Of a stretch of DNA of 64,000 bases, positions 1-64,000 are shown piece by piece; position 1 is the stretch's first letter; each line of letters opens with the position of its first letter. The translations under genes were made by a program, and so were the position numbers. The notes beneath the pieces were generated by a model. The model ran no database searches, was not told the DNA's origin, and worked only from the letters and a program-made list of their open reading frames with translations. The DNA is from a bacterium. Its GTDB lineage: Bacteria; Electryoneota; RPQS01. The stretch is from the NCBI GenBank assembly GCA_023382385.1, contig JAHDVH010000002.1:758219-822218 (forward strand), in the 5' to 3' direction.

Positions 1-1
1 C

Positions 2-1636
2 ACCGCCGGGATTCCTATCTCAGCCACTGGATTGCGCGAGTTCATGGAAATCACGCTCTCCACGCCGGGTTCGCGCACAGGAAGATTCCTGCAGAACCGT
101 CCGGTCATAGCCACTCGGGAGCAATGCTACGGCGTAACGTTTGCGTCCTTGCATTTACCGGGCTGCAATGAAGGAACGTTGCCGAGAATAGATTCGCAGG
201 ATCCCTTACTGCTCGATTCAGACCGAATGACTTTGAACAAGAGCTTGAACTGCGCGTTGCCCCTCAGGCGCGACTGGCAGGCACGCGAGCGGTTCTGGTT
301 TTCTGTCTTGAGGGAATCCGCACAGCAGATTTATTACTATACCTCCCGCGCCGATGACGAAGGTCGCCCCCAGCTTGTTTCGCCCTACCTTTCGGAACTG
401 ATGGAACAACAATGTCGTGGTGACAACGATACTCGCACGCTCGACGAGATCTTCAAGGATCATCCGCTTTGTCGCTATGCTGCGGCACACCCGCTCGCAG
501 GCCCGCCGGAACAAGCAATCAGCGCGATGGAGTATCATCGCAGATCACTCTCCCGGGCCATCGAACAACACTCTACCCACGCACTTGATCAGCTTTGGAA
601 CATTTCGGATTTCAGCCGCGCATTTGACGCTGAATACAAACGTTTCTCAGCTTCGGAATTCTCACAATTTGAAGGGCGATTTACTGACAGCGAAGTGCTG
701 CGCAACATAGCCGAGAAATACGATGCGTCACGACCAGTATCTGTGACTGCGCTTGAGGACTATTGGAAGTGTCCGTTTCGTTTCTCCGTGAATCGGGAGC
801 TCGAGGCGTACGCACCGGAAGCCTGCGATCTTCTGCAGCCGGTTAGCGGTCGCGAGCGCGGATCGCTCCTGCATCGCATTCTGCAAAAGTATCATGCCGC
901 GCGAATTGGCAAGCCGTATAGCGAGGAGCACTTCAAGTGGGCAGATTTGCAGCAGCTTGCGGAGCAAACTCTGGCCGACTTCAAGCAAAAGTATCCCGTC
1001 GGACCTGCTCACATTTATCAGAGGATGCGCGAAGACTTACTTGAGACGCTTGAGAAATACCATGACCACTTGCTCAGTGTGGAATTCGCATGGCAGGCCG
1101 AACATGTCGAGGTTAGCTTCGGGCAAGGAGAAAAACCGTATCCGGATCCACTTCAATTAGTGTCAGAGACCGGCGAACACGCACAATTCAGGGGCCGTAT
1201 TGACCGTTGGGACGTTGACTCCAGCAAGAGTCAGTGTATGCTGATAGATTATAAGAGCGGCAGAATACAGAAGAACTCACGCGGAACCAGCAGACGCATC
1301 CAGCTCGGCATCTATCGCGAGCTCATTGCGCAGAAACACCCGGACTCGACAGTAGAGACCCAATATCTGCACATAAACTCAAGTGAAGTAGTCTCTGCTT
1401 ATGAAGCTCTTGATGTGGATGCGAAGGAAACGGCGCTGTCGTTATTGCACGACATACGGCGGGGAGTTTTTGTGCCCGATCCCGATGCAGATGACGGCGC
1501 GGTGTGCAGGCACTGCAACGTAAAGTTGGCCTGCGGCGCAATGCGTCACAGCAGCAAACCCCTGACCGGGAAGTCAGTTCCCGGCATGCGGGCGATTCGC
1601 GACGAGGAAGCGAGGGAGGAGGGTGACGATGAGTGA
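2..1636 (+). CDS. addB: AddB-like helicase/nuclease subunit, C-terminal part (truncated by window start)
   Basis: The reading frame is open to the first base, so the true start lies outside the window. The visible ~545 residues hold the end of a UvrD-like helicase domain (GCNEGTLPR-type loop) followed by a PD-(D/E)XK nuclease domain with RGSLLHRIL, a GRIDRWD strand and the catalytic LIDYKSGR. One cysteine lies in CPFRF before the nuclease core and three more near the C-terminus in CRHCNVKLAC. This C...CxxC(x5)C layout is the one that holds a 4Fe-4S cluster in AddB-type nucleases. The stop overlaps the start of the AddA-like gene, so the two are translationally coupled. The inferred role is processing of double-strand DNA ends for recombination as an AddAB heterodimer. 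A RecB-family exonuclease of another name is possible, but the pairing favours AddB. Confidence 0.82.
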   Translation, partial: TAGIPISATGLREFMEITLSTPGSRTGRFLQNRPVIATREQCYGVTFASLHLPGCNEGTLPRIDSQDPLLLDSDRMTLNKSLNCALPLRRDWQARERFWFSVLRESAQQIYYYTSRADDEGRPQLVSPYLSELMEQQCRGDNDTRTLDEIFKDHPLCRYAAAHPLAGPPEQAISAMEYHRRSLSRAIEQHSTHALDQLWNISDFSRAFDAEYKRFSASEFSQFEGRFTDSEVLRNIAEKYDASRPVSVTALEDYWKCPFRFSVNRELEAYAPEACDLLQPVSGRERGSLLHRILQKYHAARIGKPYSEEHFKWADLQQLAEQTLADFKQKYPVGPAHIYQRMREDLLETLEKYHDHLLSVEFAWQAEHVEVSFGQGEKPYPDPLQLVSETGEHAQFRGRIDRWDVDSSKSQCMLIDYKSGRIQKNSRGTSRRIQLGIYRELIAQKHPDSTVETQYLHINSSEVVSAYEALDVDAKETALSLLHDIRRGVFVPDPDADDGAVCRHCNVKLACGAMRHSSKPLTGKSVPGMRAIRDEEAREEGDDE

Positions 1637-4600
1637 TCAAATCGCGCGCGATCGTGCTGTGTCAGTTCATGACAAGACATTTCTCGTAGAGGCCGGAGCA
1701 GGGACAGGAAAGACGACATTGCTGATCGATCGGATATGCTCTCTCGTCGAGAGTGGTGTACCGATAGAAAAGATAATGGCAGTCACCTTCACCGTCAAAG
1801 CGGCCGGCCAATTAAAGGAGCGGCTGCGGCTTGCCTTTCAGGAGAAACAGACCTCACCGCACGCACGGAGAGCGCTGCTGGAACTCGATCGCATGGCCGT
1901 GAACACGATTCACGGTTTGGCAACGGATATGCTGCGCACGCTTCCCGTCGAGGCAAATCTCCCGCCCGAATTCACGCTGCTTGACGAATTGCAGGCGCAG
2001 GCCGCGCAGAGCGAGTTTCTCACCAACTGGCTCAGACGAGCCTTGGACGAGCCTGTGCCGCTCGCACTCGATCTGGCGGAAGACATCGGACTGAAACTGC
2101 TCGGAGACAGCAAGAAAAGTCTTGAGAAACTATTCACAACATTGACAGGCATCTCTGATGGACTTGATCGAATAGACGTTGGAGAAGGAAGCGACGCCGT
2201 GATCGAGCAGATGACTCAACAAGTCCGATCACTTGCTCAACAGGCACTGTCCTACGCGCCTTACTGTAAGGATCCCGAAGATACGCTTGGGAAGACGATT
2301 CAAAGACTTGACCTCTGGATTCGCGCAATGCCGGACGAACTTTACTCGCGCGAGGGCATTCGCTGGTTGTCATCCCATCCGTTATCTGGCCGCAAGGGAA
2401 ACAAAGCAAAGTGGACAAGTGCAGAAGCTCTCAATGAGTCGCGAGTGATTGTCGAGGCGATCTCTGCGGCTGTTGCCGAATTAATGAGTCTCTTCTCAAG
2501 CCGTATCTGCGCGGAGCTGATTCGGTGGTTCGCACCCGCCGTCCGCGAATATCGGGAATCCCTGCGTACTGCGGCGCGCATCGGCTTCGACGATCTCCTG
2601 CTGCTCTGCCGCGATATGCTGCGCCGGTCAAAGATTGCACGGCACTATTTCAAATCTCGATTCTCTTATCTGCATATTGACGAGTTTCAGGACACCGATC
2701 CGATCCAGGTTGAGATTCTTTACTATCTGGCGGAGGAAGACAACGATTTCGCTCAAGACTGGCAATCGTTGCGGCTAAAGCCCGGTAAGCTGTTCGTGGT
2801 TGGTGATCCCAAACAGGCGATCTACGCGTTTCGCGGAGCGGATGTCCGTGTCTATAATCTTGTCGCAGCGTCGATTGAAGAATCCGGGGAAAAGCTCAGT
2901 ATCACTCGCAACTTTCGCAGTCTCCAGACGATAATTGATGAAGTGAATGGGATGTTTACCCCTCTCATGCTTGGGGATGCGGACGATGCGCCGAGGTATG
3001 AACCGCTGGTCGCCACACGCCGGGAGGAGAATGCTCTTCCGGCCGTTGAACTTCTCCTGCCGCACTCCGATTACGAACCCATAGATCAGAATGCCGACAG
3101 CGCGGCGAAGGCGGAAGCCCAGGCGATTGCCGCACACATTCGCGCGCTCAGAGATCGCGAAGAGTTGAAGAAGTATGGTGATGCCGCAATTTTGCTCCGC
3201 ACCGGCACGAAGCTGGAAATACTGTTGGATGCGCTCAGCGCGCGCGATATTCCATTTATTAGTTTCATGAACAGTGCGTTTGCCGGCCGCGTTGAAATAG
3301 AGGCGGTGCTTACGGCCCTTGCAGCGATCGCCAACCCGCAGCACACTGTGGCGACAATTGGCGTGCTTCGTTCTCCCTGGTTTGCGCTCTCCGATGACGA
3401 GATTTTCGCTCACAAATTTTCCGGCGGAAACTTTATCTACACTGAAGAACAGCCCAAGGATACTTTCGTCGGAACCGCACTCCGCACACTCGCAGAATGG
3501 CATCGACAAAGCAAGCGGCTGCCCGTCTCGGAGCTGCTTGAACTCATGCTTTCTGAGCGGCCGGTTGCCATCCACTTCGGCATGAAGTCGGATGGTGTCC
3601 AGCGCGTGCAAAACATCGCAACTCTCGTGGATCTGATCCGCAAACTTGAGTCGGGAGGATTGCTGACATTTCAATCCATTGTGGATCGACTGTTCGATAT
3701 GGAGAAGCTGGTTCAAAGCACAGAACTCGAGGCGATAGATCAGAATCGTGACGCTGTCCAGATCCTGACGCTGCACAAAGCCAAAGGTTTGGAGTTTCCT
3801 GTGGTCTACATTTATCGGTTGAACGACGATATCCGCGATCGCGGCGAGTGGCTGCTTCGGAAGTCGCTTACCGAAGCGCCGCATGACCTTGCAGTCACGC
3901 TGCAGGGAGATTGGAAAACAAGGAGCTATACGGGCATTCTAAAAGCCGTTCAAGCAGCGCAAAAGAACGAGGAACTTCGCCTCCAGTATGTATGCATGAC
4001 GCGGGCCAAAGACCGGCTGATTGCGCCGCTCGGGTTTCTGTATGGCAAGGATAAGAAGAACGAGTCGGTTGGAAAGGCTGAGAAGCAGACGGCTCTCTCT
4101 TTGTATAAACGCTATTATGACGAGCAAACGGCGCGATTTTCTGCTCAAGACACGCTGGCGGTGGAAACGACTCTTGATCGCGGCGAGCAGCGCGAGCATG
4201 CACCCTATCGCCCACGCATGGCGAGTCCGACACAAGTTAACGAAGACTCAACCGCACTGCGCGAATGGAACAATTGGCAGTCGCTGCATGTCGCACGACT
4301 GCAAAACCTTGTTGCCGAACCTCGATTGTCTGGCGAAGAGCCTGACCCGCAGCCGGTGGATTGGAACCGAATACGCGCACTGCGCGTTGGAACAGCAGTT
4401 CATGCGGTGTTGGAGCAGATGGCGAAGGGGCGAACGGCAGCGAACGCTCTTGCAGTCGCCCGCATGCAGCAAAACCTTGATGAGTCTGAAGTTGAGGAAG
4501 TAACGGAACTCGTGAATACCGTCGCGAAGTCCGAACTCTTTACGCAGCAGATTCCGCAAGCTCGCCGTATCTTCACAGAATTGCCGATAACTGAAAGCAC

Positions 4601-4838
4601 CGTCAGAACAGTTCAATCACGTTTCATTGATCTAATCTTCGAGGACGCGCACGGTGCGTGGACGATCTTGGACTACAAAACAGATCAGGTTGCGGAGGAG
4701 ACGCTGCCAAGACTGGTTGAAGAACATTACAAGCCGCAGGTTAACGGATATGCAGTGCTGATAGAGCGCCTGACCGGAAAACCTCCCGCTCACAAATTAC
4801 TCTATTTCATCAGGCGGAATCAACTGATCGAGCTGTAA
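1629..4838 (+). CDS. addA: AddA-like UvrD/RecB-family helicase-nuclease
   Basis: A superfamily 1A helicase of 1069 residues with motif I AGAGTGKTT (Lys28), motif II HIDEFQDTDP (~349), motif III GDPKQAIYAFRG (~391), motif V LTLHKAKGLEFP (~713) and motif VI YVCMTRAKDR (~787). A C-terminal PD-(D/E)XK nuclease shows GTAVHAVLEQ (~921) and ILDYKTDQ (~1013). This is the domain order of AddA. ATG 1629 is preferred over an in-frame GTG at 1623 because AGGAGG at 1617-1622 is 6 bases upstream. The start lies inside the end of the addB-like gene. Together they should resect broken DNA ends and load RecA. The nuclease Asp and the Asp/Lys pair are all present, so the subunit looks active. Confidence 0.88.
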   Translation: MSDQIARDRAVSVHDKTFLVEAGAGTGKTTLLIDRICSLVESGVPIEKIMAVTFTVKAAGQLKERLRLAFQEKQTSPHARRALLELDRMAVNTIHGLATDMLRTLPVEANLPPEFTLLDELQAQAAQSEFLTNWLRRALDEPVPLALDLAEDIGLKLLGDSKKSLEKLFTTLTGISDGLDRIDVGEGSDAVIEQMTQQVRSLAQQALSYAPYCKDPEDTLGKTIQRLDLWIRAMPDELYSREGIRWLSSHPLSGRKGNKAKWTSAEALNESRVIVEAISAAVAELMSLFSSRICAELIRWFAPAVREYRESLRTAARIGFDDLLLLCRDMLRRSKIARHYFKSRFSYLHIDEFQDTDPIQVEILYYLAEEDNDFAQDWQSLRLKPGKLFVVGDPKQAIYAFRGADVRVYNLVAASIEESGEKLSITRNFRSLQTIIDEVNGMFTPLMLGDADDAPRYEPLVATRREENALPAVELLLPHSDYEPIDQNADSAAKAEAQAIAAHIRALRDREELKKYGDAAILLRTGTKLEILLDALSARDIPFISFMNSAFAGRVEIEAVLTALAAIANPQHTVATIGVLRSPWFALSDDEIFAHKFSGGNFIYTEEQPKDTFVGTALRTLAEWHRQSKRLPVSELLELMLSERPVAIHFGMKSDGVQRVQNIATLVDLIRKLESGGLLTFQSIVDRLFDMEKLVQSTELEAIDQNRDAVQILTLHKAKGLEFPVVYIYRLNDDIRDRGEWLLRKSLTEAPHDLAVTLQGDWKTRSYTGILKAVQAAQKNEELRLQYVCMTRAKDRLIAPLGFLYGKDKKNESVGKAEKQTALSLYKRYYDEQTARFSAQDTLAVETTLDRGEQREHAPYRPRMASPTQVNEDSTALREWNNWQSLHVARLQNLVAEPRLSGEEPDPQPVDWNRIRALRVGTAVHAVLEQMAKGRTAANALAVARMQQNLDESEVEEVTELVNTVAKSELFTQQIPQARRIFTELPITESTVRTVQSRFIDLIFEDAHGAWTILDYKTDQVAEETLPRLVEEHYKPQVNGYAVLIERLTGKPPAHKLLYFIRRNQLIEL

Positions 4839-4850
4839 CGAAACGCAAGA

Positions 4851-4871
4851 GGCCGATGCGCTGCACCGGCC
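4851..4871 (-). terminator. Hairpin between convergent addA and the sorting-domain gene
   Basis: GGCCGGTGC and GCATCGGCC (read on the minus strand) form a 9-bp stem with one G-U pair and a 3-base loop. It sits 26 bases past the minus-strand stop at 4897, followed by TCTTGCGTTT. On the plus strand the same hairpin has one mismatch, so it may serve both directions. Confidence 0.5.
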
Positions 4872-4896
4872 CCTTGAAAGCCCATGAACTCACGAA

Positions 4897-5979
4897 CTAC
4901 CTCATGAGAACCATCTTCATTACGTCGCTGCCAAAACTTCCGCTTAACTGCGCAAAGTATACACCAGAAGTCAAACCGGTGGCGTCAAAGGCGAGCTCAT
5001 GAGCACCCGCATTCATTGAGCCACTGAAAAGCTCGGCAACAAGCCTTCCTTGAACATCGTACACGCTCAAAGCGACCTCAGAGGCGGATGCCAGCGAGAA
5101 CCGGATGTTCGTAGTCGGGTTGAACGGATTGGGGTAGTTATCAATCAGCTTGAACTCGTCTGCCACGGGAGTCACGTGCGTTCCCGATTCCACGATGGCG
5201 TGGCCGAACACCTGCATGTTTCCGTTCACATCGAATGCGGCTAACTGATACTCGTAACCAACCTCGCCCGCAGAGCGATCAACGAACTGATAGTTCTGCT
5301 GCGACGACGTGGTGCCGTGTCCGGCGACCACTCCAACCAGCACATTATCATCCGTGCCAAGTTCGCGGCGGGTAATTTCAAACCGGTCGTTCTCCGTCTC
5401 AGAGGCAGTGCTCCAGCGCAAGTCAACGCCTTCCGCGCTGCGCGTTGCCGAGAACGAAATCAGCTCGACATCAAACGGATAGTCGCCGCAGAAGATTCGC
5501 AACGTATATGCAATGGTCGTATCACGACGGCTGTCAACAATGATCCAGAATCCATTGCTGTCGTCATTTGGGAGACGATTTCCGTTCTGTGTTGAGAACT
5601 CAAGGTAGTGCGGATCTGCGCCCATGCACTTGTTCGCGTCGCAGTCTTCGAGCAGGACGAGAATCAAGTCATCGCGGGTAGTCGTTGGATTATCATTCCA
5701 ATCCAGCGTAATCCACAGCGGGTCGTAGTTGCCGCGAATACGGTAGACATGCGCTTTGCCGCGCCAGCGATCGTCAGTTCCACCCGGCGTACAATACGGA
5801 CCCGAGCTTCCGGAGCGGTAGCGCTCCACGTCATCATGTCCAAATCGGACCGTCGTGTCAATCACCGTTCCACAATAAATGTCACCCGGGTCACACCAGG
5901 CATGCGCCTTCGAGGCGCCCAAACCAGCGAGCAAGATAACCGCCGCGAATGTAACAAAGAGGGTCTTCAAAATCTTCAT
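4897..5979 (-). CDS. Secreted protein with type IX secretion C-terminal sorting domain
   Basis: 360 residues. The N-terminus is a signal peptide ending AHA before Trp-Cys. The body is not a family I recognise; it has several cysteines and a middle segment resembling a fibronectin-like strand pattern (VDLRWSTASETENDRFEI), common before sorting domains. The last ~80 residues are a classic type A sorting domain: NYPNPFNPTTNI, VYDVQGRLV, and a Lys-rich end MKMVLMR. Such domains carry proteins across the outer membrane through the Por/type IX system. ATG 5979 is chosen because TTGGAG lies 9 bases upstream and the signal peptide starts there; an upstream TTG at 6027 would put 16 residues before it. 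A promoter is visible just upstream. Confidence 0.8.
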   Translation of the reverse strand: MKILKTLFVTFAAVILLAGLGASKAHAWCDPGDIYCGTVIDTTVRFGHDDVERYRSGSSGPYCTPGGTDDRWRGKAHVYRIRGNYDPLWITLDWNDNPTTTRDDLILVLLEDCDANKCMGADPHYLEFSTQNGNRLPNDDSNGFWIIVDSRRDTTIAYTLRIFCGDYPFDVELISFSATRSAEGVDLRWSTASETENDRFEITRRELGTDDNVLVGVVAGHGTTSSQQNYQFVDRSAGEVGYEYQLAAFDVNGNMQVFGHAIVESGTHVTPVADEFKLIDNYPNPFNPTTNIRFSLASASEVALSVYDVQGRLVAELFSGSMNAGAHELAFDATGLTSGVYFAQLSGSFGSDVMKMVLMR

Positions 5980-5998
5980 ACTATCTCCAAGGTAGTTG

Positions 5999-6027
5999 AC
6001 AATAATTCGTTGGTAATGACGTTTCAA
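5999..6027 (-). promoter_or_regulatory. Putative sigma70-type promoter for the sorting-domain gene
   Basis: On the minus strand TTGAAA (6027-6022) and TATTGT (6004-5999) are separated by 17 bases and lie just upstream of the start at 5979. The -10 match is only 4 of 6. Confidence 0.4.
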
Positions 6028-6266
6028 ATATATGTTTGAAAAGCGCCACAGCGCAAGTACTTATCTGCTCGTGCGCAAAGTTATCATCCCATAAAGCAAA
6101 GTAAATACATCGTTCACTCTTAAACCGTTGATAGGGTGATCTTAAGAAAATATTGACCCGTCAACGAAGACAACATACGGCCGTTCTTTTGACAGGCTCG
6201 CCATGATTTTCTATGGGTCAGTAAAAGTCCAATGCCTCTCACAAGAATCTGATTTGCAGAATGCAA

Positions 6267-6292
6267 ACGGCCGACATTCTCGTGTCGGCCGT
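6267..6292 (-). terminator. Terminator hairpin after the pseudopilin gene
   Basis: A perfect 10-bp inverted repeat ACGGCCGACA / TGTCGGCCGT with a 6-base loop, 25 bases downstream of the minus-strand stop at 6317, followed on that strand by TTTGCATT. The rest of the 337-base space between the two genes holds only the promoter noted at 5999-6027. Confidence 0.6.
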
Positions 6293-6316
6293 CCAAAAAA
6301 GCACAGCTCTCGTCCA

Positions 6317-6742
6317 TTAATTTGGACCTAATCGAACATAGTCTACCTTCGAATCCCAGTGCACCGTAACCTGCGTTCGGAAGTGGTCATTACAGACGAC
6401 GGTTAAATCATAATCCGCATAGAGGTCTCCCGGATCCGGTGCCTCATATTCAAAAGAACTCCAGTTCCTGCCGGAGGGTGGCGTCAAGTAGGGCTGACCA
6501 TCTGGATCACGGAGCTGTGCGACGAGCGCAGGCAGCGTATTCGCATCGTTGGGTGGAAAGTAACCCCACTCCGCATCGTGCATCGAGATCGCCTGACGGA
6601 GCACCTGCAGGTCCGACAATGCGGCGCCGACGTATGCACGATTATGTACCTTGAAGAACTCCGTCATCGTGATCATGGTAAGGATACTGATAATCACAAT
6701 GACAAGCAGTAGCTCAAGGGTGGTGACGCCGCGCTGATTCAT
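6317..6742 (-). CDS. Type II secretion/type IV pilus-like pseudopilin (GspG-like)
   Basis: 141 residues beginning with a short leader and prepilin motif MNQRG/VTTLE: processing after Gly5, then Glu at mature position 5 and a ~20-residue hydrophobic helix. This is the class III prepilin signal. The body (RQAISMHDAEWGYFPP) resembles GspG-type major pseudopilins that form short periplasmic pili. The usual Phe at mature position 1 is Val. No other secretion or pilus gene is nearby, so it is an orphan in this window. A short possible gene lies 5 bases upstream on the same strand. Confidence 0.8.
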   Translation of the reverse strand: MNQRGVTTLELLLVIVIISILTMITMTEFFKVHNRAYVGAALSDLQVLRQAISMHDAEWGYFPPNDANTLPALVAQLRDPDGQPYLTPPSGRNWSSFEYEAPDPGDLYADYDLTVVCNDHFRTQVTVHWDSKVDYVRLGPN

Positions 6743-6747
6743 AAAGG

Positions 6748-6936
6748 TTACCTGTATTTTCCGTGCTCCTGATGTGCAAGCACAAGGCCACTCGTCCTCT
6801 TGCGGTCAAAGCATTGAAACGACGGAGATTGAAGATCCGTGACAATGTTGAAGGTTGCCTCGATGATGGCAGGCTGCAACATGTCGTGGAGTGGAAGTTG
6901 CAATACTGCTGCCGGTTCTGTAATTTCATGGGTCAC
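6748..6936 (-). CDS. Possible small protein upstream of the pseudopilin (uncertain)
   Basis: A 62-codon open frame with a GTG start at 6936, preceded by AGGAAT 7 bases upstream, ends 5 bases before the pseudopilin start. The product is not recognised; it has no signal peptide or membrane helix and contains one cysteine. It would overlap any promoter for the divergent sthA gene, whose start is only 28 bases away. Tight spacing to the pilin gene is the main argument that it is translated; it may simply be leader sequence. Confidence 0.3.
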   Translation of the reverse strand: MTHEITEPAAVLQLPLHDMLQPAIIEATFNIVTDLQSPSFQCFDRKRTSGLVLAHQEHGKYR

Positions 6937-6964
6937 TTCTAATTCCTAACCAAAGCAACTCCTT

Positions 6965-8401
6965 ATGTCAACGCCTCGATATGATATGATTGTGCTCGGC
7001 AGCGGACCGGGTGGTCAGCGTGCGGCGATTTCCGCCGCGAAGCTTGGCAAGAAAGTGGCGATTGTCGAGCGCATGCGCGAACTTGGCGGAGTCTGCGTGG
7101 CAACTGGGACTATACCGTCCAAAACGATGCGCGAGGCGGCGATTCACCTGTCCGGTATTCAACAGCGCGCGTTCTACGGCGCGGCATACCGCAACAAGGA
7201 GAATGTCACAGCGGATGACTTGCGACATCGCACCCAAATGGTCATGATGCGGGAATGGGAAGTTATCCGCAATCAGCTGACGCGGAACAACGTGGATATC
7301 ATCGTAGGCAGTGGTCGCTTCAAGGACCCGCACACGATTACGGTCGAATATCACGGAGAGATACAGGAGTTGCAAGGCGATTTCATCGTCGTGGCCGTCG
7401 GCACGAGGCCCTACATGCCTGTGGGCGTTGAACACGACGGCGAAGTGATCATGAACGCCGATTCGATCATTGAACTGAAGCGGCTGCCGCGTACCATGAC
7501 ATGCATCGGCGGCGGCGTGATTGGTTTGGAATACGCCAGCATCTTCGCCGCACTGGGTGTGCAAGTGACCGTGATTGATCAGGCAACAGAACTCCTGAGC
7601 TTCGTGGACACGGAAATTGTGGATGCGCTGATCTATCAACTCCGGCAGTTAAACGTCGTCTTTCGACTCGGTGAGAAGGTGGAACAGGTCGCCATTGAGC
7701 GCAGCGGGGATACTCCGCGCGCCGTGATGACGCTTGCCTCCGGTAAGATTGTTGTGACAGATGTTGCTCTCTATTCGGCGGGCAGACAGGCCAATGCCGA
7801 CACGATTGACGCCGCTAACGCAGGGTTGGAAGTTGACCAACGAGGCAGAATCAATGCCAACTCCCGATACCGCACGAACGTGGATCACATCTTCGCGGTC
7901 GGTGATGTGGTCGGATTTCCTGCGCTTGCTTCGACTTCGATGGAGCAGGGCAGACTCGCTGCACTCGAAGCCTTCGGAATGCGCGACGACCGCCAGGTCC
8001 CCGACATATATCCCTATGGCATCTACACAATTCCTGAAATCTCGACCGTCGGAGCGACGGAAGCTCTGCTGACGCAGGAGTCCATCCCCTACGAAATCGG
8101 CGTCGCGCGCTATCGTGAGATTGCCCGTGGTCAGATTCTCGGAGACGACACCGGTGTGGTCAAGCTCATCGTTGATCAACGCTCACGACGACTTCTCGGT
8201 GTGCACGCCATCGGCACCGGAGCGACGGAACTGATTCACATTGGTCAAGCCGTCATCGCGCACAACGGAACCATCGACTACCTGATTCACGCGGTATTCA
8301 ATTATCCGACGCTTGCGGAGTGCTACAAGACCGCCGCCCTCGACGCGCATAATCGCCTCGCAGCCATCAACGCAGTTCGTCCTGCTCCACGCCCTGCTTG
8401 A
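6965..8401 (+). CDS. sthA: Soluble pyridine nucleotide transhydrogenase (SthA type)
   Basis: 478 residues of the flavoprotein disulfide reductase family. The FAD site GSGPGGQRA starts at residue 12 and a second Rossmann motif CIGGGVIGLEYAS binds NAD(P)H. At the redox-disulfide position the sequence is GGVCVATGTIPSK: Cys44 is kept but the second cysteine of dihydrolipoamide dehydrogenase is Thr49. Near the C-terminus the lipoamide reductase HxHPTxxE motif is replaced by FNYPTLAECYK. Both changes are typical of SthA, which moves reducing equivalents between NADPH and NADH in the cytoplasm. No pyruvate dehydrogenase genes are adjacent, which fits. No Shine-Dalgarno is evident before ATG 6965. 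Confidence 0.85.
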   Translation: MSTPRYDMIVLGSGPGGQRAAISAAKLGKKVAIVERMRELGGVCVATGTIPSKTMREAAIHLSGIQQRAFYGAAYRNKENVTADDLRHRTQMVMMREWEVIRNQLTRNNVDIIVGSGRFKDPHTITVEYHGEIQELQGDFIVVAVGTRPYMPVGVEHDGEVIMNADSIIELKRLPRTMTCIGGGVIGLEYASIFAALGVQVTVIDQATELLSFVDTEIVDALIYQLRQLNVVFRLGEKVEQVAIERSGDTPRAVMTLASGKIVVTDVALYSAGRQANADTIDAANAGLEVDQRGRINANSRYRTNVDHIFAVGDVVGFPALASTSMEQGRLAALEAFGMRDDRQVPDIYPYGIYTIPEISTVGATEALLTQESIPYEIGVARYREIARGQILGDDTGVVKLIVDQRSRRLLGVHAIGTGATELIHIGQAVIAHNGTIDYLIHAVFNYPTLAECYKTAALDAHNRLAAINAVRPAPRPA

Positions 8402-8456
8402 GAAAATCGAAACACATTCCAGAACTGTTCAAAAAGAAATTCCCCCCAGAAACATC

Positions 8457-8484
8457 AACGCCCGCCGAGTCATCGGCGGGCGTT
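8457..8484. terminator. Bidirectional terminator hairpin
   Basis: A perfect 12-bp stem AACGCCCGCCGA / TCGGCGGGCGTT with a GTCA loop, placed between the convergent sthA and receiver genes. It is symmetric, so it can act on both strands. Confidence 0.75.
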
Positions 8485-8531
8485 CCTGTTCATCGTATCG
8501 CTGAGCCTCTTCGCATCCAATCAGGTAATCA

Positions 8532-9014
8532 TCAATTCGCGCAGGGAGCGGCCCACAACAGGTTCCAGTGATCCTCAACGTCGCGCACAACTTTTCTTAG
8601 CTGTGTCGGGTCCATCGGCTTCAGAAAGTAACCGGTGACACCGTGCGAAATTGTGTACGCCAGATCGGATTCTTGCAGATTGTCGGTCAGAACGACCACC
8701 GGAATCGTCATCAGTTTCGGGTCAGTGCGAATCTCATGCAGCACCTCGAACCCTTGCTGTCCGTTCATGTTGATGTCCAGCAAAATCAATCCCGGTTTGG
8801 TCATGCCATGATCGAGGTCGAAAGGTCCGAAAGAGACGGTGTGCCGCAGATAATGAAGCGCTTCCAAGTGCGTTCTGGCCACCACCATGCGATTGCGGAG
8901 TCGCGTCTCCTGTATCGCACCTTCCACCATCTCGATGGCTTCATCCCGATCCTCAATCAGCAAGATGTCCATTGGCACCCGCTCATCGGAGACGTTCCCG
9001 CCGTTCATATTCAT
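8532..9014 (-). CDS. Stand-alone response regulator receiver (Rcp1-like)
   Basis: 160 residues, a single receiver domain with no output domain. Acidic residues ED follow strand 1 (DILLIED), the phospho-acceptor is Asp80 in LILLDINMNG, the switch Thr is in VVVLTDN, and the conserved Lys is in GYFLKPMDP. The long strand-to-helix insert (TVSFGPFDLDHGMTKPG) is typical of Rcp1-like receivers paired with phytochrome-type or hybrid kinases. ATG 9014 is chosen with a weak AGAG upstream; a TTG at 9020 or an internal ATG at residue 15 are alternatives. No kinase is adjacent. Confidence 0.85.
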   Translation of the reverse strand: MNMNGGNVSDERVPMDILLIEDRDEAIEMVEGAIQETRLRNRMVVARTHLEALHYLRHTVSFGPFDLDHGMTKPGLILLDINMNGQQGFEVLHEIRTDPKLMTIPVVVLTDNLQESDLAYTISHGVTGYFLKPMDPTQLRKVVRDVEDHWNLLWAAPCAN

Positions 9015-9084
9015 CGTCAATTCTCTTTTACATCATCGTAACTCGATTCCCCTTATGGCAAAGCTTGGACCTGACCAAAATTAA

Positions 9085-9114
9085 ATCGCCGCTCCGCATA
9101 AACGGAACGGCGAT
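9085..9114 (-). terminator. Terminator of the envelope gene string
   Basis: On the minus strand ATCGCCGTTCCG pairs with CGGAGCGGCGAT (one mismatch) around a 6-base loop, followed by TTTAATTTT. It lies downstream of the methyltransferase stop at 9319 and upstream of the receiver gene, so it should separate the two transcripts. Confidence 0.65.
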
Positions 9115-9270
9115 CTTCTTCATACCTCTGTACTTAGTCTACAGACCCGCGCAAAAAACGCGGATCAATAATCGTGGCTTGTGCGAACTCTCGTCGGGCT
9201 AACTCAACAACTCCGTGCGTCTAATCAACCTATAGCATCTGCCGCATGCAATCTGCAATCGCACTTCATC

Positions 9271-9301
9271 TCGCGTGCGCGTCGAATTGCTCGCGTGCGC
9301 G
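9271..9301. repeat. Short direct repeat, 20-base period
   Basis: TCGCGTGCGCG occurs at 9271-9281 and again at 9291-9301 in the space between the receiver and methyltransferase genes. Two copies spaced two helical turns apart could be a protein-binding site, but no regulator is implicated. Apart from this and the terminator, nothing else is seen in 9015-9318. Confidence 0.35.
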
Positions 9302-9318
9302 CTCTCGAATAAGTTGAA

Positions 9319-9966
9319 TTACACCGGCTTATTGTGATGCTTGGGACGGACGTCCACCAAACCGATCTGGTAAACGGTCGTGCGCTCCCACGCGTGCAGC
9401 TTACCCGCGCGTCGCAGGAACCTCCGAAAATCGGCGGGTCGCCAGTGATTCACGTGGCCCGGATCTCCGCCCAATCCCAACGTCACCGAAAACCATGTCA
9501 GTGTTCTGAACAGCGGTTCGTAGGGAACAGACACCAGCAGCCAGTGTTCGGCAACTCGGTCCAACTCGGTCAGCACGAGGTCCGGATTTGGCAAATGCTC
9601 GAGCACTTGCGAACAGAAAACTACGTCGAACTGTTCGTCCTTGAACGGAATCTCATACGCGCTCGCCGTATGCCACTCGGCTTCCGGTGACGCGATGCGT
9701 GCGAATTCCACGGCTTCTTCGCTGTAATCGAAGCCGGTCCACTTGCCGTTGTAACCCCGTTCCTGCATGGCGCGGTAAACGATGCCTTCACCGCAGCCTG
9801 CGTCGAGAACGTTCTTTGCACCCGTGAACTCGAGCAGCTTGTGCATATGGTCGAGATAAAGCTCGAGGTGCTTTTGGTAAAAGGAGTTGTTAAACTCCCA
9901 CTTTCGATGATTGTCGGAGGTATAGCCCTGCGGTCGGGCCTTGCGTGCATGCTCAATGACGGGCAA
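9319..9966 (-). CDS. SAM-dependent class I methyltransferase
   Basis: 215 residues. Motif I VLDAGCGEGIVYRAM binds S-adenosylmethionine, an acidic FDYSEEAVEFAR ends the next strand, and FDVVFCSQVLEHLPNPD is motif IV with the LEHLP signature of UbiE/COQ5-like methyltransferases. The start is TTG 9966: AAGGAG lies 8 bases upstream. It is the last gene of the minus-strand envelope string, 29 bases after the PHP-glycosyltransferase stop, so a glycolipid or sugar substrate is likely but not shown. Confidence 0.8.
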   Translation of the reverse strand: MPVIEHARKARPQGYTSDNHRKWEFNNSFYQKHLELYLDHMHKLLEFTGAKNVLDAGCGEGIVYRAMQERGYNGKWTGFDYSEEAVEFARIASPEAEWHTASAYEIPFKDEQFDVVFCSQVLEHLPNPDLVLTELDRVAEHWLLVSVPYEPLFRTLTWFSVTLGLGGDPGHVNHWRPADFRRFLRRAGKLHAWERTTVYQIGLVDVRPKHHNKPV

Positions 9967-9995
9967 TTCAAACTCTCCTTGGAGATGCGGTCGGG

Positions 9996-12446
9996 TTATG
10001 CGATAACTACTGCGCGAACTTCCTCATCAGGTCGCGGATAGGGATCTTCATCCCAGAACTCTTTGAAGGCGGTCGTCCAGTCTCTGGTCGCGGCGCGCGC
10101 GCGAGCTGCCGCCGCCATGCGATGGCGTAACTCATCAGACTCGACCAATGAACGCATTGCGTCACGCCACGCCTTCGTGTCGTAGCCCGCAAGCACGAAT
10201 CCGCTTTCGCCGGGAAGAATAATTTCTTTGGGTCCCCCCTCGTTGGAGACCAGTGCGGGCAATCCTGAGGCCTGAGCCTCCAGCACGGAATTACCGTACG
10301 TGTCCGTCGTGGACGGAAACACGAACACGTCGCCCGATGCGTAGGCTTTCGCAAGCTGTTTGCCTTTCACAAATCCCGGAAAGACGATCATCGGCGGCAG
10401 GTTACGGCGGATCAGCTCTTCGCGGTATGGTCCGTCTCCCACAATGGCCAGCGCGGCCTTTTCCTTCAGCAAATCGTCCTGCACAAAGGCGTCAATCACC
10501 ACGTCGAGATTCTTCTCTCGTGATACCCGCCCCGTATAGACGAAGATAACTCGCCCCTGAATGCCCTGAGGTTTGTAGAACTCCTCATCGCGATGCCGCG
10601 GATTGTAGAAGTCGAGGTCTGTCCCGCGGTTATAGAGAAACAGTCTGCGCGGATTAAAGCCGTGCTCGATGAGCTGCTTGCGGTAATGATCGCTGGGCGA
10701 ATACACCGCGTCGGAAAGTCCGTAGAACCAGCGCATGTATTTCCATGTAGTATCTTCCAGACCCTCGTCGCCGGTGATCTGACGCACATGCTGCGGAAAG
10801 TCGCTGTGATAAATTGAGCGCACCCGCACCTTGAACAGCTTCGCGCAGTAGATCGCGATCAGCCCGATCGGACCCGGCGTCGAAATAATGTATTCATCAA
10901 AAGGCTGCGACTCAAGGTAGCGAATGATCCGCAGAATCGGCGGAACCGACAGCTTCTGCAACTCGTAATCAGGGATGGAGATCTCTCCCACCGGTGCGAA
11001 GTTGTGGAATTTGCTGCCTTGCGGAGCGCGAGATGCGGCGACAGAGCAGATGATTTCCAGGTCTTCGTCGAGGCTCTCCGCCACTTCCGACATGCGGGCC
11101 AGCGTCATGGAGACGCCGTTCACATCGGACACCGTATCCGAAAACCACGCGACCTTTTTTCGCGGCGACTTCTTGGGAAGCTCAAGCACTCCCTGCGTTC
11201 GCTCCTCGATCTGCCGGATCAGAATGCGATCGCGATTGAGTTTGTCGAATGAATACAGATACGGAGCCATGACACTTTGAATAGGCAGCAACGCAGCCGC
11301 ATACTGGACACCGTTCCCGATTTCACCTTTTTCAAAATCGTCCACTGCTTCCTTCAGCAAACTGTAACTTAGCTGGCTCAGGATGCGGTCCGCCATTCCG
11401 AACAACCTCGCGTCAAAAGTTCCAAGATCGTCGCGCCCGATGCCGGAAAGCCGCTCTTCTTTGGGAAGTTCGCGGTAAGCGTGATAGATTTCCGTAATAA
11501 TCTTTCGCTCGATCGGCGAGAGCGGCTTCTTGACTTTGAATAAGCCTTTGAAACTGCTCCACAGGGAACGCGCGATGCGGCGCGGCTTCTGCCGCTCAGG
11601 TGTGAGCACATGATTGACGATCAAGTCAAGCATGCCGTGCACCGCGCCCTGCCGCTTGAACACGTTGTGTGCGTAAAGCTCGGCGCCGACCCGATACATC
11701 GAGTGCGCCGATGCGATGGTCGAACCGTGCATGCCGTTCGGCGAACCGGCGCGCAAACGCAAGTGAGTGAGCAACTCTTTGACGGAGGTCGCGGGTGGAG
11801 TTTCCGTCCACGTCAGCCCGATGTATTGCGCGCAGTAGTCGTTGGAACCGCCGACTTGACCCTTTTGCCACGGTCGCTCCGACGCCGGCTCAATCTTCCA
11901 CTTGCGCTGCAGCTGATCGAGATACTCCGGCGTCAATGCGTCGAGCAGTGCGGCGGTGAATTCGTTTGTCCGCTGCTGTCTACCCGTGCTTCGCGATTCA
12001 AAGTGATCAAAGAGCAACAGCAGTCGCTCGACGTGATCCGCATTCAGTTTTCGGTCATGCGGTTCGAGCGGCTGCGCGACGACGTGATACAGGTCCTCCG
12101 CAAGCAGGTAATCCCGCACCGCATAGAGTTGTCCGCGAAACGAGAGAATCTTGGCAAGTTCAGATTCGGTCAATCCGTAAATCAGCAGACGCACCGGACA
12201 GCCGTCCTCCGGAAACATGACGGTCGTCTCGCACGCCGGTATGACATCGGGGAACTGCGCGACCTGAGCAAATCCTTCGAGCGTATCCGTGTCCGTGAAG
12301 GCGACGAAATCCATCCCTCGCCGCTTGGCCAACTCGTAAGCAGCCCGCGGTTCGGTCATGGATTCCGGAGCGGACAACTTCCTAAGAAAGAAGTTTGTCG
12401 CCCGATCCGAGAATTTCGTATGGATGTGGAGGTCGGTTCGTGACAT
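9996..12446 (-). CDS. PHP-domain/glycosyltransferase family 4 fusion protein
   Basis: 816 residues. Residues 1-~220 form a PHP domain (DLHIHTKFSD at 5-14; GMDFVAFTDTDTLEG at 44-58). Residues ~220-430 are a helical linker. From ~437 (KKVAWFSDTVSDVNGVS) to the end is a GT4 glycosyltransferase with YTGRVSREKN and the donor-binding FPSTTDTYGNSVLEAQ motif. Several PHP metal ligands look changed: the usual TDHDT is TDTDT, the AHP motif is AQPL (~124), and the GSDxH motif is GSNDY (~200). The PHP part may therefore be regulatory or structural. The GT4 half should transfer an activated sugar to a lipid or glycan on the cytoplasmic side of the inner membrane. The gene lies between DUF374 and a methyltransferase. 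Confidence 0.85.
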   Translation of the reverse strand: MSRTDLHIHTKFSDRATNFFLRKLSAPESMTEPRAAYELAKRRGMDFVAFTDTDTLEGFAQVAQFPDVIPACETTVMFPEDGCPVRLLIYGLTESELAKILSFRGQLYAVRDYLLAEDLYHVVAQPLEPHDRKLNADHVERLLLLFDHFESRSTGRQQRTNEFTAALLDALTPEYLDQLQRKWKIEPASERPWQKGQVGGSNDYCAQYIGLTWTETPPATSVKELLTHLRLRAGSPNGMHGSTIASAHSMYRVGAELYAHNVFKRQGAVHGMLDLIVNHVLTPERQKPRRIARSLWSSFKGLFKVKKPLSPIERKIITEIYHAYRELPKEERLSGIGRDDLGTFDARLFGMADRILSQLSYSLLKEAVDDFEKGEIGNGVQYAAALLPIQSVMAPYLYSFDKLNRDRILIRQIEERTQGVLELPKKSPRKKVAWFSDTVSDVNGVSMTLARMSEVAESLDEDLEIICSVAASRAPQGSKFHNFAPVGEISIPDYELQKLSVPPILRIIRYLESQPFDEYIISTPGPIGLIAIYCAKLFKVRVRSIYHSDFPQHVRQITGDEGLEDTTWKYMRWFYGLSDAVYSPSDHYRKQLIEHGFNPRRLFLYNRGTDLDFYNPRHRDEEFYKPQGIQGRVIFVYTGRVSREKNLDVVIDAFVQDDLLKEKAALAIVGDGPYREELIRRNLPPMIVFPGFVKGKQLAKAYASGDVFVFPSTTDTYGNSVLEAQASGLPALVSNEGGPKEIILPGESGFVLAGYDTKAWRDAMRSLVESDELRHRMAAAARARAATRDWTTAFKEFWDEDPYPRPDEEVRAVVIA

Positions 12447-12484
12447 GTATTTGTCTGCGTCTGCGGCAGGAAAAAACGAAGTCG

Positions 12485-13063
12485 CTATGACTGCTTGAGT
12501 GCTTCGACGTCCGCTTCGGCCTTCAGCCGCAACTCTTCCAAAGCTGCTTCAATCGTACGCGTGAACTCGCGCACGTCTGCATCTGCGCCGGGATTCGGAA
12601 TAGTCTCTCCGTAATACAAAAAAACCCGTGAGAACGGTTTGGGTACTGTAAACCGGTCCCACGAGCGAAACACCCACGCGCGATCTGCCGCGAACATGGC
12701 GGGGATGACATCCGCACCGCTGGCCAGAGCGATGTAAGCTGCTCCGGGTTTAAGTTTGTAGATCGGTCCGCGCGGGCCGTCTCCGATCATTGCCGCCGTC
12801 TGTCCTGCGCGAACCTTGCTGATCATAGCCAGCGCAGCGGCCGACCCGCCTCGAGTCGAACTGCCGCGCACGGTTTCGTATCCGATATGCTCGACAACCT
12901 GCGATACCATTTCACCGTCGCGATGCTGTGAAATCATCGCCACAACGTTTCGTCGCCGGCAATGATACGTCGACCCCAGCAGCCGTCCGTGCCACGTCAC
13001 CATCACCAGCGGCTTCCGCATGCGCATGTAGGACAGAACTCTGTCAAAGCCCGTCACGCGCAT
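12485..13063 (-). CDS. DUF374 lysophospholipid acyltransferase-family protein
   Basis: 192 residues from the first canonical start. Motifs of DUF374, a branch of the LPLAT superfamily, are present: TWHGRLLG, SQHRDGEM, RGSSTRGGSAA and IGDGPRGP. These proteins are linked to outer-membrane lipid assembly. The position after lpxB suggests acylation of a lipid A-type or glycolipid substrate. The start is uncertain: the frame upstream (13064-13099) reads HLALLILGATWR, which looks like the missing family N-terminus, yet it has no ATG, GTG or TTG before a stop at 13279. The upstream gene ends at 13084, 20 bases away, so translational coupling at ATG 13063 or a CTG start is possible. Confidence 0.78.
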   Translation of the reverse strand: MRVTGFDRVLSYMRMRKPLVMVTWHGRLLGSTYHCRRRNVVAMISQHRDGEMVSQVVEHIGYETVRGSSTRGGSAAALAMISKVRAGQTAAMIGDGPRGPIYKLKPGAAYIALASGADVIPAMFAADRAWVFRSWDRFTVPKPFSRVFLYYGETIPNPGADADVREFTRTIEAALEELRLKAEADVEALKQS

Positions 13064-13083
13064 CCGCCACGTGGCCCCGAGTA

Positions 13084-13527
13084 TCAGAAGGGCCAGATGG
13101 CCGAAGCGAGTGCCGAGAGTGAAGAGGAAACGATTCGTAGGATTCCGGCGGTAAGAGAATACAGAACGGCTAACGCCGAGTCGGTTGTCCGAACGGATTC
13201 GTTGCCTAAATTGCGAATAGAGTTGGCAGTGGCCGAGATGCTTTCGCGCGTGTGCCTCGGCACTTGCGAAAGTTCCTCAACCGCGAAACGGGTCGTAGCA
13301 ACAGACGCGTTGATACCGTGCCGCAGTCCGAACGTCGCGGATGTTTTCATGCGTCCGCACGGATTGCAACCCGCACCCGCATCCACCGACGGCGTCGAAA
13401 GTTGAATCGTCAGATGCTTCGGAGTGTTCAAATTGCCCGGAGCATCCTCTTCGATGCGCTCGAAGGCGTAAACCGCCGATACGCACCACATAATTCCCAT
13501 CAAGGTCAGCAGTCTCAGTAAGCTCAT
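13084..13527 (-). CDS. Small secreted protein of unknown function
   Basis: 147 residues, not recognised. The N-terminus is a signal peptide (MSLLRLLTLMGIMWCVSAVYA). The mature part contains CNPCGRM and ends in a hydrophobic, amphipathic stretch (LTAGILRIVSSSLSALASA). ATG 13527 has AAGGGG about 8 bases upstream. It sits between lpxB and the DUF374 gene with 86- and 20-base gaps, so an envelope role is likely by position only. The CxxC could be a redox or metal pair. Confidence 0.55.
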   Translation of the reverse strand: MSLLRLLTLMGIMWCVSAVYAFERIEEDAPGNLNTPKHLTIQLSTPSVDAGAGCNPCGRMKTSATFGLRHGINASVATTRFAVEELSQVPRHTRESISATANSIRNLGNESVRTTDSALAVLYSLTAGILRIVSSSLSALASAIWPF

Positions 13528-13613
13528 CACGGTTCCCCTTCTGGATACTTTCTGCGAGACTCTTACTCAAGGCGGGGTGCACTGCCTGCACCCGAAGTTC
13601 AATATTGGAACGT

Positions 13614-14762
13614 CTACTCTCTAAGCATTTCCATGACCATCTCCGCGACACGTTCTCCCGCACCGGGGTCTCCCATCTGCGCGCGCACTTTGACGAGTTT
13701 TTCGCGCGCCGCGCGAATCGCATCGGGAATGGTCAACAGCGGCAGCAGTGCGCCGGCAAGTTGATCGGGGTTGGCATCATTCTGCACAAACTCCGGCACA
13801 ACTTCTTCGCCTGCAAGCAGATTCGCCATCGCGATATGCGGCACTTTCACAACACGTTTGCCGATGGCGAAACTTAGAGCCGAAGTTTTATAGAACACGA
13901 CAAACGGATTCCCGAAGAACGCGGCTTCGATGGTCGAAGAACCTGACTTCACGAGCGACGCATTGGCGTGAGCCAACAGCGCGTGTGAGACACCGCGCGC
14001 ACGCGCGATACCGCTGCCGGTCAAGTAGGAATCATAGAACGTTGGGGCGATGGTTGGCGACTCGGCCAGAACCGGCTGCAAGTCGGGAAGGACTTTTCGC
14101 AACAGTTTTACCGTCTCGATGACAAGCGGCAGATGACGGCGCAATTCCTGTTTGCGGGAGCCCGGGAGGAGGCCGAGAACGCGGGAATCCGGCTCAATTC
14201 CCAGAGTTTTTAGAAATTCACCTCTCGGAGGCAAACCCCGCGCTTCATCGAGAAGCGGGTGTCCAACGAACTTTGCGTTCCCGCCAAGCCCTTGAAAAAG
14301 CTGTTCTTCAAATGGAAAGATGACAGCAATTCGGTCGGCCAGTCGGGCTAATTCCGGCCCTCGGGAGGCTTTCCACGCCCAAACCTGAGGTGCAATATAA
14401 TATAAGATTCGCGGTTTGTAAACAGTTCGCTTTGATTCGAGATATCTGAGCAGGCTGAAATGCAGACCTGGGTAATCTATTAACACGATCAGTTCGGGTT
14501 GGCGGGAGAGGATTTCGCGCAGGACGGTTTTGCGCACGTGCATTATATATGGAAGGTGGCGGATGACCTCGGCGAAGCCCATGAAGGCAAGTTTACGCGC
14601 GTGAAAGAGGAGTTCAACTCCTTGATCCCTCATCCGGTCGCCTCCCAGCCCGAAGAAGTTCGATCCGGGGAGCTGTTTTTTCAGGCTTTGCACGACATGA
14701 GAGCCGTGCAGGTCACCGGAGGCCTCACCTGCGGAAATGAAGATAGTGGGATAGACTACCAC
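13614..14762 (-). CDS. lpxB: Lipid-A-disaccharide synthase
   Basis: 382 residues, full family length. It condenses UDP-2,3-diacylglucosamine with lipid X to give the lipid A disaccharide at the inner membrane. The diagnostic N-terminus FISAGEASGDLHGS, the FFGLGGDRM and IDYPGLHFSLL motifs, YYIAPQVWAWK, the FVGHPLLDE segment and LLPGSRKQELRRHLP are all present, as is SGSSTIEAAFF in the C-terminal half. The start is GTG 14762; the frame is closed by TAA shortly upstream and no ATG lies nearby, so this start is the only reasonable one although its ribosome site is weak. It is preceded by a 207-base space and a Gfo/Idh oxidoreductase. Confidence 0.95.
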   Translation of the reverse strand: MVVYPTIFISAGEASGDLHGSHVVQSLKKQLPGSNFFGLGGDRMRDQGVELLFHARKLAFMGFAEVIRHLPYIMHVRKTVLREILSRQPELIVLIDYPGLHFSLLRYLESKRTVYKPRILYYIAPQVWAWKASRGPELARLADRIAVIFPFEEQLFQGLGGNAKFVGHPLLDEARGLPPRGEFLKTLGIEPDSRVLGLLPGSRKQELRRHLPLVIETVKLLRKVLPDLQPVLAESPTIAPTFYDSYLTGSGIARARGVSHALLAHANASLVKSGSSTIEAAFFGNPFVVFYKTSALSFAIGKRVVKVPHIAMANLLAGEEVVPEFVQNDANPDQLAGALLPLLTIPDAIRAAREKLVKVRAQMGDPGAGERVAEMVMEMLRE

Positions 14763-14969
14763 GATTTCGTCCGGAAAACTATGGAAAGGATGGAGTTAAC
14801 CGAGAGGAGGGGAGACATGCCAGTGGGTGGGTATAATATTTGAACGTATGAACACGGAAAAAGTTCCACGGGATTTTGGATTATTGGATAGGACTATCCA
14901 GAATTAGTGAAAGTCCTGAATCAATTTGTGAGAGCGTTTAAGCATAGGCAAACCGTGATTGCAGGAGTC

Positions 14970-15971
14970 TCATTCCCTTCCCGTAGCGATTTCCGTTGTT
15001 CCGATTTTTTCGAGAATCTGGACGGCGACCTTGAGCGCATTCAAGCCGTCCTCGCCCGTGACGGGCGGTTCGGTGTTGTGATGAATCGCATCGAAGAAGG
15101 CGCGCTGTTCCATGTCAATTGCGTTACCTTCCGGCGCGCTGGGTGCACCCATCAGAATCTTGCGCTTGATGGCACCCTTTTCAATCTCGCCAAGCATGAG
15201 CGTTCCGGCAACGTGCGCTTCGTCGGCATGCGCGAGGCGGAACTGCTGCACTTCACCCTTGGCGAAATCGAGCGAGATGTAACTATCCTCGGAAAACATT
15301 CTGAGCTTACGCATGGGATTCGCGCTGATGCGGGAAGCGGTGACGTTGGCAACGCCGCCGGAGGGAAAAGTCAGACGCGCATTGGCGATGTCCGCCGCTT
15401 CACTGATGACGGCCACGCCGGACGCGTCAATCTGCGAGGGGAATTCCCCCATCAGCTTCAGAATCAAATCCAGATCGTGAATCATCAAATCGAGCACGAC
15501 GGCCACGTCGGTTCCACGCGGCTTGAACTGTGCGAGACGGTGAGCCTCGATGAACTTCGGGTGCGGATACTCGCTGCCGAGCGCGCGGAAAGCGCGATTG
15601 AAACGCTCGACATGGCCGACCTGCAGCTTGAGGTTTTTCGCGCGCGCGAGTGAGACGAGTTCTTCGCCTTCGGCGACGGTCGTAGTCACGGGTTTTTCGA
15701 GAAAGACATGTTTGCCCGCCGCGAGCGCGGCTTTGGCGACGGAATGATGCGACGAAGTCGCCGAGACAACGAGCACGGCGTCGCTTTGAACGAAGACCTG
15801 TTCCAAGGAAGGAGCGGCCAATCCGCCGAACTGTTCGGCGATGGATTGCGACTTCTCGAAGTCCACATCGAAGACGGTCGTCCAGACGACGTCCTGATTC
15901 TGCGAGAGCAGGCGGGCGTGGATGGTTCCCAGATAGCCTGCACCGACGATACCGACACGCAATTTAGTCAC
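14970..15971 (-). CDS. Gfo/Idh/MocA-family oxidoreductase (possible GnnA-like)
   Basis: 333 residues. The NAD(P)-binding GIVGAGYLGTIHAR is at residues 7-20 and the family motif FLEKPVTTT follows; VLDLMIHDLDLIL gives the C-terminal catalytic His. Members of this family are commonly found beside lpx genes. One such enzyme, GnnA, oxidises UDP-GlcNAc at C3 so that GnnB can aminate it, giving amide-only lipid A. No GnnB-like aminotransferase is in this window, so the reaction is inferred from position only. The start is GTG 15971, overlapping the stop of the small membrane protein gene by 8 bases. Confidence 0.8.
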   Translation of the reverse strand: MTKLRVGIVGAGYLGTIHARLLSQNQDVVWTTVFDVDFEKSQSIAEQFGGLAAPSLEQVFVQSDAVLVVSATSSHHSVAKAALAAGKHVFLEKPVTTTVAEGEELVSLARAKNLKLQVGHVERFNRAFRALGSEYPHPKFIEAHRLAQFKPRGTDVAVVLDLMIHDLDLILKLMGEFPSQIDASGVAVISEAADIANARLTFPSGGVANVTASRISANPMRKLRMFSEDSYISLDFAKGEVQQFRLAHADEAHVAGTLMLGEIEKGAIKRKILMGAPSAPEGNAIDMEQRAFFDAIHHNTEPPVTGEDGLNALKVAVQILEKIGTTEIATGRE

Positions 15972-16197
15972 GGGTGATATACCTCATGTGAAAGAAGACC
16001 GTCAGTCCGGCAAAGAGAAAGCAGATGAAGCTGACAATCAGCAGGGGCATGGCCAGCAATTGTCCTTTAGAAACAATCGGGTCAAACCAGAGCACCGTGG
16101 CAATCACGGCACAGATGCCGGCGATGACGGCGGAGTTGTTGCGCAGCTTGCGATTGCGGCGCGTGGCCTGAAGACGATCGAAGGATGGAGTTTCCAA
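15964..16197 (-). CDS. Small two-helix membrane protein
   Basis: 77 residues with a basic cytoplasmic N-terminus (RLQATRRNRKLRNN) and two predicted transmembrane helices joined by a short loop. TTG 16197 is preferred because GAGG lies 6 bases upstream; a TTG at 16209 is possible. It is placed between the flippase (47 bases upstream) and the Gfo/Idh gene, which it overlaps. No family is recognised; an accessory role in the same envelope pathway is inferred. Confidence 0.6.
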   Translation of the reverse strand: METPSFDRLQATRRNRKLRNNSAVIAGICAVIATVLWFDPIVSKGQLLAMPLLIVSFICFLFAGLTVFFHMRYITRD

Positions 16198-16244
16198 TAG
16201 GCACCTCAAGTCGAGGAATGAGCGAATGAGAGCGGGTCTGCCGA

Positions 16245-17711
16245 TTAACGGCGGAACTTGCTGCGCAGGAGAGCAAGGTCTTCCTGTGAGACCATGCGCA
16301 GAGTCAGCGTAACGGCGGCATAGAGCACGAGCAGTGTCAAGGCATAAGTCGCAAAACTAAGCAACAGCGGAGCGCCGTCCAAGAGCGAGAGCACAGGCAG
16401 TGCAAGTGCGCCGCTGCCGACGGCAACGACGAGCAGTTTGAGCAGATACGCCCACGGCATCACCAGTGACAGCGGGGTATCGGTTCTGCGGGCGATACGT
16501 GCGACGACCCAAGTGTTGATGAGATATTCCGAAATGGCGACTGCGAGCGCGGGACCCCACATCCCGAACGCGTAGAGGAACACGAAGCTCAAGGCGACAA
16601 TCGAAATGAGCATGGCAATCGAGGCCGACATGACTTCGCGCGACCCGTTGAGGTTCAAAAGCATCTGATAGTAGGACGTGACGCGCATCGGAATAATGCA
16701 GCCGATAATCAGGAGCGGGAGCGCGCCTTCGAGATACTCGGAGGTATAAAGTATCGTGATGATTTCGCGATGTTGAAAGAGCACGAGCGCAAACACGGGA
16801 TACATGAGCAGGGCGGTGCGCTTCATCCAGCGGTGCCACAGTTCCCGCAGTTCGGAGAATTTCTGCTGCACGGAGAGGCGGCTGATTTCGGGCGAGATGG
16901 AGTCCGAGATGCTGTAGGGAATCATCGGAATCAGCGGCAGTTCGCGTGCGCCGACGGAATAGGAAGCAAATCGCGCCGGAGGAAAGTAGGAGGAGACAAT
17001 CAGCTTGTCGGCTTCGACGGCAATCTGTCCGGCAATCGAGGTGGCGGTGACGTCCGCGGAGAAGCGCATCTGCTCGCGCACATTTGCCCAGAGCGGCACG
17101 TGCGCGGGACCTGCAACTTTCAGATAGAGGGCAACGAGCACAACGAATTGCACAAGCGCGAACACGTTCAAGCTGATCAGCAGAGTCTGTAGATCCGCAT
17201 TGAACCACACGAGTCCGATCAGCGCGGCGATTCTGAGCAGTGCGAGCGTTACTTTAGTGACTGCCATCAGCGTCCGGCGATTCGCGGAGAGCAGGAGCGG
17301 ATTGATGATAAGAGTCGGAAAGCAGAGCAGCAGAAAGGAGGAAAAGAGCAAAGCTTCATCGGCAAGGCCCGGACTGTCAAACTGTTTGGCGGCAAGGTCG
17401 AGTCCGAAGTAGAACAGGATGGACGCAGCGCAGCCGAAACTCAGCGTCAGCCACAATGTGCGTCGTGCGATAGCGCCCTGTGCCCGCTCATCCGCAGTGC
17501 TATAGAAGTAAATCAGACTTCGCGGCAACCCGAACACGGCGATATTCCAGACGATGCTGGCCAGCACCATGAATTGCCGCCACGCCCCGAAATCAGCGGG
17601 CGTAATCAGCCTCACGAGCACCATCGTGAAGGCCATGCTGAACACGCCCTCGGCAAGGCTGCCCAGCAGATAGACGGTCGTTCCTCCGCCGGCCGACGTT
17701 CTATGAGCCAT
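16245..17711 (-). CDS. Polysaccharide/lipid-linked oligosaccharide flippase (MOP superfamily)
   Basis: 488 residues with about 12-14 hydrophobic segments. The N-terminus (YLLGSLAEGVFSMAFTMVL followed by RLITPADFGAWRQ) is the typical first helix pair and loop of Wzx-like flippases. These move lipid-linked glycans across the inner membrane. ATG 17711 is chosen, giving the usual N-terminus; an upstream start would add 30 residues rich in Arg and Cys that do not look like the family. It is the first gene of the minus-strand envelope string. Confidence 0.82.
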   Translation of the reverse strand: MAHRTSAGGGTTVYLLGSLAEGVFSMAFTMVLVRLITPADFGAWRQFMVLASIVWNIAVFGLPRSLIYFYSTADERAQGAIARRTLWLTLSFGCAASILFYFGLDLAAKQFDSPGLADEALLFSSFLLLCFPTLIINPLLLSANRRTLMAVTKVTLALLRIAALIGLVWFNADLQTLLISLNVFALVQFVVLVALYLKVAGPAHVPLWANVREQMRFSADVTATSIAGQIAVEADKLIVSSYFPPARFASYSVGARELPLIPMIPYSISDSISPEISRLSVQQKFSELRELWHRWMKRTALLMYPVFALVLFQHREIITILYTSEYLEGALPLLIIGCIIPMRVTSYYQMLLNLNGSREVMSASIAMLISIVALSFVFLYAFGMWGPALAVAISEYLINTWVVARIARRTDTPLSLVMPWAYLLKLLVVAVGSGALALPVLSLLDGAPLLLSFATYALTLLVLYAAVTLTLRMVSQEDLALLRSKFRR

Positions 17712-17785
17712 GATTCGCCGAATCGCAGGATACTTGCATCTTAGAATGTAACAAACCCTGCGCGAACCCGCAAGCCGGAGCGAAA

Positions 17786-17809
17786 ATGGCCGGGCAAGCA
17801 CCCGGCCGT
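17786..17809 (-). terminator. Terminator after the CheY-like gene
   Basis: GGCCGGG / CCCGGCC form a 7-bp GC-rich stem (extendable by two pairs), followed on the minus strand by ATTTTCGC. It lies 39 bases past the stop at 17849. Confidence 0.65.
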
Positions 17810-17848
17810 CGCAAGTTTCCCGTCAGACAGGCTGCGGGGCCGCGCCGT

Positions 17849-18226
17849 TCAGGCGTTGACCATGTAGGTGCTTTCCAGAATTTTCAGGGTGAGAGCCTGC
17901 TGACTGAAGGGCTTGGTGAGATAGTTCTGCGCGCCGGCTGCGAGGGCCTCGGAAACATAGTTCATATCGGCTTCCGAAGTCAGCATCATGACGACGATAT
18001 GCCTAGTCGCAGGATCACTCTTAATCACTTTCAGGACGTCCAGCCCGCTCATTCCGGGCATATTCCAGTCAAGGACTACCAGCGAAATATCTTGAGATTG
18101 CTCGGCCAGCACGGCCAGCGCCGTAATGCCGTCGGGAGCTTCAAGCACAAAGTGACCAAGCTCTTCACAGCTTCGCCGGACGATTCTGCGGATAGTGGTG
18201 GAGTCATCAACGGACAGTATGGTCAT
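17849..18226 (-). CDS. CheY-like response regulator receiver
   Basis: 125 residues, a single receiver domain. DD follows strand 1 (ILSVDDS), the phospho-acceptor is Asp53 in VVLDWNMPGMSG, the switch Thr is in MMLTSEAD and the Lys in NYLTKPFS. The DWNMPGMSG form is common in chemotaxis-type CheY. ATG 18226 has GAGG 6 bases upstream; the preceding in-frame codons do not resemble the family. It follows the CheX-like gene at 18444 on the same strand across 217 bases, suggesting a functional pair. Confidence 0.88.
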   Translation of the reverse strand: MTILSVDDSTTIRRIVRRSCEELGHFVLEAPDGITALAVLAEQSQDISLVVLDWNMPGMSGLDVLKVIKSDPATRHIVVMMLTSEADMNYVSEALAAGAQNYLTKPFSQQALTLKILESTYMVNA

Positions 18227-18443
18227 GTCATCCTCTGGCGAATAAAGTCTAAAGTATGAATTGAGAGTTGCGCGCACTTAGTCGGAATCCACAAGAGTGT
18301 GAGCAAATAGCAGACCAGCGGAGCAGAAATTAGCAGTCGAAAACGGGAAGTGGTGGATACAAAACTACGCAGCGAAGCAATCTGCAGTTTCAAGAACAAG
18401 GTGGTGGCGGGATGACAACGCGCACGGGGTGCGGTGTTGAGGA

Positions 18444-19298
18444 TCAGGCGGCCTTGCGACGGAGGCAGATGAGCAGCGAGAAGATCTCACTGGCCGCACG
18501 AAACTCAAAGACAAAGACCGGTTCCCCTCGCAGCTGCGCGACGATGTGCGGGCCTCCGGCGAAGACCTGCGGCGGGGAAATCCGCAGCTGTTCGCGCAGG
18601 TCGCTGACGTTGGCTTTGGCCGCATGCGCAATTGATTCGATTAACTCGCCGATGCTTGCGCTGATTTCGATGTCTGTCACATATTCACCGCGCGCGGACA
18701 TGGTGGAGCAGGCGATTTTCGCGGCAAGATTACGCGGAAACGAGACGGTGATGAAGCCTTCGGCGCCGCCGCTGAACGCAACGGTTCCTGAGACGTGTCC
18801 GGTGGTCATGGCCTCGGTGGAGAGCTGCATGTTCGACCGTTCGCATTCCAAACCGGTCAGCTTCTCGAGCGTGTGCAGCGTGTTACCCAGCAGTGAATTG
18901 ACATAATCCACACTGACAGCCTTACGCGCCTTGCTGTTGCTTAATCCGCCATACTTGGCGAGGGTATCGATGATTTCATTCGGACGCAGCGGTGTGAGCA
19001 GGACGGCTTTCACGCAGGTTCCGACAGCCTGCTGCGCAGCGAGCTCGCCGATTGGATTGGCCACAACGATCACGGGACAGAGCTTCTCGTCTCTTTGTGA
19101 AACAAGCTGTTTCAGTCGCTGGCAGCCCTGGTCGCCTTTGTCCGGCCAGAAGAAGAAGGCAAGAGTGAGATTCTTCATCACAGGCGCGGCGCGCTCCACA
19201 TCCAAGCGCTCAATCTGCACCTCATAGTCCGCGAGGATTCGCGAGACCATGTGGTCCAGCAGCGTTGGAAACCCGATTAACCCGATTGTGCCGTCCAT
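18444..19298 (-). CDS. Pseudo-receiver/CheX-like two-domain protein
   Basis: 284 residues. Residues 1-~118 have the strand-helix rhythm of a receiver (TIGLIGFPTLLDHMVSRIL; VIVVANP; AVLLTPLRPNEIIDTL) but no phospho-acceptor Asp at the end of strand 3 (LAFFFWPDKG). Residues ~130-284 match CheX/CheC-type phosphatase folds: DYVNSLLGNTLHTLEKLTG and SASIGELIESIAHAAKANV. In CheX the active helix is ExxN; here Glu218 is kept but the Asn position is Glu221. It may bind a CheY-like partner without hydrolysing its phosphate. ATG 19298 has GGGGAG 8 bases upstream. Confidence 0.65.
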   Translation of the reverse strand: MDGTIGLIGFPTLLDHMVSRILADYEVQIERLDVERAAPVMKNLTLAFFFWPDKGDQGCQRLKQLVSQRDEKLCPVIVVANPIGELAAQQAVGTCVKAVLLTPLRPNEIIDTLAKYGGLSNSKARKAVSVDYVNSLLGNTLHTLEKLTGLECERSNMQLSTEAMTTGHVSGTVAFSGGAEGFITVSFPRNLAAKIACSTMSARGEYVTDIEISASIGELIESIAHAAKANVSDLREQLRISPPQVFAGGPHIVAQLRGEPVFVFEFRAASEIFSLLICLRRKAA

Positions 19299-19538
19299 CA
19301 ATTGTTCTCCCCGACCTGTGAACGTGGATGCAGACTGACTAACCCAATCTTAAAGCGCCGAACGAATGATGTGCAATTCAACTTGCGAGGTCAAACGATG
19401 CTGACACAGGAACGCTTTGCCCGCACGGCAATGCGTGACTTAGAAAGCAGAATAGGTTTGAACAAGTAAAGACAATTTTCCGAATTTCAAGGACCTGCGA
19501 GGCGAAATGAATTGCAAAGCACAGACCGTTTTACAAAA

Positions 19539-19570
19539 AAATTCCCGAGGGTTCGCGCCATCGGGAATTT
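19539..19570 (-). terminator. Terminator of the lpoB-metB-like operon
   Basis: AAATTCCCGA pairs with TCGGGAATTT around a 12-base loop, and the minus strand continues with a run of T residues. It lies 18 bases past the stop at 19589. The remainder of 19299-19588 shows no gene. Confidence 0.85.
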
Positions 19571-19588
19571 TCTTTCGCAGGCAAAGGG

Positions 19589-20734
19589 CTATCTAAGCTT
19601 TTGAAATCCATTGGCTAAGTCCTGCCTTAAATCATCCACATCTTCGAGTCCAACGGAGAGCCGAATCAGGCCGTCGGTGACGCCCAGTTTTTCCCTCAGG
19701 TCGCGCGGAATGGTCGCATGGGTCATGATAGCAGGATGATCGCAAAGCGACTCGACGCCACCGAGCGACTCGGCCAAGGTGAAGAGTTTAAGACCGGACA
19801 CAAACTTGCGAGCCGCCTCGAGTCCGCCTTTAAGTTCGAAGCTGATCATACCTGCGAAGCCGGTCATTTGCCGCATCGCGAGATCCTGTTGCGGATGTGA
19901 TTTCAGTCCGGGATAACGGACCCAACTGATGTGCGGGGAAGTTTCGAGATCTTTGGCGAGCATCGCGGCATTGGCCTGATGCCGCTCCATCCGCACCGCG
20001 AGGGTCTTGATGCCGCGCAGCGTCAGGAAACAATCCATCGGACCCGGCACGGCACCGCAGGCGTTCTGGATGTACTTCAACTGTTGATAGAGTTCCTGAT
20101 CGTTCAGCACAATTGAACCCATAACGACGTCGCTGTGGCCATTGAGGTATTTCGTCACGCTGTGCATGACGAGATCCGCGCCAAGCGCGAGAGGTTTCTG
20201 AAAATATGGAGTGGCAAAGGTGTTGTCGACAGCGACTTTGACGCCCTTTGCACGTGCTATCTTCACGACGGCTTGGATGTCCACGAGCTTCAAGAGCGGA
20301 TTGGTCGGTGTCTCCAGCCAAATCCATTTCGTTTTTGGCGTGATGCTCTGCTCGAGCAGGTCGAGGTTAGTCAGATCGATGAAGTCTGAGGTAATCCCCT
20401 GCTTCTCGCGCACATATTTGAAGATGCGGAAGGTGCCGCCGTAGACGTCGTCGCCGGCAATTACATGATCTCCGCTGGAAAGCGTCGCAATCAAGCAATC
20501 GATTGCGCCCATTCCGCTGGAAAAGCACAATCCATATTGCCCGCCTTCGAGCGCGGCGATGGATTCCTGCAGAGCAACGCGGGTCGGATTGTCCGTGCGT
20601 GAATACTCGTAGCCGAGGTGCTTCCCGAGTTCCGGCTGCGCGTAGGTGGACGTTTGAAAAATCGGCGTCATGATGGCGCCAGTCGTCGGGTCGGGATGCA
20701 CTCCCGCATGAATGCAAAGTGTGGAGAATTTCAT
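19589..20734 (-). CDS. Cystathionine gamma-synthase/lyase family PLP enzyme
   Basis: 381 residues, the standard length for the Cys/Met metabolism PLP family. The PLP lysine is Lys195 in HSVTKYLNGHSD, and YSRTDNPTR, FSSGMGAID and ETPTNPLLK are conserved cofactor and substrate residues. It could be cystathionine gamma-synthase (MetB), cystathionine gamma- or beta-lyase, or O-acetylhomoserine sulfhydrylase; sequence alone does not decide. The start ATG overlaps the TGA of the preceding membrane protein gene (ATGA), so the two are coupled, an unexpected pairing for a cytosolic enzyme. Confidence 0.9.
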   Translation of the reverse strand: MKFSTLCIHAGVHPDPTTGAIMTPIFQTSTYAQPELGKHLGYEYSRTDNPTRVALQESIAALEGGQYGLCFSSGMGAIDCLIATLSSGDHVIAGDDVYGGTFRIFKYVREKQGITSDFIDLTNLDLLEQSITPKTKWIWLETPTNPLLKLVDIQAVVKIARAKGVKVAVDNTFATPYFQKPLALGADLVMHSVTKYLNGHSDVVMGSIVLNDQELYQQLKYIQNACGAVPGPMDCFLTLRGIKTLAVRMERHQANAAMLAKDLETSPHISWVRYPGLKSHPQQDLAMRQMTGFAGMISFELKGGLEAARKFVSGLKLFTLAESLGGVESLCDHPAIMTHATIPRDLREKLGVTDGLIRLSVGLEDVDDLRQDLANGFQKLR

Positions 20735-21423
20735 GAATGACTGTTGACTGTGAATGCGGCGGGTTCGCCGCTGGGATCTTTCAGGAAGACATAGTTTGTG
20801 ATCGCAAAGAGCAGCAGCGAGGCTCCGGCCATTTCACACAGCTCCTCCGCAATGTGCAGCGGATGGCACAACGTGTTTTCGAAGAGGATCAACGCACCCG
20901 GCCGGCTCGAGTCGGCCAACTCGAATCCAATCGTTCCCATCCAGAGAAGCAACCCCGCAGTACCGCTCCAGAAACTCCAACCGGACACTGCCCTGAAGCG
21001 CGCGATGAGCATCGCCAAAATAGCCGCCCCCGCCGCAATCGGCAGCGAGAAGACATAGACCCAATCCGAATAACCGTAGTCTTCCGAAATCAGATCTTTG
21101 TAGATCGCCGCGCCGAAGGACTCGTGCAGCATGGCGGTTTCGTCCACAGAGAGAAACAGGAATCCGGCGGCGAGCAGCAGCCAAGACTTCGAGTGATCGC
21201 GCCGAAAGGCAAGATAGGTTGTGACGGCCAGAGCCAATAATTGCGAACTGGTGAACCAGACGGGAATCGTGTTTTCACCGTTCAGATTCACCGCACGGTT
21301 GATGGTCACTGAGTCCGTCGGCCAAACATTTAGAGCTGCAAACACCAACTCAACTGCGAGCAAAGCGACCAGTGCTTGCGTCAGAAGCCGTGTCTTGTCC
21401 GGCTGCCCGCCTACTTCCAGCAC
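20731..21423 (-). CDS. Polytopic membrane protein of unknown function
   Basis: 230 residues with about six hydrophobic segments. Conserved-looking polar residues sit at helix ends: FLSVDETAMLHESFG and HPLHIAEELCEMAG. The clustered Asp, Glu and His within or near the membrane suggest a metal site, as in membrane hydrolases, but I do not recognise the family. GTG 21423 is used; the gene overlaps the stop of the COG3014-like lipoprotein gene by 13 bases and its own stop overlaps the PLP enzyme start. Confidence 0.65.
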   Translation of the reverse strand: MLEVGGQPDKTRLLTQALVALLAVELVFAALNVWPTDSVTINRAVNLNGENTIPVWFTSSQLLALAVTTYLAFRRDHSKSWLLLAAGFLFLSVDETAMLHESFGAAIYKDLISEDYGYSDWVYVFSLPIAAGAAILAMLIARFRAVSGWSFWSGTAGLLLWMGTIGFELADSSRPGALILFENTLCHPLHIAEELCEMAGASLLLFAITNYVFLKDPSGEPAAFTVNSHS

Positions 21424-22841
21424 CTCGCACGAAGCACCGTCAACTCGCCCGCACGAACTTTGACGGTGGGCAAATCGTAGCGCATTACCGTTTCGCCGCT
21501 TGAGCCTTCATACATCACCCGCAAGCTGTGTTCGCCCGGCGGCAATTGAAAGTCGGCGACAAAAATTCTATCCGGAAGAGTTTCCCACGAACGTGTGTCG
21601 GCAGCTTCGGTGGCCGCGCCGAGCAGATTCACTCCCATCCCGAGAATGGTTCCCAATGTTTTGCTGTCCTTATTGCCGGCATCTTCGGCGGCTTTCGACG
21701 CGGCATACTTGACGATGGCACGCGTGATAGCACGAACGGTAATTGCGGGCATCCGGTCGGAGAGGTCCTGCATCAGAATCCGTCCCACTGGTGCGGCAAA
21801 CTCCGCCAGCCGGTCGAGCTTATCACCCCGCACGGAGACGCGCTGCACGTCCGTACCGCGATAGTCGCTCGGATAGTAAGGCAGCGCGACACGCAGAAAG
21901 TAATCGAGCTGCGCTTCTTCATAGCGATAATCGTGGCCGCGCAGATACACTTCCTGAGCGTAGCGTTCCCGCTCTTCATCGCTGCCAAATCTGCGCTGGT
22001 CGTACTTCATAATCGGGAACATGATGTTCGTCTCGAGGATCTGCGGCGCGATGCCCGCTTCGCATAAGACGACCACGCGTCCCCAATTCGGATCATAGTC
22101 CTTGTCCACGTCGGGGCAACGTTCCAACAGCTCCGCTTCCTGCTCGCTTGCTCCCACTTTCTTCAGAGAAGCATAGGTCGCGCGGCACAAATAGCCCGGC
22201 TCGTCCATGCCATAAAATGGATAGAGCGTCTGCGCGCGTTTGTAGGCAATCCACGCGTCGTTATATTGACGGTAGGACTCATACATCACTCCCGCAAACC
22301 ACTGCAGGAACGGGTCGTTGGTGTAGCTGTGTTTGGATTCGCGCGCGTTGACTTCAAGATAGCTTGCGATGCGCCGTCCCTCGACAGTCGCGGAGTTCGG
22401 ATCACCCTTCATCAGGTAAGCCAGAGCCTGATAGTAGTGGAGCATCGCCTTGTCGTAGACGGTGCCCTGATAGGCGCGCACGCGGTCGGAGGTGGTCAGC
22501 GCGGCGGCTTCACGGGACAGGCTCTTGGTCAGGCGCTCTTCGGCCAGCCGGTCGGCCTCTTTAAGAGCTTTCAGCGCGTCGTCGTATTTGCCCGCTTCCA
22601 ATGCGAGCAGACCAAGATTCAGCAGCTCGTCCACACGTTCGGTGTTGGGTTTGACGCCCTTCCGATAGGCTTCGAGCGCCTTTTCCGTGGAGGTCGCGCG
22701 CAACTCCGTCCGCACCTGCTCCATCAACAGTGTCCGCTTTCCCGCGCACCCGAAGAGCAGCAGGGCGAGCAAAATGACCATCAGAAATGTATAACCGCGG
22801 CGGCAGGAAACCTTACCTGCGCCGCATACCGGAGAGTTCAT
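21411..22841 (-). CDS. Lipoprotein, COG3014-like, with TPR-type repeats
   Basis: 476 residues. A signal peptide ends in the lipobox LLLFGC, so the mature protein should be lipidated on Cys32. The N-terminal third has helical repeat units (LLNLGLLALEAGKYDDALKA; AMLHYYQALAYLMKGD) like tetratricopeptide repeats. The rest matches my memory of COG3014 lipoproteins, which are usually found beside LpoB-like proteins. The neighbour 8 bases upstream is exactly such a protein. A role in envelope or peptidoglycan synthesis control is inferred. Confidence 0.7.
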   Translation of the reverse strand: MNSPVCGAGKVSCRRGYTFLMVILLALLLFGCAGKRTLLMEQVRTELRATSTEKALEAYRKGVKPNTERVDELLNLGLLALEAGKYDDALKALKEADRLAEERLTKSLSREAAALTTSDRVRAYQGTVYDKAMLHYYQALAYLMKGDPNSATVEGRRIASYLEVNARESKHSYTNDPFLQWFAGVMYESYRQYNDAWIAYKRAQTLYPFYGMDEPGYLCRATYASLKKVGASEQEAELLERCPDVDKDYDPNWGRVVVLCEAGIAPQILETNIMFPIMKYDQRRFGSDEERERYAQEVYLRGHDYRYEEAQLDYFLRVALPYYPSDYRGTDVQRVSVRGDKLDRLAEFAAPVGRILMQDLSDRMPAITVRAITRAIVKYAASKAAEDAGNKDSKTLGTILGMGVNLLGAATEAADTRSWETLPDRIFVADFQLPPGEHSLRVMYEGSSGETVMRYDLPTVKVRAGELTVLRARCWK

Positions 22842-22849
22842 GCGAGAAA

Positions 22850-23452
22850 TCAGGGCTTGTAGTTCTTTCTCGCGATATACTTCTTAATTTTCTTCTGGCC
22901 GATCCACACCTTCTCATTCGTCTGCATGTCGGTCAAAGTCAGGTCCACCTGATAAAAGGCGATCTTTTCCTTGCCTTCCTGATCGAGAATCTTGTTAATC
23001 GTGCCGATCAGCATATAGTCCGCGCCGAGTTCCATGCCGAATTCCTTCATGGTTTCGAGCGAGGCGTTGGCCTGCTGATCTTCGCGCTCTTCGCGTACGC
23101 CGTCACGTTCGTCACGGCTCGCTACAACACGGACGCTACCCGAGTTCACAAACGCGCGCTCGATATCGCCAACAAACGTGCCGGTCGCAATGTGCTCATC
23201 CGAAAGGTTGCGCATGTTGCCGACGATCACCGCCGGGTTCTTTCCTTTGTCCCGCAGGAAGTTGGAGAGCCACGGCCGCGACATCGCATCGCTAATCATC
23301 TCGTCGGCCACCAGCCGGCTATCGGTATCATTCCAGTTGCCCGACAGGTCTACGGTCTCTTCGACGTCAATACGGGAGACCTTCTTCCCGCTTGAACAGC
23401 TCATCAGGGTTACGCTGGCCAGCGCGAGCACCAGAATCCACAGGGTCTTCAT
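22850..23452 (-). CDS. LpoB-like penicillin-binding protein activator lipoprotein
   Basis: 200 residues. Lipobox TLMSC places the lipidated Cys at residue 19. The body has LpoB/COG3417 features: AVIVGNMRNLSDEHIATGTFVGDIERAF, an RDE-containing charged loop, GADYMLIGTINKI and a final strand TNEKVWIGQKKIKKY. LpoB-type lipoproteins anchor in the outer membrane and reach through peptidoglycan to stimulate a class A PBP. GGAG lies 8 bases before ATG 23452 and a promoter is visible upstream, so this is the first gene of a four-gene operon. Confidence 0.82.
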   Translation of the reverse strand: MKTLWILVLALASVTLMSCSSGKKVSRIDVEETVDLSGNWNDTDSRLVADEMISDAMSRPWLSNFLRDKGKNPAVIVGNMRNLSDEHIATGTFVGDIERAFVNSGSVRVVASRDERDGVREEREDQQANASLETMKEFGMELGADYMLIGTINKILDQEGKEKIAFYQVDLTLTDMQTNEKVWIGQKKIKKYIARKNYKP

Positions 23453-23485
23453 CTACAACTCCAGAAATTTGTTGAATTTAGAAAA

Positions 23486-23514
23486 ATTCTATTAAAACGA
23501 AAAGAGTTTGTGAA
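23486..23514 (-). promoter_or_regulatory. Putative sigma70-type promoter of the lpoB operon
   Basis: On the minus strand TTCACA (23514-23509) and TAGAAT (23491-23486) are 17 bases apart; each matches consensus at 5 of 6 bases. The predicted start of transcription is ~27 bases before the lpoB-like ATG. The region is AT-rich compared with its surroundings. Confidence 0.6.
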
Positions 23515-23563
23515 TATACATTCTCTTGGACACCAATTCAACCCGGAGGTTGAATCCGCAAAT

Positions 23564-24718
23564 TCAGCAGATTAAGGCATCTTCGTATAGCTTCAGTAGC
23601 ACCTCGTTTTCGACGAACCAACCTTCGGGCGTCAAGCGAAAGACGCTCTCTCCCACTTCGCGCAGGTGTTGCGGCAACCTTTCTGCCGCCTCCCAGAGTT
23701 CGCGCGTCTTCTTCAGCCCCCACGCATCTTCGCAGTCATCGCGGAGGATTCCCTCTTTGCGTCTCAGCCGAACCGAAATCCACTCTTCCCACTGCTCGCG
23801 CTCGCTGTTTTGCCACTCGCGCTCGATGCACGACTCGCCCGAGGCTACTCTGCGTTCGTATTCGTGCAAATCCGCCACGTTGGCAAACCGTCTGGCCACT
23901 CCGTCAAACGAATGCGCCGAAGGTCCGAGTCCAAGATAGGGCTTGCCCTCCCAATAGACTTGATTGTGCACCGAGCGGAAGCCGGGCCGTGCGAAGTTTG
24001 AAACCTCATAATGCTCGAATCCCGCTTGCTCGAGTTTTTCGTGAGTCATCAGATAGAGTTCCGCTTCGAAGTCCTGTTCGAGCGGATCGAGTTTGCCTTC
24101 CGCGAGCCACTTGCCATAAGGGGTTTGTTCGTGATACTCAAGATTGTAGAGCGACACGTGATCCGGCTCGCAGGCCAAGAGCTGTTCGATATCCGACAGC
24201 CACTCTTCGCGCGTTTCACCCGGCAAACCGAAAATCAAATCCATCGAGAGGTTCGTGAATCCGGCCTGTCGCGCGTGCTTCACCGTTTCGCGGGTTTCGT
24301 CTGCGGTGTGGTCGCGGTAGAGCAGGTGCAGCTTGCGGTGCGAAAAAGATTGCGCACCCAGCGAAAGCCGGTTAACTCCGGCGTGGCGCAGATGCGATAG
24401 TCCGTTTGGTGTAAGCGTGCCCGGGTTGGCTTCCAATGTGACTTCGCAGGAATGAACATCGCCCAGCAACGAAACAGCGTTCAACAGTCTCTCAATTTGC
24501 TCCGGTGGATGCAGTGAAGGTGTCCCGCCGCCAAAATAAACAGAGGTTAAGGGTCCGACTGCGAAACTCTTTTCGCGCACGAGAGTTGCCGATAACTCAG
24601 AAAGCAGCAAGCTTGTGATGCGAGCCAAATCGCCTGTCCTTGGCACTTTCTTGAAGAAGTCGCAGTAGGGGCAGAGCCTCCGACAGAATGGCAGATGTAG
24701 ATAGACCGCAACTGGCAC
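23564..24718 (-). CDS. hemW: HemW-like radical SAM protein
   Basis: 384 residues. The radical SAM cluster motif is Cys12-x3-Cys16-x2-Cys19 in PFCRRLCPYCDFF, without the fourth nearby cysteine of HemN. YFGGGTPSL, LSLGAQSF, SMDLIFGLPGET and the LGLGPSAHS motif are all typical of HemW/HemN. HemW is regarded as a heme-binding chaperone for respiratory enzymes rather than an oxygen-independent coproporphyrinogen oxidase. The start is GTG 24718. It diverges from a histidine kinase across 147 bases. Confidence 0.88.
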   Translation of the reverse strand: MPVAVYLHLPFCRRLCPYCDFFKKVPRTGDLARITSLLLSELSATLVREKSFAVGPLTSVYFGGGTPSLHPPEQIERLLNAVSLLGDVHSCEVTLEANPGTLTPNGLSHLRHAGVNRLSLGAQSFSHRKLHLLYRDHTADETRETVKHARQAGFTNLSMDLIFGLPGETREEWLSDIEQLLACEPDHVSLYNLEYHEQTPYGKWLAEGKLDPLEQDFEAELYLMTHEKLEQAGFEHYEVSNFARPGFRSVHNQVYWEGKPYLGLGPSAHSFDGVARRFANVADLHEYERRVASGESCIEREWQNSEREQWEEWISVRLRRKEGILRDDCEDAWGLKKTRELWEAAERLPQHLREVGESVFRLTPEGWFVENEVLLKLYEDALIC

Positions 24719-24865
24719 TTAGATTGCCCTATATGACATTTGCAATGCAGGGTTCCGCATGACCTTAAGCTAAACCATTGATTCTATTGGCTAACACTTT
24801 ACGCTTTCGAAGGGTGGGGCAAATCGCACAACCTAACAGGCAAAGTGTGCCCAAACTGAGCAAGT

Positions 24866-26515
24866 ATGAGCCCTGATCCCAAGACCACTGCGCAGCAGCA
24901 AACCGAGACTCCTGACGGTCAGCCGAACGGGGGTTCACCTGCTCCGGACCTTGGGTCAACGAACAGTGCCACGCGCGCGCGGGGCTTAGCCGGCCTGCTG
25001 CAGAATTTCATTCACCGCACCAAGTCCGCTGAAGCGCCCGCCCCGAACGAAGAACAGCCTCCTGAACTGCTGGATCTGCTGCTGGAAGGTCCGGACGGTT
25101 TGGTGGTGGTGCACTGCAAGCGCGGCGAGATCATTGAAGCATCGAAGCGGTTCTGCGAGTGGATGGGCCGTTCTCGCGACGAGTTATTGGATAAGCCGTT
25201 GCTGCTGTTCTTCCCGGAAAGCGAACGCAAGATTGTGCGCACGCTGTATGAAGACGCCGGTGTGGGCGGAGTGCATGTAGTGGAGTTGACTCCGGCCGAC
25301 CCGTCGGCCAATCCGCGTCTGATTGAGTTTACGACTCGCCGCTCCGTCTCGGGGAAGGGCGAGTTTGCTTTGTTAGTGGGCCGCGACGTCGGAGAGCGAG
25401 CGATATCCGAGCGCTATCTGCGCATTGAACGTGACCGGTTGAATACTTTTATTCGGGCGATGCGCGACGGGCTGGTGCTGATGGATGTCAGCGGAGATGT
25501 CCGCTACGCGAATCCCACGATGGAAACACTGTTCGAGCCATACGAATTGGCGGTCGTCTGTCACCGTTGGCTGAAAGAATTCTCGAAGGAAGACCGCACG
25601 GACTTGCAGGGACTGACTTCGGCTTACGGCGGGAAGACTCTCAAGCTGGAAGCGGGCGACGGGCGCATGTTTCTGGTGACGCGCAGCTTCCTGTTCGAGA
25701 CGGGCCATTCGAGTCAGGTGATGCTGATGTGCAAGGACATCACAGAGCAATCACTGATAGAAAAACAGAACCACATGCTCGAGCTGGAGCTGACGCGGGA
25801 ATCCAAACTTGCTGAGTTCGGCATGCTCGTCGCGGGAATCGCGCACAACCTGAACGGCCCATTGACGGGCATTCTGGGCATTTGTGATTTGCTCAAGCTT
25901 AAGGATCTGGCCACACGCGAAATCGAACAGGTGCGCAAACAGGCTCTGATCATGCGCGATCTGATTGCCAATCTGATGCACAAGTCGCGCAACGAGCGGG
26001 AAACCGAACCGCGCGAACTCGACGTGCGGGACATCATCGAAACGGAACTGCGTTTTCTTGAGGGCAACTTGTTCTTCAAGCACAATATCGAAACCAAGCT
26101 GCTGATTGCCGACGAGCTGCCGACCATTTTCGGAGTCTACATTGACCTCTCGCAGGTTATCGGCAACCTGTTGCGCAATGCGATTGACGCGATGCACGAC
26201 ACACCCAAGAAGGTGTTGACGGTCAAGGCCTATGTGCGTGAGCGGCAATTGGTGCTGGAGGTGGCGGACACCGGAATGGGCATGACCGAGGAGGTCAAGG
26301 CGCGCATCTTCGAGCCGTTCTTCACGACGAAACCCAAGAAGCAGGACGCACCGGAAGGGACTCCGGTCGGGACAGGTCTTGGATTGTCGTCGTCTCGCGG
26401 GATTCTGTCGCGCTATGGTGCGGCACTGGACGTCTTCTCGACACCGGGCGACGGCAGCACGTTTGTATTGCGCTTCCCCATCGGGAGAAAACCCGACCTG
26501 CTGCCCAGAAGTTAG
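24866..26515 (+). CDS. PAS-domain sensor histidine kinase
   Basis: 549 residues, soluble. A disordered Pro/Gly/Ser-rich N-terminus (1-60) is followed by two PAS domains (~65-170 and ~185-295), a DHp helix pair and an HATPase domain. The phospho-acceptor His327 is in GIAHNLNGPLTGI. The catalytic domain has NLLRNAIDAM (N box), DTGMGM (G1), FEPFFTTK (F box) and GTGLGLSSSRGIL (G2). It lacks transmembrane segments, so it should sense a cytoplasmic signal. No response regulator is adjacent; the single receivers at 8532 and 17849 are possible but unproven partners. Confidence 0.88.
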   Translation: MSPDPKTTAQQQTETPDGQPNGGSPAPDLGSTNSATRARGLAGLLQNFIHRTKSAEAPAPNEEQPPELLDLLLEGPDGLVVVHCKRGEIIEASKRFCEWMGRSRDELLDKPLLLFFPESERKIVRTLYEDAGVGGVHVVELTPADPSANPRLIEFTTRRSVSGKGEFALLVGRDVGERAISERYLRIERDRLNTFIRAMRDGLVLMDVSGDVRYANPTMETLFEPYELAVVCHRWLKEFSKEDRTDLQGLTSAYGGKTLKLEAGDGRMFLVTRSFLFETGHSSQVMLMCKDITEQSLIEKQNHMLELELTRESKLAEFGMLVAGIAHNLNGPLTGILGICDLLKLKDLATREIEQVRKQALIMRDLIANLMHKSRNERETEPRELDVRDIIETELRFLEGNLFFKHNIETKLLIADELPTIFGVYIDLSQVIGNLLRNAIDAMHDTPKKVLTVKAYVRERQLVLEVADTGMGMTEEVKARIFEPFFTTKPKKQDAPEGTPVGTGLGLSSSRGILSRYGAALDVFSTPGDGSTFVLRFPIGRKPDLLPRS

Positions 26516-26540
26516 CCAAAGAAAAGCAGAAAGACACTAC

Positions 26541-26565
26541 CGCCGGCCTCTGGGTCGGCGTTTTT
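26541..26565 (+). terminator. Intrinsic terminator after the histidine kinase gene
   Basis: CGCCGGCC / GGTCGGCG form an 8-bp stem with one G-T pair and a TCTG loop, followed directly by TTTTT. It is 26 bases past the stop. Confidence 0.85.
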
Positions 26566-26620
26566 GGTTGTGGGAGGCGAGGAACCTGAGCAATCCGGCT
26601 TGCGTGAGAAGATAGCTTGG

Positions 26621-26649
26621 TTGACTCTCGGCTCGCAAAGCCGTAAATT
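26621..26649 (+). promoter_or_regulatory. Putative promoter of the pfk gene
   Basis: TTGACT (26621-26626) and TAAATT (26644-26649) are 17 bases apart, ahead of the pfk start at 26684. The -35 matches 5 of 6 bases, the -10 only 4 of 6. Confidence 0.45.
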
Positions 26650-26683
26650 CTATATTCAACAGCCTCCTGAACCCCTGTAATAT

Positions 26684-27706
26684 ATGAAATTAGGCTTACT
26701 TACCAGCGGTGGGGACTGCCCCGGTCTGAATGCAGCCATTCGCGCTGTCGTCCGCACCGCCAATAATCGCTTCGGTTATGAAACCGTCGGCATCCGAAAC
26801 GGATGGAAAGGATTGCACGATGGTGACATTATTCCTCTGCCGCCCAAGTCGGTTTCGGGAATCCTGAACCGAGGCGGAACCATCCTCGGCACATCCCGTT
26901 TCAATCCGGTTCACGATGTGGACACGGTGGCCCACTGCCTGGAGAATAGCGCACTGCACCGACTGGACTGCATTGTGATAATCGGCGGGGACGGCAGCCT
27001 CTCGGCGGCCTACGAGCTTTCGAAGCACGGCGCCAAAATCATCGGCATTCCCAAGACGATTGACAACGATATTGCGGGCACCGACGCGACCTTCGGTTTC
27101 TATACAGCGGTGCAAACGGTGACGAACGCGATTGACAGCCTGCACGCGACGGCGGAGTCTCACCACCGGATCATGGTGATTGAGACGATGGGCCGGAACT
27201 CGGGCTGGATAGCCGTGACGGCGGGGATTGCCGGCGGTGCGGATTTGGTGCTGATTCCCGAGCGCCCGTTCAACTGGGACAGAGTCTGCCGGCAACTGGT
27301 GACGCGCCACGAAGTGAAACGTTTTTCCATCGTGGTGGTGGCGGAGGGAGCAACGGCAGAGGGCGAAGAGATCGTCACGTCGGGGGAAATGGACAGCTTT
27401 GGCCGCCCGCGCTACGGCGGTATCGGCTACGTGGTTGCGCGCGAAATCGAACAGCGCACGGGTATCTCATCACGCGTGACGGTGCTCGGGCACGTGCAGC
27501 GCAGCGGCACTCCGGTGGCGGAAGACAGGCTGCTGGCGACGCGCATGGGCGTTTGTGCGATTGAGGCCATTGCGCAAGGGCAGTTCGGCCACTTTGTCGC
27601 GCTGCGCGACGGTCACTTAATGATGGTGCCGCTTTCCGAAATGAAAGGCAAGACGAGATTTGTCGACGATCGGACGTATGAGATAGCGGAGATCTTTTTC
27701 GGATAA
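26684..27706 (+). CDS. pfkA: 6-phosphofructokinase
   Basis: 340 residues, in the length range of the PfkA family. It phosphorylates fructose 6-phosphate to the 1,6-bisphosphate. Numbering runs in step with E. coli PfkA: GGD at 9-11, Arg72, Asp103, Gly104, Thr125, Asp127 (catalytic base) and Asp129 in PKTIDNDI. Gly104 points to ATP as phosphoryl donor, while Lys124 is the residue usual in pyrophosphate-dependent enzymes; this Gly/Lys mix is known from the 'group III' enzymes of actinomycetes, some of which use ATP. It starts a glycolytic cluster with gap, pgk and tpiA. Confidence 0.92.
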   Translation: MKLGLLTSGGDCPGLNAAIRAVVRTANNRFGYETVGIRNGWKGLHDGDIIPLPPKSVSGILNRGGTILGTSRFNPVHDVDTVAHCLENSALHRLDCIVIIGGDGSLSAAYELSKHGAKIIGIPKTIDNDIAGTDATFGFYTAVQTVTNAIDSLHATAESHHRIMVIETMGRNSGWIAVTAGIAGGADLVLIPERPFNWDRVCRQLVTRHEVKRFSIVVVAEGATAEGEEIVTSGEMDSFGRPRYGGIGYVVAREIEQRTGISSRVTVLGHVQRSGTPVAEDRLLATRMGVCAIEAIAQGQFGHFVALRDGHLMMVPLSEMKGKTRFVDDRTYEIAEIFFG

Positions 27707-27805
27707 GGTATGAACTCCGGCGGGAAACTGTGCCGGCGCATGAGATTGCCTCGCAATTCTAAATTTTCAACTTTCCATTTTCAATAATTCCTGTTTATTC
27801 CTCTC

Positions 27806-28810
27806 ATGGCTATTCGCATTGCAATTAACGGATTCGGCCGCATCGGCCGTTTGGTGTTTCGCGGAATTTACAACGACCCCCGCTTTGAGGTGGTCGCCAT
27901 CAACGACCTGACCGATTCGAAGACGCTCGCGCACCTGCTGAAGTATGATTCGACGCAGGGCAAGTTCAACGAGACTGTGACGGTCACGGCGACGGGGCTG
28001 CAAATCGGCAAGAATCATATCGAAGTGACGGCCGAAAAGGACCCGAAGAAACTGAACTGGGCGGACAATAAGACGGATATCGTGGTCGAGTCCACCGGCG
28101 CGAAGTCGTTCCGCGACCGCGCGGGGATTCAACAGCATATCGACGCGGGTGCGAAGAAGGTGCTTTTGACGGTGCCCTCGAAGGACGAGATTGACGCAAC
28201 GATTGTGCTGGGCATCAACGACAAGGACTTGAAGCCGGAACACAAGCTGGTGTCGAATGCGAGCTGCACGACCAACTGCGTCGCACCGATGGCCAAAGTA
28301 TTGTTGGACAATTTCGGCATCGAGCACGCGTTCATGACGACAATTCACAGCTATACAAACGACCAGAACATTCTCGACGCACCGCACAGCGATTTGCGCC
28401 GCGCGCGTTCGGCCGCGGTGAGCATCATTCCAACGACGACGGGTGCCGCCCGCACGGTGGGAAAGATTATCAAGGAATTGAAAGGCAAGATCGATGGCAC
28501 GGCGCTGCGCGTGCCGACGCCGACGGGTTCCATTACGGATTTGGTCGCCGTGACCAGCAAGCCGGTCACGATTGAAGCCGTGAACGCGGCGTTCAAAGCC
28601 GCAGCGAACGGACCCATGAAGGGCGTGCTCGAATACACGGAAGACGAAATCGTTTCAGCGGACATCATCGGCAATCCGCACTCATGCATCTTCGACGCGA
28701 AGTCGACGATGGTGATGGGCGAGAAGATGGTGAAGATTTTCGGCTGGTACGACAACGAGTGGGGCTACTCAATGCGCTGTGTGGACCTGCTCGCGAAAAT
28801 GGGAGCATAG
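27806..28810 (+). CDS. gap: Glyceraldehyde-3-phosphate dehydrogenase, type I
   Basis: 334 residues. NAD is bound by INGFGRIGRLVFR and Asp33 after strand 2 (INDLTD), which favours NAD over NADP. The catalytic cysteine is Cys154 in SNASCTTNCVAPM, with TTIHSYTNDQN supplying the catalytic His. The C-terminal WYDNEWGYSMR is the usual signature. It catalyses the oxidative phosphorylation step of glycolysis. It lies 99 bases after pfk and 75 bases before the first YkvA-like gene. Confidence 0.97.
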   Translation: MAIRIAINGFGRIGRLVFRGIYNDPRFEVVAINDLTDSKTLAHLLKYDSTQGKFNETVTVTATGLQIGKNHIEVTAEKDPKKLNWADNKTDIVVESTGAKSFRDRAGIQQHIDAGAKKVLLTVPSKDEIDATIVLGINDKDLKPEHKLVSNASCTTNCVAPMAKVLLDNFGIEHAFMTTIHSYTNDQNILDAPHSDLRRARSAAVSIIPTTTGAARTVGKIIKELKGKIDGTALRVPTPTGSITDLVAVTSKPVTIEAVNAAFKAAANGPMKGVLEYTEDEIVSADIIGNPHSCIFDAKSTMVMGEKMVKIFGWYDNEWGYSMRCVDLLAKMGA

Positions 28811-28885
28811 GCGGAAACTCGCAGGCGCGCCGACCCAAGCGCGTTGTGTTGTTGCGTTCTCTCAGGAGCAGAGACTTAACAAAGG

Positions 28886-29452
28886 ATGGCAATGATGAGT
28901 GACACCGAAAAGGGACAGGGCGAGCTTAAAGAGAGCCTCGAGGAAGCGAAGAGCTCAGTGACGAAACTCTGGGGCAACGTCACGTCGGAGACGCATTCGG
29001 CACTTGAAAAAGTCGCCGACAAGACCGGCAAGTGGTTTGAAGAGAAGAAGAATACGGTCACGAAGGAAGACGTCTCAAAGGCCGTTGACAAGGCCGAGAG
29101 CGGGATTGAGAAGCTGCTGAATTCCGGCAAGGGTTTCGTCGTCAAACTCGGGAAGCAGGCAAAGCTGCTGTGGGAGATGCTGCGCGACAGCACAAAGAAG
29201 GAGTTCGACGTTCCGTGGGCGACGGTGGCGGCGCTGACGGCAACATTGCTTTATTTAATCTCGCCGATAGACGTCGTGCCCGACTTTATTCCGGCGCTGG
29301 GTTTCGCGGACGACGCGCTCGTGATCGCGCTCTGCATTTCGCTGGTCCGGATAGACCTCAAGCGTTACGCCGCGCACCGCAATTTGAATCTGGCGGATTA
29401 CGGTCTGAGTCCGGAAGCGAAGCCGCTGGACGACGACAAGCCTTCTGCGTAA
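28886..29452 (+). CDS. YkvA/DUF1232 membrane protein with long charged N-terminal extension
   Basis: 188 residues. Residues 1-~100 are charged and helical (TKEDVSKAVDKAESGIEKLL), likely coiled coil. DUF1232 follows at ~110-165 with YLISPIDVVPDFIPALGFADD, a hydrophobic hairpin found in YkvA-type proteins of unknown function. ATG 28892 or 28895 fit the AAAGG upstream better than ATG 28886, so the first few residues are uncertain. Its stop overlaps the start of a second DUF1232 gene (TAATG), so the pair is coupled. Confidence 0.8.
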   Translation: MAMMSDTEKGQGELKESLEEAKSSVTKLWGNVTSETHSALEKVADKTGKWFEEKKNTVTKEDVSKAVDKAESGIEKLLNSGKGFVVKLGKQAKLLWEMLRDSTKKEFDVPWATVAALTATLLYLISPIDVVPDFIPALGFADDALVIALCISLVRIDLKRYAAHRNLNLADYGLSPEAKPLDDDKPSA

Positions 29453-29835
29453 TGCCGAAACGCCGGCCAGGGTTCGGCGCCGCCTTTCTCGCCTTTTTCG
29501 CAATTCTGCCGAAGACTCGAAGCGGATGGAAGTTTCTCTATCGCCGCTTCAAGTTATGGCGGCAGATGATGGTTGCTGTCCTGCACCGTCATGCGAAAAC
29601 TCCGTGGGCGACCATTGTCGCGGTGATTGCGATTGTGCTTTATGTGCTGATGCCGTTTGACTTGATCCCTGATTTTCTATTGTTCTTTGGTTGGTTGGAT
29701 GACGCGTTCATAATCGCGAAACTGTTCTCCATGATCAAGATAGATTTAAGGCGGTTTTTGAGACAACAGAACATGGATCCCGAGCCTTATGATCTGCAAG
29801 ACGAACCAAGCGCGTCGGACGAGCAAGCCCCATAG
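29452..29835 (+). CDS. Second YkvA/DUF1232 membrane protein
   Basis: 127 residues. The DUF1232 core is LYVLMPFDLIPDFLLFFGWLDD with a hydrophobic helix before it, and it ends in an acidic tail (DPEPYDLQDEPSASDEQ). ATG 29452 overlaps the TAA of the preceding gene by one base. It resembles its neighbour in the core (PIDVVPDF versus PFDLIPDF; both followed by a KIDL/RIDL helix) but lacks the long N-terminal coil. The two probably arose by duplication and may pair in the membrane. Confidence 0.78.
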   Translation: MPKRRPGFGAAFLAFFAILPKTRSGWKFLYRRFKLWRQMMVAVLHRHAKTPWATIVAVIAIVLYVLMPFDLIPDFLLFFGWLDDAFIIAKLFSMIKIDLRRFLRQQNMDPEPYDLQDEPSASDEQAP

Positions 29836-29899
29836 CGTTTCTCCGCAATCAATTCACCTCCGGTTTCCATTTTTCTTGAAGCAAGAGATAAAACCTAAC

Positions 29900-30346
29900 A
29901 TGAAAATGAAAGTTCTCTTTACTCTCCTCATCACGACGATCTTCGTGATCTCCTGTTCCTCCGGCAAGCAGATGCGCACGTTTGGCGAAGAGCCGAGCCT
30001 CAAGAGGCCGGCGAAGATTGCCGAACTGAACGCGAATCCCGCAAATTATGTCGATCACGACGTGCTGATTACGGGTACGGTGGTGGACATGTGCCGTCAC
30101 GCGGGCTGCTGGGTGGAGATTGAGCAGAAGGACAAGTCTACAATTCTGTGTAAGAGTATCGGCGACGTGGTGACCTTCCCGCCGGATGCTTTGGGCAAGG
30201 AGATTGAGTTGCAGGGAACTTTGATGTATGACCCGAACGCACCGGGCTATGTTGAAGAGCAGCATGAAGGCGAAGAGGACAGTCACGCGTGTCCTGCTCC
30301 CGTGATTATGGTGAGCATCAAGGGCGCGCGCGTTAAGGGAATATAG
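29900..30346 (+). CDS. DUF4920-like OB-fold lipoprotein
   Basis: 148 residues. The signal peptide ends in the lipobox FVISC, so Cys19 should be lipidated. The body has an OB-fold-like pattern: VLITGTVVDMCRHAGCWVEIE, a hydrophobic strand, then LGKEIELQGTLMYD. The CxxxGCW signature and spacing fit DUF4920, whose function is unknown. A further Cys lies near the end (HACPAPVIM) and may bind metal with the others. ATG 29900 is chosen for the signal peptide; ATG 29906 would also work. Confidence 0.75.
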   Translation: MKMKVLFTLLITTIFVISCSSGKQMRTFGEEPSLKRPAKIAELNANPANYVDHDVLITGTVVDMCRHAGCWVEIEQKDKSTILCKSIGDVVTFPPDALGKEIELQGTLMYDPNAPGYVEEQHEGEEDSHACPAPVIMVSIKGARVKGI

Positions 30347-30508
30347 TTCGGGAAAAGAGTGTCTGTCGGTGCGGGTCAATGGATTTGCACGGACGGGGAT
30401 AGCAGAGAGTCGAGTGTTTTGCGCAACGTTTATCGGCGCTGCGAAGAGAGATGAAGTCTTCGCAAGTGGGGGCGTATGTGCTCAAATTTTTTTCAAGGAG
30501 TGCCCGAA

Positions 30509-31024
30509 GTGGCCACAGCCCCCAAGCGTTACAGATTGAAAGACCGCGACCATAAGCACGTGAAACCGAAACCGCCGCGTGCGGCCACAGCGGGTCCGCG
30601 AGGAGCAAAACCGAAATGGGAGGGTGACGACCGACCTGCGCGCGCGCCGCGTTCGCGTGCCGCGGGAGACGACCGTCCGCCTCCGCGTAAGCGTTACGAC
30701 AGCGACGACCGTCCGCCGCCTCGCGGTCCACGCAAGGAATATGGCGACAGTCCGCGCGCACCTCGCCGCGAGTTTGACGGCCCGCCGCGTGGTCCGCGCC
30801 GCACGGGAGACGCTCCGCCACGCGGCCGTTCGTTCGGCGGTCCGAAGAAAGAGTGGGGCGACCGCCCGCCGCGCCGCGAGTTTGGCGACCGCGCTCCGCG
30901 CGCAGCCGGCGGCGGTGCGGAAGTGATGGAAGCTCTCGCGCGCATCGAAGCGTCGCTCAAGGACCTCACCAAGCGGATGACCTTGATTGAGAATCAGCTC
31001 GACGAGATTTTCGGCGAAGAGTAG
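30509..31024 (+). CDS. Arg/Pro/Gly-rich disordered protein with C-terminal coiled coil
   Basis: 171 residues, not recognised. Residues ~25-130 are low complexity, rich in Arg, Pro, Gly and Asp, with recurring DDRPPPR, PPRGPR and REFGDR-like units. The last ~35 residues (EALARIEASLKDLTKRMTLIENQLDEIF) form a heptad pattern that should make an oligomeric coiled coil. The start is GTG 30509 because AAGGAG lies 8 bases upstream. RG-rich tails often bind RNA, so a nucleic-acid role is possible but unproven. The length of the repeat region makes recent expansion plausible. Confidence 0.6.
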   Translation: MATAPKRYRLKDRDHKHVKPKPPRAATAGPRGAKPKWEGDDRPARAPRSRAAGDDRPPPRKRYDSDDRPPPRGPRKEYGDSPRAPRREFDGPPRGPRRTGDAPPRGRSFGGPKKEWGDRPPRREFGDRAPRAAGGGAEVMEALARIEASLKDLTKRMTLIENQLDEIFGEE

Positions 31025-31237
31025 GCGGGAGCACGACCCCCTCTTGTTATCCTGAACGAAGGCTCGGCGAAGTGAAGGACCTTGGTGCAAACCGACAACT
31101 CAAAAGACGTTAAGCAAAGCTGATGCTTCGAATAGATTCTGCCACAAGATGACCGATGCGGTGCGCCCGCAACGGGCGCCGTTGCGAAGACGAAGTCTTA
31201 ACTATCTCAAAATATCAATTCCATTTTTCATCTATCG

Positions 31238-32431
31238 ATGAACAAACTCACGATTGATCAGGTTGACTTAAGCGGCAAGCGCGTGTTGGTGCGCGTGGAT
31301 TTCAATGTGCCGCTTGACGAGGGCAAAGTGACCGACGACACGCGCATCCGCGAGTCGCTGCCCACGATTAAGAAGATTATCGCATCCGGCGGCAAGGCGA
31401 TTTTGATGAGCCACCTCGGACGTCCGAAAGGCAAGAAGAATCCCGATATGTCGCTGGCTCCGGCGGCGGTGAGATTGGCGGAGCTGCTGAATCGACCCGT
31501 GACGATGGCTACGGACTGCATTGGCGAAGAGGTCGAGAAGGTGGTTGCGTCACTGGTGCCGGGTCAAGTGGTGCTGCTGGAAAATCTGCGCTTCTATAAC
31601 GAAGAAGAGAAGAACGATCCCGAATTTGCCAAGAAGCTTGCGAAGCTCGGCGACCTCTATGTCAACGATGCGTTCGGCTCGGCGCATCGCGCGCACGCTT
31701 CCACGGAAGGTGTGACACAATTCATCAAGCCGTGCGTCGCGGGCTATCTGATGCAGAAAGAGCTTGACTACTTGGGCAAAGCGCTGGCTGAACCCAAGCG
31801 CCCGTTTGTGGCGGTCTTGGGCGGCTCGAAAATTTCGGGCAAGATTGACGTCATCGAGAATCTCATCGGCAAGGTGGATACGATTCTGGTCGGCGGCGGG
31901 ATGGCCTATACCTTCTATAAGGCGCAGGGCGGCGAAATCGGCGAGTCCATTCTGGAATCCGACAAGATGGATCTGGCCCTCGAATTGATGAAGAAGGCCG
32001 CAGGATCTTCAACCAAGCTCGTATTGCCTCCCGATTCACGGATTGCCTCCGAATTGAAGTCGGGTGAGGCGACCTCGGTGGCCAAGTCCGACCGGATTCC
32101 GGAGGACAAGCTGGCTGCCGACATCGGACCGGAAACCGAAAAGCTCTACACGGAGATTATTCTGAAGGCCCGCACAGTGGTCTGGAATGGCCCGATGGGA
32201 GTTTTTGAAATTGATGAATTTGCCAGTGGAACGAAAGCTGTAGCCGAAGCACTGGTCAAGGCTACTCAGGCCGGAGCAATCACGGTTGTCGGCGGCGGGG
32301 ATTCGGCGGCGGCGATGGAGAAATTCGAGCTGGCAGATAAGGTTTCTCATGTATCTACGGGCGGCGGAGCGAGCCTCGAATTCCTCGAAGGCAAGGTTCT
32401 GCCGGGTGTTGCAGCATTGACAAACGCATAG
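31238..32431 (+). CDS. pgk: Phosphoglycerate kinase
   Basis: 397 residues, full length. RVDFNVPLD, the [12 protein letters not shown] basic patch, [21 protein letters not shown] and the nucleotide-binding [19 protein letters not shown] and GGGDSAAAM motifs are all present. It makes ATP from 1,3-bisphosphoglycerate in glycolysis. Only 6 bases separate it from tpiA, so they are co-transcribed. The 213 bases before it hold a structured stretch around 31159-31181 but no clear promoter. Confidence 0.97.
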
Positions 32432-32437
32432 AAAACA

Positions 32438-33214
32438 ATGAGTCGCACGATTCTGCTGGCAGCAAACTGGAAAATGAACAAGCTTTCGGGCGAGGCCGGA
32501 GAGTTTGTGATGGAGTATGCCGCCAAATTGGCAGACTCGGCAGTTCAGTCGGTTATATTGCCGCCCAACACGGCCTTAGGGGCTGTTGCAAGTGCTTGTA
32601 AAGCGAGTGGTAAGAGCCCGGAAACGCTTGCATTTGGAGCGCAAAATTGCTACTTTCAGCGTTCCGGTGCATTTACCGGCGAGATTTCGCCGGAGATGCT
32701 GGTGGATTTGGGTTGCCGCTTTGTCGTGCTGGGCCACAGCGAGCGGCGGGCGATCTTTGGCGAGAGTGACGAGTTGATTGGCCTGAAAGTGCAGGCCGCG
32801 CTCGCAGCCGGACTGACTCCGATCTTTTGTATCGGTGAAACGCTGGATGAGCGCAATTCAGGCCAACTCGAATCAGTGCTGAAGCGGCAGGTTGAAACGG
32901 GTTTGTCGCGCGTCAACGATGCGGACTTGAGCAAAGTAGTGGTGGCCTACGAACCGGTCTGGGCGATCGGCACGGGAGTGGTGGCCACACCCGCGCAGGC
33001 GCAGGACGCGCATAAGTTTGTGCGCAGTTTGCTTGCACAGCGAAGCGCGGAAGCGGCCAGACGAATGAAGATTCTATACGGGGGGAGCGTCAAGCCGGAC
33101 AACTGCTTCGAGCTGATGTCGCAGCCGGATATTGACGGCGCGTTAGTCGGCGGGGCGAGTTTGCAGGTGGAGAGTCTGCTGGCGCTGCACGCGGAGTGTG
33201 TGCGAGCGTCCTGA
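32438..33214 (+). CDS. tpiA: Triosephosphate isomerase
   Basis: 258 residues. The catalytic Lys is in AANWKMNK, the electrophilic His in VVLGHSERR, and the base Glu in VVAYEPVWAIGTG; the phosphate-binding ILYGGSVKPDN and GALVGGASL follow. It interconverts dihydroxyacetone phosphate and glyceraldehyde 3-phosphate. It follows pgk by 6 bases and precedes a glycosyltransferase gene by 3 bases. Confidence 0.97.
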   Translation: MSRTILLAANWKMNKLSGEAGEFVMEYAAKLADSAVQSVILPPNTALGAVASACKASGKSPETLAFGAQNCYFQRSGAFTGEISPEMLVDLGCRFVVLGHSERRAIFGESDELIGLKVQAALAAGLTPIFCIGETLDERNSGQLESVLKRQVETGLSRVNDADLSKVVVAYEPVWAIGTGVVATPAQAQDAHKFVRSLLAQRSAEAARRMKILYGGSVKPDNCFELMSQPDIDGALVGGASLQVESLLALHAECVRAS

Positions 33215-33217
33215 TAG

Positions 33218-34072
33218 ATGAAGCCTTCGGTCTATCTGCTGATTCTGACGTGGAACGCGAAGAAGGTTCTGCTCGAATGCCTTGAGTCGGTCTTCAAGCT
33301 GGACTATCCGAATCTGAAGATTGTGGTGATGGATAACGGGGGGACGGACGGCACACCGGCGGCGGTGCGCGAGCGATACGGCGAGCGCGTGACGCTCATT
33401 GAAAACGGCGAGAATCTGCATTTTGCGCGGGGCAACAATCCGGGGATTGAGTTTGCGCTGCGGGAGAGAGCGGATTACCTGATGCTCTTGAACGACGACG
33501 TGATTGTCGACCCGAAGATGGTCACGACGCTGGTGGAGTCGATTGAGCGGGATTCCAGTATCGGAGTGATTGGCCCGAAGGTGTATTACGAACATCCGCC
33601 CGACCAAATCTGGTTTGCGGGGGGACTGGTACACCTCTACAAGGGAACTTCCGAGCATATCGGCATCCGCGAGAAAGACGCGGGCCAGTATGATCAGTCG
33701 CGCGACGTGGACTATATCACGGGCTGCGCGCTGATGATTCGGCGCGAAGTGGTGGAGCAGATCGGGCCGCTGGATCCGGCGTTTCTGATCTACTGGGAAG
33801 ACACGGACTGGTGCATGAAGGCGAAGCGCGCGGGCTATCGGGTGGTTTATGAACCCGCAGCGAAGATGTGGCACAAGATTTCAGCGAGCCGCGGCGGCCA
33901 GCTCAGCAAATACAAAATTCGAAACAAGCTGCGCAGCGCGTGGATATTTCACAAGCGCTACGCGCGCTGGTATCACTGGTTGACGATTCCGTTCTTTTTC
34001 GCGCTGGACACGCTGCGTATCTTATGGATGATGGCAACGGGCGGATTCAAGCGCGGGTATAAAGGCTCGTAG
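33218..34072 (+). CDS. Family 2 glycosyltransferase
   Basis: 284 residues. The GT-A fold shows VVMDNGGTDGT for nucleotide binding and LLNDDV as the acidic metal motif. FLIYWEDTDWCMKAKRAGYR is typical of rhamnosyl- and related sugar transferases. It has no strong membrane anchor except a hydrophobic stretch near the end (LTIPFFFALDTLRI). It is the last gene of the glycolytic string, 3 bases after tpiA, and converges on the epimerase gene. Confidence 0.85.
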   Translation: MKPSVYLLILTWNAKKVLLECLESVFKLDYPNLKIVVMDNGGTDGTPAAVRERYGERVTLIENGENLHFARGNNPGIEFALRERADYLMLLNDDVIVDPKMVTTLVESIERDSSIGVIGPKVYYEHPPDQIWFAGGLVHLYKGTSEHIGIREKDAGQYDQSRDVDYITGCALMIRREVVEQIGPLDPAFLIYWEDTDWCMKAKRAGYRVVYEPAAKMWHKISASRGGQLSKYKIRNKLRSAWIFHKRYARWYHWLTIPFFFALDTLRILWMMATGGFKRGYKGS

Positions 34073-34083
34073 TTCGGGAAGCG

Positions 34084-35070
34084 TTATCGCTTCCAATACG
34101 AATAGACTCCGACTTCGAGTTCGTATTGCGTCCACTCAAACTGATGGCGCTTGGGTTGCGTCTGCGCCCACTCCCACATCTTGGTCAGACCTTCTTCGAG
34201 ATTGGTGCGGTGCTCAAATCCGAGCAGGTCAATGGATTTTTGATAGGTGGACCAGGCGTGTTTGACTTCGTGTCGCGCTTCAAGATGCACCTTCTGGCCG
34301 TGACCGACGACTTTGATGAGCGTGTCCGCAGCTTCGTTGATCGTGCATTCATGTATGCCGCCGAGATTGATAATCTGGCCTGAGGCTTCGGGGCGGACCG
34401 CGGCATTCCACAGCGGCTCTGTGATATCATCGATGTAGGAAAACGCGCGCTTTTGTTCGCCGTCTCCGAAAATCGAGACCGGTTCTCCGCACATCAGGCG
34501 AAACATCCAGATGCCGAGCACATTGCGGTATTTGTCCCAGATGTTTTGCTTCGCGCCGTAGACGTTGTGCGGGCGGATGATGCAGAAGTCGAGTCCATGC
34601 TGTTCATGGGCAATCTGCACGTCCATTTCGGCGGCGTATTTGGCAACACCATAGGGATCAATCGGCGCCTGCTGGTCGCGTTCGTCGAAGGGCACCTTGC
34701 CGCGTCCGTAGACGGACATGGACGACGTATAGACGAGCCGCTTGACGCGATGCTTGATGCATTGGGTGATGACGCGGGTGGTGGCGATCAGATTGTTCTG
34801 ATAGTTGAAGACGCGCACGAAGGGGCTCAGGCCTTCGGCGGCGTAGGCGGCCAGATGGTAGACGATGTCGGGTTTTTCTTTTTCGAAAATCGCGCTGATG
34901 TCGTCGGCCAGATTCTGCTTGTAGAATTGGACTTTGGGGTTGATGTTTTCGAGATATCCGCCCGACAAGTCATCAATGCCGACGATTTCAATTTCGGGCT
35001 TGTGGTCGGCAATCCAATCGGCGAGTCTGGCCCCAATCATGCCTGCGACGCCGGTAATCAGGACTTTCAC
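34084..35070 (-). CDS. NAD-dependent nucleotide-sugar epimerase/dehydratase
   Basis: 328 residues of the extended SDR family. The NAD site is VLITGVAGMIGARLADW, followed by the active-site Ser and the YxxxK dyad in DPYGVAKYAAE. GalE-like folds of this kind act on UDP- or dTDP-sugars. GTG 35070 is preferred because AGGAG lies 7-8 bases upstream; an earlier start would add a non-family N-terminus. It is monocistronic and converges with the GT2 gene with an 11-base space, so the two may serve one glycan pathway. Confidence 0.88.
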   Translation of the reverse strand: MKVLITGVAGMIGARLADWIADHKPEIEIVGIDDLSGGYLENINPKVQFYKQNLADDISAIFEKEKPDIVYHLAAYAAEGLSPFVRVFNYQNNLIATTRVITQCIKHRVKRLVYTSSMSVYGRGKVPFDERDQQAPIDPYGVAKYAAEMDVQIAHEQHGLDFCIIRPHNVYGAKQNIWDKYRNVLGIWMFRLMCGEPVSIFGDGEQKRAFSYIDDITEPLWNAAVRPEASGQIINLGGIHECTINEAADTLIKVVGHGQKVHLEARHEVKHAWSTYQKSIDLLGFEHRTNLEEGLTKMWEWAQTQPKRHQFEWTQYELEVGVYSYWKR

Positions 35071-35283
35071 GACGAACTCCTGGCTTGTGGAAGTGTGAAG
35101 GTGCGGGGTCCGCACATTGCGAATTAACGCACAAAGGTAGGGCTTTCGGGCGGAAGTTTCAAGCCCTGCGGTGGAAATCGGGCCGTAATTCGCGCGGAAG
35201 CGGCGAAAAAACCAGATGTGTAATGACGGGCTTGGCGCAGGCCGAGGCTCGGATGTGAGTTTGTAACCAACGAGAAGGCAGAT

Positions 35284-35706
35284 ATGCTTTACGGATTCCT
35301 AATCGCGCTGCAGATCATCGTTTCAATTCTGCTGGTGGTGGTAATACTTCTGCAGAACGCCAAGGGCGGCGGGCTGGCGGGCATCGCCGGCAGCATGGGT
35401 TCATCGACGGTGTTTGGCGGTCGTCAGGCAGCGAATTTCCTACAGCGCGCGACGACGATATTGGCGACGGTGTTCATGCTCAACTGTCTGGTGATGGCGT
35501 TGATGTCCGGCGCGTCTGCTCCGCAGACTTCGGTGACTCAGCAGGCGGTGCAGGCGAGTGGAGAGCCAAGTCCTGTGCCGTCCATTCCGGGTGGAGCGCA
35601 GGTGAGTCCTGTGCAGCCCTCTCAGACGGCGACACAGACGACAACTCCGGCGGAGACTCCGGCTTCGACGAACGGGCAGCAGCAGCCCGCCAACGGGGGA
35701 AATTAG
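35284..35706 (+). CDS. secG: Protein-export membrane protein SecG
   Basis: 140 residues. Two transmembrane helices flank the conserved loop LLQNAKGGGLAGIAGSMG and FGGRQAANFLQR, both diagnostic of SecG. It is a helper subunit of the SecYEG channel in the inner membrane. The C-terminal ~60 residues are a disordered Pro/Thr/Gln-rich tail, longer than in E. coli SecG. The tRNA-Leu gene follows 23 bases after the stop, an arrangement also known from other bacteria. Confidence 0.93.
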   Translation: MLYGFLIALQIIVSILLVVVILLQNAKGGGLAGIAGSMGSSTVFGGRQAANFLQRATTILATVFMLNCLVMALMSGASAPQTSVTQQAVQASGEPSPVPSIPGGAQVSPVQPSQTATQTTTPAETPASTNGQQQPANGGN

Positions 35707-35729
35707 CGACAGATCTGGCTTAACCAGCC

Positions 35730-35811
35730 GCCCGAGTGGTGAAATTGGTAGACACACTATCTTGAGGGGGTAGCGCCGCAAGGCATCTCGGTTCGAATCC
35801 GAGCTCGGGCA
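35730..35811 (+). tRNA. tRNA-Leu (anticodon GAG)
   Basis: GCCCGAG (35730-35736) pairs with CTCGGGC (35804-35810). The anticodon arm CTATC-TTGAGGG-GGTAG gives anticodon GAG. A long variable arm, the hallmark of tRNA-Leu, precedes the T arm CTCGG-TTCGAAT-CCGAG. The 3' CCA is not encoded (ACCC follows), so it must be added. It reads CUC and CUU codons. Confidence 0.95.
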
Positions 35812-35826
35812 CCCGACAAACATGAG

Positions 35827-35857
35827 GCCCTGCGTTGAGAAGCGTGGGGCTTTTTTT
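35827..35857 (+). terminator. Intrinsic terminator after tRNA-Leu
   Basis: GCCCTGCG and CGTGGGGC form an 8-bp stem with two G-T pairs, followed directly by seven T residues. It lies 16 bases beyond the tRNA. Confidence 0.85.
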
Positions 35858-35884
35858 CGACCTCTGATTATTTAGGGGAGAATC

Positions 35885-36598
35885 ATGAACAAAGAGATTT
35901 CAGCATATCATCGCGCTTTATCGGCGGGCGACCGCGCGATATGCGATAAGTTGCGAGCTGAAATCGAGCGCGGGCTGCCGGATGCGGAGAGCAAGATTTG
36001 GCACGGTGCTCCGGTGTGGTTTCTGGACGGCAATCCGATTGTCGGCTATCACAAGTTGAAAGACTGCGTGCGACTGCTGTTTTGGAGCGGTCAGTCGTTC
36101 GAGGAAGCGGGATTGCAGCCGGAGGGGAAGTTCAAAGCGGCGGAGGTTCGCTACATGGCTGCGGAACAGGTTGTTTCAAAGCATTTGCAGCGGTGGCTGA
36201 AGAAATCGCGCGCAATCCAGTGGGATTATAAGAACATCGTCAAGCGCAGAGGCAGGCTTGTCAAACTTGCGGCGGACGAGCCGCCGAAAGCCAAGAAGAC
36301 TGCAGCGAAAACCGCGCAAGCGCCGGGCAATAGCTATAAGAACGGTCAGTTGATTTCCGAGCAAAAAGGGAATACGCTGACCTACTACTTCAAGACGGGG
36401 GAAATCAAGGCGCAGGGAAGGTTCGTAAACGGGATGATGCAGGGGAAGTGGATATTCAACCGCGAGTCGGGGCAGTTGTGGCAAATCGGCCACTTCAAAG
36501 ACAATATGAAGCACGGGACGTTCGTGCGCTATGACAGAAACGGCGAGGAAGAGTATCACGCCGAATTTTCCGACGGCAGATTAACTGTGAAGAAATAA
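35885..36598 (+). CDS. DUF1801 protein fused to MORN/YwqK-like repeats
   Basis: 237 residues. Residues ~1-110 match the DUF1801/YdhG fold (ESKIWHGAPVWFLDGNPIVGY, LLFWSG), a small family sometimes called iron chaperone-like. After a Lys/Ala linker (~130-150), residues 155-235 carry MORN-like strand repeats: GQLISEQKGNTLTYYFKTG, GRFVNGMMQGKWIFNRESGQ and GHFKDNMKHGTFVRYDRNG. MORN-2 repeats of this type are also found in YwqK antitoxin-like proteins. The combination is unusual. It has no signal peptide, so it should be cytoplasmic. Confidence 0.72.
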   Translation: MNKEISAYHRALSAGDRAICDKLRAEIERGLPDAESKIWHGAPVWFLDGNPIVGYHKLKDCVRLLFWSGQSFEEAGLQPEGKFKAAEVRYMAAEQVVSKHLQRWLKKSRAIQWDYKNIVKRRGRLVKLAADEPPKAKKTAAKTAQAPGNSYKNGQLISEQKGNTLTYYFKTGEIKAQGRFVNGMMQGKWIFNRESGQLWQIGHFKDNMKHGTFVRYDRNGEEEYHAEFSDGRLTVKK

Positions 36599-36631
36599 AG
36601 TTACGGACGCTATCGTAATCACCGGACAGAC

Positions 36632-37864
36632 ATGACTCGACTCTTGACCCTTTTATTGCTCTTCCTCGTCGTCTGCAGCGCGCAGGCCGACACGCGCGCG
36701 CTCGTGCGCTCAACCTACGAGCATCTGCACGCTCATCCCGAATTGGGTCACAAGGAGTTTGAGACGTCGAAGCTGATTCGCACGGAACTCGAGCGGGCGG
36801 GCTACAAGGAGTTTGTCGATTCGCGGTCATTGAAGACGGAAGTCATCACGGTTCTACGCACGGGACGGCCGGGCCGGACGATTTGTCTGCGTGCGGATTT
36901 GGACGCGCTGGAAATCGAAGAGAATAGCGGACTCGAGTGTGTGTCCAAGATTTCAGGACTGATGCACGCGTGCGGTCACGACGCGCACTCCGCGATGCTG
37001 CTGGGCGCGGCGGTGGAATTAAAGCGTGACCCGCGGGTCAAGGGTACAATTGTTTTTCTGTTTCAGCCGGCGGAAGAAGTCAAGGGCGGCGCGGACGACA
37101 TTATCGAAGACAGCACGCTGCACAAACTCGGAGTCGAGCGCGTGTTCGGTCAGCATGTGTTTCCCGGACTGCCCGTAGGAACCATTCGGATTGCGCCCGG
37201 GCCGGTGTTGGCGGGCAGCAATTACTACAGTGTGGTGGTGAAGGGACGCGGTTCGCACGCGGCGTATCCGCATCAGGGCGACGACGTGCCGACCTGTTTG
37301 GCGAACATCGTGAGCGGTCTGACAAGTTTGCCCGCGCGCAAGCTGAATGTGCTTGAAGAGCCGTGCATCATCAGCGTGGGTTGGATAGAATGCGACACGG
37401 CGAAAGTTTACAACGCACTGCCGGAGGAGTGTTCGTTCGGAGGGACAGTGCGGGCGTATATGGACATTGGTGATTCACTGCAGAACGGCGGCACGATTGA
37501 GAGCATGATGGAGAATTTCATTACGCACACGGCGCAGGCTACGGGCTGCACAGCGACTCTTAAGCTTAGACGCGGCGCTCCGCCGACGCTCAATGATCCG
37601 CAGTTGACCGAAGCGGTGCTGGCGGCGGCGCGCGACTTTCCGGCGTTGCGGCCCGACGGGCAAAGCATCAAACGCATGACGGCGGAGGACTTTTCGTATT
37701 ACACGCAGGAGTTTCCGAGTCTCTATTTCAGTTTGGGGATTGCCAAGGACGGATTGGGCGAAGCGGGACTGCACACGAGCGAGTTTACGATTCATCCGGA
37801 CGCGCTGGACGTGGGCACGGACTTTTTGGTTTGGCTGGCGAAGTGGGGCACGCAAAAGCCGTAA
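36632..37864 (+). CDS. M20-family amidohydrolase (secreted)
   Basis: 410 residues, M20D aminoacylase/hippurate hydrolase type. A signal peptide (MTRLLTLLLLFLVVCSAQA) precedes the catalytic domain. Metal ligands are in MHACGHDAHSAM, FLFQPAEE and FGQHVFPGLPVG, with the dimerisation domain containing GRGSHAAYPHQGDD. It should cleave an N-acyl amino acid or peptide in the periplasm. Standard M20D enzymes are usually cytoplasmic, so the signal peptide is noteworthy. It is 33 bases after the DUF1801-MORN gene. Confidence 0.87.
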   Translation: MTRLLTLLLLFLVVCSAQADTRALVRSTYEHLHAHPELGHKEFETSKLIRTELERAGYKEFVDSRSLKTEVITVLRTGRPGRTICLRADLDALEIEENSGLECVSKISGLMHACGHDAHSAMLLGAAVELKRDPRVKGTIVFLFQPAEEVKGGADDIIEDSTLHKLGVERVFGQHVFPGLPVGTIRIAPGPVLAGSNYYSVVVKGRGSHAAYPHQGDDVPTCLANIVSGLTSLPARKLNVLEEPCIISVGWIECDTAKVYNALPEECSFGGTVRAYMDIGDSLQNGGTIESMMENFITHTAQATGCTATLKLRRGAPPTLNDPQLTEAVLAAARDFPALRPDGQSIKRMTAEDFSYYTQEFPSLYFSLGIAKDGLGEAGLHTSEFTIHPDALDVGTDFLVWLAKWGTQKP

Positions 37865-37928
37865 GAAACCTTGACAGAAAAGCCGATAGTTTGGAATAAC
37901 AGAACCACACCTCGGGAAAGGGGAGCAG

Positions 37929-38291
37929 ATGGGACAACCAGTTGTGCATTTTGAAATCACCGGTTCGGACGGCGGCGCGCTGCAGTCGTTTTACAGCAAG
38001 CTGTTCGGCTGGAAGATTGACGCAAGCAATCCGATGCAATATGGATTAGTCGCGGCGGAGGAAGGGAGCATCGGCGGCGGAATCAGCGGCATCGAGCCGG
38101 GTGGGTCACCGCGAGTAACGGTTTACATCGGGGTGGACAAGATTGATCCGGTGCTGGCGGATGTAGCGAAGCTGGGTGGAAAAACAGTACTGCCCCGCAC
38201 GGTGATTCCGGGGATGGTTACCATGGCGTTGTTTACGGATCCATCCGGCAACGTGATTGGTTTGGTCGAGAATACGATGCCTCCGGCGTAA
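37929..38291 (+). CDS. VOC-superfamily (glyoxalase-like) protein
   Basis: 120 residues, a single vicinal-oxygen-chelate repeat pair: VVHFEITGSDGGALQSFYSKLFGW and VTMALFTDPSGNVIGLVE. Such small proteins bind a metal and a hydrophobic substrate; the exact reaction cannot be given. The Glu of the C-terminal GLVE is the likely metal ligand. AAGGGGAG precedes ATG 37929. A strong terminator follows. Confidence 0.85.
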   Translation: MGQPVVHFEITGSDGGALQSFYSKLFGWKIDASNPMQYGLVAAEEGSIGGGISGIEPGGSPRVTVYIGVDKIDPVLADVAKLGGKTVLPRTVIPGMVTMALFTDPSGNVIGLVENTMPPA

Positions 38292-38313
38292 ACGCATAAG
38301 AAGATTTGCTGTT

Positions 38314-38347
38314 CAAGCCTTGTGCCGCAGCACGAGGCTTGTTTTTT
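38314..38347 (+). terminator. Intrinsic terminator after the VOC gene
   Basis: CAAGCC-T-TGTGC pairs with GCAC-G-AGGCTTG around a CGCA loop, followed by six T residues. It is 22 bases past the VOC stop. Confidence 0.88.
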
Positions 38348-38368
38348 GCGGACAGTTCATGTGAAATC

Positions 38369-38417
38369 TTGCACATCGTGCAAAGTGTGTAAAACAAATT
38401 GCGCACATTGTGCGGAA
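38369..38417. promoter_or_regulatory. Pair of matching dyads (probable operator) upstream of the EamA gene
   Basis: A perfect dyad TTGCAC-ATC-GTGCAA (38369-38383) and a second dyad centred at 38408 (CGCACA-T-TGTGCG within TTGCGCACATTGTGCGGAA) share the core GCACAT(C/T)GTGC. Their centres are 32 bases apart, close to three helical turns, so two dimers could bind on one DNA face. They lie between the VOC terminator and the EamA gene (38569). The regulator is unknown. Confidence 0.55.
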
Positions 38418-38568
38418 CAAAGGCGTCGGCACCGAAATGTAAAGTCAATGTTTCGATAGGCATGGAAATGAGTTGCGAACGGGCGTTCAGGATGTTATCT
38501 TATAGGTCTGAGGGTAAGAGAACGCGCAACAAAAGACGGGCAAGAGAAGGGCAATAAGGGGAGAAAAC

Positions 38569-39429
38569 GTGCGGCAGTGGCTCGTGTTTCTGTACTTGGG
38601 CTGCTTGGCTTGGGGGACATCGTTTTTGTGGATCAAATACGCGCTGCGCGAGATTGGTCCGATTACGATGGTGAGTTGGCGACTGATCTTTGGAGCGGTG
38701 ATTACGTTTGCGGTGCTCAGATGGAACAAGTTTGAGCTGAAGTGGTCGGGCAAGGAGTTCTGGCTTCCGGTTGTGCTGGGAGTGACGAGTCTGGCGATGC
38801 CGATTAGCTTAATCGGATTTGCGGAGACGCGGATTGATTCGGGGCTTGCGGGGGTGCTGAACGCGACGATGCCGCTGTGGACGATGGTGATTGCGCATTT
38901 CGCTTTGCATGACGAGTCGTTTACGGTTCCGAAGTTCATCGGGCTGTTGTCGGGCATCGGTGGAATCTACTTGCTGATGAATCCGGAAATCGGGAAAGAG
39001 CGCGACGTGCTGGGACAAGGGGCGATGATTACGGCGACGCTGCTCTATGCACTCAGCACGGTTGCGCAACGGAAGTATTTGCGTGGGGTGCATCCGTTTC
39101 AAACGAGTCTGCCGCTGATTCTGGGCGGGCTGGTGTTCGGCGTGACGGCGGCCTCGATAGTCGAAGGTCCGTTTCACGTGCCGCAGCAGCCGTTGACGTG
39201 GATCGCCTGTGCGTGGATGGGAATATTGGGGATGGGACTATCGACGCTGGCGTGGTTCTATCTGATCAATCACTGGGGGGCGACGCGCACGTCGCTGGTG
39301 ACGTTTGTTTTTCCGCCGACGGCGGTGCTGCTGGGTGTGGTGTTTCTCGGAGAGCCGCTGCATTGGGATATCGTGCTGGGCGGCGGATTGATTATCGCAG
39401 GGATTGCCTTGGTGAACTGGAGAAAGTAA
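38569..39429 (+). CDS. EamA/DMT-superfamily transporter
   Basis: 286 residues with ten predicted transmembrane helices in two EamA repeats; the hallmark GCLAWGTSFLWIKYALRE opens the first and GALIGG-like motifs recur (GLLSGIGGIYLL; GGGLIIAGIALV). Members export metabolites or drugs; the substrate cannot be told. GTG 38569 has AGGGGAG 7 bases upstream. The dyad pair noted ahead of the gene suggests tight regulation. Confidence 0.88.
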   Translation: MRQWLVFLYLGCLAWGTSFLWIKYALREIGPITMVSWRLIFGAVITFAVLRWNKFELKWSGKEFWLPVVLGVTSLAMPISLIGFAETRIDSGLAGVLNATMPLWTMVIAHFALHDESFTVPKFIGLLSGIGGIYLLMNPEIGKERDVLGQGAMITATLLYALSTVAQRKYLRGVHPFQTSLPLILGGLVFGVTAASIVEGPFHVPQQPLTWIACAWMGILGMGLSTLAWFYLINHWGATRTSLVTFVFPPTAVLLGVVFLGEPLHWDIVLGGGLIIAGIALVNWRK

Positions 39430-39504
39430 CAACCTTCGCCTGGACGGCAGGTATGCCGGTCGAAGCGATTCAACGATATTTATCGCCAACTTGGAGAAGA
39501 TACG

Positions 39505-41874
39505 ATGAGACGGTCCCCATTAATAATTTGTTTAGCAGGATTGCTGGTGCTTTCGGTGTCGGCGTTCGCGCAGGTGTCGCAAGGCGGAACGCCTGCAAGT
39601 TTGAGTGTCGCGTTGAATCTGCAGGCGCAGACGGTGAGTCTGCCGCCGGTGGATCATGCGTTAATGCTGGCGGAAGACGAGCAGGAGAGCAAGGATGTTC
39701 CGCTGCGCTTCGGCTATCCGCACGAAGTGAACTACAATTTGGAGAACAGCGGCACGTGGGAAGAGACGAAAGAGGGTCGGGTTTGGCGGCTGCGGATTCA
39801 ATCGCGCGGAGCCTACTCGATCAATTTGGTGTTCGACCGGTTTGATTTGCCGGCGGGCGGTCAGTTGTTCATTTACAATGATGATTATGACTACGTGATC
39901 GGCGGATTCACGGAAGCGAACGAGTTTCCGTCGGGAGAATTTTCGACGCAGCCGGTGCCGGGCGACGCGATTACGCTGGAATATCTGGAGCCGCTTGAGG
40001 CACAGGGCCAGAGTGTGATATCGGTGATGCGCGTGGTGCACGCCTATCGCAATCTGTTCGGGCGGGTGAATAATCCGTTGGACGCGTTCGGCGACAGCGG
40101 GACGTGCAACAACAACGTGAATTGTCCGGAAGGCGCGCCGTGGCAGAACGAGAAGCGCGGCGTGGTGATGCTTCTGACGTCGGGCGGTTCGCGGTTCTGT
40201 TCGGGTTCCTTGATCAACAACACGAACAACGACGCGACGCCGTTCGTGCTGACGGCGAATCATTGCGGGCCTTCGACGACGACGGTGTTCATGTTCAACT
40301 ATGAGAGTCCGGGCTGTCCGAACGTGAACGGGCCGACGAATCAGACGGTAGCGGGTTGCCAGTTGTTGAGCAACAGCACGCCGTCGGACGTATTTCTGGT
40401 GCGGTTGAACAGCGCGGTGCCGTTGAGCTATAATCCGTTTTTCAGCGGTTGGAACGCGAACGACGTGGCGGCGACGAACTCGGTGTGTATCCACCATCCG
40501 CGCGGCGATATCAAGAAGATTACGTTTGATTACCATGCTCCGGTGTCGGATACGTGGTCGGGCACACCGGCGAATTCGCATTGGAGAATTCTGACATGGG
40601 AAGACGGGACGACGGAGCCGGGATCTTCGGGTTCACCGCTGTTTGATCAGAATCACCGGATCACGGGGCAGTTGCACGGCGGGACGGCGAGCTGCACAAA
40701 CAACATAGACGATTATTACGGGAAGTTTTCGCTGTCGATGCTGAACGGACTGCGTCCGCATCTCGATCCGAGCAACAGCGGCGCGATGACGTTGGACGGC
40801 TATGATCCGCAGTCGGGCGGCGCATTGACGGGCGTGGTGAGGAATGCGACGACGAATAATCCGATAGAGGGAGCGACGGTCAGCATCATCGGCGGCACAC
40901 AGACCGCGACGACGAACGCGAGCGGTGTGTATTTCATGAATGTTCCGGACAGCGCGACCTACAATCTGGCATTCAGCGCGTTCGCGTATGTGTCGGATAC
41001 GGTCAGCGGACTTTACGTAGGTGCGGAAGATACGGTGACGGCGGACATGAGTCTGATTCCGCTGCCGATCATCACGGTGTTGAATGAGGACTTTGAGACG
41101 GGCGCACCGGGCTGGACGCACGAGAGCGCAGGCGGGACGTGGGTGGACGACTGGCATGTTTCGACGGAACGCGCGCGTTCCGCAACGCACAGCTACAAGT
41201 GCGGTTCGACGACGACGGGAACGTATCGCGCATTGAATGATGCGCGGTTGACATCACCGGTGCTGACGAATCTTCCGGCGAACGCGCAGCTTTCATTCTG
41301 GATGCAGATGGAAGGTGAAGTGTCGGGCGTGTATGCAGACTCCGCATACGACGGCGGCATCTTTGAAATTTCCGAGAACGGCGGTCCGTTTTTGCGCGTG
41401 GCGACGGCAGAAGGCTACACGCATACGTTCCGTTACACGGTAGGCGGCGGGACACCGGCGCAAGGGCCGATGCTCGGTCAGCCGTGCTGGTCGGGAACGG
41501 TGACGACGTGGACGCAGAAGACGATGGATTTGTCGGCGTATGAAGGGTCTAACGTGCAACTGCGTTTCCGTTTCGGTTCGGACAATAGCGTGCAGCGCGA
41601 AGGCTGGTATGTGGATGACGTGCTGGTGCAGGCGGTGGGAGAATTGTCGAACGTGACAACACCGCTGGAATTGACGATCATGGTGGAAGGCGAAGACGTG
41701 ATACTGCGCTGGGCGGCGGACGATAATCCGTCATATCGAGTTTACACATCGTTGGACGCGGATGATCCGCTGCAGACGCTGGTGGGACAGACGGAACAGA
41801 ATACGTATACGATAGTCGGCGGCGCGAGTAATGAGAGTCAGCGCTACTATACAGTCGTGGGCTATCGTCCGTAA
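39505..41874 (+). CDS. Secreted trypsin-like serine protease, multidomain
   Basis: 789 residues. After a signal peptide (ends SAFAQ) comes an N-terminal beta domain, then a chymotrypsin-fold protease resembling lysyl endopeptidase with His253 in LTANHCG, Asp295 in TPSDVFLV and Ser375 in GSSGSPLF. A carboxypeptidase-regulatory-like domain (~430-510), a jelly-roll 'anchor J'-like domain (~515-700) and a C-terminal fibronectin-like domain follow. The last ~70 residues end in YYTVVGYRP and are not the YPNPFN sorting domain. Several Cys pairs suggest disulfides. It is probably exported to digest external protein. GGAG lies 9 bases before the ATG. Confidence 0.85.
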   Translation: MRRSPLIICLAGLLVLSVSAFAQVSQGGTPASLSVALNLQAQTVSLPPVDHALMLAEDEQESKDVPLRFGYPHEVNYNLENSGTWEETKEGRVWRLRIQSRGAYSINLVFDRFDLPAGGQLFIYNDDYDYVIGGFTEANEFPSGEFSTQPVPGDAITLEYLEPLEAQGQSVISVMRVVHAYRNLFGRVNNPLDAFGDSGTCNNNVNCPEGAPWQNEKRGVVMLLTSGGSRFCSGSLINNTNNDATPFVLTANHCGPSTTTVFMFNYESPGCPNVNGPTNQTVAGCQLLSNSTPSDVFLVRLNSAVPLSYNPFFSGWNANDVAATNSVCIHHPRGDIKKITFDYHAPVSDTWSGTPANSHWRILTWEDGTTEPGSSGSPLFDQNHRITGQLHGGTASCTNNIDDYYGKFSLSMLNGLRPHLDPSNSGAMTLDGYDPQSGGALTGVVRNATTNNPIEGATVSIIGGTQTATTNASGVYFMNVPDSATYNLAFSAFAYVSDTVSGLYVGAEDTVTADMSLIPLPIITVLNEDFETGAPGWTHESAGGTWVDDWHVSTERARSATHSYKCGSTTTGTYRALNDARLTSPVLTNLPANAQLSFWMQMEGEVSGVYADSAYDGGIFEISENGGPFLRVATAEGYTHTFRYTVGGGTPAQGPMLGQPCWSGTVTTWTQKTMDLSAYEGSNVQLRFRFGSDNSVQREGWYVDDVLVQAVGELSNVTTPLELTIMVEGEDVILRWAADDNPSYRVYTSLDADDPLQTLVGQTEQNTYTIVGGASNESQRYYTVVGYRP

Positions 41875-41898
41875 GCGTTGAGGTAGTCAAGTCATGTG

Positions 41899-41926
41899 CG
41901 CGGCGGCCCAAGGGTCGCCGCGTTTT
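41899..41926 (+). terminator. Terminator after the protease gene
   Basis: CGCGGCGGCCC pairs with GGGTCGCCGCG (one G-T pair) around a two-base turn, followed by TTTT. It is 24 bases past the stop. Confidence 0.75.
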
Positions 41927-42250
41927 GTTGGTGGGTGCAGAGAGGCGGGCGGCTGTTGCAGAAACAGATGCTAATATAATACAATAACTACAAAAAGTCA
42001 AGTGATTTTCGTAAAAATGTTGTAAACATTTGGGCAATAAGTAGTTAGAGCGGGGCAAACATGGTTTTTGGAGGTGGCGGGGAGCAAATAGGACAGAGGT
42101 CAAGGGGGACAAAGGTTGACGTATGGCATGACATAGATAGGGGAAAGTCGATTATTCTTGAGAAAGAGTTCACAATCGTTGTGGTAATGGGTTGTTTATC
42201 AACTGCTTCCTGAGCGCGAGGAAGGAAATAAAAATCCCCTTTGAAAACTC
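41927..42250. other. Intergenic space before the CBS gene
   Basis: About 320 bases of lower GC content than the flanking genes, with A/T-rich runs around 41970-42030. No convincing gene, RNA or repeat is seen. Confidence 0.5.
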
Positions 42251-42280
42251 TTGACAATCGGTGCATTCGCAAATTATATT
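42251..42280 (+). promoter_or_regulatory. Putative strong promoter of the CBS-pair gene
   Basis: TTGACA (42251-42256, perfect consensus) and TATATT (42275-42280, 5 of 6) are 18 bases apart. A GGGAGG ribosome site is at 42298-42303. Confidence 0.65.
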
Positions 42281-42308
42281 GTGCAAGGGTCCACTACGGG
42301 AGGCAAGA

Positions 42309-42749
42309 ATGAAACTTTCGGAAATCCTGGCCGAAAAGGGCACACAAATCTACAGCGCGCAAGCGAGTGATCCAGTGCTTTCGGCGGTAGAGACGTTGGT
42401 GACGCATAACGTCGGCGCACTGGCTGTCTTGGATACAGACGGGGAGTTGTGCGGGATATTTTCGGAACGGGATATTCTGCGTCTTGTGTCCAAGACGGCA
42501 GGGGAACTCCGGGACTTAAAGGTCGGTGCATTCATGACACGTGAAGTGATCACGGGCACGCCGGACGATGACTTGGAGGACTCCATGGCGCGGATGACGA
42601 TGAAACATATTCGCCATTTGCCGGTGGTGCAGCGAGGACGGCTGCTGGGGATGATTTCGATCGGCGACTTGGTGAAAGCGCGCTTGATCGAGACGGAGTT
42701 TTTGAATCAGCAGATGGAAAATCTGGTATTGGGAAGATACCCTGCGTGA
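42309..42749 (+). CDS. CBS-domain pair protein
   Basis: 146 residues, two tandem CBS motifs: GALAVLDTDGELCGIFSERDIL and HLPVVQRGRLLGMISIGDLVK, with VGAFMTREVITGTPDDDLEDSM between them. CBS pairs bind adenosine nucleotides and usually control a partner enzyme or channel; none is fused here. ATG 42309 is chosen for the GGGAGG five bases upstream. It is a single-gene unit with its own promoter and terminator. Confidence 0.9.
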   Translation: MKLSEILAEKGTQIYSAQASDPVLSAVETLVTHNVGALAVLDTDGELCGIFSERDILRLVSKTAGELRDLKVGAFMTREVITGTPDDDLEDSMARMTMKHIRHLPVVQRGRLLGMISIGDLVKARLIETEFLNQQMENLVLGRYPA

Positions 42750-42778
42750 GCGGCGCAGAATCACGGCGCACACAAATT

Positions 42779-42809
42779 GAAAACGCCGGACGAAGAGTCC
42801 GGCGTTTTC
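42779..42809. terminator. Bidirectional terminator
   Basis: A perfect 13-bp stem GAAAACGCCGGAC / GTCCGGCGTTTTC with a 5-base loop, between the convergent CBS and lipoprotein genes. The outer A and T runs make it work on both strands. Confidence 0.9.
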
Positions 42810-42849
42810 GTGTTTATGCATCGCGGAAGCAGAAGCGACAGGCAGGGAT

Positions 42850-43488
42850 TTAGGCATCGCCGCCGAGCTTGGCACGCTTGAGAAAGGCGCGCAACTTTGC
42901 CTCGTGCGCGGCAACGGTATTTTTAGGTCCGGTGACTTTGACGAAGTAGTTGCCTGCGGGAGTTTCGAGGACGGAGGCAATCATGCGCGAATTCGGCATT
43001 GCGGAGGTTGGACCCATACCCATTCCCGAGGGGAGTTGCGTGCCGGTGATATCGACAGTAATCACTCTGATCCCGTTGTCCAGTTTCATAGTGTCTTTTC
43101 TGGCGACGGAAGCACCCGGTTCACCGTTGGGACCTTCCATCTGACCTTCCCAGCGTTCCAGATTGGCCGCTGCGCTGCCTCCGGTTCCGGGGAAATGGAA
43201 GATAGCAAGTTCAGCATCCATTGTATCGCCCTGCGCGCGCGCGAGTGCGGCCTGCCCAAGACGCATGCTGGACGCGGGAGTGGTCTTGGTCCAGCCTTCA
43301 GGCAGATCAGACATGAAGGTCGTGAGGTCGAGACCGGGACCGGTGTTCATCTTGCCGTGGGGATTCTCAGGGCGTTCTCCCATCGGCGAATCCATAGGAG
43401 CCTTTTGGGTTTGCTTCTTTTCAGGCTTTTGCGGGACGCAACCCATTACCCAAAGCACACAGCTTAGCACCAAAAACACACGAATCAT
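42850..43488 (-). CDS. Lipoprotein of unknown function
   Basis: 212 residues, not recognised. A signal peptide ends in the lipobox VMGC (Cys16). A Lys/Pro/Glu-rich linker (to ~45) leads to a compact domain with SDLPEGWTKTTPASSMRLGQ, ELAIFHFPGTGGSAAANLERW and VLETPAGNYFVKVTGPKNTV. The pattern suggests a periplasmic or surface beta domain. ATG 43488 is chosen for the signal peptide. A 7-bp dyad (GCCCTCA / TGAGGGC, 43498-43523) lies just upstream and could cover the ribosome site. Confidence 0.72.
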   Translation of the reverse strand: MIRVFLVLSCVLWVMGCVPQKPEKKQTQKAPMDSPMGERPENPHGKMNTGPGLDLTTFMSDLPEGWTKTTPASSMRLGQAALARAQGDTMDAELAIFHFPGTGGSAAANLERWEGQMEGPNGEPGASVARKDTMKLDNGIRVITVDITGTQLPSGMGMGPTSAMPNSRMIASVLETPAGNYFVKVTGPKNTVAAHEAKLRAFLKRAKLGGDA

Positions 43489-43930
43489 TAGAGAGAAGCC
43501 CTCAGTGAAGTTTAAGTGAGGGCCAAAGTAAGGGATTCTATGCAGAATCGCAAGTGACATACGACGCATATTTTCAGGCAATGGTGGAGTGCGGCAGATG
43601 AAATGTATTTGAACAGTCGAGAGCGAAGACGGCAGTAAGTGAATGGGATGCTTTTCATGGTGGAGGGGTTTTGGGGATATGAAGGTCAAGGTATTGTCCT
43701 GAGTGTTTTGTGATGGACGTTAATCACCGGAGTCTGCGAGTGGAAGTCTTGCGGGTATTGCGACGGCAGCGCGGCACTTCTTCTATACGTATATTTGTCA
43801 TGTAGTTAGAGGAGGTTTGGTGTGACGTATTGGCAAGCACGCTCCGGTTATTTTCCGGCTTGCAAGGTGCAGGGGAATTGCCTACCTTACCTTCTTCATA
43901 AACAAAGCGCCAAGTCAAGATAAATCAAAC
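43489..43930. other. Intergenic space with a dyad, no gene seen
   Basis: 442 bases between the divergent lipoprotein and glycosyltransferase genes. It holds the 43498-43523 dyad and a weak inverted repeat GCAAGC/GCTTGC at ~43833-43863. No convincing open frame is present. Confidence 0.5.
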
Positions 43931-44878
43931 ATGTCAGCAGCAACTTCTCCAACGCCATTGGTGTCAGTCATTATCGTGAACACGAACAACGGCAAAGACA
44001 TTCTGCCGTGTCTGGCGGCCCTCGCAGAGCGGGATCAGGGAATTCCGTTCGAAGTGGTTGTAGCGGATAACGGTTCGACGGACGGTTCACTCGAAGCGAT
44101 TGCCGAGCGGTTTCCGTGGGTGAAAGTGATTGCAACGGGGGAAAATCGGGGATTCGGCGCGGCCTGTAACGTGGGTATCAAGCACAGCACGGCGACGACA
44201 TACCTGCTGTTGAATCCGGACACGGAAGTGCGGCCGTTCGCGCTGGGGAGAATGTATGAGCAGTTGAGTTCGCATCCGAGTTGGGGGATTGTTGGCGCGC
44301 GAATGCTGAACAGCAAGGGCGTGCCCTATCGCGCGGCGCGGCGTTTTCCGACAGTGCGTGACCTGATGCTGGAATGTCTTGCGCTGCCGAAGCTGTTTCC
44401 GCGTTCGAAGCGGTTCAATGGATATCTCTACGGTGAATCCGAGATTGGAGAGTTGGACAAAGTGGATCAGGTGGAAGGGAGCTGTCTGATGATTTCGCCG
44501 GCGGCCTATGCGAAAGTTGGCTTGCTCGACGAGCGGTTCTTTGTCTACTTCGAGGAGGTGGATTGGTGCAGACGGGTCAGGGAAGCGGGATTTGAGAATC
44601 ACATCGTGCAGGATGCGGAAGTTCAGCATCACCTGTCCACGACGATGAGCCGCAACCTGCCTCGCACGCGGCGCATTCACGCACAGAGCGCGATGAAGTA
44701 TTATCTAAAATATGACGGAGCGCGCGGGTTGGCGGAGGTTCGGAGCAAACTGCGCACAGCGCTGGTGGTGCGGATGCTGCTGCTGGCGCCGCTCAGTGTT
44801 TTGAGCACGCGCAATAGGATTCGACTGCGCGCGGCCTATGCCGAGTGGCGCACCTACGGAGAAGGACTCGCGTCGTGA
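43931..44878 (+). CDS. Family 2 glycosyltransferase (rhamnosyltransferase-like)
   Basis: 315 residues. VVVADNGSTDGSLEAI and the acidic LLLNPDTEVRP motif form the donor site, and FFVYFEEVDWCRRVREAGFE is the usual acceptor-side motif of rhamnosyl- and related transferases. The C-terminus has a basic, hydrophobic stretch that may touch the membrane. Its stop overlaps the next gene (GTGA), so a coupled two-enzyme glycan unit is likely. Confidence 0.88.
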   Translation: MSAATSPTPLVSVIIVNTNNGKDILPCLAALAERDQGIPFEVVVADNGSTDGSLEAIAERFPWVKVIATGENRGFGAACNVGIKHSTATTYLLLNPDTEVRPFALGRMYEQLSSHPSWGIVGARMLNSKGVPYRAARRFPTVRDLMLECLALPKLFPRSKRFNGYLYGESEIGELDKVDQVEGSCLMISPAAYAKVGLLDERFFVYFEEVDWCRRVREAGFENHIVQDAEVQHHLSTTMSRNLPRTRRIHAQSAMKYYLKYDGARGLAEVRSKLRTALVVRMLLLAPLSVLSTRNRIRLRAAYAEWRTYGEGLAS

Positions 44879-46056
44879 AGGTGCTGCACGTCATGAATGG
44901 TCCGAACTGGGGCGGTTCGTATGCGCTGGCCACGCGACTGTGCGTGCAACAGCGCAAAGCGGGAGTCGACGCGACGGTCTGTCATTTGGAAGGCGGCAAC
45001 TCAAAGGAGCGGGTGACAGCGATGGGCGCTCCGCTGCTCAGTTACGATCCGGAGACGACATTCACCTCGAAGCTGGCGCGGTGGAGCGACCTCGAAAGAG
45101 GCTACGAGCGGATTCTGCGCGAGTGGCGTCCCGATATCATTCACACTCACGTCTCGCTTTCGCATCTGCTGACAGGGCGGATACTGTCGCGTCTGAAGGG
45201 GCCAAAGTGGGTCGCGCTGTTTCATCAGTCGTGGAGACAGTTCGGCTACGACTATGGGATGCAGGGGAAGCCGTGGATGAAGTATTACATGATGCTGCGT
45301 CACGGTTTCGGAGATGTCTGGTCAACGAGGCGATGTGATCAAATTGTGACGGTCTCGGAGGCGATACGGCGCGACTGTCTGCGATTCGGTATGCGCGGTT
45401 CGCGCGTGAAGACGATCTACAACGGGGTTATTCCGCAAGTTGTGGAGCACGTGCCTCCGCTGCGGGACGAGTGGGGGATTCCCGCCGAGCATCGGGTGAT
45501 TTGCAGTTTGGGCTACTTCGATCCGCGCAAGGGATTCGACCTGCTGGTTGCGGCGTTCGAGCAGTTTGGCGGAAGGCATCCGGACGTGCATCTGGTGATT
45601 GCGGGCGGGAATATCGGGAATGAGACACAGTATCGGGAAAAGATACTCCAGATGAAAGCGAGTTCCCGCTATAAAGAACGCATCCATATTCTCGGAGAGC
45701 AGAATTCGGGCGCGGTGTTTCTGTTGAACGGGGATATCTGTGTTGTACCATCGCGGCAAGAACCTGCCTCGACAGTGCTGATTGAGGCGATGCATTTAGG
45801 GATGCCGTGCGTGGTGACTTCTGCCGGGGGGGGCAATGAGCTTGCCCGTCACGAAGAGGAGTCGCTGGTGTTTGAAAACGGCAACGTGGGAGATCTTGCG
45901 GCACAGATCGAACGGCTCTTGAATGATCCGGTATTTGCCTCAAGGCTTGGAAAAGCGGCAGCTACGAAAGCGCGGACGCAACTGACCCTTGAGCGCTGTG
46001 CGAAGGATTACATTGAATTATATAAGGAAATCTTGGAGGAGCGCGGTAAAGGGTAG
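44875..46056 (+). CDS. Family 4 glycosyltransferase
   Basis: 393 residues. The Rossmann-like N-terminal domain opens with VLHVMNGPNWGGSYALA and the C-terminal half has FDLLVAAFEQFG and the nucleotide-sugar motif PSRQEPASTVLIEAMHLGMPCVVTSAGGG (E-x7-E type). GTG 44875 overlaps the TGA of the GT2 gene; a start upstream would lie within that gene. The pair should extend a surface or lipid-linked glycan. Confidence 0.87.
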   Translation: MKVLHVMNGPNWGGSYALATRLCVQQRKAGVDATVCHLEGGNSKERVTAMGAPLLSYDPETTFTSKLARWSDLERGYERILREWRPDIIHTHVSLSHLLTGRILSRLKGPKWVALFHQSWRQFGYDYGMQGKPWMKYYMMLRHGFGDVWSTRRCDQIVTVSEAIRRDCLRFGMRGSRVKTIYNGVIPQVVEHVPPLRDEWGIPAEHRVICSLGYFDPRKGFDLLVAAFEQFGGRHPDVHLVIAGGNIGNETQYREKILQMKASSRYKERIHILGEQNSGAVFLLNGDICVVPSRQEPASTVLIEAMHLGMPCVVTSAGGGNELARHEEESLVFENGNVGDLAAQIERLLNDPVFASRLGKAAATKARTQLTLERCAKDYIELYKEILEERGKG

Positions 46057-46242
46057 TTTGGAGAGATAGTTGCATTCCTTCTGGTCAATGCGAGGGTCTG
46101 CTTTGGTTTAAGCTTCGGCAAGAGTTTGCCGATACCTTAATGAAAAGCCTCGGCGCGGACACTCCGCAAGCGATTGCGGGGTTGAAAGACGACCATATAG
46201 AGGGCGATTAAGCCCATAGCCTGCTTAGACCAGGAGGATAAA

Positions 46243-48600
46243 TTGAAGAGCGCAACAGTTATTACCCGCATAGCCGTATGGACGGCATTCCTGATGGTGT
46301 CGACGGCCTTTGCCGCAACATCGACGACAGTCAAGGAATTGTGGCAACAAGCCGAACAAGGTGTGCTGCTGACCGCAGACCAGAAGGCGGAACTTGAACC
46401 ATTTCTCAAGGAATTCGAGCGACGCGGAAACGAGAGTATTGATGCGGTGGGAGGACCGGACGGTTACGGTTATTATTATGTGGACAATCAGAGCGGCGAT
46501 ACGGCGAGCTACAACTGGCTTGAGTTGCGGGGCGATCCGCTTGCGACGTGGGTGAACTTCAGTTCGGCGGACGATGCGAGCGAGTATGTTCCGCTGGCAT
46601 TTCCGTTTCCGTTTTACGGGATTCTGTATTACGGGGTCTATGTCAGCACGAACGGCTTCCTGACCTTCGAGGACAATCGCTTTGCCTCGGCGAATCAGTG
46701 TTTGCCGACGGCGGCTCTGGGTGGTCCGGCGATTTGCGCTTTTTGGGACGACCTGCATCTGCATCACGGCAGCAATCAGGTGAACAACAACACGGTGGTG
46801 TGGCGCGACTTCGGTGAGTATGTAGTCATTCAGTTTGACAACATCGGCCATTACGGATTTCCAGCGCCTCCGGAAGACAACTTCACGTTTGAGATTCTGC
46901 TCTTCCCGAACGGGAGCATCAAGCTTCAGTATCAGGAGTGCAATTACAGCACATATCCCAATTCGCAGACTATCGGCATTCAGCAGAACGTAGGCGGGAC
47001 GGCGCTGCAGTACGTGTGCAATAACAGTTCTCCGACGAACGGCCGCGCGGTGTGGTTCTATCAGGGCGGATTCGGCTCGATCGGAGGACACGTGACGGCG
47101 AACGGCCAACCGGTTTATCAGGCGACGGTGCTGATTGAAGGGACGAATCAGGTGACGTCGACGGACGGATCGGGATTCTTCTACTTCCCGACGGCGCCGA
47201 TCGGGACACATTCCGTGACGGCGCGCAGTTTTGGATATTCAACTGTCACGCACAGCAATATCACGGTTACGACGAATCAGATGACGACGCGGGACTTCGG
47301 CCTCGCAACGGTGGCGGTTCACGATTTCAATTGGAATCACGCTCCGATGGCGATTCCGGATCGCGACACGGTATATGCGCAGATCATGATGGACGACAAT
47401 TTCGCGATCAGCGGCATGGCGGTGCAGATTAACAACCTGACGCACACGTATATCGGTGACATCGTCATGTGGCTGCAGAGTCCGTGGGGTTCGCGGATCC
47501 TGCTTTCGGACCGCAACGGCGGCAGCGGCGACAATATGATGAACTGTCAGCTTGACGACTTGGCGGGAGTTTCGGTTGCCAACGGCATCGCACCGTTCAG
47601 CAATCGTTATCTGCCGGAGCAGGCTCTGGCAGCATTTAATTCCCATCCTTGTCGCGGCACGTGGACATTAATACTTTTTGACGCTGCCAATCAGGATCAG
47701 GGAACGCTCGTAGATTGGACGCTGCGGGTGACGGGGACGGAGATTCCGGAAGGGCGCGTGTTCGGTTACGTCACCGACATGAACAGCACTCCGATTGCCA
47801 ACGCGGTTGTGACTTTTGAGACATTGGGGACGACGGCGGTCACCAACGCGAACGGATACTACAGCATGTGGCTGCCGGTCGGACAGTGGACTCTGGATTA
47901 CAGCGCGCCGGGATACTGCGAGCAGAGCGTAACTGAGATTCTGGTGAACAACAACGCCGAACTTCAGTATGACGTGATGCTGGGCGCGCCGGCGGGCACT
48001 CCCTCCACGACGTTAATCATGCAGGAAGCCGGAAGTGAAGGCATATACACTTCGGACTTCGTGTTGATGTCGTCGGGAACGTGCACGTGGGATTATACGA
48101 TTTCGGTCAATGCGGACGGCTGGCTTTCGGTTTCGCCTATGCAAGGCAGCATTGCCGCAGGCTGGACGGACCTTGTGACGTTGACCTTCAACACGACGGG
48201 CTTGGCCGCAGGTCGCCATACCGGAGAGCTTGAGATTTCGCACAACGGTATCAGCGGGCGGATTGTCATTTCGGTTGTGCTGGATTTGGCAATGAGCGCG
48301 GAAGAGGAATCTGCCTTGCCCGAGCAGTTTGCGCTGCGGGGCAACTATCCGAATCCCTTTAACGGTCAGACGGAAATCGCATTCGATTTGCCGACGGCAA
48401 GCCCCGTGAATCTGACGGTGCATAACCTGCTGGGTCAGGAAGTCGTGACGATTCTCAATGAGACGCGCACGGCGGGTTACCACAGTGTAAAATGGACGGC
48501 TCAGGCCGCAAACGGCACGGCACTGCCAACGGGACTGTATTTCCTTCGATTGAATGCAGGCGAGAAGGTGTTCGTGAGCAAGCTCGTTCTGACTCGCTGA
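46243..48600 (+). CDS. Large secreted protein with P-domain and type IX sorting domain
   Basis: 785 residues. The start is TTG 46243, supported by AGGAGG five to six bases upstream and by the signal peptide (FLMVSTAFA). After an N-terminal beta region (~60-270, YVSTNGFLTFEDNRF) come a carboxypeptidase-regulatory-like domain (~277-350), a proprotein-convertase-type P domain (~355-500, ISGMAVQINNLTHTYIGDI, HPCRGTWTLILFDAANQDQGTL), a second regulatory-like domain (~503-575), an Ig-like stretch and a type A sorting domain (NYPNPFNGQTEI ... VSKLVLTR). No catalytic protease domain is seen, so the P domain may serve in adhesion or stabilisation. It is single-copy with a strong terminator. Confidence 0.83.
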   Translation: MKSATVITRIAVWTAFLMVSTAFAATSTTVKELWQQAEQGVLLTADQKAELEPFLKEFERRGNESIDAVGGPDGYGYYYVDNQSGDTASYNWLELRGDPLATWVNFSSADDASEYVPLAFPFPFYGILYYGVYVSTNGFLTFEDNRFASANQCLPTAALGGPAICAFWDDLHLHHGSNQVNNNTVVWRDFGEYVVIQFDNIGHYGFPAPPEDNFTFEILLFPNGSIKLQYQECNYSTYPNSQTIGIQQNVGGTALQYVCNNSSPTNGRAVWFYQGGFGSIGGHVTANGQPVYQATVLIEGTNQVTSTDGSGFFYFPTAPIGTHSVTARSFGYSTVTHSNITVTTNQMTTRDFGLATVAVHDFNWNHAPMAIPDRDTVYAQIMMDDNFAISGMAVQINNLTHTYIGDIVMWLQSPWGSRILLSDRNGGSGDNMMNCQLDDLAGVSVANGIAPFSNRYLPEQALAAFNSHPCRGTWTLILFDAANQDQGTLVDWTLRVTGTEIPEGRVFGYVTDMNSTPIANAVVTFETLGTTAVTNANGYYSMWLPVGQWTLDYSAPGYCEQSVTEILVNNNAELQYDVMLGAPAGTPSTTLIMQEAGSEGIYTSDFVLMSSGTCTWDYTISVNADGWLSVSPMQGSIAAGWTDLVTLTFNTTGLAAGRHTGELEISHNGISGRIVISVVLDLAMSAEEESALPEQFALRGNYPNPFNGQTEIAFDLPTASPVNLTVHNLLGQEVVTILNETRTAGYHSVKWTAQAANGTALPTGLYFLRLNAGEKVFVSKLVLTR

Positions 48601-48622
48601 GATCGGGACTCAAGAAACAGCG

Positions 48623-48650
48623 CGGGCCGCAAGACTTCTTGCGGCCCGTT
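48623..48650 (+). terminator. Terminator after the P-domain gene
   Basis: CGGGCCGCAAG / CTTGCGGCCCG form an 11-bp stem with a 4-base loop, followed by TTGCATTT. It lies 22 bases past the stop. Confidence 0.75.
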
Positions 48651-48703
48651 GCATTTACGGCAGCAACTGGTTATCTTAGAAAAACTCACTTACAGAGTTC
48701 AGA

Positions 48704-49156
48704 ATGCCTGCAAGACCATTTCACTATTCCTACACAGTTTCCCTGCACGACAGCGACGCGGCGGGAATCATTTTCTCGGCGAATCTGTTTCGCATCTGTC
48801 ATTTAGCCTATGAGGCAATGATGGCGAAGATAGGTTACAGCATCGGGTATCTTTTGAAGCACCGGCCGTTCGGTGTGCCGCTTGTGCATCTGGACGGAGA
48901 CTTCATACAGCCCTCGCGCGTGGGAGACGTGCTGAATATAGAGGTGGTGGTCGCGGAACTCAACAACAGTTCTTATCGCGTAGAGTATCAACTGCGGACT
49001 CCCGAAGGAGCGGTCTGCGCGCGCGCGGCGACTGTGCATGTGGTGGTTGATGTCAAGACATACAAGTCCATTCCCATCCCCGATGAATTCCGCAGAGCAT
49101 TGGCGCGGCACTATCTGCGGGGCTCGGATGGCATTCCGGATGACATTATTGATTGA
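48704..49156 (+). CDS. Hotdog-fold thioesterase, probable DHNA-CoA thioesterase
   Basis: 150 residues of the 4-hydroxybenzoyl-CoA thioesterase-like family. HDSDAAGIIFSANLFRICHLAYEAMM carries the catalytic Asp and the family signature. In menaquinone synthesis DHNA-CoA must be hydrolysed; the position directly against the men operon makes this the likely substrate. The gene converges on menE and overlaps it by 11 bases. Thioesterases of this family act on many acyl-CoAs, so the assignment is inferred from context. Confidence 0.72.
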   Translation: MPARPFHYSYTVSLHDSDAAGIIFSANLFRICHLAYEAMMAKIGYSIGYLLKHRPFGVPLVHLDGDFIQPSRVGDVLNIEVVVAELNNSSYRVEYQLRTPEGAVCARAATVHVVVDVKTYKSIPIPDEFRRALARHYLRGSDGIPDDIID

Positions 49157-50423
49157 GAAACAACTCTCTGACGGCGCGATAGTCGAGCTTTCCATTTGGC
49201 AGATGAGGCAGTGAACCGGTGGTCAGAATCCTGCGTGGCAGCTTAAACCCCGGCAGCCGCTCGCGCAGCATGCTCACCCACTCGCTGCTTAGACTACTCC
49301 GCTCCGCCTCAACAGCGGCAGCGACAATCTGACCCCACTCTTCGTCCTCAAGTCCAATACAGGCGGCTTCGCGGATGTCCGGCAATTCGCGCAGAGCGGA
49401 TTCAATTTCGTCGAGCGCGATGTTCTCGCCGCCGGAGATGATGATGCGATCTTTTCTGCCCAGCACATGCAGGCAACCTGAGCTATCCAGCAACCCCACA
49501 TCCTCCGATGCAATCCAGCCCTCGCAAAACACGAGGGCTGTTTGATTGACGTCATCCACGTAGCCCGAGACCATTCCAGCGCTTTGCACGAGAATACGAC
49601 CCGTCTCGCCGCAGGGCAAGTCTTGAAACTCATCGTTCACGACACGCACAGCCGCGCCGCCTATTGCACGGCCGCTGCTCGCACGTTCGGCCGCATCGGC
49701 TGCAAGGCTCACACAGGTGACCATGGAGCCGGCTTCGGTCATGCCATAGGTCCGCAACGCCTGCGGGACTTGTTCCGTCAGGTTAAGCGGCACGGGTCCA
49801 CCTCCGACTAATATTGCGCGCAAACGGTCGGGAAACGGGCGGCCGTTGCGCACGGCGATGAGTCTGCGCAAGACGGTGGGCACGAGAGAAGCGAGCGTGA
49901 TAGGTTCTTCATCGATGATGCGTGACAGCTCGGCGGCGTTGGCATTTCCGGTTATTCTAACGGAGGCTCCAGAGAGCACTGCACGCGGAAGAATCGCCAT
50001 GCCTCCGACATGATAGAACGGCAGGCAGGCAAGCCAGCAATCGCCGGAATGTGCGGACAAATGAGTGTTGACCGCCTGTGCGTGCGAGATGATTCTCTCG
50101 GTTTCGAGCAGCATCAGCTTCGGCTCGCCGGTTGAACCGGACGAGGTCATGAACAGTCCGGCGTCAGGATGTCGCAACGCTTTAAGCCTTGACTCAACGG
50201 CAACCCGCTCGCGTGAGTCAACGCGGCCATGAAGCAGAGCAAGTGACGAATTGCCCGCCAATGCAAGCAGGATCTTCTGCGCATCCGCAATTGTATTAGA
50301 GGGTGCCAGAGTTTCTACTGGTTTCGCACTCGGAGATGAAGCGATGAGATCAGCAATCGCGACGCGTGCGTCGCTATCCTGAAGAAATGCGCGGGAGCGC
50401 CGCAATTCGTCAAGCATTACCAT
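49146..50423 (-). CDS. menE: o-Succinylbenzoate-CoA ligase
   Basis: 425 residues, adenylate-forming family. The P-loop FMTSSGSTGEPKLM, the YGMTEAGSM motif and a C-terminal GKLDYRAVRELF with the catalytic Lys are present. It activates o-succinylbenzoate with ATP and CoA before MenB. The gene overlaps menC by 7 bases. Length is a little short compared with typical MenE (~450-490) but complete. Confidence 0.9.
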   Translation of the reverse strand: MVMLDELRRSRAFLQDSDARVAIADLIASSPSAKPVETLAPSNTIADAQKILLALAGNSSLALLHGRVDSRERVAVESRLKALRHPDAGLFMTSSGSTGEPKLMLLETERIISHAQAVNTHLSAHSGDCWLACLPFYHVGGMAILPRAVLSGASVRITGNANAAELSRIIDEEPITLASLVPTVLRRLIAVRNGRPFPDRLRAILVGGGPVPLNLTEQVPQALRTYGMTEAGSMVTCVSLAADAAERASSGRAIGGAAVRVVNDEFQDLPCGETGRILVQSAGMVSGYVDDVNQTALVFCEGWIASEDVGLLDSSGCLHVLGRKDRIIISGGENIALDEIESALRELPDIREAACIGLEDEEWGQIVAAAVEAERSSLSSEWVSMLRERLPGFKLPRRILTTGSLPHLPNGKLDYRAVRELFLNQ

Positions 50424-51415
50424 CTTAGAGGCGAGGCGTATTGGGGCAGGAGCCGCTCCGCCAGTTCAGCAAGAGGGGGAACATGCAGAGAGCCATCTTT
50501 GCACAGCACGGAATTTACAACTGTATCATCTTCGAGTAGATCAAGGGTGCCGAGTCCGTGCGCCACATATTTGGAGCCGAACTCCGCCGCGAAGTGCGCA
50601 AGCACGGTCAATCCGATACTGCTGTCGTACATGGATGAGAAAATGATGTTCACGTTTTCTTCGCGCAGACGTCTAAAAAGCTGTTCACGACCTCCAATCG
50701 CACCTAATCTTGCGGGTTTGACGATCGCAGCGACCACTCCCAGCGCACCAGAGTAGTCGCTAAGGGCGCGCTCGTCAAGCGCTTCATCGCAGGCCAACGG
50801 AAGTCCGGATTTTGCGGACAGAATTTTCCAGTTGCTCAGCGGCATGTGGCAAGGATCTTCCAGCCACTCAATTGCGTCAAGCGGCACGGAACGAGCGAAC
50901 TCGAGTGTCTGATCTTCCGTCCAACCGAAGTTCGCATCCAATCTGAACATTGTGTCCGGCAACTCGCTTGACAACACATGCACCATCTGAATATCTTCCG
51001 GAAGCGGACGATACGCAACTTTAAGTTTTAGAGTGCGGAACCCTTGCTCCCAACAGGATCGCGCAGACTGAAGCACGTCATCAAGTGTGCCAGTCGGAAG
51101 AAGAATCGCGACAGGGAGAGAAACTGGGGCATCCTGTGCGTGTCGAACCCGTTCAGCAGCGTAACGCAGGCAATCCAGCCCATACATGGTGGCAGGCGCA
51201 CTCGCGAGCATAAGAGAGTCACCTTCAAGAATGCGTTCCGCGTGCTCAAAGTGCTCGGTGCCGAACTCGGGGAGCAAAGCAATCTCTGAGACGAGCTTCT
51301 TGCCGTCCTGCTCAAGACCTAACAAGAAGCCGCGTCGAGATGTAATCATTGCGCGGGCCGTGTGAAGCGGCGCCTTCAGCCTCAAAGATATTGCCGTGTG
51401 ACGAATCTCGCTCAT
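50417..51415 (-). CDS. menC: o-Succinylbenzoate synthase
   Basis: 332 residues, enolase superfamily. The KxK catalytic pair is in TLKLKVAYRP, metal ligands in FRLDANFGWT, WLEDPC and ACDEAL, and the second Lys in VKPARLGAIGG. It dehydrates SHCHC to o-succinylbenzoate. Overlap with menA (4 bases) and menE (7 bases) places it firmly in the operon. Confidence 0.93.
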   Translation of the reverse strand: MSEIRHTAISLRLKAPLHTARAMITSRRGFLLGLEQDGKKLVSEIALLPEFGTEHFEHAERILEGDSLMLASAPATMYGLDCLRYAAERVRHAQDAPVSLPVAILLPTGTLDDVLQSARSCWEQGFRTLKLKVAYRPLPEDIQMVHVLSSELPDTMFRLDANFGWTEDQTLEFARSVPLDAIEWLEDPCHMPLSNWKILSAKSGLPLACDEALDERALSDYSGALGVVAAIVKPARLGAIGGREQLFRRLREENVNIIFSSMYDSSIGLTVLAHFAAEFGSKYVAHGLGTLDLLEDDTVVNSVLCKDGSLHVPPLAELAERLLPQYASPLRW

Positions 51416-52287
51416 ACGATCATCCCGATCACAAGGAGAATTCCGAACACAAGCATATGACGCGCGGTACCGGCAAGGGCATCATTCAAGGTTGGGCCGT
51501 CGGTTTTGGTCCATACTTGCCGCAGAGGCTTAATGATTAACGGCAGAGCGAGGTGCGGGAGCAGGATGGCATAGGCCGGAAGCCGGGACCACATCAGGTC
51601 GAGGATGACGTAAGGAAGGAGCAGCGTGGCAGTGTATTCAATGAGTCCGAAAGTTCTGCCGAATCGCACGACGGGAGTGCGTTTGCCGGCTTTTCGATCC
51701 GTCGCCTCGTCGCGCACGTTATTGACGGCGAGCAGTCCGCAGGCGAGTACACCGGGTATCAGACCGAGGAGGAACGCAGTTTTGTTCCACTCGAGCAAAA
51801 ACAAATACGACGTGCCAGCCACAGCCAGCACGCCGAAATAGAGCAGCACAAAGGTTTCCGCAAGTCCGTTGTAGCCGAGCGGATACGGGCCGCCGGTATA
51901 CATCCAGCCGAACAGGATGCCGCTCAAACCAATTGCAAGTATAGGCAGGCCGCCTCGAAGGATAAGCGGAAGCGCGAAGACGACAGCCAACAAAAAGGCG
52001 ACTACCGTCCCAATCAGAACTGCGCGCGCGGTGAGCAAACCGGCTTGAGTGACGCGAGTCGGTCCAAGCCGCTCGTGCGTGTCGGCACCCTTTCTGAAGT
52101 CGCTATAGTCGTTGGCGAAGTTAGTTCCGATTTGAATGCACGTCGCGGAGAGGAGAATCAGCGCGGCGATTGCCCACTCGAACTCATGCCGGCTGAACGC
52201 GAACGCCGCCCCGATAATCACAGGCAGGAGTGCTGCCACCAAGGTCTTTGGCCGTGCAGCAAGAATCCACGCGCGAGACTGTGTCAA
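51412..52287 (-). CDS. menA: 1,4-Dihydroxy-2-naphthoate prenyltransferase
   Basis: 291 residues, UbiA family, with about eight to nine transmembrane helices. The two Asp-rich prenyl-diphosphate motifs are NFANDYSDFRKGADTHERLG and NNVRDEATDRKAGKRTP. It attaches the isoprenoid chain to the naphthoate ring in the inner membrane. It overlaps ktrB and menC by 4 bases each. Confidence 0.93.
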   Translation of the reverse strand: MTQSRAWILAARPKTLVAALLPVIIGAAFAFSRHEFEWAIAALILLSATCIQIGTNFANDYSDFRKGADTHERLGPTRVTQAGLLTARAVLIGTVVAFLLAVVFALPLILRGGLPILAIGLSGILFGWMYTGGPYPLGYNGLAETFVLLYFGVLAVAGTSYLFLLEWNKTAFLLGLIPGVLACGLLAVNNVRDEATDRKAGKRTPVVRFGRTFGLIEYTATLLLPYVILDLMWSRLPAYAILLPHLALPLIIKPLRQVWTKTDGPTLNDALAGTARHMLVFGILLVIGMIV

Positions 52288-53648
52288 ATTGCCACGTCCT
52301 CTTCGGACATCGGCTTCTTCACGAGTTCATCAATGGTTGATCCACCGAACAACGTAAAGGTGAAAGCCAGAACACCGACACGACCAACATACATGAGCGC
52401 GATGATAACGATCTTTGCAAGAGCCGACAAGTCGGCAGTTATTCCGCGCGACAATCCGACCGTCCCGAGGGCGGAGGCTGCTTCGAAGAGAAGCGGGTCA
52501 AGCGATGTTCCTTCCGCCCAAGAAATCAGAAACGTTCCAGCCAGAAGAAGAATGACGTAAGCGCCTACCGTAACGGTCGCAACTCTGACGCGTTCGGGCG
52601 GCACTCTTGTATTCCAAAAGACAACGTCCCGAATTCCTCTCAACGTGCTGCGAATGGCGCCGAAAGTCGCCGCGACCGTCGTGCTTTTTAACCCTCCGCC
52701 TGTTCCTGAGGGCGAAGCTCCGATGACCATGATGATGACGATGAAGAAGGCAAACGCGACCGAGAGATTGCCAATGGGCACGGTATTGAAGCCAACGGTC
52801 GTGGAAGCTGTCATGCACTGAAACATACTCGCCATAATACGTTCATTGAGCGGCAAGCCTGTGATGCTGGGTTCACCGACAAACAACGCGAACGATCCGA
52901 CGAAAAACACCACAGCGGTTGTGGAAAGAATGATTTTCGTCGTGAGAGAGACTTTAGGAATATCGTCTGTCACCCAGCGCCAGAAGTCGAACAAAACAAT
53001 GAAACCGATCGCGCCCAAGTAGCTCAAAACGCCGATCACGACATTGATACCCGTGTGCCCTCGAAAACTTTCAAGGCTTGTGTCGAATAAACTGAACCCC
53101 GCCGTGCAAAATGCGGAAATGCTATGAAAGATCGCATTCCACATCGGATGCGGCACGCCCGCCTCCTGAAACATCGAATACAATAACCCAACTCCACAAA
53201 GCTCAATGACGAATGTCATGGCAATAACCGCTTCCAAGAAAGCTTCGACTCGCTGATCGCCTGTCAAACCGAAGGATTGCTTTGAAACGCTTCTCCTGAA
53301 ATGCGGCAGCGGGCTATCGTTGCCGAACACGTAGAGAAAGGATCCAAACGTCATGTATCCGATGCCGCCCAATTGAATCAGCAGGAGGATGATTGCCTCG
53401 CCGAACCAGCTGTAAGATCCGGAGGTGCTGACGGGAGACAATCCGGTCGTGGAGACGGCCGAGACGGCGACAAACAAGTTATCAAGGATCGAGACCGAGT
53501 TGACCTCATGAGCGAATGGCAATGATAAGAGAAGCGTGCCAATGAGCATGTAGATCGCGTATCCAATCGCCAGCACGGTAACGGGCCGCAGATGGCGAAA
53601 GCGCAGGAGCAGCAAATGTGTCAGTTTGACTCTGGAGCGAGTAAGCAT
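52284..53648 (-). CDS. TrkH/KtrB-type potassium transporter subunit
   Basis: 454 residues with four M1-P-M2-type repeats. The four selectivity-filter loops each keep the Gly: AVSTTGLSPV, CTAGFSLF, ASTTVGFNTV and ALGTVGLSRG. GTGGGLKSTTVA is the KtrB-type regulatory loop in M2C2. It forms the K+ pathway and normally needs a KtrA/TrkA nucleotide-binding subunit; none is in this window. The gene is embedded between menB and menA, overlapping menA by 4 bases. Confidence 0.9.
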   Translation of the reverse strand: MLTRSRVKLTHLLLLRFRHLRPVTVLAIGYAIYMLIGTLLLSLPFAHEVNSVSILDNLFVAVSAVSTTGLSPVSTSGSYSWFGEAIILLLIQLGGIGYMTFGSFLYVFGNDSPLPHFRRSVSKQSFGLTGDQRVEAFLEAVIAMTFVIELCGVGLLYSMFQEAGVPHPMWNAIFHSISAFCTAGFSLFDTSLESFRGHTGINVVIGVLSYLGAIGFIVLFDFWRWVTDDIPKVSLTTKIILSTTAVVFFVGSFALFVGEPSITGLPLNERIMASMFQCMTASTTVGFNTVPIGNLSVAFAFFIVIIMVIGASPSGTGGGLKSTTVAATFGAIRSTLRGIRDVVFWNTRVPPERVRVATVTVGAYVILLLAGTFLISWAEGTSLDPLLFEAASALGTVGLSRGITADLSALAKIVIIALMYVGRVGVLAFTFTLFGGSTIDELVKKPMSEEDVAI

Positions 53649-53654
53649 TGTTGA

Positions 53655-54476
53655 CTAAGGGAGTCTTTTGAACTTGGAGAAGTCCGGCTTGCGCTTCTCT
53701 TTGTATGCGTTGCGCCCTTCCTGCGCCTCCTCACTCATGTAGTAAAGGAGTGTTGCATTTCCCGCAAGCTCTTGGATGCCTGCTTCGCCATCGGTTTCGG
53801 CATTGAAGGCAGCCTTCAAACAGCGCAGCGCCATCGGTGACATTGCGAGCATCTCCTGACACCACTGCACGGTCTCTTCCTCCAGCTTCTGCAACGGCAC
53901 CACCGAGTTCACGAGACCCATGTCGAGGGCCTGCTGCGCGTCATACTGTCTGCACAAAAACCATATTTCCTTAGCCTTTTTGTGCCCGACGATGCGTGCC
54001 AGATATCCGGCGCCGAATCCTCCGTCAAAGGACCCGACGCGCGGTCCGGTCTGACCGAATCTCGCATTGTCGGCGGCGATTGAAATATCGCACACGACAT
54101 GCAGAACATGCCCGCCGCCGATTGCGTAGCCCGCGATCATGGCCACAACCGGTTTCGGGAGTGAACGAATCTGCTTCTGCAGGTCAAGCACATTCAGGCG
54201 CGGCACCTTGTCATCACCGACATAACCCTGGTCGCCGCGAATGCGTTGATCTCCGCCGGAACAGAAAGCCTGATCACCTGCGCCCGTGAGAATGATCACA
54301 CCGACATTGGAGTCTTCGCGCGCATCGAGAAAAGCGTGCTGCAAATCAAACAGTGTTTGCGGACGAAATGCGTTGCGCACTTCAGGGCGGTTAATCGTGA
54401 TTTTGGCAATGCCGTTCCATTTGTGATAGAGAATATCCTGATACTCACCGGCAATGTGCCAAGGGAATGCACTCAT
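53655..54476 (-). CDS. menB: 1,4-Dihydroxy-2-naphthoyl-CoA synthase
   Basis: 273 residues, crotonase fold. [15 protein letters not shown] and the oxyanion-hole [15 protein letters not shown] are diagnostic for MenB, as is the [20 protein letters not shown] loop. It cyclises o-succinylbenzoyl-CoA. It overlaps menH by 4 bases and lies 6 bases before ktrB. Confidence 0.96.
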
Positions 54477-55306
54477 GTCGAAGATCCTTCCGCTGCAGAT
54501 ATGAATTCAACTAACAGATTAACGAATTGTTGCGGCTGTTCGATGTGTGCCGCGTGTCCGCATCCCGGCAGTGTGTGTCGTCGAAGCAGCCGCGCACACG
54601 AAACTCTGCTGATGTTCGCGTTGCTCTCCACAAATTTCGAATCAATCTCTCCGGCAGCCAGAAAGAGCGGCTTCTCCCAACCCGCTAAATCGTTAAAGCA
54701 ATCCGGCATGGTTCCCGTGCCAAAGTACTTCAGAGCGAGGGCAAGGCCTTCCGGAGAACACTTCAGCCGCTCTCTGCGAATGTGATCCTGTATGTGCGGG
54801 GGCAACGACTTTTGTGTGGCAAAGATCGGGAGAGTCTCCCAATAGCTTGTGAACCAAGTCATGCCGCGGCGCAGAATGTTCTGAGCGAGCAGCAGGTCGC
54901 TCTCGCGGCGATGTTTGCGCTCGTCGGGATTCGCGATTCCCGTGCTTGCGCCGAGTAAGGCGAGGCTTGCGAACTGGGCAGGTTTGGACAAGGCACACAT
55001 CAGCGCGACGCGGCCACCCTGACTGTAGCCGAACCAATGTGCGGGACGCGGTTCGACCTGCGCAATGACCTCTAACAGATTACTCGTTAGGGTTGACCAC
55101 CCCAACGAAACATGGCTGTCCACGACAGTCTCGCCGTGACCCGGCAAGTCCACGCGGATAATTCGCAGGCGTTCTTCAAGGAACGGCAGCAATAGATCGA
55201 AGCTCGAGAGCGTCTGAGCAAAGCCGTGCAGCATGACCAAAGGCGGCGCTGATGGGTCACCGGAAAGTTCAACCCGCCAGTGGAAGTCTTGAGTTTGGAT
55301 AAGCAT
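54473..55306 (-). CDS. menH: SHCHC synthase (alpha/beta hydrolase)
   Basis: 277 residues. The nucleophile Ser is in [12 protein letters not shown], and the late His in [16 protein letters not shown] completes the triad; VMLHGFAQT forms the oxyanion side. It eliminates pyruvate from the MenD product. The gene joins menD with a one-base overlap and menB with four. Other hydrolase activities are possible but the operon argues for MenH. Confidence 0.88.
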
Positions 55307-57021
55307 TACTTAAGCGACCGGAGAAGCCGCGCAACGGTCGCGTCATAAAGCGTCCGGTTACGTTCGCGTTCCGTTTGCACCTCAATAATTCGGGTTGTAC
55401 CGCCTGTCCAATCTAATCGAGCGGCAAGTTCCTCAGGCATCCTGCAGGTGCTCCAAGCAATGTTGAAGAGCTTCTCAGCGGCAGAGAGGTTAACATCAAC
55501 GGGAGTTCCGTGGATTTTTTCGAAAGTGTCGGAATAGCTGGAGATCGGCAGAAAATGGAAGATGCCGCCTCCGTTGTTGTTGAGAAGGAGGACATTAAGG
55601 TTGAGTGCCTTGCGTGCCGCCTGTAATCCACCAAGGTCATGCAGAAAAGCCAGATCGCCGCAAATCAAAAGGGTTGGACGACCGCTACTCACTGCAATCC
55701 CTGCCGCTTGTGACAGCACCCCGTCTATTCCGTTGGTGCTGCGCTGCGCATAGACGTGAATGATCTTGCCCATCGGCTCTGCGAGCATGTCCGCATAGCG
55801 GATCGGCATGCTCGAGGCCAGCACGAGGTTGCTCTTGTCGGGAAGTGAATCAAGTGCCGCTACGACAAACGCAGCTTCGCACTCCGCATCGAACTTCTCC
55901 GCTCTGCACAACGCGCGGGCGGCACCCGCGGTTCGCCATAGCGGGTCAAGCAGGAACGAATCACGCGAAACTTTGACTTTCAGAATCAGATTGTGCAGGA
56001 ACTGAGCGACGTCGCCCGTCAGCACGTGTGCCGCACGTTCGTCAGGATCGCGCGGCAACGAATCCCGTTGAACGCGAATTGTTTGCGCGCGATGACGATT
56101 CAGATACTGATTGAGCGTTTTGCTGGTTGGATAGCCACCAAATTCGATGACAAGATCCGGTGCCAACGCGTTTAGTCCATCGTGGCGGAGAAAGAGATCG
56201 TAAAGCGGCAGATTTGGTTCACCCGAGAAGCGCAAGCCCGACGCAACGTCAGCGAACATCGGCCAACCGAGCTTGCGAGCCAGCGTATGGATTGCCTCAC
56301 GTTCAGCGGGTGTGCGTGCCGAATCGGGACCGCAGACAATCAAGCCGCACCAGCTGCTCTCAATCTTCCTAATCAACTTTGCATCGGCATCGCTGCTCGG
56401 CGGCTGAAGAACTTCAATTGCGGAAATCTCACTTACGATCTCCGCGAAAGCTCGATTGCAGGACTCGATGTCCTGTTGAAGTGGAGCGAGCGGCTCGTCC
56501 GTCGGCACGTTTATCTGAATCGGTCCCTGCGGCGCGGAGAGCATGGCCGTCAATGCGTGCCGAACCCAGTAGAGCATCTCCCGCATTGACTTCGCATCGG
56601 CCTGCGGTTCGGATAGGTCCAGCGCCATGCGCGCGTATCTTCCAAAGATCGCGGTCTGATCAATCGTCTGTGGAGCACCTGTATTGCGCAGCGCACGCGG
56701 GCGGTCGGCGGTCAGCACAACGAGCGGATAACCGGCTTGTGCTGCTTCAATCACAGCCGGATAGTAATGCGCGGCGGCAGTGCCCGACGTGCAGATCAGA
56801 GCAGAGGGGTTACCACCTCCCTTGACAAGTCCGAGTGCATAGAAACCTGCCACCCGTTCGTCGGTAAACACATGACATGTAAACTGCTCATTCAACGCTG
56901 CGGTGCGCGCGAGAGGCGTAGATCGGGATCCGGGCGAGATAACAACATGCCGAATGCCGGCGGCAATGAGCTGCGCGCAGAGCAACTCGGCTTGCAGATA
57001 GTTCGGATTGGGGATGTTCAC
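55306..57021 (-). CDS. menD: SEPHCHC synthase
   Basis: 571 residues, thiamine-diphosphate family. VVISPGSRSTPLA is the N-terminal MenD signature, and the ThDP/Mg motif GDLAFLHDLGGLQAAR with LLNNNGGGIFHFLP is intact. It adds 2-oxoglutarate to isochorismate. The start overlaps menF by 4 bases. Confidence 0.95.
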   Translation of the reverse strand: MNIPNPNYLQAELLCAQLIAAGIRHVVISPGSRSTPLARTAALNEQFTCHVFTDERVAGFYALGLVKGGGNPSALICTSGTAAAHYYPAVIEAAQAGYPLVVLTADRPRALRNTGAPQTIDQTAIFGRYARMALDLSEPQADAKSMREMLYWVRHALTAMLSAPQGPIQINVPTDEPLAPLQQDIESCNRAFAEIVSEISAIEVLQPPSSDADAKLIRKIESSWCGLIVCGPDSARTPAEREAIHTLARKLGWPMFADVASGLRFSGEPNLPLYDLFLRHDGLNALAPDLVIEFGGYPTSKTLNQYLNRHRAQTIRVQRDSLPRDPDERAAHVLTGDVAQFLHNLILKVKVSRDSFLLDPLWRTAGAARALCRAEKFDAECEAAFVVAALDSLPDKSNLVLASSMPIRYADMLAEPMGKIIHVYAQRSTNGIDGVLSQAAGIAVSSGRPTLLICGDLAFLHDLGGLQAARKALNLNVLLLNNNGGGIFHFLPISSYSDTFEKIHGTPVDVNLSAAEKLFNIAWSTCRMPEELAARLDWTGGTTRIIEVQTERERNRTLYDATVARLLRSLK

Positions 57022-58163
57022 AGTAGATCAAGCAGCGTTCGGCGCATCACATCCATCTTCCACCCGCACTCGGCATACTCCTGCTCGGCATTCGAATTCG
57101 CCACGATTCCCGCGCCACCGAAGAGCCGCGCATGGTTGCGATCCAGCATCGCACAGCGCAGCACGACAATTGCGGTCGTGGTATGTCCGTTGCTGAATCC
57201 GAGCACTCCGCTGTAGAGTTCTCGCGGACGCGGTTCGAGTTCTTGAATGAGATCCGCGGCAAGATCACGCGGAGTGCCGCACACGGCCGGTGTGGGATGC
57301 AAAGTCGAAATTAAGTCGTCATCCGTGACACCGTCCCGCAACACACCGACGAGCTGGCAGTAGACGTGCTCAAGATTATCCGCACGGCGTTCACCAAGCG
57401 GGGAAATGGTCAGATGCTGACACAGAGGTTCAAGGCAGGTTCTCACGAATTCCGTGACAACTTGCTGTTCGGCGCGGTCTTTTTCGGAAAAGGCATGACC
57501 TTCAAAGAGAGTCTGCCGCGTTCCGGCCAGACTGTCAACTTTGACGACTCGACCTTCGCGTTGAAATAGGATCTCGGGAGATGCGCCGATCCAGATCTTA
57601 TCGTCACGGAAAGCGTGCGCAAAGATGGAGGTTCCCGACGAGTGCTTCAGGAGACGAGTCACCAGTTCATGAACGGACCACGCCTGCATGCCGACCATTT
57701 CGATTTGGCGGCTTAGCACAGCCTTGCTGATGAAGCCCGATTCAATCTCGTAGCGAATCTTTTCGACCGCACGCGACCAGTTTTCAAGCGGGAAACAATC
57801 GGTTTCTATCGGTGGATCAGGGGACACCTCCGCCCCGCTTCCGAGGACGTTGAAGCCCGGAATCTCATCGCCGCTGAAGCGTACAGCGTCACCACTCACC
57901 TCTACCATCCAACTCGGATGCCAGACATAGCGGAGCGCCCCGCTATAGTCTATCCGGAAGCAGACCGGAATAATAGAGCTTGAGTCACGCCATTGGAGCA
58001 GTTCATGGATGGACGTGCCGGACTTGGCGACTCCTCCAGCACACCACACGTGCTCTTCGCCACGTGGACGCATGAGCAGCGTTGCCTGGTCGGACATGAC
58101 CCGCCCGGCTGCCTCATGCAGAATATCTCTGGTGTCTGCTTTGGTCAAGCGCTCGGTTTCCAT
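57018..58163 (-). CDS. menF: Isochorismate synthase
   Basis: 381 residues, chorismate-utilising family. The C-terminal half has LHPTPAVCGTPR, YSGVLGFSNG and RLFGGAGIVANSN-type motifs; the Lys/Glu catalytic residues lie in SKAVLSRQ and PTPAVCG regions. It converts chorismate to isochorismate and begins the pathway. It is the first gene of the men operon. No Shine-Dalgarno is evident; a weak TTGAAT-17-TAAATT promoter ends so close to ATG 58163 that a leaderless mRNA is possible. Confidence 0.92.
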   Translation of the reverse strand: METERLTKADTRDILHEAAGRVMSDQATLLMRPRGEEHVWCAGGVAKSGTSIHELLQWRDSSSIIPVCFRIDYSGALRYVWHPSWMVEVSGDAVRFSGDEIPGFNVLGSGAEVSPDPPIETDCFPLENWSRAVEKIRYEIESGFISKAVLSRQIEMVGMQAWSVHELVTRLLKHSSGTSIFAHAFRDDKIWIGASPEILFQREGRVVKVDSLAGTRQTLFEGHAFSEKDRAEQQVVTEFVRTCLEPLCQHLTISPLGERRADNLEHVYCQLVGVLRDGVTDDDLISTLHPTPAVCGTPRDLAADLIQELEPRPRELYSGVLGFSNGHTTTAIVVLRCAMLDRNHARLFGGAGIVANSNAEQEYAECGWKMDVMRRTLLDLL

Positions 58164-58211
58164 AATTTCATAATTTAGCCATATTCCTCTCCCGATTCAA
58201 TTGCCCGGTCG

Positions 58212-58240
58212 TTGCACTCCAGCCCGATTCCTCCTATATT
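58212..58240 (+). promoter_or_regulatory. Putative promoter of the LeuA-like gene
   Basis: TTGCAC (58212-58217) and TATATT (58235-58240, 5 of 6) are 17 bases apart. The gene starts 30 bases downstream at 58270. Confidence 0.5.
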
Positions 58241-58269
58241 CACTTTTCATTCCATACCATTTCTGTATA

Positions 58270-59418
58270 ATGCCCAGACCCGTACACTTCTACGATACAA
58301 CGCTCCGAGACGGCGAACAGACCCCGTTTGTTGTCTTCTCGGTTGAGCAAAAGCTCAAAATCGCCCGTGCTTTGGCTGATTTGGGTATTGATGTGATTGA
58401 AGCTGGCTTTCCCGCCGCCGCGGAATCGGAGCAGGAGGCGATTCGGAGGATTGCGGCCGAGCTGCCCCAGACGGTTATTGCTGGACTGGCAAGATGTCGA
58501 AAGAGCGATGTCGAAATTACGGCAAAGGTTCTGGAGAAGTCACACAAGCCAAGAATTTCTATAGTCTTACCTGTATCAAACCGACATCTTACCGCCTCTT
58601 TGAAGATAACCCGAGAGCAGGCCTTGGCCTCCATTTCCGAGACAGTCGAGTATGCGACTAAGTTTTTGACAGATATTGAGTTCATCGCAACGGATGCCAC
58701 TCGCACGGCAGAACAGGATCTTCTTGCGTGCTTACGGGCCGCCGCTAACGCCGGCGCCACAACGCTGGTCGTTGCAGACACTGTGGGATGCGCTCTTCCC
58801 GAGGGCTTAAGGGGCTTGTTTCAGCGATTGCGCAGGGAGTTTCCGGCATCGGTCAGGCTGGGAATCCATTGTCATAATGATTTTGGACTTGGGACAGCCA
58901 ATTCGGTGGCGGCACTGGAGGGAGGAGCGGACCAAGTCGAGGGGACGGTCAACGGGTTGGGTGAGCGGGCAGGGAATACAGCCCTCGAGGAAGTTGCGAT
59001 GATCCTGAAATATCATAGGGATAAACTTGGGTTAGCCACGAACATCAATTCCTCGCAAATCATGGAAACCTCGCGGCTGGTTCGGGAAGTTTCGGGAGTA
59101 ATCGTGCAGCCCAACAAAGCCCTCGTGGGTCAAAATGCTTTTCTGCATGCTGCCGGTATGCACCAACAGGCGATGCTCGCCGACCCTTTAACATTTGAGC
59201 CGTTTAATCCCGAAGAAGTCGGTGGAAGTGCCGCGCTTGAAGACCGGATAATATTTGGTAAATTCTTAGGAAAAAACGGATTAAAGCGGCTGCTGGCAAT
59301 GGACGGCATCGAACTCGCGGAAGATCAGTTAGATGCGTTGGTCGCGAAGATCCGTGCTGCCATCGAACGGCGGGAAACGGTCAGCCGCCGCGACATGCTG
59401 AGCTGGGCACGCGGCTAA
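58270..59418 (+). CDS. 2-Isopropylmalate/homocitrate synthase-family enzyme (short form)
   Basis: 382 residues. YDTTLRDGEQTP carries the catalytic Arg and metal-binding Asp; HCHNDFGLGTANSVAAL supplies the HxH ligands and GTVNGLGERAGNTALEEV is the family's third motif. This is a HMGL-like TIM barrel. It lacks the C-terminal allosteric domain of long LeuA proteins, as in homocitrate synthase (NifV) and short isopropylmalate synthases. Substrate is undecided: leucine or lysine-type chain extension are possible. ATG 58270 is chosen; no leu genes are adjacent. Confidence 0.82.
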   Translation: MPRPVHFYDTTLRDGEQTPFVVFSVEQKLKIARALADLGIDVIEAGFPAAAESEQEAIRRIAAELPQTVIAGLARCRKSDVEITAKVLEKSHKPRISIVLPVSNRHLTASLKITREQALASISETVEYATKFLTDIEFIATDATRTAEQDLLACLRAAANAGATTLVVADTVGCALPEGLRGLFQRLRREFPASVRLGIHCHNDFGLGTANSVAALEGGADQVEGTVNGLGERAGNTALEEVAMILKYHRDKLGLATNINSSQIMETSRLVREVSGVIVQPNKALVGQNAFLHAAGMHQQAMLADPLTFEPFNPEEVGGSAALEDRIIFGKFLGKNGLKRLLAMDGIELAEDQLDALVAKIRAAIERRETVSRRDMLSWARG

Positions 59419-59492
59419 ACCAGCTTGCAAAGAGTTGAAATGCGTATTATCTTAATTGTCTGAACAGACCATTGTCCGCTTCTGGAGAGAAT

Positions 59493-60275
59493 ATGAACCG
59501 CTTGCTTTGTTTTTGCATCTTGACAGTACTCCTTGCCTTGAATTCAGTTGCCAGCGCGCAGACGTTCACTTTTACGATGCGGGAAACGGAAATTGAGTAT
59601 TCCAACGGCTCGACTGAATACGTGTTTCATGGAAGAATCGAAAATCTTCTTGACGAAGAGCGTGAGCTTTGGGTCTCCGTCACGCCAATCGACGTGCCCG
59701 ATCCACTGCGCGCATATTCAATTTGCACGCATCGCGGCTGTTATCCACCTGATTCCGGCCAGCGAAGGGTTCTTGAGACGTATGAAGCGCTTCAGGTGGA
59801 TACCGGAGCGAGCGCGTATGTTTACAATTTAGGAATTGATCCTGAGACCGGATTTCTCGACATTTCACCGATAACGGGGAATTATGTGTTGCGCATCGCC
59901 GCCGAGAACCCCGACGATCCTGAAGAGACAATTGCCTTTGACTTACATCTGAACGAGGCGACGTCCGCTCGCCCGCGCGTTGTGCCGGTGATCAACTCGG
60001 CAGCGTTACTCAGCAGCTATCCGAATCCATTTAACCCCGAGACGACCATTCAATACGTTGTCAGTAATCCCGGCGCGGTTGAATTGAATGTTTTTAATAT
60101 GCTGGGACAGAATGTCGCGACATTGATCAACTCGCCTTTCATGAGCAGCGGAAGCTATAACGCGAACTGGAAGGCGGTCAACGCACAGGGTCTGCCGCTC
60201 CCTTCGGGAAGCTATCTGCTTGAGCTGAATAATGCGGGTCACCGCGCCGTGCATAAACTCGTATTGGCGAGATAA
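59493..60275 (+). CDS. Secreted protein with type IX sorting domain
   Basis: 260 residues. The signal peptide ends SVASA; the mature N-terminal domain (~25-155) is a beta-type fold of unknown family with two close cysteines in ICTHRGCYPPD. A type A sorting domain closes the protein: SYPNPFNPETTI, FNMLGQNVATL and HKLVLAR. ATG 59493 is chosen with GGAGAG five bases upstream and the signal peptide beginning there. Confidence 0.8.
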   Translation: MNRLLCFCILTVLLALNSVASAQTFTFTMRETEIEYSNGSTEYVFHGRIENLLDEERELWVSVTPIDVPDPLRAYSICTHRGCYPPDSGQRRVLETYEALQVDTGASAYVYNLGIDPETGFLDISPITGNYVLRIAAENPDDPEETIAFDLHLNEATSARPRVVPVINSAALLSSYPNPFNPETTIQYVVSNPGAVELNVFNMLGQNVATLINSPFMSSGSYNANWKAVNAQGLPLPSGSYLLELNNAGHRAVHKLVLAR

Positions 60276-60306
60276 GAGCCTGCCAAACCGGAAAACAACT
60301 TTCAAG

Positions 60307-60335
60307 AACAGGGTGCTGCCGGGCACCCTGTTTTC
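60307..60335 (+). terminator. Terminator after the sorting-domain gene
   Basis: AACAGGGTGC / GCACCCTGTT, a perfect 10-bp stem with a 6-base loop, followed by TTC. It lies 32 bases past the stop and 17 bases before the next start. Confidence 0.7.
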
Positions 60336-60351
60336 ATGAGCAGAGCAATTC

Positions 60352-61302
60352 ATGACTGAACAGAAACTCCCCACCTCTCTCGATGTCCTCGAAGCCGCGC
60401 AAGTTCTGAAGGGCGTAGCACACAAGACTCCGGTGCACACGTCACGCACACTTGACGCGCGCGGCGGCGCTGAAGTGTATCTGAAGTGTGAAAACTTTCA
60501 GCGTGTCGGTGCGTTTAAGTTTCGCGGGGCCTATAACGCGATGTCGCGTCTTACGTTCGAGGAAAAGAATCGCGGCGTCATTACGCACTCTTCCGGCAAC
60601 CACGCACAAGCTGTCGCGTTGGTCGGCGCACTCTTGAGTATTAAGACTGTGATCGTTATGCCGCAGGATGCTCCGCCGATCAAACTCGCGGCCACTCGAG
60701 GCTATGGCGCGGAGATCGTATTGTATGATCCAAGCCGGCGGACGCGCGAAGAGATCTCCGCGGAGTTGAAAGACAAGCACGGCTACGTGTTGATTCCGCC
60801 TTACGATCATCCGCATATCATCGCAGGGCAAGGCACGGCCGCACTCGAACTGCTGACGGACTTTCCAGATCTTGAATTGCTGCTCGTCCCCTGCGGCGGC
60901 GGCGGCTTGTTGTCGGGGAGCGCGCTTGCCGCGAAACATGTCAATCCCAACATCAAAGTAGTTGGTGTCGAACCCGAAGTTGCTAACGATGCGACATTAT
61001 CGTGGCGCACCGGCACACTGCACACGGTGAAGAATCCACCAACCATTGCCGAAGGCACCCGCACACCAAGCCTCGGCAAGCTCACGTTTCCGTTGGTGCG
61101 CGCGAATGTGGACGATTTTGCGACGGTCAGCGAATCCAAGATCATCGAAGCCACGAAGTTTCTGTTTGAACGCATGAAACTGGTCGTCGAGCCCTCAGGT
61201 GCGCTCGGTGTCGCGGCGTTGCTGTCCGGCTACCCAACACCTGACCGAGTCGGAGTCATCGTCAGCGGCGGCAACCTTGATCCAAGTGTGTTGTTGATGT
61301 GA
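60352..61302 (+). CDS. Threonine/serine dehydratase-family PLP enzyme
   Basis: 316 residues, fold type II. The PLP lysine is Lys56 in VGAFKFRGAYNA, with HSSGNHAQAVAL and the phosphate-binding PCGGGGLLSGSALA. It lacks the C-terminal regulatory domain of biosynthetic IlvA, as in catabolic threonine dehydratase and serine racemase. Either activity is possible. It is 51 bases ahead of a small membrane protein gene. Confidence 0.87.
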   Translation: MTEQKLPTSLDVLEAAQVLKGVAHKTPVHTSRTLDARGGAEVYLKCENFQRVGAFKFRGAYNAMSRLTFEEKNRGVITHSSGNHAQAVALVGALLSIKTVIVMPQDAPPIKLAATRGYGAEIVLYDPSRRTREEISAELKDKHGYVLIPPYDHPHIIAGQGTAALELLTDFPDLELLLVPCGGGGLLSGSALAAKHVNPNIKVVGVEPEVANDATLSWRTGTLHTVKNPPTIAEGTRTPSLGKLTFPLVRANVDDFATVSESKIIEATKFLFERMKLVVEPSGALGVAALLSGYPTPDRVGVIVSGGNLDPSVLLM

Positions 61303-61354
61303 AGAAGCGAAACTCAGCCAGACATTGGTGCTCAAGACCTGAAGGGAGAACTGG

Positions 61355-61741
61355 ATGACCAAAACCACGTTAACGGCTTCGCGAACAAACGGATTGCGCT
61401 TCTCCTCACAGCTGATAGTCACACTCTGGGCGAGCTTCTGGAGCTACTTCCTCATTGCCAACCTGCTTGACAATGCACACACCACCCCTGCTTCTGAACA
61501 GACGAAGGGCTACGCGTTTATCATGTGCGGTCTGCTTGTCGTGTGGGGCGCAAGCTTGCTGGCATGGCGCATGCCCCAGAAAAGCGGTGTCATTCTATTG
61601 GTATTAGGAGCTTTGCTTTCTTTGGGTTACATGGCTTGGCCTTCGCCGAATCTGTTGACTGCGGACAGACTAATGACTTCCGCTTTACTCGGTGGATTAC
61701 CCTTCCTGGCCGGAGTTCTGCTCTGGGTCGCTCATCGCTGA
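61355..61741 (+). CDS. Small four-helix membrane protein
   Basis: 128 residues with four predicted transmembrane helices and short loops; no conserved catalytic motif is recognised. GGGAGAA lies six bases before ATG 61355. It follows the dehydratase gene by 52 bases, so they could be co-transcribed, although the products have no obvious link. Confidence 0.65.
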   Translation: MTKTTLTASRTNGLRFSSQLIVTLWASFWSYFLIANLLDNAHTTPASEQTKGYAFIMCGLLVVWGASLLAWRMPQKSGVILLVLGALLSLGYMAWPSPNLLTADRLMTSALLGGLPFLAGVLLWVAHR

Positions 61742-61766
61742 GCGCCAGCCCTATACCTTCAGATTC

Positions 61767-61792
61767 AAGCCCCGCTCAATAGAGCGGGGCTT
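61767..61792 (+). terminator. Intrinsic terminator
   Basis: AAGCCCCGCTC / GAGCGGGGCTT, a perfect 11-bp stem with an AATA loop, followed by CCTTTT. The same stem recurs at 63723-63748. Confidence 0.8.
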
Positions 61793-62146
61793 CCTTTTCC
61801 AGCGCACCAAACAGGAGGCACAGGCTAATATGACTAATTCCGTCGACTTTGAAAAGTGCTGAAGTATTGATGCATTCCGTTAGGATGCCTATTGATTAGC
61901 AACTATCATCCCCACAAGTCGAGGCTGCGATGAGTGACCGCGTGAAGAACTTTCTTTTGAGCGGCTGGTTCATCCATTGATAATCGAAAATTCATGCCAT
62001 AGATTCTTCAGAGATCCTCACTCAGACGTTACTCGTGCTTGTGCTTAGTCGGAATAGACACATGCCCTGTAGTGCCAGAGAAAAATCTGTTGGCTACTTG
62101 TCTTGATGAACATCGTAACAGTTAGTAAACGTGAGGGAGATTAGTT
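61793..62146. other. Intergenic space, nothing identified
   Basis: About 350 bases ahead of the IPT-domain gene. No convincing open frame, RNA or promoter is seen apart from GAGGGAG before the next start. Confidence 0.5.
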
Positions 62147-63694
62147 ATGAAGAGAAGTTCAGGGATAGTTCTTCTACTCGCTTCATTATGCACAATTGCA
62201 GTTGTGCAAGCAGAACCAAGTAGACCCGTTCCGATTCAAGGCCCGCCGCCTCCCGTGTCATTGTCCGTTGATCGGGATGCACGCGTTGCATTGCCCTGGG
62301 TTGAGAATTTCGAGAACGGCGCACCGGGTTGGATTACGAGCGGTTTCTTTCATGTGATTGCCAATCCGCAAACCTATCAAGTGATGCACCCGACCATTAA
62401 CCCCAATCTGGTTACGCTGCCGGACGCGGGGAACCTGCCCAGCGCGCACGGAGGTAACCACGCGCTCTGGTATGGAGAGATTGCCACGGGCACTTTTGTC
62501 GGAGCAGATTTCGATCAAACTCAGCCGCTGCTATCCGGCGGAACTTCCCAACTACCCAACGCGGGCTGGGCTATAACCCCCGATCTGGATCTAAGCGGTC
62601 TTACGGATGCTACTTTGACGTTCTGGACATTGTGGGAAGTTGAAGGAGTGGATATTCCGTGGTTCGACGTGATGTACATAGAAGCATCAACCGATGCGGG
62701 AGCAAGTTGGTGGCCGGTTGGAGGCGGCCAACTCAATCCATTGAATGACGTCAACGCCAATGCAAACGTCGGATACAGTTCGGGTGGCCTCGGAATGCCT
62801 CCGACATGGGTTCAGCATAGCTTCTCCCTCGCGGCCTTCTGCGGCGGCACTTGCTGGCTCCGCTTCCGCTTCGACACAGTTGACCAACTCTACAATGGCT
62901 TCCGCGGCTGGTTTATAGATGACGTTAGAGTAGATGGTGCCGGTCAGTCCTCGGGACCGATCATCACAGACGTTGTTCCAAGCAGAGGCCAGATGGATGA
63001 CATCATCTACGTTCACGGTCAGAATTTCCAGGGCGGGGCAAGCATCACTCTGAGCGGTGTCGGCACCGAGTCTGCGGTGCTTTCCAATATCCTTGCGCAG
63101 TTTGTCGTGCCCGATCTGCCGGAAGGAGATTATGACGTCATGCTGATGAATCCGGACGGTCAATTCGATGTTTGCGCGGGATGCTTCGAGATATCTCCTG
63201 TGCAAGGGCCGTATATTGATTTCGTGGATCCGAACTGGGCCTACCCCGGTGTTCCGACTCCTCTGATCATCGAGGGACAGAACTTCGATCCTTCCGCGGT
63301 GGTGACGATTGGGGGAATACCGCCAACGGATGTGGTTGTTGTCACCCAAGAGCGCATTACATGTGTATCTCCCGGAACTCTGGGGATAGGATTTCACGCC
63401 GTGCGCGTGACCAATCCCGACGGACAATACGATCAGTGCACCGGCTGCTTTGAAGTGCGGATTCCAGAGTCGCCGACTGAACTGGTGATCAGTGTAGTAG
63501 GTAGCGACGTTCACTTGAATTGGCGTCCGGCTCCGTGGGAAGGCGCGGAATACAGAATCTACCGCGACTCGAATCCCGAAGGGCTGTTTACAACTTTGAT
63601 CGATGATGTGCCGGACACCTTCTGCGTCGACCATAACGTATTGAACGAACCCGAAGAGGGCTTCTTCTATATCGTCAGGGCGTACGTACCGTAG
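62147..63694 (+). CDS. Secreted protein with jelly-roll and two IPT/TIG domains
   Basis: 515 residues. A signal peptide ends VVQA. Residues ~45-265 form a jelly-roll 'anchor J'-type domain (WVENFENGAPGW, GWAITPDLDLSGL, RGWFIDDVRVDG). Two IPT/TIG repeats follow (~270-350 and ~353-435): GQMDDIIYVHGQNFQGGASI and VPTPLIIEGQNFDPSAVVTI, each ending in a CxxCFE motif. The last ~70 residues resemble the C-terminus of the secreted protease at 39505 and end in YIVRAYVP. There is no YPNPFN sorting domain. GAGGGAG precedes ATG 62147. Confidence 0.82.
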   Translation: MKRSSGIVLLLASLCTIAVVQAEPSRPVPIQGPPPPVSLSVDRDARVALPWVENFENGAPGWITSGFFHVIANPQTYQVMHPTINPNLVTLPDAGNLPSAHGGNHALWYGEIATGTFVGADFDQTQPLLSGGTSQLPNAGWAITPDLDLSGLTDATLTFWTLWEVEGVDIPWFDVMYIEASTDAGASWWPVGGGQLNPLNDVNANANVGYSSGGLGMPPTWVQHSFSLAAFCGGTCWLRFRFDTVDQLYNGFRGWFIDDVRVDGAGQSSGPIITDVVPSRGQMDDIIYVHGQNFQGGASITLSGVGTESAVLSNILAQFVVPDLPEGDYDVMLMNPDGQFDVCAGCFEISPVQGPYIDFVDPNWAYPGVPTPLIIEGQNFDPSAVVTIGGIPPTDVVVVTQERITCVSPGTLGIGFHAVRVTNPDGQYDQCTGCFEVRIPESPTELVISVVGSDVHLNWRPAPWEGAEYRIYRDSNPEGLFTTLIDDVPDTFCVDHNVLNEPEEGFFYIVRAYVP

Positions 63695-63722
63695 CAGGTG
63701 AAAGATAAGAGATTTTGATACG

Positions 63723-63748
63723 AAGCCCCGCTCGATTGAGCGGGGCTT
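63723..63748. terminator. Bidirectional terminator, same stem as at 61767
   Basis: AAGCCCCGCTC / GAGCGGGGCTT with a GATT loop, followed by TT; it lies between two convergent genes and is symmetric. Confidence 0.8.
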
Positions 63749-63776
63749 TCATTCTGATTGGGGATAGAGGAATCGC

Positions 63777-64000
63777 CTACTTCAAATGCAGCAGCTTTAC
63801 GCTTTGCGCGAAACCGCCGGCATTGAGTCGCGCAAAATAAAGACCGGTTGAGTGATTCCCGGCATTCCACATCACGGAATGCACACCGATGCTTTGCTGC
63901 TCGTCTACTAATGTTTCCACGAGTCGTCCCAGCACATCGTGGATATCCAAGCGAACGCGCTGCTCGCGGACCATTGCGTATTCAATAGTCACCGAGGAAT
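63777..64000 (-). CDS. Type IX sorting-domain protein, C-terminal end only
   Basis: The open frame runs off the right edge, so only the last ~74 residues are seen. They read as a type A sorting domain: LDIHDVLGRLVETL, HSVMWNAGNHSTGLYFARLNAG and a final SVKLLHLK. The expected YPNPFN motif would lie just outside the window. The rest of the protein and its start are not visible. It converges on the IPT-domain gene with a shared terminator between. Confidence 0.8.
   Translation of the reverse strand, partial: SSVTIEYAMVREQRVRLDIHDVLGRLVETLVDEQQSIGVHSVMWNAGNHSTGLYFARLNAGGFAQSVKLLHLK

Follow-up and report, generated by a model that had tools for sequence, protein, structure and literature searches.

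A CheX-like protein with Glu in place of the catalytic Asn, encoded beside an intact CheY in a flagellated genome in which no CheA was found

Introduction

What becomes of a CheY-P phosphatase fold whose catalytic Asn has been replaced, when the gene still adjoins that of an intact CheY? This question is raised by a two-gene locus in the window, the whole stretch of 64,000 nucleotides analysed here, where a first-pass annotation had described a CheY-like receiver paired with a larger protein and had suggested that the latter is a phosphate sensor or sink rather than a phosphatase. In CheC, CheX and FliY, as excerpts of one study describe, an inserted Asn orients the water molecule that attacks the phosphoaspartate and an acidic residue forms a salt bridge with the receiver Lys (PMC3035606), and part of another states that CheX needs both motif residues (PMC3510030). 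Flagellated bacteria that lack a chemosensory pathway are very rare and their control of direction is unclear, according to sections of a report that names Aquifex aeolicus and 14 of 69 flagellated Actinobacteria as having no chemosensory system (PMC10746217). Campylobacterota, in the relevant part of a further paper, possess a CheX with a conserved motif that is unlinked to cheA (PMC9321776).

Genomes and alignments

The window's own genome is referred to as G000, and G001 is a genome of the same genus, which comprises these two genomes in all comparisons. Eleven family genomes (G000 and ten others) were searched for CheA and MCPs. Conservation of the catalytic Asn was counted in 31 relatives, being the 29 non-window matches of one genome search and two further sequences from another. 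A scan of a genome collection with an alignment returned 35 loci, all of which were read; as the scan was partly built on the pattern GE..N, these loci were left out of the Asn count. The proteins of 22 of them, together with the window protein, make up the 23-sequence alignment used for AlphaFold2, and a scan of the collection with the window protein as the single query gave no match. Named records with relatives of the fusion include metagenome assemblies of candidate division KSB1 and Calditrichaeota.

A pseudo-receiver fused to a CheX fold

Both genes are present where the first-pass annotation had placed them, on the minus strand and separated by a 217-bp gap, with the CheY gene downstream of the gene for the larger protein, written here as REC*-CheX. 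The features of the locus are:

14970..15971, minus strand: Gfo/Idh/MocA oxidoreductase gene, syntenic marker on one side (Pfam; gene order)
17849..18226, minus strand: cheY, stand-alone receiver of 125 aa (PF00072, E=1.4e-25)
18444..19298, minus strand: REC*-CheX fusion of 284 aa, ATG at 19298 and stop at 18444 (Pfam; AlphaFold2 model)
18456..18914, minus strand: C-terminal CheX domain, residues 129-281 (PF13690; Foldseek; VIA-align)
18636..18647, minus strand: E218-L-I-E221, the ExxN motif with Glu for Asn (codons; comparison with 31 relatives)
18945..19298, minus strand: N-terminal pseudo-receiver, residues 1-118 (hhalign against the CheY alignment; receiver fold)
19299..19588, no strand: 290-bp gap separating cheX from metB, at the flank that cheY occupies in seven sister genomes
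19589..20734, minus strand: Cys/Met-metabolism PLP enzyme gene ('metB'), syntenic marker on the other side (PF01053; gene order)

A Pfam search with the 284-aa protein identified CheX (PF13690) in its C-terminal part (E=5.4e-13, 49.3 bits against a cut-off of 27) and returned no match for the N-terminal part; the protein scored 46.8 bits with NF041094, the CheX_Thtogales equivalog, which is below the curated 280. The AlphaFold2 model (mean pLDDT 87.9; pTM 0.61, the relative placement of the domains being unsettled) consists of a (beta-alpha)5 receiver fold at residues 1-118 followed by a CheX fold at 129-281. Structural comparison bears out the CheX assignment: the top Foldseek match of this part is 3hm4 (E 9.1e-15), and VIA-align over approximately residues 128-281 gave Z 21.4 with 3hm4 (rmsd 1.9, 147 aligned) and Z 19.4 with 3hzh_B, the B. 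burgdorferi CheX of a CheX-CheY complex. Approximately residues 1-120 align with receivers at Z up to 14.9. The model also matches FliM middle domains in Foldseek.

The N-terminal domain had been described as a receiver fold lacking the phospho-acceptor Asp, and profile-profile alignment with the CheY family (hhalign, prob 95%, E 2.5e-8) agrees. As read from that alignment, F50 occupies the phospho-Asp column, G9-F10 the positions of the Asp pair, A80 that of the Thr and T102 that of the Lys; the acceptor Asp, Asp pair and Lys that mark a phosphorylatable receiver are all missing, although the fold matches. A hidden receiver Asp was also ruled out by the alignment, Asp53 lying three columns further on. 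Phe stands in the acceptor column in all eight fused relatives of the family too. On this comparison the degenerate receiver is a family trait and, being family-wide, would explain nothing special in the window; the new trait is the loss of the Asn.

The stand-alone receiver has a complete active-site set (D7 D8, D53, T83 and K105), invariant in an alignment of eight CheYs, and is 62-71% identical to the CheY of seven sister genomes. Its likeliest start is the ATG at 18226, with 'agagga' visible by eye just 5' of it, the listed GTG at 18277 being less likely. CheY PRK10610 is its top-scoring NCBIfam model (90.2 bits, below the cut-off of 189), and PADLOC gave no more than a weak receiver-type match for this protein. 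Another stand-alone receiver of 162 aa lies at 8532-9020 of the window (minus strand; PF00072, 58 bits, the match being spread over 127 residues).

Loss of the catalytic Asn

Reading of the codons confirmed the reported motif of the CheX-like domain as E218-L-I-E221, with E218 at 18647-18645 and E221, encoded by GAA, at 18638-18636. Glu and Asn are both kept in 31 of 31 aligned relatives, so that the window is the sole exception and its ExxN motif is broken; likewise, five solved CheX-family chains, among the alignments listed, have Glu at the position of E218 and Asn at that of E221. An error of sequence or frame behind the change was ruled out, since GAA is two changes away from any Asn codon, the flanks are in frame and the divergence runs along the whole protein. 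Judged by its motif, the window's CheX has probably lost catalysis.

Locus order among relatives

Fused REC*-CheX proteins occur in eight of the ten other family genomes, the exceptions being G006 and G009, and in seven of the eight cheY lies directly upstream of cheX, the reverse of the window's order. On the side of the window's cheX that faces away from the present cheY, tblastn with nine CheYs across 18401-21500 detected no cheY remnant, all hits being at E=1.7 or weaker. The PLP-enzyme and Gfo/Idh genes that enclose the window's locus also enclose, with intervening genes, the loci of five of the eight, namely G001, G003, G007, G008 and G010; the order is metB ... cheY-cheX ... gfo in G003, G007, G008 and G010, and metB-cheX-flippase-gfo in G001. 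In G002 and G005 the pair is found inside a cluster with MCP, CheA, CheR and CheD genes, joined in G005 by CheW and HDOD, and on the strength of these clusters it plausibly belongs to a chemotaxis module. In G071, which is from outside the phylum, cheY comes after the fusion gene, the order seen in the window, and the 13-kb contig that holds the two also encodes CheA. Horizontal replacement of cheX is not favoured, because G001 shares the synteny metB-cheX-flippase-gfo and the two genus members group in the tree, albeit with moderate support (81/82).

The cheX of G001 (L178, G001:C22, 4683-5555) keeps ExxN, and no cheY ortholog was found in that genome: the two frames recovered by a genome search with a limit of E <= 1e-12 measure 216 and 233 aa and are too long and too weak to qualify, and tblastn of nine CheYs against L178 produced at best a 23-residue piece (E 0.001) far from cheX. 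With neither a cheY ortholog nor CheA nor MCP found, the REC*-CheX of G001 is apparently a phosphatase without its usual substrate.

Chemotaxis and flagellar gene content

That no chemotaxis genes are nearby, as had been claimed, holds for CheA and MCPs well beyond the window. Searches of the complete G000 assembly (2.9 Mb, 98.27% complete) and of G001 found neither a CheA dimerisation domain (H-kinase_dim) nor an MCP signalling domain; the one CheW match in G000 is approximately 610 kb from the CheY/CheX pair, and the sole Hpt match is a 127-aa frame too short for CheA. Across the family CheA was found in 7 of 11 genomes and MCPs in 5 of 11. Neither was found in G004 (56% complete) and G009, and CheA was found without MCPs in G006 and G007; the cases of G006, G007 and G009 show absence calls in fragmented assemblies to be imperfect. 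There are 29 receiver matches across G000. At L033:7282-9143 (G000:C2:165281-167142), a CheW (PF01584) is encoded together with a protein that appears HDOD-like by eye and with a stand-alone receiver bearing a CheB-like 'DLEMPRMSG' stretch; CheA is not among them, and this group is a possible second remnant of a chemotaxis system.

Flagellar genes are clustered in G000, with profile matches to FliM, a FliN-type C-terminus, FlgI, FlhA (FHIPEP), FliP, an FlgE/F/G rod protein, FliF, FliG and FliL. Seven of ten proteins scanned in the flagellar cluster have flagellar-named domains, and the remaining three, a sigma-70 factor, a T3SS-type ATPase and an SRP54-type GTPase, are interspersed among the flagellar genes. 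FliM and FliN-type genes are present in both G000 and G001. The N-terminal EIDALL of FliM, which we take to be the CheY-binding peptide, occurs in eight of the nine family FliMs read, including that of G000, the exception being G001 (EIDSLL); its retention would be weak evidence for the use of CheY, because the peptide is nearly intact in G001, without cheY. The FliN of this family (in G000, L179:15157-16032, G000:C1) has a long N-terminal domain of approximately 200 residues without a Pfam match, at the place where FliY carries its CheC-like domain. As an alternative phosphatase this protein was rejected, since Pfam gave FliMN_C alone and no CheC domain.

A gene for a PAS-HisKA-HATPase kinase lies at 24866-26512 of the window (plus strand), followed by phosphofructokinase and GAPDH genes and with no receiver match directly beside it. 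It was dismissed as a phosphodonor tied to this CheY, since the gene list of G001, where no cheY ortholog was found, shows a gene of similar size in the same order.

Rates of change

The CheX proteins of G000 and G001 share 32% identity, as against 90% for the PLP enzyme, 83% for Gfo and 81% for FliM. Of 49 CheX columns on which all the other members agree, the G000 protein has changed at 17 (35%; other eight members, 0-24%), and of 56 such columns in CheY it has changed at 4 (7%; other seven, 0-10%); the changes in CheX extend into a part of helix 1 of the pseudo-receiver that does not vary elsewhere. The end branch of G000 is the longest of the family in the CheX tree (2.09, compared with 1.18 for G001 and 0.15-1.12 for other family members) and in the CheY tree (0.67 versus 0-0.38).

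Relative-rate tests, all with uncorrected p values, were less uniform. For CheX, comparison of G000 with G001 using six outgroups gave p values of 0.016, 0.27, 0.15, 0.007, 0.004 and 0.12, and on these tests the G000 protein is not clearly faster than its G001 counterpart. With G071 as outgroup, comparison of the G000 CheX with seven non-genus members gave p of 7e-5 to 0.014 in six cases and 0.30 for G002, and one of seven tests was significant for CheY, G000 being faster than G005 (12 versus 3, p 0.035). As the G000 CheY also has the longest branch and one significant test, the contrast in rate between CheX and CheY in G000 is, on these alignments, one of degree.

In a crude drift simulation of 500 replicates, 33 stayed free of stops at 75% identity, 6 at 60% and 2 at 50%. 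Since so few did, the open frame of the real cheX argues for some selection, although the argument is weak if the divergence is mostly recent. The GC3 of cheX is 0.72, within the 0.60-0.75 of its neighbours.

Discussion

The window protein shares fold (Z 19-21), profile and motif Glu with the CheX CheY-P phosphatases (PF13690; Thermotoga maritima 1xko/1squ, Borrelia burgdorferi 3hzh), from which it differs in having Glu for the catalytic Asn, a fused pseudo-receiver and a genome in which no CheA was found. Also close are the sister-genus fusions (L003-L010) and that of G071 (L011), which have the same architecture, the acceptor-less receiver and, in 8 of 9, a CheY neighbour; unlike the window, however, they keep ExxN, and CheA was found in the genomes of six of the eight family fusions and in G071. 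Aquifex aeolicus and the Actinobacteria cited above likewise combine a flagellar gene set with no CheA or chemoreceptors, whereas the window genome retains an intact CheY and an Asn-less CheX. A search of open-licence papers found none on a CheX that lacks the Asn or is fused to a pseudo-receiver, and none on a CheY kept after the loss of CheA. The domains and the pair are of known kinds, and it is the Asn-less CheX with an orphan CheY in a CheA-less flagellated genome that is unreported in the open-licence literature searched.

Our best explanation, which we give about an even chance of being right, is that REC*-CheX is a CheY-P phosphatase orphaned by loss of the kinase, which has kept its fold and motif Glu, lost catalysis and become a non-hydrolysing CheY binder. 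The observations on which it draws are the domain content, the residue losses, the conserved neighbourhood, the searches that found no CheA or MCP, the flagellar genes and the uneven rates. The pair would be all that is left of the chemotaxis module after the lineage had lost kinase and receptors and kept its flagellar genes. The ancestral REC*-CheX would have been a CheY-P phosphatase whose Glu contacted the CheY lysine and whose Asn held the attacking water; after the loss of CheA, rapid shut-off would no longer have been required, and the protein would have diverged fast and exchanged its Asn for Glu. With the lysine-contacting Glu kept, the present protein would most likely bind the retained CheY without hydrolysing its phosphate, so that CheY would be held or shielded by it and not reset, and would itself be driven by another phosphodonor. 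We regard a non-hydrolysing CheY binder as the most economical function because the lysine-contacting Glu is kept and the amide gone. Loss of catalysis, continued CheY binding, action on the motor and an alternative phosphodonor are the parts that we infer. As a counterpoint, the Asn-less state is seen in G000 alone, the sole such genome among those compared. The strongest complication is G001, in which no CheA, MCP or cheY ortholog was found, yet ExxN is kept, so that kinase loss did not by itself remove the Asn.

The main rival, to which we allow a real if minor likelihood, holds that the protein is a functionless relic, a phosphatase merely decaying after the loss of CheA on a path that CheY may follow. 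It would account for rapid divergence that extends over the whole protein, the invariant helix-1 stretch included, and for the exceptional end branch, and it is in keeping with the missing cheY ortholog of the sister species and with other Che remnants in G000 that are merely scattered (the CheW with HDOD-like and receiver genes); it fits poorly, however, with a full-length, stop-free frame of the kind that few drift replicates preserved, a coding G+C like that of the neighbouring genes, a confident CheX fold and the retained motif Glu. Retention of the fold, Glu218 and the adjoining CheY could also be read as the mark of a still-active CheY-P phosphatase, with the water placed by Glu221 or another side chain. 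This is improbable given that the Asn is present in every one of the 31 relatives, that the published CheX mechanism, as set out in excerpts of the two papers, relies on the amide (PMC3035606, PMC3510030), and that a carboxylate at 221 would be expected to face the phosphoryl group.

Quite improbable, too, is a re-targeted regulator that has given up CheY and uses one of its two domains, pseudo-receiver or CheX, to bind the flagellar switch or a different receiver. In its favour, G001 keeps an ExxN cheX where no cheY ortholog was found, which suggests a use without CheY now or until recently; the CheX fold is also that of FliM middle domains, as the Foldseek matches reflect, and the genome has 29 receiver matches. 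There is no direct evidence of another partner, however, and cheY still adjoins cheX in G000. The phosphate sensor or sink of the first-pass annotation derives some appeal from the neighbouring phosphorylatable CheY, and its premise that the protein is not a phosphatase stands, the Asn being missing where all 31 aligned relatives have it. The proposal itself is barely credible, because a sink needs a phospho-accepting Asp, which the N-terminal domain has lost together with other active-site positions, and CheX domains are not, to our knowledge, phosphate carriers themselves.

One could go further and picture, doubtful as this remains, a flagellated bacterium without chemoreceptors or CheA that steers through an orphan CheY, with small phosphodonors or histidine kinases of the ordinary kind supplying the phosphate, and a former phosphatase, now non-hydrolysing, that, with Glu221 at the site of the water, holds CheY, favours one of its states and so sets motor bias slowly. 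The lineage looks like one more flagellated case without a chemosensory pathway, and it shows an intermediate stage, in which kinase and receptors were not found, CheY is intact and the phosphatase motif is broken. With it one could test whether CheY can stay in use in the absence of CheA, and it supplies a naturally occurring exchange of a catalytic residue within a phosphatase family. CheX domains that follow 110-120 or so residues resembling degenerate receivers, by eye, are present in other phyla as well, namely at three loci of Cloacimonadota (L103:4830-5666, L115:4005-4838 and L127:4524-5354) and one of Desulfobacteraceae (L114:4626-5480).
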